Below are positions 1 to 34,580 of a DNA stretch of 34,580 nucleotides, in pieces. The position numbers and the translations under genes are program-made. How positions within the stretch are numbered: the stretch's first letter is position 1; each line of letters starts with the position of its first letter. Below the pieces are notes generated by a model that did not search any database, was not told the origin of the DNA, and saw only the letters and a list, made by a program, of their open reading frames with translations. This stretch comes from a virus, in the IMG/VR virus record IMGVR_UViG_3300035703_000263, positions 1-34,580 of that record, one strand, 5' to 3'.

Positions 1-607
1 TCACTAGCGTGATGTCCAAAAAGGATTTCAGGCAGCAATACCCAGATGCAGACGATGGCGCAAACTTCAGCGCCCGCGCAACGGGTGATTCTGATGCCGA
101 ATGGGTAACCAAGGAAGACATCAGACTAGCCGAATATTGGGTGGTCGAGCGCGTTAAGGCCAACCTGGTGTTGTTAAGCGATGGCACCAAGCTGTACGAA
201 GACGAAATGCCAAGCGCCGAACTAATGGCGGCCAGCAACGTCACGATTATGGACACGCGCCCATCGTACCGTCGCAAGGTCAAATGGTACAAACTAACTG
301 CTATGGAAGTGCTGGAGGAACGCGAGTGGCCAGGCAAGCATATTCCGATTGTGCCTTGCTACGGCGCGCAAGTGGTCGTTGAAGGTAAGCGCAAGAAATA
401 CGGCTTGGTGCGATTTGCGAAAGACCCGCAAAAGATGTACAACTTTTGGCGTACATCCATGACCGAAAGCATTGCCCTAGCACCCAAGCCAAAGTGGCTG
501 ATTGCCGAGGGACAAGATGAGGGTCACGAATCCGAATGGGCAATGGCTAACATTAAGTCAACGCCTGTGTTGCGATACAAGCAAAAAGACATTGAAGGCC
601 AGCCCGC
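1..607. repeat. Left copy of the terminal duplication (portal gene)
   Basis: This stretch matches 33974-34580 without gaps. I count 18 substitutions in 607 bases (about 97 % identity); the first 126 bases are identical. Seventeen codons are affected, and only one change is non-synonymous: AAG (Lys) at 432-434 here versus CGG (Arg) at the right end. It marks the point where a circular or permuted genome was opened. Confidence 0.97.
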
Positions 608-1709
608 ACCGGTGCCGTCGCGCATTCAGCCAGAGCCGCCACCAGCTGGCATTATGGTGGCCGCCGATGCTATTGCTAATGACTTAAAAACTGTGTTGGG
701 CATATTTGACCCATCGCAAGAAATGCCTGGCAACATTTCGGGCAAGGCATTGCAAGGCCAACAACAACAAGTTGACCTGTCGAATTTTCACTTTTACGAC
801 AACATGACCCGCAGCATTAAGCATACGGGCAAGATTATCCTGGACCTTATTCCAAAAATTTACGACACCGAGCGCGTGTTGAGAATTATTGGGGTTGATG
901 GCAAGCCAGACATGGTGACAATCAACCAGGTTGAAGCCACCGGCGAAGTAATGAACAACGTTACCGTCGGCCTGTACGATGTGGTGATGGATACTGGACC
1001 AGGCTACAACAGCAAGCGTGAGCAAGCGGTCAGCACCATGATGCCGTTGATGTCACAGCCCCAAGTGTTCCAGGCCGCGGGCGATTTGCTGTTTCGCAAC
1101 ATGGATTTCCCAGGCGCTGACATTATTGCCGACCGCTTGGCTGCAATGAATCCGTTGGCGAAAATTGACGAAAATTCAGATGTTCCGCCACAAATGCAGA
1201 TGAAGTTGCTAGAGGCCGAAAAGGCTGTGGCAGATATGCAGCAACAAATGATTGCCATGCAGCTGGAGATTAACAACCGCGGCCAAGTTGCGGCAATGCG
1301 CGAGGAAGGCCAGAACCGTCGCAAGCTGATGGACGTTATTTCACGCGCCTACAACACCGACACAATCAACGAAGCCAAGGTCAATCAATCTAATATCAAA
1401 GCTGTGTCGGACCAGACGAACAACGAACTGGATGCGATGGTGAAATTAATATTGGGCGGATTGCCAGCCGATATGTTGGCCGCCGAGATGCAGCGCCGCA
1501 CAATGGAACAGGAACAAGCGCATATGTTTGCCGAGGGTGAAGTTAACCAAACGCAGAATCCGTTTATCCAAGCTGGTCAGGAACTGTTGGCCCAGCCGCC
1601 CATGCAACAACCTATGCAGCCAGAACAGCCGCAACAGCCCATGCAGCCGCCCATGCAACAAGGCGCGCCGCAGGGAATGCCGCAAGCAATGCCGCCTGGG
1701 ATGATGTAA
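1..1709 (+). CDS. Portal protein, C-terminal part (5' end lies at the right end of the window)
   Basis: This open frame enters from the window edge and is in frame with the gene starting at 33439. Joined across the duplication it gives about 747 residues, close to the 725 of P22 gp1. The portal forms the dodecameric ring at one capsid vertex through which DNA is packaged and ejected. The tail end has a long Gln/Met-rich helical stretch resembling the P22 barrel, then a low-complexity Pro/Gln/Met tail ending in PPGMM. It follows the large terminase and precedes scaffold and coat, the usual order. The ATG at 12 is an internal methionine, not the start. Assignment rests on length, order and family resemblance. 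Confidence 0.9.
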   Translation, partial: TSVMSKKDFRQQYPDADDGANFSARATGDSDAEWVTKEDIRLAEYWVVERVKANLVLLSDGTKLYEDEMPSAELMAASNVTIMDTRPSYRRKVKWYKLTAMEVLEEREWPGKHIPIVPCYGAQVVVEGKRKKYGLVRFAKDPQKMYNFWRTSMTESIALAPKPKWLIAEGQDEGHESEWAMANIKSTPVLRYKQKDIEGQPAPVPSRIQPEPPPAGIMVAADAIANDLKTVLGIFDPSQEMPGNISGKALQGQQQQVDLSNFHFYDNMTRSIKHTGKIILDLIPKIYDTERVLRIIGVDGKPDMVTINQVEATGEVMNNVTVGLYDVVMDTGPGYNSKREQAVSTMMPLMSQPQVFQAAGDLLFRNMDFPGADIIADRLAAMNPLAKIDENSDVPPQMQMKLLEAEKAVADMQQQMIAMQLEINNRGQVAAMREEGQNRRKLMDVISRAYNTDTINEAKVNQSNIKAVSDQTNNELDAMVKLILGGLPADMLAAEMQRRTMEQEQAHMFAEGEVNQTQNPFIQAGQELLAQPPMQQPMQPEQPQQPMQPPMQQGAPQGMPQAMPPGMM

Positions 1710-1718
1710 TTGACATAA

Positions 1719-1724
1719 TATAAT
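1719..1724 (+). promoter_or_regulatory. Possible -10 element (TATAAT) upstream of scaffold gene
   Basis: A perfect TATAAT lies 10 bases after the portal stop codon. I find no convincing -35 at 16-18 bp upstream; the TTGACA at 1710-1715 is only 3 bp away and cannot pair with it. A similar TATAATTT stands before the 4588 gene. A weak hairpin (CCAATG at 1752-1757 with CATTGG at 1764-1769) lies in the leader, followed by an AGGGG ribosome-binding site before 1792. Confidence 0.3.
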
Positions 1725-1791
1725 TTAGGGTTGAAAATAGCCCAAAGCCTACCAATGGGTTTTCATTGGGTTAATTCGTAGGGGTTTACCT

Positions 1792-2730
1792 ATGTCCGAA
1801 GTGCAAGAACGCCTAGCGGCTAATGTCGTTACAAGCGAAAATTTAGCGGAATTTACAGCCCAAAAACTTGGTTTAGTTGATTCAAACCCTGCAAACGAGG
1901 CGGATAGCGATGACGCGTATAGCGCCGCTGCCGAGCCGGATGCAGGGTCAGATCAAAGTGAACAGGACGGGGAAGCAAAGGACGCGACAGCAACAGATGA
2001 AGGGAAGGATAAGAAACCTAATCCTAAACTTGAACGGCGGTTTTCAGAGATAACCAAGCAACGGGAAGCAGCGCGCGAAGAAGCGCGTGTGGAACGTGAG
2101 GCAAGGGTAGCGATGGAAGCCAGGATAAAGGAACTTGAAGCCAGGATGAATCCGCCCCCAGCGGATGACCCAGTAGGCCAAGAACCTTTACCGGAACAAT
2201 TCAGCGATATGTACGAATACGCGAAAGCGTTGGCAGAATATACCGCTGATAAAAAGATGGCAGAACGGGATTTGCAGGACCAAAACCGTAAGGCAGCGGC
2301 TGAACAGGAAGTGAAATTCAAAGCCTGGGCAGACCGAGTGAACGCGGCCAAGTCACAATTACCCGACTTTGACGATTTGGTGCAAAGCAGCGATGTTCGC
2401 GTAAGCGATCAAGTGCGTGATGCAATCATTGAATCAGAGTATGGTCCAAGGATTTTGTACCACCTGGCTGAAAACAGCGAGTTGGCACAAAAGCTGGCCA
2501 CAATGTCTGATGTTTCCGCCATTCGTGAGATTGGGAGAATTGAGGCACGTTATGAGCGTGATTCAAAGCCTGAACAAAAAGCTGTTGTTGGGAAGTCAAA
2601 AGCGCCAGCGCCAATATCGCCATTGCGTGGTGCAGTTAATACAGTTGATGCGGGCGTGGATGCCGACGGCAATTACCATGGTTCGTATCAGCAATGGAAA
2701 GCTGCCCGACAAGCAAAGCGTATTCGCTGA
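1792..2730 (+). CDS. Scaffolding protein (P22-type, putative)
   Basis: The 312-residue product is strongly charged and mostly helical. Residues about 30-80 are Asp/Glu-rich and residues 80-125 look like a long coiled coil (EAAREEARVEREARVAMEAR). The C-terminus is short and basic, ending KAARQAKRIR, like the coat-binding helix-turn-helix tail of P22 gp8 (303 residues). Scaffolding proteins guide coat assembly and then leave the procapsid. Position between portal and coat is the standard P22 arrangement. An AGGGG motif 7-8 bases before the ATG supports the start. Sequence is not conserved enough for family proof, so this rests on composition, size and order. Confidence 0.75.
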   Translation: MSEVQERLAANVVTSENLAEFTAQKLGLVDSNPANEADSDDAYSAAAEPDAGSDQSEQDGEAKDATATDEGKDKKPNPKLERRFSEITKQREAAREEARVEREARVAMEARIKELEARMNPPPADDPVGQEPLPEQFSDMYEYAKALAEYTADKKMAERDLQDQNRKAAAEQEVKFKAWADRVNAAKSQLPDFDDLVQSSDVRVSDQVRDAIIESEYGPRILYHLAENSELAQKLATMSDVSAIREIGRIEARYERDSKPEQKAVVGKSKAPAPISPLRGAVNTVDAGVDADGNYHGSYQQWKAARQAKRIR

Positions 2731-2758
2731 CAATTAATCTTTTCTCAAGGAAATTCAA

Positions 2759-4015
2759 ATGTCTAACAATTTGCTTACCATTAGCAAGATCACCAACGAA
2801 GCGTTGATGGTTCTTGAAAACGAACTGACATTTACGTCAGAAGTTAACCGCGAATACGACGATCAATTTGCCGTCGTTGGTGCCAAAATCGGTAACACTC
2901 TGAACGTTCGCCGTCCAGGTCGTTTTATCGGTACAACTGGCCCCGCTTTGAACGTTGAAGACTTCAACGAAACAAGCGTTCCTGTCACTTTGTCCACACA
3001 GTTTCACGTTGACACACAATTCACAACGCAAGACCTGGCACTATCGCTTGATATGTTCAGCGACCGCGTTTTGAAGCCCGCCATTGCTGCAATTGCCAAC
3101 AAAATCGACTTTGACGGTCTGACCATGGCAAAAAACAACACCGCCAACATCGTTGGTTCGGCTGGTACCCCCCCAACTGGTCTTATCACATACCTGACCG
3201 CCCAGGCTTACCTGGACAGCGAAGGCGCACCGCGTGATGGCCGCCGTTCGTGCATTATCGAACCATTCACAAGCGCAACTATTGTTGACAGCCTGAAAGG
3301 TTTGTTCAATCCACAGACAGCAATCACTAGCCAGTACCAGAAAGGCTTGATGGGTCGTGATTCAGGTGGCATGAACTGGAAAATGGACCAGAACGTTATT
3401 TCCCAGCGTTTCGGTGCCTGGACAACGACAGCCAGCACATTGACTGCCAACACACAGAGCATCGGTATTGCAACCGGTTGGGCATCATCGTCCACTATCA
3501 CTTTGACGCATGGCGCTGGTTTGACATTGAACCAGGGCGATGTGATTCAAATTGCTGGTGTGTTCGCTGTTAACCCCCAAAACCGTCAGCCATACGGCAC
3601 CAACAAGCTGCGTAACTTTGTTGTTCAATCCACCGTTACTGGTTCGGGTTCAAGCACAATGTCCGTAACTGTTGTCCCAGCCATCATTACAGCTGGTCAA
3701 TTCCAAAACGTGTCTATTCCGACAACATCGGCAACTGCAACGGTTACACCGTTCAGCATCGGTACATCGGCAACTGGCACAGTCAGCCCACAGAACATTG
3801 TGATGCACCGCAATGCATTCACATTGGCTACAGCTGACCTTGAATTGCCCGATGGCGTTCACTTTGCTGGCCGCGCATCAGACAAGGAACTTGGTTTGTC
3901 GATTCGTGTGGTTCGTCAGTACACGATTAACAACGACAGCATCCCAACACGTTTGGATGTGCTGTACGGTTGGGCGCCGTTGTACCAAGAACTGGCTTGC
4001 CGCGTTGCAGCGTAA
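2759..4015 (+). CDS. Major capsid (coat) protein, P22 gp5 family
   Basis: The 418-residue protein matches the P22 coat family in length (430) and layout. An N-terminal HK97-like region contains RRPGRF (51-56) and the QFTTQDLALSLDMFSDR stretch near 87-103. Residues about 225-345 form a beta-rich inserted domain (GDVIQIAGVFAVNP..., then FVVQSTVT) equivalent to the P22 telokin-like I-domain that stabilises the fold. The C-terminus ends LYGWAPLYQELACRVAA. A Shine-Dalgarno AAGGAAA precedes ATG 2759. It is preceded by scaffold and followed by a GC-rich hairpin. Many copies form the icosahedral shell. I am confident of the family. Confidence 0.92.
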   Translation: MSNNLLTISKITNEALMVLENELTFTSEVNREYDDQFAVVGAKIGNTLNVRRPGRFIGTTGPALNVEDFNETSVPVTLSTQFHVDTQFTTQDLALSLDMFSDRVLKPAIAAIANKIDFDGLTMAKNNTANIVGSAGTPPTGLITYLTAQAYLDSEGAPRDGRRSCIIEPFTSATIVDSLKGLFNPQTAITSQYQKGLMGRDSGGMNWKMDQNVISQRFGAWTTTASTLTANTQSIGIATGWASSSTITLTHGAGLTLNQGDVIQIAGVFAVNPQNRQPYGTNKLRNFVVQSTVTGSGSSTMSVTVVPAIITAGQFQNVSIPTTSATATVTPFSIGTSATGTVSPQNIVMHRNAFTLATADLELPDGVHFAGRASDKELGLSIRVVRQYTINNDSIPTRLDVLYGWAPLYQELACRVAA

Positions 4016-4021
4016 TTTAGT

Positions 4022-4040
4022 GGGGGGTTAATCGCCCCCC
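4022..4040 (+). other. G6/C6 hairpin after the coat gene
   Basis: Six G (4022-4027) pair with six C (4035-4040) around a 7-base loop. It lies 7 bases after the coat stop codon. There is no T-tract after it, so it is a poor terminator; it more likely blocks 3' exonucleases or tunes expression between the coat gene and the 4067 gene. Confidence 0.55.
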
Positions 4041-4066
4041 GTTAATCAAAATCAAAGGAAAATATC

Positions 4067-4492
4067 ATGGCGAATCCAGGCCCCGCAGTAACCAATACCA
4101 ACCACCCATCGAACTTGGCCACCAACCAGGCATTGCGCCTGTTGGCCAGCGCCCAGGGTGTAAACCTTAACGCTGTTGCCGATACCGTTGCCACCTTAGT
4201 CAACGATTCCGGTAACGTTAGCGTTCAATCCATCATTGTTGCAAACGCAAGCGTTGACCTGACAACAGCACAATTGGCTGTTTACTCAGGACCAGGCGCA
4301 ACTGGCACAGCAATCAAAACTGCTTATGCTTTGACGGGTAACACCACAAGCGCCAAAGTGGTCGTGACAGCTGCAACATCGACTGATGCTGTAGACGTTT
4401 CGCAGCTGTTCATTCGTTGTACTACCGCCCAGGGCGCAGCTGCAACTGCCGATGTGTTCATTTACGGTTACGACCTTACATTCTTGCCTTGA
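4067..4492 (+). CDS. Small beta-rich structural protein (decoration-like), unknown
   Basis: The 141-residue protein is rich in Ala, Thr, Val and Asn and short in charged residues, as in virion surface proteins. Predicted beta strands alternate with turns (SVQSIIVANASVDL, AQLAVYSGPGATGTA, AKVVVTAATS). It lies just downstream of the coat gene with an AAGGAAAAT ribosome-binding motif and is followed by a terminator, so it is co-expressed with capsid genes. A head decoration or neck protein would fit. No named family is recognised; the function is inferred only from position and composition. Confidence 0.6.
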   Translation: MANPGPAVTNTNHPSNLATNQALRLLASAQGVNLNAVADTVATLVNDSGNVSVQSIIVANASVDLTTAQLAVYSGPGATGTAIKTAYALTGNTTSAKVVVTAATSTDAVDVSQLFIRCTTAQGAAATADVFIYGYDLTFLP

Positions 4493-4516
4493 ACTAGAAT
4501 GAAATGATGAACAGGG

Positions 4517-4545
4517 AAAGCCGCCCTCAAAAGGGGTGGCTTTTT
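4517..4545 (+). terminator. Intrinsic terminator after the capsid genes
   Basis: AAAGCCGCCCT (4517-4527) pairs with GGGGTGGCTTT (4533-4543) across a 5-base loop, with two G-T wobbles. TTTTT at 4541-4545 follows directly. It separates the head genes from the tail operon and sets head gene dosage apart from tail genes. Confidence 0.85.
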
Positions 4546-4558
4546 CGTATTCAAAGCC

Positions 4559-4564
4559 TATAAT
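4559..4564 (+). promoter_or_regulatory. Possible -10 element (TATAAT) for the tail operon
   Basis: A perfect TATAAT sits 13 bases after the terminator T-run and 23 bases before ATG 4588, with AAAGGGG as ribosome-binding site between them. The -35 position falls in the terminator stem and shows no good TTGACA match. The position after a terminator makes a promoter logical, but it might need an activator. Confidence 0.4.
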
Positions 4565-4587
4565 TTCGTATCTAAAGGGGAATTCTA

Positions 4588-4929
4588 ATGTTGCCTAATT
4601 TCAGACCTAATGGGCCGACCTACCGTATTACGGTTCCAGCGTCAGCCTCCACCCCGCTTGCAATTGTTCCTAATACCAACGTTGAAAACAACTATGTTGC
4701 GCTGATTAATACCGGCACAGCGTCTGTTGTGGTCACCTTGGGGACAGAAGCAGCGACAACGCCAACGCCCGCGGTGCCTAGTACGGGTGCATCAACGCCT
4801 GGTATTATTTTGCCGCCTGGCATGGATTACCCAATTGTGGTGCCAGCGCCCCGCAATACTTTCTACATCAGCATCATTGGCACAGCCGCCAACGGTGAAT
4901 GTTTCGTCACACCATTGTCAGCTGGGTAA
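4588..4929 (+). CDS. Small beta-rich structural protein, unknown
   Basis: The 113-residue protein has no predicted membrane segment and few charges. Strands such as YVALINTGTASVVVTLG and NTFYISIIGTAANGECFV suggest a compact beta sandwich, as in head fibres or decoration proteins. It is first in the long tail operon, with AAAGGGG before the ATG, and is 3 bases from the long fibre gene. Function not recognised; it may be a fibre base or head decoration protein. Confidence 0.6.
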   Translation: MLPNFRPNGPTYRITVPASASTPLAIVPNTNVENNYVALINTGTASVVVTLGTEAATTPTPAVPSTGASTPGIILPPGMDYPIVVPAPRNTFYISIIGTAANGECFVTPLSAG

Positions 4930-4932
4930 AAC

Positions 4933-7419
4933 ATGACCAACCAGGTTGCCAGTAAACAAACGACAAACATTGTTCCGGTCCAAGGTATTTTTGGACCCGA
5001 ACCATTGTTTACGCCCATTACGCTGGTAGGTCCCGCTGGGTCATTTTTTTACGCCCCCATCAATCCTGTGCAATCAGGGTTAACCATTACGAATTCAACC
5101 ATTGATTCGTCTGTGATTGGTGGGGCAATACCCGCAGCTGGGTTCTTTTCCACCGGCCAAGTGGCTGCCTCCCCTGTTGCTGATGCTGACATTGCCAACA
5201 AAGCATATGTGGATTCGGTCGCACAGGGTTTGGACATCAAGGCATCGTGCCTTTACACCACTACAAACAATGTCACTTTGTCGGGTCTTGGCACCCAAGC
5301 CGGTGGTGATTGGCCATCGTCGTTAACTGCGGGTGACCGTATCCTGGTTAAAAACCAAGCCAACCAGGCGCAGAACGGTATTTATGCGGCGGCATCAAGT
5401 GGTTGGACGCGCACCGCAGACATGAACGATTGGGCAGAAGTGCCTGGCGCGTTTACGTTTATTGAAGCTGGCACAGCCCTGTCATCGACGGGATGGGTAA
5501 CCACCGCGGGACCAACCGGCACCATTGGCGTGACCAATATGCCCTGGACACAGTTTTCGGGGGCGGGTACTTATACCGCTGGAAACGGTCTGCAATTGGT
5601 ATCAAATGCTTTTTCAGTAAAGCTAAATGGCGCAACGTTAGACGCAAGTGTCAGCGGATTAAAAATTGCTGATACTTATGCAGGGCAGACCAGCATTACG
5701 ACGTTGGGAACAATTGGAACAGGAACGTGGGCAGCCACAGATGTTGCGGTGCTGCATGGCGGCACAGGTGCGTCCGATGCTGCGGGTGCAAGGTCAAACT
5801 TGTCGGCGGCCGTTCTGGGCGCAAACAACGACATAACCAGTTTGTCAGCCATTACCGGCGCAATTGCCAGCCCGACTTACGTTCAATTTAATACTACGCA
5901 AAACCCTTTGCCAACTGATGCAACAGGGCGGCTGTATTACGATTCTACAGACCAGTTTCAAACCATGGTTTTCCAGATGAATGGAAGCGTGGTTCAACAC
6001 GTTGGCGAAGAACAGTTTTTTAGAATCAAATGTCAAGGGTCAATTACCAAAGGCCAAGTGGTTTCGTTTGCTGGTACGCTGGGCGCGTCTGGCGGCCTAA
6101 TTGGTAAGGCGGCCACAGGGCTGACTGTTGACCAGGCTAATTTAATTTTGGGCGTGGCTGACGAATCTGGTAGTAATAACGATTGGATTTTTGTTTCGTC
6201 GTTTGGTGAAGTTAAGAGCATCAACACAACTGGCGGCGCTGAAGCCTGGGTGCAAGGTCAGATACTGTATTACAACCCAGCTGTTGTTGGTGGGTTGACC
6301 AAAACTAAACCGGCTGCGCCTAACGCTATTGCGGTCGTGGCCGCGGTGGTCCATGTTGGGTCATCGAATGGCATTTTGTTTGTGCGCCCAACATTTGGGT
6401 CCGTTTTAGGTGGGACTGATGGAAACGTACAATTCGGAACAATTAGCAACCTTGACGTTATCCAATACAACAGCACAGCCCAATATTGGGAAAACGTCCC
6501 AGCAAGTGGCCTGTCTGTTAACTACGCGGCAACAGCTGGCAGCGCAGGGTCAGCGACCACCGCAGTCACAGCCACAAACTTGGCAGCGGGTGCCGCGGGA
6601 AGCGTACCGTACCAAACAGGTGCCGGTGCTACTACGTTCCTTGGATTAGGCACAAGCACTTACCTAATGACCGCAGGGGCAAGCGCCCCCGTTTGGACAG
6701 ACCCAGCAAGCGTAAGCGTAGGAACCGCCACCAATGCCACCAATGCTGTCACAGCAACGAATTTAGCGGGCGGTGCAGCGGCTAGTATTCCTTACCAAAC
6801 TGCAAGCGGCACAACGTCGTTTATTGCGTCTGGTGCGGGCGATTCTGGTAAGTTTTTGCAAAGTAATGGTACAAGCGCCCCCGCATGGGCTACGCTTGTT
6901 GCATCAGTTTCTGTTGTAGACGATACAACTACCAATTCAACGTTTTACCCGCTGTTTGCAAACACCACGACAGGGTCAATCAGCACCGGTTACGTTAGCA
7001 GCACCAAATACCAATTCAACCCATCCACCGGCATATTGACCGCAACTGGATTCAGCGGGTCTGCGGCGGGCCTAACATCGGTGCCAGCTGGCCAACTTTC
7101 TGGCACTATTCCGTCGGGTGTGTTGGGCAATTCAACGGTTTACATTGGCACCACAGCCATTGCATTGAATCGTGGGTCAGCATCGCAAAGCCTGACCGGC
7201 GTGTCAATTGATGGCAGCGCAGGGTCGGTGACAAACGCAACAAACGCAGCGAATATTGGCATTACTGACGATACTTCAACAAATGCCGACTATTATCCTG
7301 TTTGGGTCACAAACACGACGGGCAATTTGCCAGCAAAAGTTAGCAGCACAAAATTAAAATTTAATCCGTCTACTGGTGTTTTAACGCCAACTGGCGGCAT
7401 TGGTGGGGGTGCATTTTGA
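4933..7419 (+). CDS. Long tail fibre protein with internal repeats
   Basis: The 828-residue protein is Gly/Ala/Ser/Thr/Asn-rich, typical of trimeric fibres. Residues about 95-110 (IANKAYVDSVAQGLDIKASC) match a motif common in phage fibre proteins. Middle modules of the type ATNLAxGAAxSxPYQT occur twice. Near the end, a module beginning VDDTTTN (about residue 659) recurs as TDDTSTN (about 776), each followed by NPSTG(I/V)LT. The end reads GGIGGGAF. It probably binds host surface receptors. The last four bases overlap the next gene as TTGA. Start ATG 4933 follows the preceding stop closely. Confidence 0.8.
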   Translation: MTNQVASKQTTNIVPVQGIFGPEPLFTPITLVGPAGSFFYAPINPVQSGLTITNSTIDSSVIGGAIPAAGFFSTGQVAASPVADADIANKAYVDSVAQGLDIKASCLYTTTNNVTLSGLGTQAGGDWPSSLTAGDRILVKNQANQAQNGIYAAASSGWTRTADMNDWAEVPGAFTFIEAGTALSSTGWVTTAGPTGTIGVTNMPWTQFSGAGTYTAGNGLQLVSNAFSVKLNGATLDASVSGLKIADTYAGQTSITTLGTIGTGTWAATDVAVLHGGTGASDAAGARSNLSAAVLGANNDITSLSAITGAIASPTYVQFNTTQNPLPTDATGRLYYDSTDQFQTMVFQMNGSVVQHVGEEQFFRIKCQGSITKGQVVSFAGTLGASGGLIGKAATGLTVDQANLILGVADESGSNNDWIFVSSFGEVKSINTTGGAEAWVQGQILYYNPAVVGGLTKTKPAAPNAIAVVAAVVHVGSSNGILFVRPTFGSVLGGTDGNVQFGTISNLDVIQYNSTAQYWENVPASGLSVNYAATAGSAGSATTAVTATNLAAGAAGSVPYQTGAGATTFLGLGTSTYLMTAGASAPVWTDPASVSVGTATNATNAVTATNLAGGAAASIPYQTASGTTSFIASGAGDSGKFLQSNGTSAPAWATLVASVSVVDDTTTNSTFYPLFANTTTGSISTGYVSSTKYQFNPSTGILTATGFSGSAAGLTSVPAGQLSGTIPSGVLGNSTVYIGTTAIALNRGSASQSLTGVSIDGSAGSVTNATNAANIGITDDTSTNADYYPVWVTNTTGNLPAKVSSTKLKFNPSTGVLTPTGGIGGGAF

Positions 7420-7730
7420 AATACTTGTGGAAAATTAACGGCGTAAAAGCCAACGATGGTTTAATTACGTCAGCAAAATATCATTGCAGAGCAGAAAAAG
7501 ATGATTTGTGGGTTGCTACTGAGGGAACATGGTTTTTTCTTGAGCCTAAATTAACTGTTCCATTTGCTGATGTAATTGAATCTATGGTCATTGATTGGAT
7601 TAAATTAGAATCTATGGTGGATGACAAAAATGTAATTGAATTGCGCTTGGCTGAACAAATTGCAAGTTTGTCCGCGGTATCTATTACTGTGCCGCCCTGG
7701 GAACCCCAAACATTTACGCCGGAGTTATAA
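7416..7730 (+). CDS. Fibre-linked small protein (DUF7936-like), TTG start
   Basis: The 104-residue protein opens MKYLWKINGVKA and contains aromatic-rich strands (TEGTWFFLEPKLTVPFADVIE), resembling small phage proteins placed after tail fibre genes, of the DUF7936 kind as I recall it. It has no other usable start, so a TTG codon at 7416, overlapping the fibre TGA stop (TTGA), is the likely start. GGGGG 7-11 bases upstream can act as ribosome-binding site inside the fibre gene, giving translational coupling. It may be a fibre assembly helper; this is inference from position. Confidence 0.65.
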   Translation: MKYLWKINGVKANDGLITSAKYHCRAEKDDLWVATEGTWFFLEPKLTVPFADVIESMVIDWIKLESMVDDKNVIELRLAEQIASLSAVSITVPPWEPQTFTPEL

Positions 7731-7733
7731 ATT

Positions 7734-8723
7734 ATGGCGCAAACAGGTTTTACACCAATTCAAATTTATAGCAGCACCACCGCGGCAGCTGTGCCTGGCG
7801 CAAGCGACTTGACCAATAGCGCGCTTGGGTCAGAACTTGCAATCAACATTACTGACGGCAAATTGTTTTACAAAGACAATGCTAATGCTGTCCAGGTAAT
7901 TGGCTGGAAGACTGTGCCTGTTTCGGCTGGCGGTACTGGCTTAACGTCTGTTACGTCTGGACGTATTCTTTACGGGAATAGCGCAACGACGCTTGGCACA
8001 TCAGCTAATCTTACGTTTGATGGCACCCAACTGTATACAACACAGCTGGAAGTAGGCGCAACAACTGGTTTAGGATATTTGGCCTATATTAAAGGCGGTA
8101 ACGGAAATCAACTTGGATTAGACAATGCAGGTGAACAGTTTACGCAAATAGATTTAAGTAATAACGGAACCACAAAAGGTCGGGTTTGGTTAGACAACAC
8201 AAATTCAGAAATTGTGTTGCAAGGTGCATCAAGCATTGGTGCAGCAATTTATACAAATGCAACCAAAAGAATAAATATTACTTCAGCGGGTTTGGTTTCT
8301 TTAGAAAATTCGGCTGGTTTATCTATTAACAAAATAGCGGTGTCATCCCCAGCTGCCGGTGATGGTAATGTATTTAGCGGTTTATATACACCAACGCTAA
8401 CCAATTCAACGAACGTTGCTGCCAGCACAACTGGCACTTGCCAATATATGCGTGTTGGTAGCGCAATAACGGTTTCTGGGCAATTTACTGTAGACCCAAC
8501 GGCAGCAGGAACTTTAACTGTACTTTTAATTTCTTTACCAATTGCGTCAAATTTCACAAGCTCACGAAGCGCGGGCGGGACGGTTGCATCAGCATCAAAT
8601 ATATATGGTGAAGTTGGTGCAATTATTGGAAATACTGCAAGCGATGTGTTCGAGGTAAGATTGTTGCCATCAAGTGCTGCCAACCAAACTTATGCTTTTC
8701 AAGCAACTTATTACATTGAATGA
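7734..8723 (+). CDS. Second tail fibre protein
   Basis: The 329-residue protein starts MAQTGFTPIQIYSS and continues SELAINITDGKLFYKDN, an N-terminal pattern seen in many phage fibres. A VPVSAGGTGLTSVTSG module near residue 62 is the common GGTG fibre repeat. The second half is beta-rich with little charge and ends YAFQATYYIE, a tip-like aromatic end. It probably forms a receptor-binding fibre or a branch on the longer one. The stop codon overlaps the next small gene as ATGA. Confidence 0.75.
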   Translation: MAQTGFTPIQIYSSTTAAAVPGASDLTNSALGSELAINITDGKLFYKDNANAVQVIGWKTVPVSAGGTGLTSVTSGRILYGNSATTLGTSANLTFDGTQLYTTQLEVGATTGLGYLAYIKGGNGNQLGLDNAGEQFTQIDLSNNGTTKGRVWLDNTNSEIVLQGASSIGAAIYTNATKRINITSAGLVSLENSAGLSINKIAVSSPAAGDGNVFSGLYTPTLTNSTNVAASTTGTCQYMRVGSAITVSGQFTVDPTAAGTLTVLLISLPIASNFTSSRSAGGTVASASNIYGEVGAIIGNTASDVFEVRLLPSSAANQTYAFQATYYIE

Positions 8724-8896
8724 TGAAAATAGAAACCATTGAATTTAATTCAGAAAATGACCAAATCGTAATTACTTTGGTTGATGGTCAAACATTAACA
8801 TTTTCAAAAGAAAGTGTAGACGAGTACAAACTTAAATTCCCTGACCGAATTGCCGATTTAGTGGCCATGGGTTGGTTACAAAAGGACGAAGCATGA
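8720..8896 (+). CDS. 58-residue acidic protein between fibre and tailspike
   Basis: A short gene links two fibre genes with ATGA overlaps at both ends (8720-8723 and 8893-8896), which is strong support for translation. The product begins MMKIETIEFNSEND and ends GWLQKDEA; it is acidic with a beta hairpin-like first half and a helical second half. The ATG at 8723 is an alternative start. Its place suggests a fibre-associated or chaperone-like role, but no family is recognised. Confidence 0.7.
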   Translation: MMKIETIEFNSENDQIVITLVDGQTLTFSKESVDEYKLKFPDRIADLVAMGWLQKDEA

Positions 8897-11247
8897 GCGT
8901 AAACCTTTCATTACTAGCGGGCGCTGGGTGGCAATTTTTTACTGATGACGGCACCGTTTTAAGCGGTGGAAAGCTGTATACATATGCGGCCGGTACAACA
9001 ACGCCCGCGGTAACTTATACATCCGTTTCAGGTTCTATTGCCAATTCAAACCCTATTGTTCTTGATGCATCGGGACGATTGCCGGAACAACTTTGGCTGC
9101 CATACAACACAACATATAAATTTGTTTTGTATGATGCAAATAACGTCTTAATTTGGACTGAAGACAATATTTTTGCTGGCGTTGACCCAGAGGCCTTAAA
9201 TGATTTTATTGCTGACTTAGCAAACGCATCGGACCCAGCAAAAGGCGATGCCCTGGTAGGGTTTCGGCAGTCTGATAGCACCGGCAATTTAGCGGGTTCG
9301 GTCAACAGCACCGTTCACAAAAAGTTGCAAGAAATTATTAGTTTTAAAGATTTTGGGGCTGTTGGTGATGGCACAACAGACGATGCTGGTTCTATTCAAG
9401 ATGCATTTGATGCGGCCGGTGGAAAAATTATTGATGGCCAAAATCTGACGTACAAAGTCAATTCAATGGTTACATTGACGGAATCTAATGCTGTCATTCA
9501 AAACGCAACGTTTGATTTTTCAGATATGCCAGATGGTGCTGGTATTGACAGATGCCTATATATTTACGGGACCATCGGAACGGCAGTAGCACTTACCGCA
9601 AACATAAACGCTAACGCTGTAACTGTGACAGTTGGTAGCACAACTGGATTTGCCGTAAATGATTTGGTATTTTTAAAATCCAACGCTGTGTGGGATACTA
9701 ATTCCTCAGTTACTTATGGTCAGTATGCAAGAATTAAATCAATCAGCTCTAGTACGCAATTTTTGTTGTATGAAGGCGTATTGCTTTCATTTAGCACAAC
9801 AGATAGCGCAACAGTTGCAAAAGTTACGCCAGTCAAGAATGTAAAAATTGACCATGTTTCGTTTATTGGCGCTGATGATAATTCACAAAACGCTTTATAT
9901 TTGCAATATGGTGAAAACGTAACCATAACAAATTGCCAATTTACCGCATTTGATTATGTGGCAGTTGCACTTTATCGTTGTTACCAAGCTACCGTTGACA
10001 AATGTTGGCAACGTAATGCGTCGGGTCTTGGCCTTTCGTATGCATATGCATTATTTGGTGGGTGTTACTCTTGTAGCGTTATAAATTCGTGGGGCGAAGA
10101 CAATAGACATACTGTGACCATAGGTGGTTCCGATGGTATTAATATGTTTACCAAAGTAATTGGCTGCCATGCAACTGGGTCAAAAGATGCTGGCATTGAT
10201 TCCCATTCCGCATCGCTTAACACTTTGTTTATGGGCAACCATGTAACCAATTCAGGCGCACGTTTCAGTACAAGCAACCATGACGGAATTATTAGTCAAG
10301 GTGCAAACACAACAATTATTGGCAATACCGTAATCCATCCGTTAGACAATGCAATTATCTACCAACCATTGGTCCAAGATGGCACATATTTAGGTGCGAT
10401 CATTTCTGACAATACGGTAGTAATGGACGCATCAGGTGACGGGTCTTCTGGTGCGGGCATTTATATTTTGATGGCCGCTACAACAGGGCCAACCGACTTG
10501 AACGGTGTTGTTATTAAAAACAACAGGGTATCAGGTGGTAATTCTAATTCTGATGGTGTGTTTGGAATTTATATACAAAACCAAAAAGCAAGCTCAGAAT
10601 TAAATGGTTTAATTGTTGAAGGCAACTATGTAAATTTAGCTAATTCAACATCAGCTTACCCTTTGTACATTAGAACAAATGCTGCAAATGCAATTATTAG
10701 AGATGTTGTTATTTCTAATAACGTCTTAAAAGCTGTTAACGATGACTATGCAATATTTATTCTTGCGTCTATTTCAACATCATCAATATTAAACATTTCA
10801 GGGTCAGGAAATGTCCTAGATTCGGATATTTACGCAATCAGATTGTCTGCAACAGGCACAATCGACAAAATTAAGTTTGGCCCAAATCATATTAGCGCAC
10901 CTGGACTTATAACTAATAGTGGTGCATCCAATGTATTGTTAACCGACACAAATAATTACGGCATTTTCCAAGTAACAGGCGCAACATATTCAGATTTTGA
11001 TGAATATGATTGGTATATTTTTAACAGGGTCGGAACTGTTACTGTGACATTGCCAACAGCGGCAAATTCAAAAGGCCGTACATTGCACTTCAAAACAATT
11101 AATGCTGAAGCGGTTGTTTCTGCGTCTAGCAACGTAGAACCACTAAATACAAACACACCAGGTACTGCAATTTTGCCCGCTACTGATGGCGCATGGGCAA
11201 CGTTGTATTGCGATGGTAGTACATGGGTCAAAATGGCGGGGAGTTAA
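8893..11247 (+). CDS. Tailspike with beta-helix (pectate lyase 3-like) domain
   Basis: The 784-residue protein begins with a virion-anchoring module seen in many tailspikes (AGAGWQFFTDDGTVLSGGKLYTYAAGTTTP, in pieces across residues 9-37, then NPIVLDASGRLP at 53-64). At about 151-165 FKDFGAVGDGTTDD marks the entry to a right-handed parallel beta-helix, followed by many short strand-turn repeats with NN and GN turns. Such spikes bind and often cleave surface polysaccharide. The final ~80 residues form a different compact beta domain. I chose ATG 8893 because it overlaps the upstream stop as ATGA; an upstream GTG at 8872 would add only seven residues. Confidence 0.85.
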   Translation: MSVNLSLLAGAGWQFFTDDGTVLSGGKLYTYAAGTTTPAVTYTSVSGSIANSNPIVLDASGRLPEQLWLPYNTTYKFVLYDANNVLIWTEDNIFAGVDPEALNDFIADLANASDPAKGDALVGFRQSDSTGNLAGSVNSTVHKKLQEIISFKDFGAVGDGTTDDAGSIQDAFDAAGGKIIDGQNLTYKVNSMVTLTESNAVIQNATFDFSDMPDGAGIDRCLYIYGTIGTAVALTANINANAVTVTVGSTTGFAVNDLVFLKSNAVWDTNSSVTYGQYARIKSISSSTQFLLYEGVLLSFSTTDSATVAKVTPVKNVKIDHVSFIGADDNSQNALYLQYGENVTITNCQFTAFDYVAVALYRCYQATVDKCWQRNASGLGLSYAYALFGGCYSCSVINSWGEDNRHTVTIGGSDGINMFTKVIGCHATGSKDAGIDSHSASLNTLFMGNHVTNSGARFSTSNHDGIISQGANTTIIGNTVIHPLDNAIIYQPLVQDGTYLGAIISDNTVVMDASGDGSSGAGIYILMAATTGPTDLNGVVIKNNRVSGGNSNSDGVFGIYIQNQKASSELNGLIVEGNYVNLANSTSAYPLYIRTNAANAIIRDVVISNNVLKAVNDDYAIFILASISTSSILNISGSGNVLDSDIYAIRLSATGTIDKIKFGPNHISAPGLITNSGASNVLLTDTNNYGIFQVTGATYSDFDEYDWYIFNRVGTVTVTLPTAANSKGRTLHFKTINAEAVVSASSNVEPLNTNTPGTAILPATDGAWATLYCDGSTWVKMAGS

Positions 11248-11250
11248 ATT

Positions 11251-11424
11251 ATGTATGCAGATGCAGACTTTGAAATTGAAATTAACGGCGAGAAAATTCG
11301 CGATTCGGTTTATGTCAACCTTGACGATGGTTTATCAATCACGCAAATTCAACAATTGCAACAAGCACGTGCGCAACAGATTTATGATGAAACGCACGAA
11401 CTTGTGCCAATAAAAGGCGATTAA
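11251..11424 (+). CDS. 57-residue protein after the tailspike
   Basis: This ORF starts 3 bases after the tailspike stop and ends one base before the gp4-like gene, filling the gap exactly. The product is acidic (MYADADFEIEINGEKIRDSV) with a Gln-rich helix (QIQQLQQARAQQIYDE) and ends VPIKGD. GGCGGGGAG lies before the ATG as ribosome-binding site. No family is recognised. It is the third small gene directly following a fibre gene here, so a fibre assembly or capping role is conceivable. Confidence 0.65.
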   Translation: MYADADFEIEINGEKIRDSVYVNLDDGLSITQIQQLQQARAQQIYDETHELVPIKGD

Positions 11425-11425
11425 A

Positions 11426-12406
11426 ATGACCAAGCCAATTGACATCATTACCCGCGCCATGAAAGATATTGGCGCGTTGGCAGCTGGTGAAAACCCAACG
11501 GCTGACGAAGCGCAAGATGGGCTGGATATGTTGAATGACATGATTGCCCAATGGTCCAATGAAAACATGATGGTGTTTTACCGTTCGGAAATCATTTTTC
11601 CCTGCGTTCAAAACCAGATTCAATACACAATTGGACCTGGCGGCAACGTTGGGGCAACGTTTACGGGTTCCATTAGTGGCGCAACGTTAACTGTGCCAGC
11701 CAATGGGGTCACAAGTGGTGCAATAACTATTGGCATGACATTGACCGGCCCTGGTGTTATTTCAGGAACGACTATTGTAGGGTTTGGCACCGGCGCGGGC
11801 GGAAACGTCAACGAAGGCGGCACTTACACCGTAAGCAGGGCGCATTTAACGCCTGTGGTGAGCCAAACAATTACCGCCTATTACGAGCGCCCGTTAACTA
11901 TTGAATCGGCGTTTGTGCGGGTCACAACAACGTCCAACGGCGTTCCTATTTATGGGGGCGGGTTAGATTATCCAATTACAATTTTCAGTTTGGAAGAATA
12001 CGAATCTATTGGTTTGAAAAGCCTAAACGGTCCATGGCCTAAAGGTTTGTATTACCAGCCATCAGAACTATTAGGCACCATATACTTATGGCCAAACCCA
12101 TCGCAGGGTGAAATGCATTTGTTCACGCAAACAATTTTCCGCGAATTTGGTGATTTGTTTGGTGAAATGCAATTTCCCCAAGGCTACAACATGGCCTTGC
12201 GCTGGTGTCTGGCTGAACGAATGATGCCAATGTATGGCAAATCAAACCAGTTGATAGCTGCACAAATTAATGCATATGCTGGCCATGCAAAGGCTACAAT
12301 TAAACGCACTAATATGAAACCGCCACAAATCAGCCGTTACCCTGATGTCTTGATGTCAGGACGAACAAAAGATGCGGCGTTTATCTTAGACGGGGGATTT
12401 AACTAA
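11426..12406 (+). CDS. Tail accessory / head-closure adaptor (P22 gp4-like) with inserted domain
   Basis: The N-terminus (IITRAMKDIGALAAGENPTADEAQDGLDMLNDMIAQW, in pieces over residues 8-43) is typical of the P22 gp4 tail accessory family, a ring protein bound under the portal. The family core YTIGPGG (67-73) normally leads quickly to RPLTIESAFVRV (155-166), but here about 78 Gly/Thr-rich residues lie between (74-151). P22 gp4 is 166 residues; this is 326, partly from the insertion and partly from a longer C-terminal part common in related phages. It overlaps the gp10-like gene by one base (TAATG). Confidence 0.85.
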   Translation: MTKPIDIITRAMKDIGALAAGENPTADEAQDGLDMLNDMIAQWSNENMMVFYRSEIIFPCVQNQIQYTIGPGGNVGATFTGSISGATLTVPANGVTSGAITIGMTLTGPGVISGTTIVGFGTGAGGNVNEGGTYTVSRAHLTPVVSQTITAYYERPLTIESAFVRVTTTSNGVPIYGGGLDYPITIFSLEEYESIGLKSLNGPWPKGLYYQPSELLGTIYLWPNPSQGEMHLFTQTIFREFGDLFGEMQFPQGYNMALRWCLAERMMPMYGKSNQLIAAQINAYAGHAKATIKRTNMKPPQISRYPDVLMSGRTKDAAFILDGGFN

Positions 12407-13878
12407 TGCCTGATTTTGGTTTTGTCGGCGCGTCTTACACTACTAGATCAATTTATCAAAACGATCAAGAGTGCATCAATTTTTATCCTGAAATTGACCC
12501 GACCAAACAACAAGGCGAACGGGGCATCGTGGCGTTATATCCAACGCCTGGCCTAGTTACCGAAATACAATTCCCAACGCCTGGAGAGATTCGAGGAATG
12601 CGGGCGTTGTCAGGCCTTAAATATGCAATAGCGGTTTGTGGAAATAAAGTTTATAGAATTGCTACTGATTTGACATACCTTGAAGTTGGTACCCTAGCGT
12701 CCAGCGAAGGACCCGTCAGCATTACCGACAACATAATGACAACAGATGGTTTGACCGCTTACCTAGTGGACGGTGAACGGCGCTATTACTATGTTGTAGA
12801 AACAAATAAATTTGTTCGCTTGCCGCCTACCGATGGAGATTGGGAAGGCGCAACGGTTGTTGATACTGTTGACAATTACATTGCATACAACGAACCAGGC
12901 ACCCAAAATTGGGCGGTGACTGATTTGGGTTCGCCATTGTCTACAACGTTGCTGTACGGGTCTAAAGACGGTTCCCCAGACTCATTGGTTGCATTAATCA
13001 TTGACCACCGCCAAGCATACCTTTTGGGCGAAGTGACTTCCGAAGTTTGGGTTGATGTTGGAAGTGTAATTCCAAATTTAATAACATTCCCATTTCAGCG
13101 TGTTAGCGGAACATCAAGCCAAACAGGTTGCGGCGCAGCATTTTCTGTTGCAAGATTTGCCGAAACATTCATGTTTCTTGGGCGCGATACTTTGGGGACC
13201 GCAACCATTGGCCAAATGAAAGGCTATGAATACATCAGATTGTCTACCCATGCCGTTGAAAACAGCCTGGTTGGATACGATGTTTCTGACGCGCGCGCCT
13301 GGACGTTTCAAATTGAGGGCCATGAGTTTTATGTTATTAATTTTCCTCAGATTGATTTAACTTGGGTTTATGACTTAACAACCCAGCAATGGTTTAAATG
13401 GCTGTACTGGAATTCGGCCACCGCAACATATGAGCGCCACCGCGCAAATTGCGGCATTGCGTTTGCAAACAAAAATTTAGTGGGCGATTACGAAAATGGC
13501 AAAATTTACAGTTTGAGTTTTGACGCATTTACTGACGCGGGCGCACCAATTCGACGATTGCGACGCGCCCCGCACCTTACCACCGATTTACAGCGCCAAT
13601 ACTTTGAGGAATTCCAAATCCAATTTCAGCCAGGTGTTGGGTTATCCACAGGCCAAGGTAATGAGGCGCAAGCAATGTTACGCTGGTCCAGCGATGGCGG
13701 TTCTACCTGGTCCAATGAGCATTGGGTAAGCATAGGTAAAATTGGTAATTATGTGAATCGTGCCATTTGGCGGCGGCTGGGTTGGTCGCGGGACCGTATT
13801 TTTGAAGTATCGTTATCGGACCCTATTAAAACCGTAATTATTTCTGCAAACTTAAAAGCGTCTGCGGGGGATAATTAA
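12406..13878 (+). CDS. Packaged-DNA stabilisation / tail hub protein (P22 gp10-like)
   Basis: The 490-residue protein matches P22 gp10 (472 residues) in length and in the opening (SYTTRSIYQNDQECINFYPE followed by LYPTPGLV). Gp10 forms the hexameric hub that closes the neck after packaging and holds the tailspikes and needle. Strand-rich, beta-propeller-like spacing with Trp/Tyr in each blade is visible (WVDVG, WTFQIEG, WVYDLTTQQWFKWLY). It lies between gp4-like and ejection genes, as in P22. One-base stop-start overlaps on both sides show tight coupling. Confidence 0.88.
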   Translation: MPDFGFVGASYTTRSIYQNDQECINFYPEIDPTKQQGERGIVALYPTPGLVTEIQFPTPGEIRGMRALSGLKYAIAVCGNKVYRIATDLTYLEVGTLASSEGPVSITDNIMTTDGLTAYLVDGERRYYYVVETNKFVRLPPTDGDWEGATVVDTVDNYIAYNEPGTQNWAVTDLGSPLSTTLLYGSKDGSPDSLVALIIDHRQAYLLGEVTSEVWVDVGSVIPNLITFPFQRVSGTSSQTGCGAAFSVARFAETFMFLGRDTLGTATIGQMKGYEYIRLSTHAVENSLVGYDVSDARAWTFQIEGHEFYVINFPQIDLTWVYDLTTQQWFKWLYWNSATATYERHRANCGIAFANKNLVGDYENGKIYSLSFDAFTDAGAPIRRLRRAPHLTTDLQRQYFEEFQIQFQPGVGLSTGQGNEAQAMLRWSSDGGSTWSNEHWVSIGKIGNYVNRAIWRRLGWSRDRIFEVSLSDPIKTVIISANLKASAGDN

Positions 13879-14120
13879 TGGCAACTGTAAACAGCAATAT
13901 TGCGTTTCCAACATCCCCATTCATTCAAGAAAATACTGGTCGGCCATCGCGTGAGTGGATTATTTGGTTACAAAATCCCCAGCTTACGTCGGCCACCATT
14001 CAATACCAAGTTATCAACGGCGGTGTTATTAACAACACAACCATTGGTTTAAGCATTCCCGCAGCTGGTAAATTTACAACGTTGACAGCAATTGATGGTA
14101 TCGGCGGGGGTAAATTTTGA
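13878..14120 (+). CDS. Short fibre-like protein ending GGGKF
   Basis: The 80-residue protein has an N-terminal part common in podovirus tail genes (FPTSPFIQENTGRPSREW, then WLQNP) and a C-terminal fibre repeat (NNTTIGLSIPAAGKFTTL) resembling residues near 55-75 of the long fibre (DSSVIGGAIPAAGFF). It ends IDGIGGGKF, echoing GGIGGGAF of the long fibre. It overlaps gp10-like by one base and the next gene by TTGA. It may connect a fibre to the hub or be a fibre remnant; function not established. Confidence 0.65.
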   Translation: MATVNSNIAFPTSPFIQENTGRPSREWIIWLQNPQLTSATIQYQVINGGVINNTTIGLSIPAAGKFTTLTAIDGIGGGKF

Positions 14121-14473
14121 CTACTAAAATTGTCAATGACCGCGAAACTGGTTTGAAAGTAGGCTATGAAGCTACGGATTGGACAATCAAAATTCCATTT
14201 GACCAATATGTGGAAGGCTTAAAGGATTGGACTGTTAAAACCGTTGAAAAAAATGGCCAACCAATTGGCGCAATTTATACCAAAGATTGTGAACTTCATG
14301 TTTCAATAAAGCCTGAATGGCGCAAAAAATGGTTTACTAAAAGTTTGTATTTTGAATTGTTTGTTGGCAAAAAGGTTACTACAAAAGTAACTGAAGGCCA
14401 TGAATATATGTACGGGATATTGCATCGCCTACAATTCCACAATGATGGTAATGGGTTAATGGTAAAGGAATAA
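14117..14473 (+). CDS. Small GNAT-like phage protein, TTG start
   Basis: The 118-residue protein has the pattern of small acetyltransferase-like phage proteins: GQPIGAIYTKDCELHVSIKP at about residues 46-65, followed by EWRKKWFTKSLYFELF, where a GNAT protein would carry its acyl-CoA region. The canonical Q/R-x-x-G-x-G/A acyl-CoA loop is not clear, so catalytic activity is doubtful. TTG at 14117 overlaps the preceding TGA; GGGGG 7-11 bases upstream serves as ribosome-binding site, exactly as at 7416. Position beside virion genes suggests a structural or assembly role. Confidence 0.6.
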   Translation: MTTKIVNDRETGLKVGYEATDWTIKIPFDQYVEGLKDWTVKTVEKNGQPIGAIYTKDCELHVSIKPEWRKKWFTKSLYFELFVGKKVTTKVTEGHEYMYGILHRLQFHNDGNGLMVKE

Positions 14474-14475
14474 AA

Positions 14476-15159
14476 ATGGGTATTGAAGCCGCACTAATTG
14501 CTACGACGGTCGCGAGTCTTGCTGGCGGTGCAATGCAAGCCAGCGCAGCAAGGTCAGCTGCATCAAAACAAGCAGATGCCGCGCAATATGCTGCCGACCA
14601 ACAGCGAGCAATGTTCGACATTATTAACGAACAACAAGGCCCCTATCGCCAGGCTGGATATGGGGCATTGACGCGAATTGGTCAGCTGTTGCCAAGTTTG
14701 ACCAGGCCCGTTACCGCCGCAGAAATCCAGCGTTTGCCAGGCTTTCAATTTGCTATGGAACAAGGAACAGGCGCAGCCCGTATGAATGCAAACGTGGGCG
14801 GAGGCGGTTCTAATGTAGACCGCGCCGCACAAAAATTTGCTATTGACTACACCGTAGGAACAGCAATGCCGCAAGTTTTGGCGCAAAGAGGCCAAATTTA
14901 TAATACGTTGGCTGGCATTGCTGGAATTGGCCAGACGGGTCAATCACAGGTTAACCAGGCTGGAATGAATGCATCTACAAATATTGGCCAAGCCGCCATT
15001 GGTGGCGCATCAGCATTGGGCGCCGGTCAAATTGGTGCAGCTAATGCGTATGCTGGTGGATTGCAAGGAATTGGAAACGCTGGCTTTATGTATTCATTGC
15101 TGAACCGTCCAGGTGCCGCTAGTAATGCATTAACGGCTATGGGTCCAACTGTTTCGTAA
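14476..15159 (+). CDS. Ejection protein (P22 gp7-like)
   Basis: The 227-residue protein equals P22 gp7 (229) in size. It opens with a hydrophobic Ala/Gly helix (AALIATTVASLAGGAMQASAA), followed by Ala/Gln-rich helices and LPGFQFAMEQGTGAARMNA, a pattern typical of gp7 DNA transfer proteins. The C-terminal half is Gly/Ala-rich (GAGQIGAANAYAGGLQGIGNAGF). Such proteins are packed in the virion and ejected to help DNA cross the cell envelope. It precedes two larger ejection-type genes in P22 order. Ribosome-binding site AAAGGAA supports the start. Confidence 0.82.
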   Translation: MGIEAALIATTVASLAGGAMQASAARSAASKQADAAQYAADQQRAMFDIINEQQGPYRQAGYGALTRIGQLLPSLTRPVTAAEIQRLPGFQFAMEQGTGAARMNANVGGGGSNVDRAAQKFAIDYTVGTAMPQVLAQRGQIYNTLAGIAGIGQTGQSQVNQAGMNASTNIGQAAIGGASALGAGQIGAANAYAGGLQGIGNAGFMYSLLNRPGAASNALTAMGPTVS

Positions 15160-15173
15160 TTTAAGGATATAAC

Positions 15174-16844
15174 ATGGCTGAGTTATTAAACGTCACCCCT
15201 GTTGCGGGACAAATTAAACCCGTACAAGGCATGAGCCTGGGCGAAATGGTTAACGTTGCGCGCGGCGCGCAAAACTATCAGCGCGAGGGCATTAGTCTTA
15301 CGTTAGAGCAACAACAGGAAGCCGAGCGCGCAAAGTTGCAAGAATTCTTGTCACGCCCTGAAAATTTCCAAACACAAGGCCGCATGGATTTGGACAAGAT
15401 GAACGCTGAAGTTATGCGTTTAGCACCATTGACCGGCGCTGAAGTTGTGAGCAAATTAACAGGTTTATCCACAGCCCAGACGCAAGCCAGCCAAGCAAGC
15501 CAGAATTTAACGCAAACACAGCGCGAAATTGTTGCATCGCGGTTGGCTATGTTGGGTCGTTTAAAGGTCCAAGACCCGCGCGCATATATGTCTGAATTGG
15601 ACCAATTGATTAAAGAAAATCCAAACAATAGACCGTTGGCTGATTTAATTAGCGGATACAAAAAAACTATTGAATTGCTGCCACCTGGCGCTGATTTGCC
15701 ATCCCTTGCCGTTGCTGGCGCTAATTCATTATTAAGCCCACAACAGCAACAACAATTGCTTTCACCACAAGCGGGTACAGCAAGCACCGGTGCGGCAACA
15801 TTCCAGACCACAACACAGCCATCATTAGCGGGCGAGGCACCAACCACTACCGTTGGTCAAAACCCGTTGGTTACTGCTCAGTTGCCACCAGGTTCGCGCG
15901 AAGTGCCTACAGGTCGTTTTGACATGAACAACAATCCGATTGTTCAAGTTTTTGATGCAAATGGTCGGTTTATTGGCGAACGCGCTGGAACAGGTACGCC
16001 AGGAACAAGTCAATTGCCTGGTGGTCAAGTACCGCGCCCTGTCAGCACACCGACAGCACCAGGCACACCGCAGCCAGGTATGCAGCCGCCCCCGCAAGGT
16101 TATTCCACACCAGGGTCGGCTACCGCTTTTCCGGTACTGCCGCCTGGTCCTATCACCGTTGTGCCATCATCAACTGAGCCAGGCACAACGCCAGTTGCGC
16201 GTATGCGTCCAGGCGAAACGTCGGAAACACTTGCCGCAGCCAACCAAACGCGTATTAGAGCGTTAGACGCAGCCCAACAAGTGCCAATACAGATGTTTAA
16301 CAACAACCAGATTATCAAATTGGCTGATGACGTTATTACTGGCCGCGGCGCAAACTTTGTGGGGGCGCTGACCGGCGGCTATGCAGGATTGCCGTTTACT
16401 AGTGACAATGCCACCAACTTAAACGTGTTGGGCCACTATATATCCCAGCAAACGGCATCGTTGGCACAGTCTGCGGGCCTTGGCGGTACGGATGCTGGGC
16501 GCGCGATTGCGGGTGAAATGGCTGGTACCACCACCTGGACCGCCCCCGCTATTAAAAAAACAGCGCGCGTAAACCGAGCATTAACAACCGCAACCGATTT
16601 TTTTAACCAGGGCGTACAAGCAGCTTTTAATAAAACAAAAGACCCGTTTTCTGTGCGCGACTTCCAAAACAAGTGGTCGCAGACTGTTGACATTGATGCA
16701 ATTCGTCTGATGGATGCGGTGCGGAATAAGGATAACGACGCAATTATAGAAGTGGTTACCGCGGCCGGTGGTCCTAATTCGGCTGGATACAAAAAACTTA
16801 AAGCTAATGCAGATGCTATTGAAAAATTAATCAGGGGGCAATAA
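15174..16844 (+). CDS. Ejection protein (P22 gp20-like position)
   Basis: The 556-residue protein is Gln/Ala/Thr-rich and largely helical in residues 1-190, with a Pro/Thr/Gly-rich disordered centre (about 195-345) and a helical C-terminus (about 350-556, DADAIEKLI near the end). This layout, and the place between gp7-like and the largest ejection protein, match P22 gp20. Direct sequence similarity is not obvious. TAAGGAT precedes ATG 15174; the stop overlaps the next start as TAATG. Confidence 0.65.
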   Translation: MAELLNVTPVAGQIKPVQGMSLGEMVNVARGAQNYQREGISLTLEQQQEAERAKLQEFLSRPENFQTQGRMDLDKMNAEVMRLAPLTGAEVVSKLTGLSTAQTQASQASQNLTQTQREIVASRLAMLGRLKVQDPRAYMSELDQLIKENPNNRPLADLISGYKKTIELLPPGADLPSLAVAGANSLLSPQQQQQLLSPQAGTASTGAATFQTTTQPSLAGEAPTTTVGQNPLVTAQLPPGSREVPTGRFDMNNNPIVQVFDANGRFIGERAGTGTPGTSQLPGGQVPRPVSTPTAPGTPQPGMQPPPQGYSTPGSATAFPVLPPGPITVVPSSTEPGTTPVARMRPGETSETLAAANQTRIRALDAAQQVPIQMFNNNQIIKLADDVITGRGANFVGALTGGYAGLPFTSDNATNLNVLGHYISQQTASLAQSAGLGGTDAGRAIAGEMAGTTTWTAPAIKKTARVNRALTTATDFFNQGVQAAFNKTKDPFSVRDFQNKWSQTVDIDAIRLMDAVRNKDNDAIIEVVTAAGGPNSAGYKKLKANADAIEKLIRGQ

Positions 16845-19516
16845 TGGCAGGACTATTTGACCCCGCAACGCTTGATGCTGCGGTAAATGATGCATTTGGC
16901 ATTAAGCCATCGGGCAAGGCACATCCGTTTGCCATGCCGCCCAATTTGCAAGGCATGAACCCTGAGTTAAACACCAGATTGACCCAAGCGCGTGAGGCAT
17001 ACCGCAAGCAATTTGGGCAGGAAATGCCAATTACGTCTGGCGTTCGGACGCGCGCAGACCAGCAACGTTTGTATGACCGTTGGAAGGCGGGCGATAAAAA
17101 CATTTTTATGCCTACTAACCCTGCGGATTTTCCAGACCGCAAAACATTCCATGATGACGCTGTAGACATTCCTACGTCGGTATCGGAAGACTTTTTAAAA
17201 CAGTTTGGCATTCACCGCCCCTTGGGTTCGCGCGACCCTGTTCACGCGGTCACCATGCCAAATTTTGGCGGCCAGCAACAAACCGCGGCACCAGCTGCCG
17301 CACCGCAAGCTGCGCCACAAACTGCACCCCAAGCCGCCCCGACTATGGCACCGGCAGCGGCACCCATGCAAGCGCCGACCACAGCGCCGATGGCAACGCC
17401 CACCGCAGCGCCCACAATGGCACCAGAAACACCGGCAGCCGCGCCGACAGGCCAAACGCCTAGTCAAGTGTCTGTTATGGATTTGATGAAGCCTGAAGCG
17501 ATTGACGCAGCTGTTGGTGAAGCGTTTGGCGCAGCACCCAAGAAAGGCAAAGTTGCCCAAAAAGTCACAGGCCTGTTGCGTGAATCTGCCGCACTTGCCG
17601 ATACGCTTTATGGCGTGGTGCCTGGTGCTGTCGGTATGGTGACATATGCCGGTGCGCGCGCTGTTGGTCAGTCACCAGAACAGGCCGCACAAACACAGCA
17701 ATCCGTTACCGGTGCAATTGACCGCCCATTCGGCAAAGCCTTTGGCGTGACTGAAACGCCGGAATATAAGGGCGAGGCCTCCCAGCAACTGATGGAATTT
17801 ATCGGCAAGAATATTGACAAAGGTGCTGATTGGATTGCCAAAAACACCGGTATGCCTAAAGCCGATGTTCAGTATTACATGGAACTTGGTACTGCCGCGG
17901 TGCCGTTTAGCAAAACTGGCCGCGCCGTTACTAGGGAAGTTGGGGAAGCTGCCGGTTACGTTGGCGGCAAGACTGTGGACGTATTGAAGCAAGCCACCCC
18001 CGCCCCCGTCCAGCGCGCGGTAACCAGGGCCACCGAAGCGGTCTTGCCTGGCACAACTACCATGCCAACCAGAGCGCCGACCCTTGGCGCACCAGGGCAA
18101 GTTATGCCTGGCGAAGTGCCAAGCATGGCAGCGCCTGGTCAGCCTGGTGCGGTGCCTGGGCGCGGCAGCATTGGTGCCATGGGTGTGCCAGATGCAAATA
18201 TTGTGCGCCAGGCTTTGCAGACCGCAACGCCTGAATTCCAAAAGCTGTACGGCGATATGCCATTGGATAAAGTCAATACGCCTGTGGTTATGCGTCACCT
18301 GGAAGGTGATTCGTTGCCAATTCCTGTGCGTTTGACCGAAGGCCAAGCCACCGGAAACGTTAAACTGTTGTCTGAAGAAATGAATATGCGCGGCCAGCGG
18401 CCAGAATTGGCGTATCGCATAAATGAGCAAAACCAAGCCTTGGTTGATAACGTCCCGTTGATACGCGAAAAAGCGGCACCAGACGTATATGCGACTAAAA
18501 CTATTGAATCCAGCCAGGCCTTAATTGATGCATACAAAACGCTAGACGATGCCCGCGGCACAGAAATTACGGCCGCATATAAGGCGCTGGAAGACGCAGC
18601 TGGCGGTCAATTTCCTGTTGACGGTGTGACATTAGCTAAAAACGCTGAAGCTGCATTGGCAAAAAAACTTAAAACGGATTTTTTACCTACACCAATTAAA
18701 ACGCAATTGGACCGCTTTAAAAACGGCGAACCGATGACGTTTGAACAGTTTGAAGCCATGCGTACCAACTTGGCTGCCGAAATTCGTAAAGCAGAGCGCA
18801 GCGGCGATGGTAACGCGGCCATGGCTGCCAGTATCGTGCGCGAAGCCTTAGAACAATTGCCATTAAAAGGCGAAGCTGCCCAGCTAAAACCATTGGCCGA
18901 TAATGCTCGCAGCCTAGCCAAAGCACGATTTGATGCGCTGAAAAAAGACCCAGCCTATAAAGCTGCAATTGATGACGCAATCCCCGCCGATAAGTTTTTT
19001 GATAAGTTTGTTGTTAACGGCGTAAATAAAAACATTAATACTATGGTCGATACTTTGGGGCGTGACAGCACAGCGCACCAGCACATGAGAGCCGGAACCA
19101 TTAATTGGTTATCAGACAAAGCCGGTATCGTTGATGGCAAGGGAAATTTCAGCCAGGCTAATTACAACAAAGCGTTAAAACGGCTGGACGATGTGAATAA
19201 CTTTGGGGCAATATTTGACCCTGAAAGCCAGCTGCAATTAAAGACATTGGGCAACGTTGCTGGATATACTCAATTTCAGCCGCGCGGGTCGTATGTCAAC
19301 AATTCCAACACATTGGTTGGTTATTTGGCCAACAAGGCAGCTAGTGTTGCTGAAGGCGCGGGTAACGTAGCAGGGTTTAAATTTGCTGGTGGTTTACCGC
19401 TGGGAACTATGGTTCGACAAGGCGTTCAATCGTCTAAACAAAAACAACGCGCTGAACGTGCTTTAAAGCCTGGCGCTGGCAGTACACTTGACGAGATTAG
19501 CAAAACGGGACAGTAG
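16844..19516 (+). CDS. Large ejection protein with N-terminal M15-type peptidase domain (P22 gp16 position)
   Basis: The 890-residue protein has three parts. Residues about 40-140 resemble a D,D-peptidase of the M15 group: SGVR (65-68), H103 and D108 in FHDDAVDIP, and H134 in DPVHAV. These would bind zinc and cut peptidoglycan peptides. Residues about 145-205 are an Ala/Pro/Thr/Met linker with repeated AP units. The rest is helical, with Ala/Gly segments near 255-275 and charged coiled coils about 540-770. As the last ejection protein it probably enters the periplasm and opens the wall for DNA passage. The spacing H-x4-D is shorter than H-x6-D of VanX-like enzymes. Confidence 0.75.
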   Translation: MAGLFDPATLDAAVNDAFGIKPSGKAHPFAMPPNLQGMNPELNTRLTQAREAYRKQFGQEMPITSGVRTRADQQRLYDRWKAGDKNIFMPTNPADFPDRKTFHDDAVDIPTSVSEDFLKQFGIHRPLGSRDPVHAVTMPNFGGQQQTAAPAAAPQAAPQTAPQAAPTMAPAAAPMQAPTTAPMATPTAAPTMAPETPAAAPTGQTPSQVSVMDLMKPEAIDAAVGEAFGAAPKKGKVAQKVTGLLRESAALADTLYGVVPGAVGMVTYAGARAVGQSPEQAAQTQQSVTGAIDRPFGKAFGVTETPEYKGEASQQLMEFIGKNIDKGADWIAKNTGMPKADVQYYMELGTAAVPFSKTGRAVTREVGEAAGYVGGKTVDVLKQATPAPVQRAVTRATEAVLPGTTTMPTRAPTLGAPGQVMPGEVPSMAAPGQPGAVPGRGSIGAMGVPDANIVRQALQTATPEFQKLYGDMPLDKVNTPVVMRHLEGDSLPIPVRLTEGQATGNVKLLSEEMNMRGQRPELAYRINEQNQALVDNVPLIREKAAPDVYATKTIESSQALIDAYKTLDDARGTEITAAYKALEDAAGGQFPVDGVTLAKNAEAALAKKLKTDFLPTPIKTQLDRFKNGEPMTFEQFEAMRTNLAAEIRKAERSGDGNAAMAASIVREALEQLPLKGEAAQLKPLADNARSLAKARFDALKKDPAYKAAIDDAIPADKFFDKFVVNGVNKNINTMVDTLGRDSTAHQHMRAGTINWLSDKAGIVDGKGNFSQANYNKALKRLDDVNNFGAIFDPESQLQLKTLGNVAGYTQFQPRGSYVNNSNTLVGYLANKAASVAEGAGNVAGFKFAGGLPLGTMVRQGVQSSKQKQRAERALKPGAGSTLDEISKTGQ

Positions 19517-19518
19517 CA

Positions 19519-19740
19519 ATGGATAATCAAATGCTTTTTAACATTGTGATTGGTCTAGCATCATTTTTTGGCGGCTGGGTCCTAAATAACATCACAAAGG
19601 CAATCGACCGTTTAGATGATGATGTGCGTAAGCTGCCGACAACATACGTTTCTAAAGACGAATATCACCGCGACATTGCCGAAATCAAAACTATGCTTGG
19701 CAAGATTTTTGACAAGCTAGACAACAAGGTAGATAAATAA
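19519..19740 (+). CDS. Small membrane protein with coiled coil, lysis-adjacent
   Basis: The 73-residue protein has one membrane segment (residues 5-25, LFNIVIGLASFFGGWVLNNI) and a charged amphipathic helix after it (AIDRLDDDVRKL, then IAEIKTMLGKIFDKLDNKVDK). Such proteins are common beside phage lysis genes. It could be a small holin, an antiholin or a membrane anchor. It begins 2 bases after the ejection gene and overlaps the next gene by one base (TAATG). The ribosome-binding site is weak (GGGAC). Confidence 0.65.
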   Translation: MDNQMLFNIVIGLASFFGGWVLNNITKAIDRLDDDVRKLPTTYVSKDEYHRDIAEIKTMLGKIFDKLDNKVDK

Positions 19741-20414
19741 TGGTTGCGGCTAAAAAAGTTGTTGCCAAAAAAGCACTTATAAGAAAAGCACCAGTTAAAC
19801 GAGCCAAACCCGTCCAAAAACAGGACATGACGGACAAACTGCTAGACCTTATTAAATGGGTAGATAACCCGTTTAAACTTGTTTCAGTCATCCTACTGTC
19901 AACCATTTTCTTTCTTGGATACTTGACTTGGGACAGCCGACAGGTCATTCTGGCAGCAATTAGTAGCAACGGCAAAATGCCGCAACTAAAAACGCACGAA
20001 GAATTATTGCCATTGGCTAACAAGTTGGTTAAAGACATTGGTGCAGTCGGCATAGTCGTAAACAAGGTCAACCTAGCCACCAATAGCCGCACAACAATAC
20101 TTGCGATTGCAAACGGTGAGCGTAACCATAAGCTAGAGGGCGTGACTGTATCGCTCTTTAATGAGTCACCCGCAAGAAACTCTGACGTTGTTTCTATGCT
20201 TAATAACGAAATAGCCTGTAAGCCGTTTCAATCATCATCACAAGTTGGCGAGTGGGCTAAGTCAGTAGGGGTAACTTATATGTGTCGTGGTTCAATCCCG
20301 AACGAAATGGGTAAGTTTGCGGGATACATTGCCGTTGGATTTAAAGCAGAGCCGCCAGACCTTACATCAGTCAAAACCCGCATCATTTTAACTGCTACGG
20401 AGATGGACAAATGA
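19740..20414 (+). CDS. Membrane-anchored protein of the lysis region, unknown
   Basis: The 224-residue protein starts with a very basic tail (AAKKVVAKKALIRKAPVKRA) that would stay in the cytoplasm. A membrane helix at about 46-63 (FKLVSVILLSTIFFLGYL) follows, then a soluble domain of about 155 residues facing the periplasm. Cys203-like and Cys-containing segments (EIACKPFQ, TYMCRG) could form a disulfide. It overlaps the holin gene as ATGA. It may be part of the lysis machinery or a superinfection factor; it does not look like a spanin. Family not recognised. Confidence 0.65.
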   Translation: MVAAKKVVAKKALIRKAPVKRAKPVQKQDMTDKLLDLIKWVDNPFKLVSVILLSTIFFLGYLTWDSRQVILAAISSNGKMPQLKTHEELLPLANKLVKDIGAVGIVVNKVNLATNSRTTILAIANGERNHKLEGVTVSLFNESPARNSDVVSMLNNEIACKPFQSSSQVGEWAKSVGVTYMCRGSIPNEMGKFAGYIAVGFKAEPPDLTSVKTRIILTATEMDK

Positions 20415-20833
20415 TCTTAGACATATTGAACATAGGCGGAAAAATAATTGACAAAATTTTTCCTGATGCAGGGGCAGCTGACCAAGCCAAGCTAAAGTTA
20501 TTGGAATTGCAGCAATCTGGTCAACTTGCACAAATTAACGCTGACATTTCAGAGCAGCAAGAACTTTCTAAACGGCATTTAGCTGACATGAATAGCGACA
20601 GCTGGCTGTCCAAAAATATTCGCCCTATGACCCTGCTAATCATTCTGGGCGGCTATTTTACGTTTGCCCTAATGTCAGCGTTTGATATGGAAACCCATAA
20701 ACAATATGTTGAATTGCTGGGGCAATGGGGCATCATCATTATGTCTTTTTATTTTGGTGGCCGAACTGTTGAAAAAGTGGCCGATATGGTTGAACGTCGA
20801 AAAACGAAGGAAATTGAAAATGGCAGCAAGTAA
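20411..20833 (+). CDS. Holin, three-TM superfamily (Holin_3TMs-like)
   Basis: The 140-residue protein has an amphipathic N-terminal part (residues 1-60), then RPMTLLIILGGYFTFALMSAF (71-91) and LLGQWGIIIMSFYFGGRTVEK (102-122) as membrane helices. The run NSDSWLSKNIRPMT and the FYFGGRTVEK end are typical of the Holin_3TMs family. Holins set lysis time by opening the inner membrane. The gene sits immediately before the endolysin, overlapping it by 14 bases. Tight coupling on both sides supports one lysis operon. Confidence 0.85.
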   Translation: MILDILNIGGKIIDKIFPDAGAADQAKLKLLELQQSGQLAQINADISEQQELSKRHLADMNSDSWLSKNIRPMTLLIILGGYFTFALMSAFDMETHKQYVELLGQWGIIIMSFYFGGRTVEKVADMVERRKTKEIENGSK

Positions 20834-21335
20834 CTGGAAAAAATCGTTTGAGCAAATGCTGGCATCGGAAGGTGGGTACGTTAATCACCCATCGGACCCA
20901 GGCGGCATGACTAACCTTGGCGTGACCAAGCGGGTCTGGGAAGAATGGACAGGCAAAGAATCTAACGAAGCAGAAATGCGCGCGTTAACCCCTGAACTGG
21001 TTGAACCGTTGTACAAAAAGCGATTCTGGGATGCTTGCCGCTGCGATGAAATGCCTGGTGGGATTGATTACTTGGTGTTTGACTTTGCGGTCAACGCTGG
21101 CCCTGGGCGTTCGGCCAAGATATTGCAAACCGCGGTCGGTGTTCCAGCTGATGGCGGGATTGGTCCTGTGACGCTGGCAGCTGTCAACGCACAAGACCCA
21201 GATTGGTTAATTGAGAAATTCAGCCAAGCCAAGGAAGACTTTTATCGGTCTTTGGCCACATTCGGCACTTTTGGCAATGGCTGGCTGAACAGGGTAGCGG
21301 CAGTAAAATCTAAAGCCTCATCAATGCTTGCTTAA
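20820..21335 (+). CDS. Endolysin (GH108-type muramidase with peptidoglycan-binding domain)
   Basis: The 171-residue enzyme has ASEGGYVNHPSDPGG (15-29) with Glu17 as the likely catalytic acid, then TNLGVT, the signature of the GH108 / TtsA-like muramidase family. A second region (about 75-145) contains DYLVFDFAVNAGPGRSAKIL and AVGVPADGGIGPVTLAAV, a PG_binding_3-type domain. It cuts the glycan chain of peptidoglycan. I chose ATG 20820 since it starts exactly at the conserved domain; an in-frame extension upstream to 20682 only reads holin sequence out of frame. No signal peptide is visible, so export depends on the holin. Confidence 0.9.
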   Translation: MAASNWKKSFEQMLASEGGYVNHPSDPGGMTNLGVTKRVWEEWTGKESNEAEMRALTPELVEPLYKKRFWDACRCDEMPGGIDYLVFDFAVNAGPGRSAKILQTAVGVPADGGIGPVTLAAVNAQDPDWLIEKFSQAKEDFYRSLATFGTFGNGWLNRVAAVKSKASSMLA

Positions 21336-21515
21336 TCTATACCTGGCAAACATTGATTTTTCTGATTGCACCATTTCGGTACTAATATTTAAACCTTTGC
21401 CGCGCAATCTAAATATTATGTCAGCCAGGCGTGTGGCTTTGTAAAGGGTGAACGCGTCCCAAGAGGTAATGGGGCGCTTTTTTAAGTGTTCCAATACTGC
21501 GTCAGTTTTGTTCAT
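21321..21515 (-). CDS. Small helix-turn-helix protein (HTH_39-like)
   Basis: The 64-residue protein begins MNKTDAVLEHLKKRPITSWDAFTLY and continues RLADIIFRLRGKGLNI, the layout of a winged-helix-like HTH_39 domain often seen in phages. It may bind DNA as a small regulator. AAGGACAAT precedes the start. It is the last gene of the leftward run and its tail overlaps the end of the endolysin gene by 15 bases on the opposite strand, with no terminator visible between converging transcripts. Confidence 0.7.
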   Translation of the reverse strand: MNKTDAVLEHLKKRPITSWDAFTLYKATRLADIIFRLRGKGLNISTEMVQSEKSMFARYRLSKH

Positions 21516-21526
21516 TTTGATTGTCC

Positions 21527-21796
21527 TTAAAATGGTGGGTCTTCGTCAGGCATACCGTTGTATTGGGGGCGCTGGGGCTGCATAGAACGCGTGTCACCCT
21601 CTTTTGGTTTTGGGTCGTTAATGTATGCCCAGCCGTCCCAAGAACCCTCTTTCAGCGGGATAACGTCCAGTTTGAGCATTGGACCGTTCTTGGTGTCAAT
21701 AATCGAACCAATGCGCTGGTAACGGTATTTCTGTTCGCCCATGGCATTTGTGTACTGGCCAACGGTACAACTGATTTCTTTAATGATTTTGGACAT
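21527..21796 (-). CDS. SSB-like protein with acidic DEDPPF tail
   Basis: The 89-residue protein has an N-terminal beta-rich half (IIKEISCTVGQY, KYRYQRIGSII, LKLDVIPL, WDGWAYIND) that fits a small OB-fold, a Pro/Gln-rich linker and a C-terminal DEDPPF. That end mimics the acidic tip of single-strand binding proteins that recruits repair partners. It lies directly after a recombination exonuclease, supporting a role in recombination. I chose ATG 21796 because AGGTG lies 6 bases upstream; a GTG at 21805 would add three residues and overlap the exonuclease stop. Confidence 0.55.
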   Translation of the reverse strand: MSKIIKEISCTVGQYTNAMGEQKYRYQRIGSIIDTKNGPMLKLDVIPLKEGSWDGWAYINDPKPKEGDTRSMQPQRPQYNGMPDEDPPF

Positions 21797-21797
21797 T

Positions 21798-22415
21798 CTA
21801 TTCACCTATGATTTTTTTAAGGGCTGCAACTTTGGCATCAACTTCAGCCAAAAACTTTACGACTTCAATTTCGGTGGCCGCAATCCATTCATCGTCACGC
21901 TCAACACGATCAACAAATAACTGAGCCTTGGGCGGCATACGCGGGTCAAACACAACGTAATCACACCAATTTCTGTCAGCACAGCGCATTTGCCATTGCA
22001 TTTGTGCCATGTATTTAGATTCCACAGGGTTGTCAGACAACCAGCATTCCAGCGCCGTCTTGCTATCTGGGCATTTAATTTCTACCATGCCGTCATCACC
22101 CACCAGCCCGTCAGGCGATGCGCCAGACATTTCAATAGTGGGATGTGGAACAAACGCTATTTCCTCCACCATGACCCCTTTGGTGGCCTCATAGGCTGCC
22201 CTGGCAAATGGTTCTTGGTCAATCCCCCATTGCATACTGGCGTTGGTGTAAAAATCGGCCTTGGTGCCGGTCACGCGTTCTAAGATCAATTGGGTCATGT
22301 AATTGCCGCGGTCAGCGCCGTAACCTGTTTTGGTCTTGGCCAAGACTTTGTGTAAAGATGATGCGGTAACTTTGCCCAGGCGGGCTGTAAACCATTCGTC
22401 GGTGCGTTGTTCCAT
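21798..22415 (-). CDS. YqaJ-type recombination exonuclease
   Basis: The 205-residue protein opens with EQRTDEWFTARLGKVTASS, the signature of the YqaJ/lambda Exo family. The active-site set D102 ... E112-x-K114 (SPDGLVGDDGMVEIKCP) and an upstream Glu68 match the PD-(D/E)XK exonuclease fold. It degrades one strand of double-stranded ends so that an annealing protein can pair single strands. It overlaps the ERF gene by one base (TAATG), a common recombinase pair. Confidence 0.9.
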   Translation of the reverse strand: MEQRTDEWFTARLGKVTASSLHKVLAKTKTGYGADRGNYMTQLILERVTGTKADFYTNASMQWGIDQEPFARAAYEATKGVMVEEIAFVPHPTIEMSGASPDGLVGDDGMVEIKCPDSKTALECWLSDNPVESKYMAQMQWQMRCADRNWCDYVVFDPRMPPKAQLFVDRVERDDEWIAATEIEVVKFLAEVDAKVAALKKIIGE

Positions 22416-22999
22416 TATTTGGTTTCCTTATCTTTCTTGGCGCGGTCAATCCGAGCCTTTTTGGCTGCAATAACTTTTGTTTGTAATGCCTGGTTGCCCT
22501 GACACGCATCATAAGCAGACTTGTAAGCCGCAGCTAATTCCTCGCTGTTGGCGGTGGCCTCAATGGCTGATAGGTGGTCGGTAATATCAATTGCGGGGGC
22601 GGCTGGTGCCGAGGGTTTGCGGGTGGCCGCGTTGCCATCATCGTCTTCTGGTGCAATACCGCAAGCAGCCATCAGCGAATAGCGGCGCGCATAGGTCAAT
22701 GCCGAACCGTAGCCCTGTGCGTCTTGTTTGGATGCCGGAACGTGCAAGGGACCGCTAGTGATTACTTCACCGGATTCGTGAATAAACACCGTTTCAACGC
22801 ATACGCCAGATTCGCTTGGGTGAATGCGCTGGGTCAATGCTATGCCATTGTCGTTTAAAGCGTCCACAACGGCCTCAACACACGCAGATAGGTCTGCGTA
22901 GCGGCTGCGAAAATGCGGGTTTGTATTGGTCTTTAAAGCGGGTCCAAAGGCTTTTTGTGCTTTGACCAGGGCGGCTGCAACTTTGCTGAAGTTTTCCAT
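22415..22999 (-). CDS. erf: ERF-family single-strand annealing protein
   Basis: The 194-residue protein matches the ERF superfamily: AAALVKAQKAFGPALK, NPHFRSRYADL (27-37) and QGYGSALTYARRYSLMAACGI (95-115, in that order). An acidic stretch (PEDDDGN) and a Pro/Ala linker lead to a helical C-terminal part with a Lys-rich end. P22 Erf anneals single strands and helps circularise the genome. It works with the YqaJ exonuclease encoded next to it. The gene follows the lipoprotein by 9 bases with AAGGAACC as ribosome-binding site. Confidence 0.9.
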   Translation of the reverse strand: MENFSKVAAALVKAQKAFGPALKTNTNPHFRSRYADLSACVEAVVDALNDNGIALTQRIHPSESGVCVETVFIHESGEVITSGPLHVPASKQDAQGYGSALTYARRYSLMAACGIAPEDDDGNAATRKPSAPAAPAIDITDHLSAIEATANSEELAAAYKSAYDACQGNQALQTKVIAAKKARIDRAKKDKETK

Positions 23000-23008
23000 A
23001 ATGGTTCC

Positions 23009-23260
23009 TTAGTATTTAGGGGCGCAAGTGACATCAACAACAATGTCGGTGGTGAATTGATTAACCTTACGTTTACCGTAAAGCATGACAGCGCGCAGAC
23101 CGCTAGAGGTGCATTCGGTGACTGCGGTAATAACTTCATTGCGCGACATTGGGTGTACCTGTTTGTCCAGGATTAAATGTTGTTGCGCGTTTGTGGTGGT
23201 GTTGGGCGCAGCGCAGCCAACCAGCGTGGCCGCGGCCACCAGGGCAAGTAATAGTTTCAT
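23009..23260 (-). CDS. Small outer-membrane-type lipoprotein
   Basis: The 83-residue product has a clear lipoprotein signal: MKLLLALVAAATLVG followed by Cys16 as the lipidated residue, with Ala at +2, so outer membrane sorting is expected. The mature part has two cysteines (50 and 79), able to form one disulfide. ATGA overlap (23257-23260) links it to the gene before. It does not look like a spanin. It is expressed from the early leftward region with recombination genes, and might be a superinfection exclusion protein, as some early phage lipoproteins are; this is inference. Confidence 0.75.
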   Translation of the reverse strand: MKLLLALVAAATLVGCAAPNTTTNAQQHLILDKQVHPMSRNEVITAVTECTSSGLRAVMLYGKRKVNQFTTDIVVDVTCAPKY

Positions 23261-23403
23261 TTTTTGTCCTTTAATTCTGATGGCGGCACCCAACCCAAAG
23301 CCCGAAACCGTTTCAGAATGTCGGTGCTGGCCGATGGGATATAGACAAACTTTGGGTCTAATACGCCAGCGCGTTTTTTTGGGGTTTGTGTGGTGTCGTT
23401 CAT
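23257..23403 (-). CDS. 48-residue protein, unknown
   Basis: A short gene lies between two others with ATGA overlaps at both ends (23400-23403 and 23257-23260), strong evidence that it is translated. The product begins MNDTTQTPKKRAGVLDPKFVYI, has a helix DILKRFRALGW and ends PPSELKDKK. It is basic and has no membrane segment. No family is recognised. Confidence 0.7.
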   Translation of the reverse strand: MNDTTQTPKKRAGVLDPKFVYIPSASTDILKRFRALGWVPPSELKDKK

Positions 23404-23612
23404 GCTGGCACCACCACAAGTTTTTTGGCGTAATTAATTGCTGGGTCCAGCATTGCGCTGCCAAAAATACGGACATCGCCAACTGGTTGTTCCGCGTCTG
23501 TGTCTAACAGGGTGACCGCATAGCCTTTGGATATTTTGGTAACCAGGGCTGCAATGCCTAATTCAGCATTGAAAAACGTTGCAATTTGATTTGGGTTTGT
23601 TGTTGCGTTCAT
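23400..23612 (-). CDS. 70-residue protein, unknown
   Basis: The product begins MNATTNPNQIATFFNAELGIAA and continues in short beta-like segments (ALVTKISKGYAVTLLDTD, GDVRIFGSAM), ending KKLVVVPA. It may be a small compact domain. The leader AAGGAAATAAA before the ATG is part of a repeated promoter-leader cassette. It is the first gene of the unit that carries the lipoprotein and the recombination genes. No function is recognised. Confidence 0.65.
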   Translation of the reverse strand: MNATTNPNQIATFFNAELGIAALVTKISKGYAVTLLDTDAEQPVGDVRIFGSAMLDPAINYAKKLVVVPA

Positions 23613-23648
23613 TTTATTTCCTTAAAAGACCGTTTCCGGCATACGTTA

Positions 23649-23678
23649 ATTGTAAGACAGCTTTACTAAATTAGTCAA
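23649..23678 (-). promoter_or_regulatory. Leftward promoter P3 (TTGACT-18-TACAAT)
   Basis: On the minus strand TTGACT (23673-23678) and TACAAT (23649-23654) are separated by 18 bases, each matching the sigma-70 consensus at 5 of 6. The -35 begins right at the stop codon of the 31-residue gene. The leader contains a small hairpin (CCG-GAAA-CGG, 23630-23639), then TCTTTTAAGGAAAT before ATG 23612. Confidence 0.75.
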
Positions 23679-23774
23679 TTAAATAATCATTGCTAACCAC
23701 AACAGGGCATACAGCGCCCCGAATGTAGCCAGCGCCATTAGAACGAGTTGTAAATTGCTTGGTTCGTTATTCAT
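23679..23774 (-). CDS. 31-residue single-pass membrane microprotein
   Basis: The product is MNNEPSNLQLVLMALATF continuing GALYALLWLAMII: a short polar N-terminus and one hydrophobic helix of about 22 residues to the very end. AAGGGG six bases before the ATG is a strong ribosome-binding site. The gene sits 10 bases after the 81-residue gene. Size and layout fit small phage membrane modulators. No family can be assigned. Confidence 0.6.
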   Translation of the reverse strand: MNNEPSNLQLVLMALATFGALYALLWLAMII

Positions 23775-23784
23775 GGCGCGCCCC

Positions 23785-24030
23785 TTATGTCCGGCCGGCA
23801 TTTAAATTGCCGTCCATAACTTGAAACAAAACTAATTTTGCACGATTGAGAGTGAGCCTGGCGGCCTCAACGTTGCCCATGGCCATTTCTTCCTGGGCAT
23901 CAGACATAAGGCCAGCAACAACCATGTTTGCACCACAAAGTCTGTATGTGCAGCTGTCTTTGATCTGAGCGAGGAATTCATCAGCGACACAGCCATACAT
24001 TGATTGTTCGCGATTTGTAGTAGTAGACAT
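23785..24030 (-). CDS. 81-residue helical protein, unknown
   Basis: The product is mostly helical with Cys at 14, 27 and 32 (YGCVADEFL, DSCTYRLCGA) and a C-terminal helix (EAARLTLNRAKLVLFQVMDG). Acidic N-terminal and mid parts suggest a cytosolic protein. It starts after the P2 promoter-leader cassette and AAGGAAAT. No family is recognised. It may form one transcript with the 31-residue membrane protein that follows. Confidence 0.6.
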   Translation of the reverse strand: MSTTTNREQSMYGCVADEFLAQIKDSCTYRLCGANMVVAGLMSDAQEEMAMGNVEAARLTLNRAKLVLFQVMDGNLNAGRT

Positions 24031-24070
24031 TTTTATTTCCTTTTTAAAAGACCCGCGAGGGATTAATTTA

Positions 24071-24100
24071 ATTGTAAGCCCACTTTACATGGGCTGTCAA
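24071..24100 (-). promoter_or_regulatory. Leftward promoter P2 (TTGACA-18-TACAAT) with inverted repeat
   Basis: On the minus strand a perfect TTGACA (24095-24100) and TACAAT (24071-24076) are 18 bases apart. The spacer carries an inverted repeat AGCCCA/TGGGCT (24077-24082 with 24090-24095), which may be a repressor site. The -35 lies two bases beyond the stop codon of the upstream gene. The leader has a hairpin (24052-24061) and TCTTTTAAAAAGGAAAT before ATG 24030. Confidence 0.8.
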
Positions 24101-24102
24101 GT

Positions 24103-24651
24103 TTAAGCTGCAATTTTTCCAACAGCGTTGTATCCATACCCATCATCACCAAGAAACCCGACCCGCGCAAGCGTGGCACTTTCGGCTGTGTCATCGTTGC
24201 TGTATTCGCCAATTTTTCTCATAATCCGATTGTATGAATCGTAATCAACTTGATCGACAATGTACGCGCCGCTGAACTGGCTGTCGGCAACTACTGGCAT
24301 GGCGTAATCGTAATATTTGCAAGCGTTGGCCACCAGGTCGGTAAATAATTCAAGGCTAAACTTCCGGTTTACAAAAATGTAGTCAGCGCCAAACCTTACT
24401 TCCTGACCATCCAGCGAACTGTAATTGCTACCTTTGTAGTCGGTCATGCCGTCAAAATAACTGCCCTCAAACATACCAACAACAGCTTTAACCTGGTCAT
24501 AAGCAGGACCGTTAACATACGACACAGTAATGCTTGCGCCGCCGCTGTACACGCTAGACTTTACGCTAAACTTAACACCAGGGAATGATTCTTTGAGAGC
24601 AGACCGAACCAGCTTGGCAGTTTCGGCGCAGGAGAGATATTGCTTGGACAT
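24103..24651 (-). CDS. LPD29-domain-like protein
   Basis: The 182-residue protein starts MSKQYLSCAETAKLVRSALK and continues FPGVKFSVKSSVYSGGASITV, with VVGMFEGSYFDGMTDYKG further on, the pattern of the LPD29 domain (large polyvalent protein-associated domain 29). LPD29 proteins occur on mobile elements and phages; their biochemical role is unknown. I chose ATG 24651 because it begins the conserved region and has AAGGAAAAC upstream; an upstream in-frame ATG at 24693 would lie in the leader hairpin. It is the first leftward gene from the control region, so it is probably expressed very early. Confidence 0.75.
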   Translation of the reverse strand: MSKQYLSCAETAKLVRSALKESFPGVKFSVKSSVYSGGASITVSYVNGPAYDQVKAVVGMFEGSYFDGMTDYKGSNYSSLDGQEVRFGADYIFVNRKFSLELFTDLVANACKYYDYAMPVVADSQFSGAYIVDQVDYDSYNRIMRKIGEYSNDDTAESATLARVGFLGDDGYGYNAVGKIAA

Positions 24652-24702
24652 TTTGTTTTCCTTTAAAAGACCCGTCAGGGCGTTATCAATCACAACAATT
24701 TC

Positions 24703-24731
24703 ATGTTAAGCCAGATTGACAAGACAGTCAA
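24703..24731 (-). promoter_or_regulatory. Leftward promoter P1 (TTGACT-17-TAACAT)
   Basis: On the minus strand TTGACT (24726-24731) and TAACAT (24703-24708) are 17 bases apart. The -35 lies in an inverted repeat TTGAC-N6-GTCAA (24716-24731), a possible operator. The leader has a hairpin (CCC-TGAC-GGG, 24671-24680) and TCTTTTAAAGGAAAAC before ATG 24651. The -10 matches only four of six positions, so the exact start is uncertain. Confidence 0.6.
24716..24731. promoter_or_regulatory. Inverted repeat operator TTGAC-N6-GTCAA
   Basis: Perfect 5-bp arms (24716-24720, 24727-24731) spaced by 6 bases. It overlaps the -35 of leftward P1. It lies just upstream of the second inverted repeat, in the gap between the divergent genes, where a Cro-like protein would act. 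Confidence 0.5.
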
Positions 24732-24737
24732 CAATTA

Positions 24738-24756
24738 TTTTGCAAGTGTTGCAAAA
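24738..24756. promoter_or_regulatory. Palindromic operator TTTTGCAAGTGTTGCAAAA
   Basis: A perfect 8-bp inverted repeat around a 3-base centre, 19 bp in total, as expected for a dimeric Cro/CI-type repressor. It covers the -35 of the rightward cro promoter (24749-24754), so binding would shut off cro itself. Confidence 0.6.
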
Positions 24757-24777
24757 ATGCGAAAGTTGGCTTACCAT
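24749..24777 (+). promoter_or_regulatory. Rightward cro promoter (TTGCAA-17-TACCAT)
   Basis: TTGCAA (24749-24754) and TACCAT (24772-24777) are 17 bases apart, each matching the consensus at four of six. Transcription would start about 7 bases downstream, at or next to the ATG at 24784. No ribosome-binding site is present, which fits a leaderless mRNA. Confidence 0.5.
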
Positions 24778-24783
24778 GCGAAC

Positions 24784-24945
24784 ATGAACAAAGCACAAGC
24801 AATTGAAAAAGCCGGTACGGCCATGGCACTAGCCAACCTGTTAGGCATCAAACGCCAGGCGATAAGCCAATGGGGTGAGCAGCTGCCGATTGCGCGTTAC
24901 TGGCAGCTTAAAGTGTTGCGGCCGGAGTGGTTTACAAACAAGTAA
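24784..24945 (+). CDS. cro: Cro-like transcriptional regulator
   Basis: The 53-residue protein has the Cro pattern: KAQAIEKAGTAMALANLLGIKRQAISQWG, with AMALANLLGI as first helix and RQAISQWG as recognition helix, followed by LPIARYWQLKVLRPEW, as in P22/lambdoid Cro proteins of the DNA-binding regulator Cro family. It probably binds the inverted repeats just upstream. I chose ATG 24784 for the family match; the frame runs upstream to 24703 but that part crosses both operators and has no Cro similarity. No CI gene is present nearby. Confidence 0.82.
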   Translation: MNKAQAIEKAGTAMALANLLGIKRQAISQWGEQLPIARYWQLKVLRPEWFTNK

Positions 24946-24959
24946 TTGTTCGATATGAT
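24931..24959 (+). promoter_or_regulatory. Promoter TTTACA-17-TATGAT for the structured RNA
   Basis: TTTACA (24931-24936, inside the end of cro) and TATGAT (24954-24959) each match sigma-70 consensus at five of six, with the ideal 17-base spacing. The predicted start, about 24966, is exactly at the 5' end of the structured RNA, leaving no gap. Confidence 0.7.
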
Positions 24960-24965
24960 TTATAT

Positions 24966-25072
24966 ATCCCTTGGCGGGGGTTCTTAGACAAGCCTTAGTT
25001 AGCGTCCTGCTTGTGTCTACAAGTCCGCCAACACCTTAAAACGGTGAGGATGCTAACTAAGGCTTTTTTTTT
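24966..25072 (+). ncRNA. Structured leader / small RNA upstream of the replication genes
   Basis: About 107 bases from the promoter to the T-run fold into a three-way junction: an outer stem of 18 pairs (24990-25007 with 25048-25065, one G-U), an inner hairpin CTTGT/ACAAG (25010-25014 with 25019-25023) and CACC/GGTG (25032-25035 with 25043-25046). A second fold is possible: TTGGCGG (24971-24977) pairs with CCGCCAA (25025-25031) and TAGACA (24985-24990) with TGTCTA (25014-25019). The two folds compete. It may be an attenuator, a free small RNA, or both. I do not recognise an Rfam family. Confidence 0.7.
24990..25072 (+). terminator. Strong intrinsic terminator before the replication genes
   Basis: The left arm AAGCCTTAGTTAGCGTCC (24990-25007) pairs in full with 25048-25065, followed by a run of T up to 25072 (nine T in all from 25064). 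The stem encloses 40 bases with two more hairpins. It ends 10 bases before ATG 25083, so readthrough must be controlled for the replication genes to be expressed. Confidence 0.85.
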
Positions 25073-25082
25073 GGCGGGCATT

Positions 25083-25829
25083 ATGAAAATTAAAAATTGG
25101 TCAAAGTTTCAACACTTTAAAGACCGCAAACCACCTTGGGTAAAGCTGTATAGAGAACTTTTAGATGACATTGAATGGCATTTATTAGACCCAAAAGCCG
25201 CTAAAGTTTTGACAATGTTGTGGTTAATAGCAAGTGAATTTGATGGCGATTTGCCGGACAATAAAACGCTTGCATTCCGTTTGAGATTGTCTGAAACAGA
25301 AACAAAAACAGCGGTTTCTAAGCTATCTCATTGGCTGATACAAGACGATAACAATGTGATATCAGAGCGATATCAAAGTGATAGTCTAGAGACAGAGACA
25401 GAGACAGAGACAGAGACAGAGAAAGAGATAGAGGTCAGTAAACCGACTTCTGCGAAGTCTCAATCCACCAGATTAAATCCTGATTGGCAATTACCAGATG
25501 ATTGGGCAATATGGGCCAAGCAGAACAGGCCTGAATTAAACCTGAATGAAATTGCAGACGGGTTTAAGGATTATTGGATTGCCCAACCAGGTGCCAAAGG
25601 TCGCAAGGCTGATTGGTTTGCAACCTGGCGCAACTGGATACGAACACAGAAACAAAGAAACCAGGACAAGGTATACGAATCACCCTGGCAAAAGGCTGCA
25701 CGTTTACGCATGGCTGAATTTGCACCAGGCGTAGCAGCTAAAGACCCAAACCAAACCAATACCATCGACATGGAGTTTTTTAACAGACCACAGGAGATTA
25801 AAAATGTCACTTCCAATAGCAGCGATTGA
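25083..25829 (+). CDS. Replication initiator-like protein (lambda O position)
   Basis: The 248-residue protein begins MKIKNWSKFQHFKDRKPPWVK and continues LYRELLDDIEWHLLDPKAAKVLTMLWLIA, a pattern of phage replication proteins with an N-terminal winged-helix domain. Residues 70-117 carry a Glu/Thr repeat (ETETETETET) encoded by GAGACA units. A C-terminal part (DWQLPDDWAIWAKQNRPELN, then DYWIAQPGAKGRKADW) is typical of O-like proteins. It lies just before the P-like gene. I chose ATG 25083 because residues before it in the frame are translated from the structured RNA. Confidence 0.8.
   Translation: MKIKNWSKFQHFKDRKPPWVKLYRELLDDIEWHLLDPKAAKVLTMLWLIASEFDGDLPDNKTLAFRLRLSETETKTAVSKLSHWLIQDDNNVISERYQSDSLETETETETETEKEIEVSKPTSAKSQSTRLNPDWQLPDDWAIWAKQNRPELNLNEIADGFKDYWIAQPGAKGRKADWFATWRNWIRTQKQRNQDKVYESPWQKAARLRMAEFAPGVAAKDPNQTNTIDMEFFNRPQEIKNVTSNSSD
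25389..25430 (+). repeat. GAGACA microsatellite, candidate replication origin
   Basis: Five perfect GAGACA units (25389-25418) and two variants (GAGAAA, GAGATA) in tandem, inside the O-like gene. Just upstream, GATATCA occurs twice as a short direct repeat. In lambda the origin iterons lie inside gene O between the DNA-binding and P-binding parts; this place is equivalent. The repeat is unlike classical iterons, so the origin role is inference. Confidence 0.5.
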
Positions 25830-26253
25830 TCGTTTGTTTGACCGTTTAGCAATGACTTACGGAACAGAGTTTTCAAACAAGTGGGGAACACTTAGCAGCA
25901 TGGATGTTAAATCCCATTGGTCGCACGAACTTTCCATGTTTGCAGATAACCTGAAGGCTATCGGCTGGGCGCTGGAAAACTTACCGGACAAATGCCCAAA
26001 CCTGATTGAATTTAAAAACCTATGCCGCCAAGCACCGCGGCCAGCGATGCCAGCATTGCCAGCGCCCAAGGCAAACCCTGAGATTGTTTACGATGAATTA
26101 TCCAAAATTGTTGCGCGTCTTGCTAAACCGCAGACTGACAATGTGGACCATAAGCGTTGGGCTAAAAAATTAAAGGCGCGCCATGAGAAAGGCGAAAAAC
26201 TTTCCATGTATCAGATCAAGTGCTACAAAACAGCATTACAGGAGGCAACATGA
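25804..26253 (+). CDS. Helicase loader (lambda P-like)
   Basis: The 149-residue protein has the P-like pattern AAIDRLFDRLAMTYGTEF, DVKSHWSHELSMFADN and IGWALENLPDKCPNLIEFKNLCRQAP, in that order over residues 6-80. Such proteins bring host DnaB helicase to the origin through the O protein. A Pro/Ala linker (APRPAMPALPAPK) and a basic C-terminal helix (KKLKARHEKGEK) follow. It overlaps the O-like gene by 26 bases. No phage helicase or polymerase is encoded, consistent with host-dependent replication. Confidence 0.8.
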   Translation: MSLPIAAIDRLFDRLAMTYGTEFSNKWGTLSSMDVKSHWSHELSMFADNLKAIGWALENLPDKCPNLIEFKNLCRQAPRPAMPALPAPKANPEIVYDELSKIVARLAKPQTDNVDHKRWAKKLKARHEKGEKLSMYQIKCYKTALQEAT

Positions 26254-26465
26254 AAGATTCTGCTATTGCATACGCTGAATTATTGGAACTTGGCGCATTT
26301 GTCACGCATGAGGAACAGAGCGAAATTGCTGCGGAAATCCGCCGATTACACCAAGACGCATTGCGCTATCGCTGGTTAAAAAAATACACAGCGCATTTGT
26401 TTATGGTTACGCCGCAAGGTTTGGACGCGCAAATGGACCATGCTATGGGGAAAAAAGATGACTGA
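26250..26465 (+). CDS. 71-residue protein, unknown
   Basis: The product begins MKDSAIAYAELLELGAFVT and has an Arg/Leu-rich helix (EIRRLHQDALRYRWLKKY) seen in many small phage proteins near replication genes. ATG 26250 overlaps the upstream stop as ATGA and has GGAGG as ribosome-binding site. Function unknown; a helical, partly coiled protein. Confidence 0.6.
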   Translation: MKDSAIAYAELLELGAFVTHEEQSEIAAEIRRLHQDALRYRWLKKYTAHLFMVTPQGLDAQMDHAMGKKDD

Positions 26466-26688
26466 AGACGAAGCCTGGGCAGAGATTGAACGCAAACAAG
26501 CTAAAAAAGTTGCACCGTCAAAACTGACAAAAGAGGAAATTATTAAAAATTTGTTTGCTTGCATTAGGGACCTTGAATCTCAATTGCACGATGCCATACT
26601 GGATGAGCGCGAAGCCTGTGCCAAATTGTGCGAGTACGAAGGAAAGATTCGTTTAGCAGAAACCATCAGAGCAAGGGGTAAAAAATGA
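26458..26688 (+). CDS. 76-residue helical protein, unknown
   Basis: The product begins MTEDEAWAEIERKQAKKVAPSK and is mostly charged helix with EREACAKLCEYEGKIRLAETIRARGKK at the C-terminus, resembling small helical proteins encoded among phage early genes. ATG 26458 overlaps the stop of the previous gene by 8 bases; an alternative ATG at 26440 adds six residues. It overlaps the next gene as ATGA. No function recognised. Confidence 0.6.
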   Translation: MTEDEAWAEIERKQAKKVAPSKLTKEEIIKNLFACIRDLESQLHDAILDEREACAKLCEYEGKIRLAETIRARGKK

Positions 26689-26927
26689 CGCGCGACGATT
26701 TAATTCGATTGGCTGACTTAGCTGGCTACGATGTTGACGAAGACGAAATTCACGCACCAGCTGCCGGACGCTATGGGCTAGACCCTAAACTAATTCATTT
26801 TGCCCAACTGGTGGCTGCGGCCGCGTTATCAAATAAAAAGGCAAGATGGTATCAAGAGGGATTTCTTGCCGGACAACGTGAGGAACGTTTAAAACAAATT
26901 AACATTGAGGCACAAAATGTCCCATGA
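26685..26927 (+). CDS. 80-residue protein, unknown
   Basis: The product begins MTRDDLIRLADLAGYDVDEDEI and has an Ala-rich helix (FAQLVAAAALSNKKARWYQEGFLAGQREE). Similar short proteins are found in many phage early regions. ATGA overlap on the left supports the start. Acidic first third, basic last third; no catalytic motif seen. Confidence 0.6.
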   Translation: MTRDDLIRLADLAGYDVDEDEIHAPAAGRYGLDPKLIHFAQLVAAAALSNKKARWYQEGFLAGQREERLKQINIEAQNVP

Positions 26928-27126
26928 ACTTTTGTCAAAAGTTGCTGAAATTACAAACAAAAAAACTACAAAATTGTCAGCAACTGAAGTTTTTGAATTG
27001 CAATTGTGCGCTTGCGTTTTAGATTTTATTAATGACGTTGGTAGCATTGACGAATTAAAACAAAAAGTGCATGGCTTTATTGAAAAAAAAGAGGTCAAAA
27101 ATGCGGCGAGCAGCCAGGACGGATGA
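26917..27126 (+). CDS. 69-residue helical protein, unknown
   Basis: The product begins MSHELLSKVAEITNKKTTKLSATEVFELQL and is helical, ending KKEVKNAASSQDG. GAGG 6 bases before ATG 26917 is a good ribosome-binding site, preferred over the upstream GTG-type frame extension. It overlaps the genes on both sides by 11 and 26 bases. Its role is not recognised. Confidence 0.6.
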   Translation: MSHELLSKVAEITNKKTTKLSATEVFELQLCACVLDFINDVGSIDELKQKVHGFIEKKEVKNAASSQDG

Positions 27127-27403
27127 TAACCATGAACAAATTGTCAAGGCTTTACGGGCTGTTGGTGCTACGGTTCAAAGTTTGGCGGCTGTGGGTCAGG
27201 GTGTCCCTGATTTGCTGGTGGGCTACCAAGGGAAAAATATCTTGGTTGAGGTTAAAGACGGCAATAAAACGCCGTCTAGGCGTAAATTGACAGATGACCA
27301 GGTAAAGTGGCACGACAATTGGAACGGGGGCGCTGTGGCCGTTGTGGACAGCGTAGATGCGGCATGGGCCGCGCTAGGCATAATGCCAAGAGGTAACGTA
27401 TGA
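27101..27403 (+). CDS. PD-(D/E)XK nuclease-like protein (Holliday-junction resolvase fold)
   Basis: The 100-residue protein has E12, D37 in GVPDLLVGY and E50-V-K52 in ILVEVKDG, giving E ... D-x12-E-x-K, the pattern of VRR-NUC and resolvase-like nucleases. A second helix-strand part (DDQVKWHDNWNGGAVAVVDSVDAAWAAL) is typical of the small standalone members. It could resolve recombination intermediates. GAGG lies 6 bases before ATG 27101. It overlaps the next gene as ATGA. Confidence 0.78.
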   Translation: MRRAARTDDNHEQIVKALRAVGATVQSLAAVGQGVPDLLVGYQGKNILVEVKDGNKTPSRRKLTDDQVKWHDNWNGGAVAVVDSVDAAWAALGIMPRGNV

Positions 27404-27744
27404 ACGAAAAGCGTATCGACCCCGAACAATCCGCCCAAGATATTCGCGACAAGGCCCATGCTTACGGCCAAGCCAAAGCCCAGCGCGTTTACCTGGAGGA
27501 ATTCAGGCGCAGCAAAAAAGCCATGCTGATGAAAGACTGCTACACCATGGGGGTCGAGGCCGCCAACGCACAAGAACGCGAAGCCTTGGCCGACCCTGAA
27601 TACGTCCAGTTATTAAAAGGCCTGATGGCCGCGGTGGAAAACGAGGAAACCCTTAAATGGGAAATCGAGGCCGCCAGGCTAGAAATTGAAATATGGCGAA
27701 CCAGGCAAGCAACCGCGCGCGTGGTCAACAGGTCGCACGAATGA
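27400..27744 (+). CDS. Helical phage early protein (YLEEFRRSKKA motif)
   Basis: The 114-residue protein has an all-helical pattern with the conserved-looking stretch AQRVYLEEFRRSKKAMLMK (28-46) and DPEYVQLLKGLMAAVENEETLKWEIEAARLEIEIWR. Homologous small proteins of this type occur near HNH nucleases in phages, but no function is known to me. ATGA overlaps on both sides place it firmly in the operon with the two nucleases. Confidence 0.65.
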   Translation: MNEKRIDPEQSAQDIRDKAHAYGQAKAQRVYLEEFRRSKKAMLMKDCYTMGVEAANAQEREALADPEYVQLLKGLMAAVENEETLKWEIEAARLEIEIWRTRQATARVVNRSHE

Positions 27745-28085
27745 TTTTCAAACACAAATACGTTCGCAGCAAAAAGCTGTTGCAGCTGGTGGCCGGTTTG
27801 GATTGCCAGCTGTGCGGCAGCAACGAATGTGTCCAGGCGGCCCACACGAATTGGGGCGGCGGCAAGGGTCGAGGAATTAAGGCTGATGATAACCTGGTGG
27901 CCGCGTTGTGCATGAAATGCCATTACGAAATTGACCAGGGCAGCAAATGGTCCAGAGATATGCGCCAACAAGCCTGGTATATGGCGCACCGCAACACCGT
28001 TGAAAATTTGGTGAATACTAAGCAATGGCCAGTAGACATACCGGTGCCTGATGATTCACAATTGAGATTCCTTAGTTTATGGTAA
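27741..28085 (+). CDS. HNH nuclease-like protein (DUF1364-type)
   Basis: The 114-residue protein has C22-x2-C25 (DCQLCGS), QAAHTNWGGGKGRGIKADDN with H35, and C57-x2-C60-H61 (CMKCHYEIDQG), which would bind zinc and form an HNH-type fold of the DUF1364 family. The family is common in phage early regions and might process recombination intermediates. I chose ATG 27741, which overlaps the upstream stop as ATGA; ATG 27693 would add 16 residues inside the upstream gene. A terminator follows. Confidence 0.75.
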   Translation: MIFKHKYVRSKKLLQLVAGLDCQLCGSNECVQAAHTNWGGGKGRGIKADDNLVAALCMKCHYEIDQGSKWSRDMRQQAWYMAHRNTVENLVNTKQWPVDIPVPDDSQLRFLSLW

Positions 28086-28090
28086 TTTTT

Positions 28091-28118
28091 GGGGGGGACT
28101 ATTCTCCCCCGTTTTTTT
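28091..28118 (+). terminator. Intrinsic terminator ending the early rightward operon
   Basis: GGGGGGGA (28091-28098) pairs with TCTCCCCC (28103-28110) around CTAT, with one G-T wobble, followed by G and seven T (28112-28118). It lies 6 bases after the HNH stop and separates early genes from the packaging and accessory operon. Confidence 0.92.
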
Positions 28119-28134
28119 GCATTAATATCGCGCT
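28118..28134 (+). promoter_or_regulatory. Possible extended -10 promoter, leaderless start
   Basis: TG-C-ATTAAT (28118-28126) or TAATAT (28123-28128) follows the terminator, and the ATG at 28135 is 7-9 bases later with no ribosome-binding site. A convincing -35 is not visible in the terminator. It resembles the leaderless layout at cro but is weaker. Confidence 0.3.
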
Positions 28135-28494
28135 ATGGATGACGAAGCCGCCGAATTTATTGCCGCCCTACTGCATAGCAGTACGGTGACGCATTTTATG
28201 CACTTATCGACCGATTCTTATTCGGCGCATAAGGCGTTAGGCCGTTACTACGACCAAATTATTGACTTGGTGGACGATTTTGCCGAGGCCTATCAGGGCC
28301 GTTACAGCAAGATCAAAAAATATCCTGAAGAATTCCACAGCGGTACCGACCCCATTAAGTATCTGAAGTCGCTGCAAAAGTTTGTGGATGAATCTAGAAC
28401 AGATTTGCCCACAGATTCAGAAATTCAGAATATTATTGACGAAATCAGTCAGCTGATTAATTCAACGTTGTACAAACTGAAATTCCTAGATTAA
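28135..28494 (+). CDS. DUF5856-like ferritin/Dps-type helical protein
   Basis: The 119-residue helical protein has the pattern AALLHSSTVTHFMHLSTDSYSAHKALGRYYDQIIDLVDDFAEAYQG (in pieces over residues 10-55), as in DUF5856 phage proteins that resemble ferritin-like bundles. Two His residues and acidic residues (H20, H23, D41, D45) sit where ferritin-like folds bind metal, but this is inference. It is the first gene after the terminator. Function in the virion or cell is not known. Confidence 0.65.
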   Translation: MDDEAAEFIAALLHSSTVTHFMHLSTDSYSAHKALGRYYDQIIDLVDDFAEAYQGRYSKIKKYPEEFHSGTDPIKYLKSLQKFVDESRTDLPTDSEIQNIIDEISQLINSTLYKLKFLD

Positions 28495-28503
28495 GGATAG
28501 ATT

Positions 28504-28722
28504 ATGAAACACAGCGCAGAAATGCAGCCTAAAGGCTACGGTACATCAGCAAAGGCACCAGCTGGCGCAACAGCTAGTGACAAATCCGGCGAACGCATGG
28601 GCAAAGTCGTTAATGGCGTTGCAATGGGCAAAGCCGATGCAACTGGTTCCGATAAGATGTTTGACGGTGGCCGCAGCCAGGGCGTTTGCTACACTCACGA
28701 CCGCAAATCGTACCAGAAGTAA
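28504..28722 (+). CDS. 72-residue Gly/Lys-rich small protein, unknown
   Basis: The product begins MKHSAEMQPKGYGTSAKAPAG and is rich in Gly, Lys, Ala and Asp, likely disordered, with one Cys near the end (GVCYTHDRKSYQK). AAGGATAG is a fair ribosome-binding site. It abuts the Zeta-type kinase gene with no gap (stop ends 28722, ATG at 28723). No function recognised; possibly a virion or packaging-related protein. Confidence 0.55.
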   Translation: MKHSAEMQPKGYGTSAKAPAGATASDKSGERMGKVVNGVAMGKADATGSDKMFDGGRSQGVCYTHDRKSYQK

Positions 28723-29685
28723 ATGGCTATCCCGCTGTCGCAACTAGCAACGGCGGGGCAGCAACAGGCACCGCAATCAACGCAAGCCAGCCTTGCGTCG
28801 ATGGTGCCACAGCCACAGCTGCCCCAGACCGGACAACCGGCAATGCCCCAAGCTGGGCAGCCGACTATGCCCCAAGCCGGACAATCGGGTAATCCGATTG
28901 AATCCGCTTATTTTGATCGCCTACAAAACGATTATTCTGGCCTGGCGGCTGAGTATTCTCAATTGCCCCAGACTGACAACGGGCGGATTCTAAATACTGA
29001 CGATGCGCGCGAAATGTCACCCGAATATCGTATGGACCGCACCAGGTCAGCTGACGTTCACGAACCATCATCGGCATTTGTTAAACAGATGTACGCTGAA
29101 AAACTGTCACAAGACACGCCCCCAGGTAGGCACAACAGCGTAGTATTTACAGCTGGCGGTACGGGGGCGGGTAAGACCACAGGCTTGCAAGAGGCGCAAA
29201 AGGTTAACCAGAACATCCAGAACGCTGAGATTGTTTACGATACAAACATGAATAAGTTTGAATCAGCTGACAAGAAAATTCAGCAAGCCTTGAAAGCTGG
29301 ACGCAACGCCAGCATTATTTACACTTACCGCGACCCTGTAGAGGCGATGGAAAACGGCGCATTAAAGCGCGCCAGCCGCATGGAGGCCGAAATGGGTACT
29401 GGTCGCACCGTACCTATTGACGAGCATTTTAAAACCCATGTAGGGTCACGCGAAGTGATGGAACAGCTGCAATCCAAATATGGTGATGACCACCGGTTTC
29501 ATATGATGGTTATTGACAACAGCCGAGGCCCAGGTAATGCTGCGGTGGTAAGCGGTCTTGACAAATTACCCAAGTTGGACCATACTGTAGTTAGAAAGGG
29601 ACTAAATGATGCACTCGAAAGCCAATTCAAATCCGGCAAGATCAGCCGAGCAATCTACGAAGGAACGCGTGGCAACGCCCGCTGA
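28723..29685 (+). CDS. Zeta-toxin-type P-loop kinase
   Basis: The 320-residue protein has a Walker A GGTGAGKT (145-152), with the preceding motif NTDDAREMSPEYRMDRTRS and VHEPSSAFVKQMYAEKL (91-127) typical of the Zeta toxin family in phages and mobile elements. Zeta toxins phosphorylate UDP-N-acetylglucosamine and stop cell-wall synthesis; other P-loop family members have other substrates. Residues 1-57 are Pro/Gln/Met-rich (MPQAGQP repeated), perhaps a virion or interaction tail. No Epsilon-type antitoxin is seen. The ribosome-binding site is weak. It overlaps the next ORF by 80 bases. Confidence 0.78.
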   Translation: MAIPLSQLATAGQQQAPQSTQASLASMVPQPQLPQTGQPAMPQAGQPTMPQAGQSGNPIESAYFDRLQNDYSGLAAEYSQLPQTDNGRILNTDDAREMSPEYRMDRTRSADVHEPSSAFVKQMYAEKLSQDTPPGRHNSVVFTAGGTGAGKTTGLQEAQKVNQNIQNAEIVYDTNMNKFESADKKIQQALKAGRNASIIYTYRDPVEAMENGALKRASRMEAEMGTGRTVPIDEHFKTHVGSREVMEQLQSKYGDDHRFHMMVIDNSRGPGNAAVVSGLDKLPKLDHTVVRKGLNDALESQFKSGKISRAIYEGTRGNAR

Positions 29686-29788
29686 ACATCGTATGAAGCG
29701 CATCCATGAGGCCAGAACAAAAGACATGGCGCAATCCATGGCTGATGCGCTAAATGCTGCGATGCGTTCTGGCAAGACTGTCAGATGA
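29606..29788 (+). CDS. 60-residue overlapping protein, candidate partner of the kinase
   Basis: This ORF begins inside the kinase gene in another frame and extends 103 bases past it. AAAGGG (29595-29600) five bases before ATG 29606 is a strong ribosome-binding site; a second ATG follows at 29609. The product is basic and helical (KERVATPAEHRMKRIHEARTKDMAQ). It overlaps the next gene as ATGA. It may be a small antitoxin or an independent protein; a shorter version from ATG 29693 is the fallback. Confidence 0.6.
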   Translation: MMHSKANSNPARSAEQSTKERVATPAEHRMKRIHEARTKDMAQSMADALNAAMRSGKTVR

Positions 29789-30027
29789 GCGAAGTGCGCT
29801 GTAAAACTTGCCGTTTTTTCGTTACCGGTACGGTAATGGGTGGTTGCCGCCGCTTTCCAGAAATGCAAAACAAGCATGAAATGGATTGGTGCGGCGAGCA
29901 TGACAAGTTGTACATGGTCAAAGTGCCGGTCTACGACATAATGACAGATGAAACCAAAGCTGTTGAAATGCCGCGTAAAAAGCCTGGAAGGAAACCCAAA
30001 AATGTGTCCAATACGCCCGCTGCGTGA
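29785..30027 (+). CDS. Zinc-ribbon small protein with basic tail
   Basis: The 80-residue protein has C6-x2-C9, C21 and C36 (RCKTCRFF, GGCRRF, WCGEH), a likely zinc-binding ribbon. The C-terminus is basic with KKPGRKPKN, reminiscent of an AT-hook. This could bind DNA or RNA. ATGA overlap on the left, 26-base overlap with GroES on the right. The family is not named. Confidence 0.65.
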   Translation: MSEVRCKTCRFFVTGTVMGGCRRFPEMQNKHEMDWCGEHDKLYMVKVPVYDIMTDETKAVEMPRKKPGRKPKNVSNTPAA

Positions 30028-30262
30028 CCGCATCGTTGTCCAGCCTAATGTTCGCAAATTGTCGGACATTATTTTCACTATCAACAGCGAAAAGATGAAC
30101 GAAGGCACCATTGTGGCCGTAGGGTCCAAGGTCCACCAGGCAAAAGTTGGCGATTTCATCAAGTACGGCAACGGCACATATTTGGATTGGCCTGTCCATG
30201 AGTTTGGCGGCCAAGACTATCAGATTATTCAAGAAGCAGACATTTGTGCGATTGTGGAGTGA
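30002..30262 (+). CDS. GroES-like co-chaperonin
   Basis: The 86-residue protein matches GroES: PLRDRIVVQP (6-15), a mobile-loop region around 18-32, then EGTIVAVGSK and VGDFIKYGNGTYL with a final IIQEADICAIVE. Phage GroES proteins replace the host co-chaperonin on GroEL to fold large capsid proteins. I chose ATG 30002, which begins right at the conserved start, with AGGA in the upstream gene as ribosome-binding site. It lies among late packaging genes, consistent with capsid folding. Confidence 0.9.
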   Translation: MCPIRPLRDRIVVQPNVRKLSDIIFTINSEKMNEGTIVAVGSKVHQAKVGDFIKYGNGTYLDWPVHEFGGQDYQIIQEADICAIVE

Positions 30263-30264
30263 CC

Positions 30265-30528
30265 ATGGCTAAAGCTATTCCCAAAACAACCACCGGCAAG
30301 GGTAAAAACTACAACCCAACGGAAAAGGGCGCGGGGATGACTGCCAAGGGTCGCGCAGAATATAATCGCAAGAATGAATCAAATTTGAAACCGCCAGCAC
30401 CAAACCCGAAGACAAAAGCTGACGCTGGACGAAAAGCCAGTTTTTGCGCGAGAATGGAAGGGGTGGTAAAAAACGCCAAAGGCCCAGCTGAACGTGCCAA
30501 GGCATCCCTTAAAAATTGGAATTGTTAA
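30265..30528 (+). CDS. DUF6321-like basic protein
   Basis: The 87-residue protein contains GAGMTAKGRAEYNRKNESNL and KADAGRKASFCARMEG, then RAKASLKNWNC, the pattern of DUF6321 phage proteins. It is very basic (many Lys), so it may bind DNA or RNA or be a virion protein. Start ATG 30265 follows GGAGTGA. Two conserved-looking Cys (CARM and the final C) are present. Function is unknown. Confidence 0.75.
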   Translation: MAKAIPKTTTGKGKNYNPTEKGAGMTAKGRAEYNRKNESNLKPPAPNPKTKADAGRKASFCARMEGVVKNAKGPAERAKASLKNWNC

Positions 30529-30541
30529 AAGGAACTAAATC

Positions 30542-31144
30542 ATGCCTAATACCAAAGCAATTGGCGTCGCATACAGCGACCCAGAGTTTGATTCTGTTAC
30601 TACTGGCGCTGTGTATGCTGGATCGTCCAGCAGGCCTGTTGTTCAGGCAAGTGCAGCAAGTGTCAACCAATTTTATGTAACCGCATCCCACGCTACTGGC
30701 GGTGTTCGCGGTATTTATGCCCGCACAAACTTCACGGGCGCTGGCGCTGGCGAAACTCTACGGGCATTTTCGACCGTGGCTGCCGCACAGGGTTCCGGTC
30801 AGACAACCAATGGCGCCCACATTTCTATGTCGGTGAACGCTGGCGGCAGCATTAGCGGTGCGGGTAACGCGCTGCGGGCTACCCTGGGCGTGGCTGCTGG
30901 CGTAACGCCTGGCGGTACTTTGGCTGCAATCCAAGTAGATTCGGACTTCCCGAATACCGTGACGTTGCCTGGGTCGGCTGCATTTTTGCGTTTTACCAAC
31001 AGCAACAGCGGCACCATTACTAACCTGATGAACGTACCGGCTGCGATGGTCGCTACTGACGTTGCTTCCGCTGTAAGCCACACAATTCGGATTGTGGACA
31101 GCGCTGGCACCCCATACTTCCTGATGGTTTCGGACGCTGCCTAA
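30542..31144 (+). CDS. Beta-rich structural protein, unknown
   Basis: The 200-residue protein is Ala/Gly/Ser/Thr-rich with few charges. It has a beta-helix-like or jelly-roll-like alternation (VTASHATGGVRGIYARTNFTG, then HISMSVNAGGSISGAGNALRATLGVAAG). Such proteins are seen as phage head decoration or fibre parts. AAGGAACT is the ribosome-binding site. It overlaps the next gene by one base (TAATG). No family recognised; a virion role is inferred. Confidence 0.6.
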   Translation: MPNTKAIGVAYSDPEFDSVTTGAVYAGSSSRPVVQASAASVNQFYVTASHATGGVRGIYARTNFTGAGAGETLRAFSTVAAAQGSGQTTNGAHISMSVNAGGSISGAGNALRATLGVAAGVTPGGTLAAIQVDSDFPNTVTLPGSAAFLRFTNSNSGTITNLMNVPAAMVATDVASAVSHTIRIVDSAGTPYFLMVSDAA

Positions 31145-31329
31145 TGCTGAAGCACCCTGACCCTGAAGTGCAATTCCTGGTTGAAATCTTGGAAGGGCAG
31201 CGAGATCAGGCGGTGGCCCAGGCTGCCGCCCATTTCCGCATGGTTCAAGAACTTCAAGGTAAGGTAAACGAATTGGAAAACCAGGTCGCTAAAAGCCTGG
31301 GCAACCAATGTAATGAGGGGAATCACTAA
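31144..31329 (+). CDS. 61-residue coiled-coil protein
   Basis: The product is one continuous amphipathic helix (FLVEILEGQRDQAVAQAAAHF, then VQELQGKVNELENQVAKSL) likely to form a coiled coil. One-base overlaps (TAATG) on both sides. It lies among small genes before TerS, typical of phage packaging regions. No function recognised. Confidence 0.65.
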   Translation: MLKHPDPEVQFLVEILEGQRDQAVAQAAAHFRMVQELQGKVNELENQVAKSLGNQCNEGNH

Positions 31330-31487
31330 TGGCTAAAGGACTATACGCAAATATTCACGCTAAGCGTGAGCGAATCGAAACCCAGAAAGCCGCAGGGAAA
31401 ACGCCTGAACGTATGCGTTCCCCTGGGGACAAGGGCGCGCCTACAGCTAAAGCCTTTAAACAAAGTGCAAAGACTGCGAAAAAATGA
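31329..31487 (+). CDS. 52-residue conserved phage microprotein (MAKGLYANIHAKR type)
   Basis: A short ORF with one-base overlap (TAATG) before and ATGA overlap after. The product begins MAKGLYANIHAKRERI, contains KTPERMRSPGDKGAPTAKAF and ends QSAKTAKK. It is very basic. Very similar small proteins occur in many aquatic phages near capsid and packaging genes, as I recall. The role is unknown; it may bind nucleic acid. Confidence 0.75.
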   Translation: MAKGLYANIHAKRERIETQKAAGKTPERMRSPGDKGAPTAKAFKQSAKTAKK

Positions 31488-31672
31488 CACCTGAACAAAT
31501 TGCGAAACGCCTGGCTGAATTGCAAGAACTGGCGAAGCAACACGAATCAATATTGTTGCAAATCAGCGGGGCCATCCAAGAGTACAACCGCGTTCTGGCA
31601 GAAATAAGTCAGAACCAGACAAAGGAAGCCAACCATGCCGCTGACCAAAGCACCCCGCAAGAAAGCGCCTAA
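31484..31672 (+). CDS. 62-residue coiled-coil protein
   Basis: The product begins MTPEQIAKRLAELQELAKQH and continues ESILLQISGAIQEYNRVLAE, a helical hairpin or coiled coil, with an acidic disordered end. ATGA overlap on the left, 38-base overlap with the TerS gene on the right. No function recognised; could be a packaging helper. Confidence 0.65.
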   Translation: MTPEQIAKRLAELQELAKQHESILLQISGAIQEYNRVLAEISQNQTKEANHAADQSTPQESA

Positions 31673-32165
31673 AGCCGCTGAACCTGTCAAACGTAAGGTA
31701 GGCCGCCCAACCGTCTACAAAGACGAATTCCCTGACATGATGATTGAATACTTCAGTCAGCCAGCCACCAGGGAAGTGACAACCTACGATAAGAACGGAA
31801 ACGAACACATCCAAGTTGTTGCTGGGGTTTTCCCTACGTTGGCACGATTCGCTACCAACATTGGTGTAACCAAAGATACCTTACATGATTGGTCAACCGC
31901 GAAAGATGTTGCAACAGGAAAGCTAAAACATCCTGAATTTTCATGCGCCTATAAAAAGGCCAAGGATTTGCAAGAGGCAAACCTGATTGAAGGCACCATC
32001 GGAAACGCTTACAACAGTACGTTTGCGATATTCACAGCCAAGAATGTATTGGGCTGGCGCGACAAGATAGAGCAGGAAATCACCGGCAAAGACGGCAGCC
32101 CCTTGATGGGAATTCAAGTTTCTTTTGTGAATGCCGATGGAACTGAGCGCAGCGCCGACAATTGA
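31635..32165 (+). CDS. Terminase small subunit (putative)
   Basis: The 176-residue protein begins with a basic tail (LTKAPRKKAPKAAEPVKRKVGRP) and has a helix-turn-helix-like part (FPTLARFATNIGVTKDTLHDW, residues about 64-84), then a helical oligomerisation segment (CAYKKAKDLQEANLIEG) and TFAIFTAKNVLGWRDK. The ARFATNIGVTKDTLHDWS region is typical of phage small terminase subunits, which bind the pac site and start packaging. It overlaps the large subunit by 35 bases. AAAGGAA precedes ATG 31635. Confidence 0.85.
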   Translation: MPLTKAPRKKAPKAAEPVKRKVGRPTVYKDEFPDMMIEYFSQPATREVTTYDKNGNEHIQVVAGVFPTLARFATNIGVTKDTLHDWSTAKDVATGKLKHPEFSCAYKKAKDLQEANLIEGTIGNAYNSTFAIFTAKNVLGWRDKIEQEITGKDGSPLMGIQVSFVNADGTERSADN

Positions 32166-33426
32166 CCAGGCAATAGCCAAGGCCCAATTCCCTGTCAAAC
32201 TGGAAGGGCTGTTTCGCAAAAGCCGGTACAAAGTTTTGTACGGGGGGCGGGGTGGTGCTAAGTCATGGGGGATTGCCCGCGCGCTGTTGATTCTGGGTGC
32301 CAAGAAACCGATGCGGATTCTGTGTGCGCGTGAGTACCAGACCAGCATCAAGGATTCGGTCCACAAGCTACTGAGCGACCAGATTGAGGCGCTGGGGTTA
32401 CTTGGGTTCTACGAAATCACCCAGGCCACCATACGGGGCGCTAACGGCACCGAGTTTGCATTTATTGGCCTAAAGAACAATCCCACCAACATTAAATCAT
32501 TTGAAGGTGTGGACATTTGCTGGGTCGAGGAAGCGCAATCCGTCAGCCGCCTGTCCTGGAACATTCTAATCCCGACAATTCGCAAACAGAATTCTGAGAT
32601 ATGGGTAAGTTTTAACCCTGAACTGGAAACCGACGAAACATACCAAAGGTTTGTGCTGAAACCCCCGCGGGATTGCATCAGCATGAAAATCAATTTCTAC
32701 GATAACCCATGGTTTCCCGAAACGTTGCGGCTGGAGATGGAATCGCTCAAGGCGCGCGACCCGCAAAGTTACGCCCAGGTGTGGGAAGGAATCTGCCGCC
32801 AGACGATTGATGGTGCTATATTTGCCAATGAAATGACACAAGCGGCCGCAGACAACCGCATTACAACGGTGCCATACGATGCAACCAAGCCTGTTCACGC
32901 TGTTTGTGACTTGGGCTGGTCAGATGCAACAGCGTGGTGGTTTGTGCAGTTTGTGGGCATGGAAACAAGGCTGATTCGGTATTTTGAAGACAGCCAACGC
33001 ACGATGACAAGTTACCTGGCACAACTTCAAACCTATGGGTATGTCTATGACACGATATGGTTACCGCACGATGCTCAGAGTAAAACGCTGGCGGCAGCGG
33101 GTCGTTCTATTGAAGACATAGTGCGCGCAGCTGGCTACAAAACACAGATATTGGACCGCGTGCCGGTGGTCGATTCTATTAACGCGGCCAGAACTATTTT
33201 CCCCAACTGCTATTTTGATCGCGATAATTGCGCTGATGGATTAAACTGTTTACGCCACTACCGTTACGATGTAGACCGAGAAACGGGTCAATTTAGTAGA
33301 AGCCCTGTGCATGACCACAATTCACATGGTGCGGATGCCTTTCGGTATATTGCGTTAATGATTAAAGAACCGGCTAAACTTAGAAAACGTCCCATCGTCA
33401 ATCACGCTGGTGGTTGGATGAGTTGA
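32131..33426 (+). CDS. Terminase large subunit
   Basis: The 431-residue protein has Walker A GGRGGAKSW (38-46), Walker B VDICWVEE (127-134) and a C-terminal RNase H-like nuclease domain with D260 (VCDLGWSD) and HNSHGADAFRY near 392-402, of the Terminase_3 / Terminase_3C (PBSX-like) type. It pumps DNA into the capsid and cuts it. ATG 32137 is an equally possible start two residues later. It precedes the portal gene by 12 bases. Headful packaging is likely but not proven. Confidence 0.93.
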   Translation: MPMELSAAPTIDQAIAKAQFPVKLEGLFRKSRYKVLYGGRGGAKSWGIARALLILGAKKPMRILCAREYQTSIKDSVHKLLSDQIEALGLLGFYEITQATIRGANGTEFAFIGLKNNPTNIKSFEGVDICWVEEAQSVSRLSWNILIPTIRKQNSEIWVSFNPELETDETYQRFVLKPPRDCISMKINFYDNPWFPETLRLEMESLKARDPQSYAQVWEGICRQTIDGAIFANEMTQAAADNRITTVPYDATKPVHAVCDLGWSDATAWWFVQFVGMETRLIRYFEDSQRTMTSYLAQLQTYGYVYDTIWLPHDAQSKTLAAAGRSIEDIVRAAGYKTQILDRVPVVDSINAARTIFPNCYFDRDNCADGLNCLRHYRYDVDRETGQFSRSPVHDHNSHGADAFRYIALMIKEPAKLRKRPIVNHAGGWMS

Positions 33427-33438
33427 AAGGAATAAAAC

Positions 33439-34580
33439 ATGGCATGGCAAGACATTGATGTAGACAACCGAATTGGCGAAGCGATTAAGTTTCTGCGTCT
33501 GGTCGGCGAGGCGGATTCGCAGAACAGAGCCGAGGCCCTGGGCGATTTAAAGTTTGCCGCCGGTGACCAATGGCCTGTTGAGATTCAGAACAGCCGCAAC
33601 CTTGAATCGCGCCCATGCCTGACCATCAACAAGATTGACGCATATGTGCGCCAGGTCACAAACCAGCAACGCCAACAGCGCCCCCGCATCAAGGTCCATC
33701 CTGTCAATAACGAAGGTGATATGAAAATCGCCCAGGTTATTGAAGGAATTACGCGACACATTGAAGTCAACAGTAACGCCGACACCGCTTACGACACAGC
33801 GTTTGAGTACGCGGTCAAGATGGGCTGGGGTTACTGGCGCATCACAACCAACTATGTCAACGAAGACAGTTTCGACCAAGAAATTTATATTGAGCCTGTT
33901 GATGACCCGTTTGCGGTTTACTTTGACCCGAACAGCGTATCGCCTGATGGGTCCGATGCTGAACGGTGCCTAATCACTAGCGTGATGTCCAAAAAGGATT
34001 TCAGGCAGCAATACCCAGATGCAGACGATGGCGCAAACTTCAGCGCCCGCGCAACGGGTGATTCTGATGCCGAATGGGTAACCAAGGAAGACATCAGACT
34101 TGCCGAATATTGGGTGGTCGAGCGCGTTAAAGCCAACCTGGTGTTGTTAAGCGATGGCACCAAGTTGTACGAAGACGAAATGCCAAGCGCCGAACTAATG
34201 GCGGCCAGCAACGTCACGATTATGGACACGCGCCCATCGTATCGTCGCAAGGTCAAGTGGTACAAACTGACCGCTATGGAAGTGCTGGAGGAACGCGAGT
34301 GGCCAGGCAAGCACATACCGATTGTGCCTTGCTACGGCGCGCAAGTGGTCGTTGAAGGTAAGCGCAAGAAATACGGCCTGGTGCGATTTGCGAAAGACCC
34401 GCAACGGATGTACAACTTTTGGCGTACATCCATGACCGAAAGCATTGCCCTGGCACCCAAGCCAAAATGGCTGATTGCCGAGGGACAAGATGAAGGTCAC
34501 GAATCCGAATGGGCAATGGCAAACATCAAGTCAACGCCTGTGTTGCGATACAAGCAGAAAGACATTGAAGGCCAGCCCGC
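33439..34580 (+). CDS. Portal protein, N-terminal part (runs off the window; continues at position 608)
   Basis: The frame starts at ATG 33439 with AAGGAATAAAAC before it and runs to the window end without a stop. It begins MAWQDIDVDNRIGEAIKFLR and has the portal pattern LKFAAGDQWPVEIQ and VRQVTNQQRQQRPRIKVHPV, then GWGYWRITT. The second part is 97 % identical to the left end, so both pieces form one protein of about 747 residues. The portal's N-terminal stem and wing domains lie here. The 34405-34407 codon is CGG (Arg) where the left copy has Lys. Confidence 0.92.
   Translation, partial: MAWQDIDVDNRIGEAIKFLRLVGEADSQNRAEALGDLKFAAGDQWPVEIQNSRNLESRPCLTINKIDAYVRQVTNQQRQQRPRIKVHPVNNEGDMKIAQVIEGITRHIEVNSNADTAYDTAFEYAVKMGWGYWRITTNYVNEDSFDQEIYIEPVDDPFAVYFDPNSVSPDGSDAERCLITSVMSKKDFRQQYPDADDGANFSARATGDSDAEWVTKEDIRLAEYWVVERVKANLVLLSDGTKLYEDEMPSAELMAASNVTIMDTRPSYRRKVKWYKLTAMEVLEEREWPGKHIPIVPCYGAQVVVEGKRKKYGLVRFAKDPQRMYNFWRTSMTESIALAPKPKWLIAEGQDEGHESEWAMANIKSTPVLRYKQKDIEGQP
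33974..34580. repeat. Right copy of the terminal duplication (portal gene)
   Basis: This stretch matches 1-607 with 18 substitutions, nearly all at third codon positions, starting after an identical first 126 bases. It shows that the window exceeds one genome length by 607 bases. Confidence 0.97.

Follow-up and report, generated by a model that had tools for sequence, protein, structure and literature searches.

A pseudoknotted RNA with a predicted promoter and terminator in front of phage replication genes

The locus and the fold of the RNA

The window, a stretch of 34,580 nucleotides of viral DNA, encodes an RNA of ~107 nt, here called type A, flanked by a cro-like gene and a replication gene. 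From 5' to 3' its elements are hairpin H1 (whose loop is the 5' strand of helix P1), the 5' strand of helix P2, the 5' arm of stem T, hairpin H3, the 3' strand of P1, hairpin H4, the 3' arm of T and a U-run. The features of the locus are:

24784..24945, plus strand: cro-like gene directly 5' of the RNA (Pfam P22_Cro, PF14549, 45.2 bits, above the cut-off)
24931..24959, plus strand: predicted promoter, -35 TTTACA (24931-24936) and -10 TATGAT (24954-24959), the -10 kept at the same distance in relatives
24966..25072, plus strand: structured RNA (type A), ~107 nt (103.4 bits with covariance model R1)
24968..24979, plus strand: hairpin H1, stem CCC/GGG, loop UUGGCG (24971-24976) being the P1 5' strand (3/3 stem pairs compensatory, 100% paired)
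24985..24990, plus strand: P2 5' strand UAGACA, adjoining the foot of stem T (covariation with the H3 loop)
24990..25008, plus strand: 5' arm of stem T, 19 bp with 25047-25065, one G-U (17/18 counted pairs compensatory)
25010..25023, plus strand: hairpin H3, CUUG/CAAG enclosing the P2 loop (4/4 pairs compensatory, 100% paired)
25014..25019, plus strand: P2 3' strand UGUCUA, the H3 loop (pseudoknot P2, 5-8 bp in 79/79 RNAs)
25026..25031, plus strand: P1 3' strand CGCCAA, between H3 and H4, pairing with the H1 loop (99.3% paired)
25032..25046, plus strand: hairpin H4, CACC/GGUG (3/4 pairs compensatory)
25047..25065, plus strand: 3' arm of stem T (covariation; exactly 19 bp in 74/79 RNAs)
25064..25072, plus strand: U-run, with stem T a predicted intrinsic terminator (from sequence; kept in nearly all relatives)
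25083..25829, plus strand: first gene 3' of the RNA, phage replication initiation/primosomal protein (PHROG 26426 'replication protein', 67 bits)

The promoter lies where an earlier note on this DNA had placed it; its spacing is 17, it scores 10/12, and its predicted start at ~24966 falls right at the base-paired 5' end formed by H1. A 2-kb scan of the region returned 6 promoter-like sites vs 2.5 expected, so that the window promoter by itself is weak evidence. The note had also described an outer stem of 18 pairs, which is present but has 19, the U-A pair at its top having been omitted. It had read correctly the nine T that close the RNA (25064-25072) and the replication gene behind it, since 25083-25829 matches PHROG replication/primosomal families; the ATG stands 10 nt 3' of the U-run. 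Present as written, too, and compensatory in relatives, are the two further pairings that it had listed, TTGGCGG (24971-24977) with CCGCCAA (25025-25031) and TAGACA (24985-24990) with TGTCTA (25014-25019). The folding energy of 24966-25074 is -45.1 kcal/mol vs -28.1 +/- 3.4 for shuffled sequences (z = -5.0).

These two pairings had been taken for a fold that competes with the terminator, a view that was not supported in that form, because P1 and P2 have one base only in common with stem T, at its foot. With their other bases outside T, P1 and P2 are, as read from the alignment, pseudoknots of one compact fold, in which H1 would dock into the three-way junction and the H3 loop would pair 5' of stem T. 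A classical either/or switch is thus ruled out, the helices sharing no bases beyond that one. The junction of T, H3 and H4 is tight: a single G separates T from H3, UC precedes P1, and there are no nucleotides around H4. The length of T is fixed and that of H4 varies freely, and ~70 of the 79 RNAs carry a mismatch in the middle of T, at pair 9 or 10 counted from the junction. The sequence of P1 and the junction is near-invariant, and those of T and P2 vary freely.

In the window the H1-loop sequence TTGGCGG recurs at 25071-25077, directly after the U-run and adjoining the ribosome-binding site of the replication gene, and CCGCCAA could alternatively pair with this repeat in a read-through RNA. 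The repeat is absent from close relatives (for example, L001).

Distribution and covariation of the family

Searching with the replication protein returned 80 viral loci, whose upstream regions mostly hold one of two RNAs, type A or a second one, type B. A pattern of the type A core matched at least 119 viral contigs; apart from those in a betaproteobacterial MAG and a chromosome of Polynucleobacter, most of its matches among genome contigs were due to chance. Viral contigs and a few Burkholderiales genomes together yielded 112 distinct type A RNAs (79 at less than 96% identity), from which covariance model R1 was built. All 59 contigs searched with R1 had a single copy each, as did the window; the model also detected diverged copies in L026 and L027 and in a few Burkholderiales genomes. 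Run on the type B sites, R1 gave no match, and type B RNAs were discarded as relatives detectable with this model. The type A RNA is rare outside viral contigs, by counts that strict filters make lower bounds: in the genome collections it was found in 1 of 186 for Polynucleobacter, 3 of 398 for the family, 2 of 399 for the order and 1 of 369 for the class. The only carriers in the public phage collection are two uncultured Manatee Spring genomes, where it has no annotation. At L306:817-1059 (MW202462.1) the public record has an opposite-strand 'hypothetical protein', probably spurious, that spans the RNA. Two diverged copies in front of an HNH gene, in two genomes of one Burkholderiaceae genus (L224:1501-1602 and L225:1501-1602 (minus)), keep both pseudoknots and the mid-stem mismatch and have lost the long U-run; in the distant L224 the same A.C mismatch is still readable.

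Compensatory changes, which the earlier note had proposed to seek with a covariance model, were seen in every stem. Pairs were counted on 68 type A sequences (35 pairs), and 30 of the 35 show compensatory changes. In this alignment 97% of cells pair vs 79% after shuffling. The covariation of P2 is equally strong, with a score in fixed register of 0.746 vs 0.28 +/- 0.03 when shuffled; both comparisons are inflated by the relatedness of the sequences. Slid controls are free of such bias, and against these the scores are 0.495 vs at most 0.10 for the 68 sequences, with at most 0.23 in the slid controls for P2. The H3 stem, for instance, reads CUGG/CCAG, CUAG/CUAG, CUCG/CGAG or CUAC/GUAG in relatives. 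P2 was outside the search pattern; the sequence of P1 was partly fixed by it, so that the support for P1 is given by the independently found variants UUGACG/CGUCAA (L054), UUGGUC/GACCAA (L008 and L307) and UUGGCA/UGCCAG (L026). Since every helix recurs with compensatory changes in relatives, chance is ruled out as its origin. An inverted repeat acting only at the DNA level is ruled out as well, by the G-U pairs in T and by the constant transcribed strand 3' of the -10.

Rfam 15 returned no match at gathering score for the type A RNA in the window and ten type A loci, and the only matches below threshold were microRNA-type, to the long stem of the window RNA. No paper on the type A RNA was returned by a literature search that had most subscription journals outside its reach. 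The architecture is therefore absent from Rfam, while phage leader RNAs that are structured and affect transcription, such as put (PMC9378689) and IsrK (PMC4825925), are a kind already known.

Leader position and exchange with int-alpA RNA

In 61 of 79 sequences the RNA is preceded by a -10 that agrees with TATAAT at 5 or more of 6 positions, vs 2 of 79 in a control stretch of the same sequences. At the other end, the start codon lies 7-15 nt 3' of the U-run in 69 of 76 cases, which leaves no room for another promoter. The genes that follow belong to 18 unrelated protein clusters, including replication proteins, GIY-YIG and HNH nucleases, ParB-like proteins (assigned by eye), an AntA antirepressor and small unknowns. 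Identical spacers such as attggaaaaagct precede unrelated genes, and the coding sequence switches at the start codon with promoter, RNA and spacer constant. A GIY-YIG or HNH nuclease gene is often the first behind the RNA (L030, L046, L102, L125, L137, L151, L185, L224 and L225); judged from the sequences, such genes look as if inserted at the start codon, where they would use the RNA's expression signals. The position, the constant spacing and the swapping of genes together favour a leader acting in cis.

Downstream of the U-run lies sequence complementary to the foot of T's 3' arm, at -4.97 vs -3.37 +/- 0.20 kcal/mol for swapped spacers, a comparison confounded by kinship and with a weak value (-2.5) in the window itself. 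As this helix is possible in the read-through RNA alone, it hints at selection on that RNA. Looking for a leader peptide, we found no conserved short reading frame: the GUUACACAUG subgroup alone has an ATG..TGA frame of ~15 codons, and a leader peptide is ruled out by the shifting of the frame among close relatives (L012 vs L013, L030).

The type B RNA was identified by cmscan as int-alpA RNA (RF02996; 36.7 bits, cut-off 35.8, other loci 31-36), which Rfam catalogues as 'Gene; sRNA' and for which the literature search returned only a table mention and a passing mention. Of 80 loci fetched with a DUF1376 replication protein, 8 have type A and many have type B. Upstream of the RNAs, L013 (type A) and L076 (type B) are identical at 176 of 213 aligned positions, and L180 (A) and L271 (B) at 124 of 151; the shared sequence is ~82% identical and switches from one RNA to the other just 3' of the -10. 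Such near-identical sequence with either RNA behind it points to the exchange of two unrelated RNAs at one control point. Sister phages have either of them in one position, in the order -10, RNA, U-run and start codon, and both have a closing stem enclosing two hairpins and a loop that pairs outside. However, int-alpA RNA has the conserved CGGCUAGG..CGAAAAG..CCUGCCG, a pseudoknot to the 3' side and a length of ~71 nt, and the two models do not detect each other, the RF02996 model giving no match in the window and ten type A loci (E <= 0.5).

The int-alpA RNAs in early-operon leaders lie upstream of the replication gene (L011-L080 and L232-L304; for example, L064:2898-2974 and L072:540-616). 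The loop of their second hairpin is complementary to the bases that directly follow the U-run, and several loci (for example, L242, L264 and L285) have another, similar stretch overlapping the ribosome-binding site. The int-alpA RNAs in front of the replication gene in L023 and L024 are near-identical, with the first hairpin swapped as a block.

Control of the early operon and the alternatives

We give about an even chance to the reading that the type A RNA forms the 5' leader of the early right (replication) operon, on which it would work as a cis-acting attenuator; it probably sets how much of the operon is transcribed. The comparison shows a conserved -10 for RNA polymerase a few bases before H1, and an RNA with H1, the junction of T, H3 and H4, P1 from the H1 loop and a junction strand, and P2 from the H3 loop and the strand before T. 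T ends in the U-run immediately ahead of the ribosome-binding site of whichever gene comes first. P1 and P2 would already be in place by the time polymerase makes the 3' arm of T, the 5' arm being held in a closed loop; with P2 closed, T could wind only about one turn, to where the conserved mismatch sits, and its lowest two pairs would be strained. A stable P1/P2 core would let polymerase read through into the operon, and a core unformed or opened would let T close and end the transcript at ~107 nt. The near-invariance of P1 and the junction points to recognition of the core by a factor of the host, which may be RNA polymerase itself or some general RNA-binding protein.

The covarying helices, the conserved -10, the start-codon spacing, the 18 gene clusters, the single copy per contig, the complementarity past the U-run and the exchange with int-alpA RNA are consistent with attenuation, as is a leader site that, by its sequence, places a terminator directly before the first gene. 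So are the predicted folds of nascent RNA lacking the 3' arm of T, whose minimum-energy structure contains P1 in 69 of 78 cases and P2 in 57 of 78. However, the alternative structure that an attenuator would build from terminator-stem nucleotides was not found, P1 and P2 sharing at most one base with T, and geometry lets both nearly coexist. In a crude model of rigid helices, with 6.2 angstrom of backbone per nucleotide, P2 and a 19-bp T coexist if ~2 basal pairs open, and a ~15-bp stem would need none opened. The model weakens our first idea, by which P2 would keep all of T's lower half from forming; for this, the topological argument alone remains. Likewise, the trap for the terminator's left arm proposed in the earlier note survives at most as a topological or kinetic competition confined to the foot of T. 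The attenuator reading is further weakened by the energies (~-17 kcal/mol for the lower half of T vs ~-11 for P2), by the strict 19-bp stem, whose length is no requirement of an attenuator, and by L217, the prophage-like copy of Polynucleobacter sp. UK-Kesae-W10, where the gene starts 75 nt downstream. The retention of the fold and mismatch in L224 and L225 without a good U-run implies that termination may not be the core function.

It is rather unlikely, in our estimate, that the operon is read mainly from elsewhere (for example, from pR before cro) and that the 107-nt RNA is a stable product acting in trans, as a regulator, decoy or protein-binding RNA. Type A does look like a complete unit: it has a predicted promoter of its own, a 5' end that is structured and a strong terminator. 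Rfam lists int-alpA, which shares its site, as an sRNA gene, and the fixed stem resembles architecture rather than regulation. Against this stand the constant start-codon spacing with genes swapped exactly at the start codon, the complementarity across the U-run and the relatives without a U-run. At the level of the locus Gifsy-1 IsrK is similar, being a phage locus with its own promoter where termination yields a short RNA and read-through an mRNA (PMC4825925); unlike the leader proposed here, IsrK acts in trans on its long form.

A folded RNA could also bind the elongating polymerase and make it resistant to terminators, its own terminator being the first checkpoint. A structured RNA close to the beginning of a lambdoid early operon, HK022 put acts on transcription in cis, and putR lies in the same general place, downstream of PR and before the early genes (PMC9378689). 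A near-invariant P1 and junction beside freely varying T and P2 would suit a constant host partner, and type A heads an operon as a single copy. In contrast, put is ~70 nt long, has two stem-loops and is present in both early operons (PMC9378689), whereas type A has a three-way junction, two pseudoknots and a U-run, and occurs once per contig, with none before the window's left operon; a put-like pair in both operons is ruled out by this single match. We consider a put-like antiterminator distinctly unlikely.

We think it more improbable still that P1 and P2 form between two antiparallel RNAs, or that the fold simply shields the early mRNA against nucleases at its 5' end. Two interaction sites at opposite ends of a fixed-length stem, with H4 variable, would fit the former, and the base-paired 5' end at the predicted start the latter; both pairings, however, are feasible within one molecule with ~2 basal pairs open. 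HDV-like ribozymes nest four helices in the same order, their P1-P2-P3-P4 corresponding to P1-T-H3-H4 here; type A has no catalytic J4/2 strand, H4 joining T with zero nucleotides between, and no Rfam match.

The nutR/tR1 region of lambda also lies between cro and the replication genes and has a terminator, but to our knowledge neither a promoter of its own nor a fold like type A. The difference from tR1 that the earlier note had seen is borne out, the terminator here belonging to a pseudoknotted RNA with its own predicted promoter.

Type A is thus a widespread and strongly supported RNA family missing from Rfam and located at the point of control for the replication operons of phages; it heads the early operon in many freshwater phages, and the first gene of that operon is usually a replication gene. 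The catalogued but unexplained int-alpA RNAs gain a context from it, since the two share the leader position and replace each other and so probably do the same job. If the pseudoknots do set read-through, the terminator would here be controlled by means other than shared bases. More speculatively, and with a likelihood that we put low, an RNA module, protein-free or dependent on a host factor and one of at least two interchangeable kinds (with int-alpA), may govern the early operons of freshwater betaproteobacterial phages by a topological lock, in which a pseudoknot would hold one terminator arm, the stem's length and its central mismatch being adjusted to a single turn of the helix.
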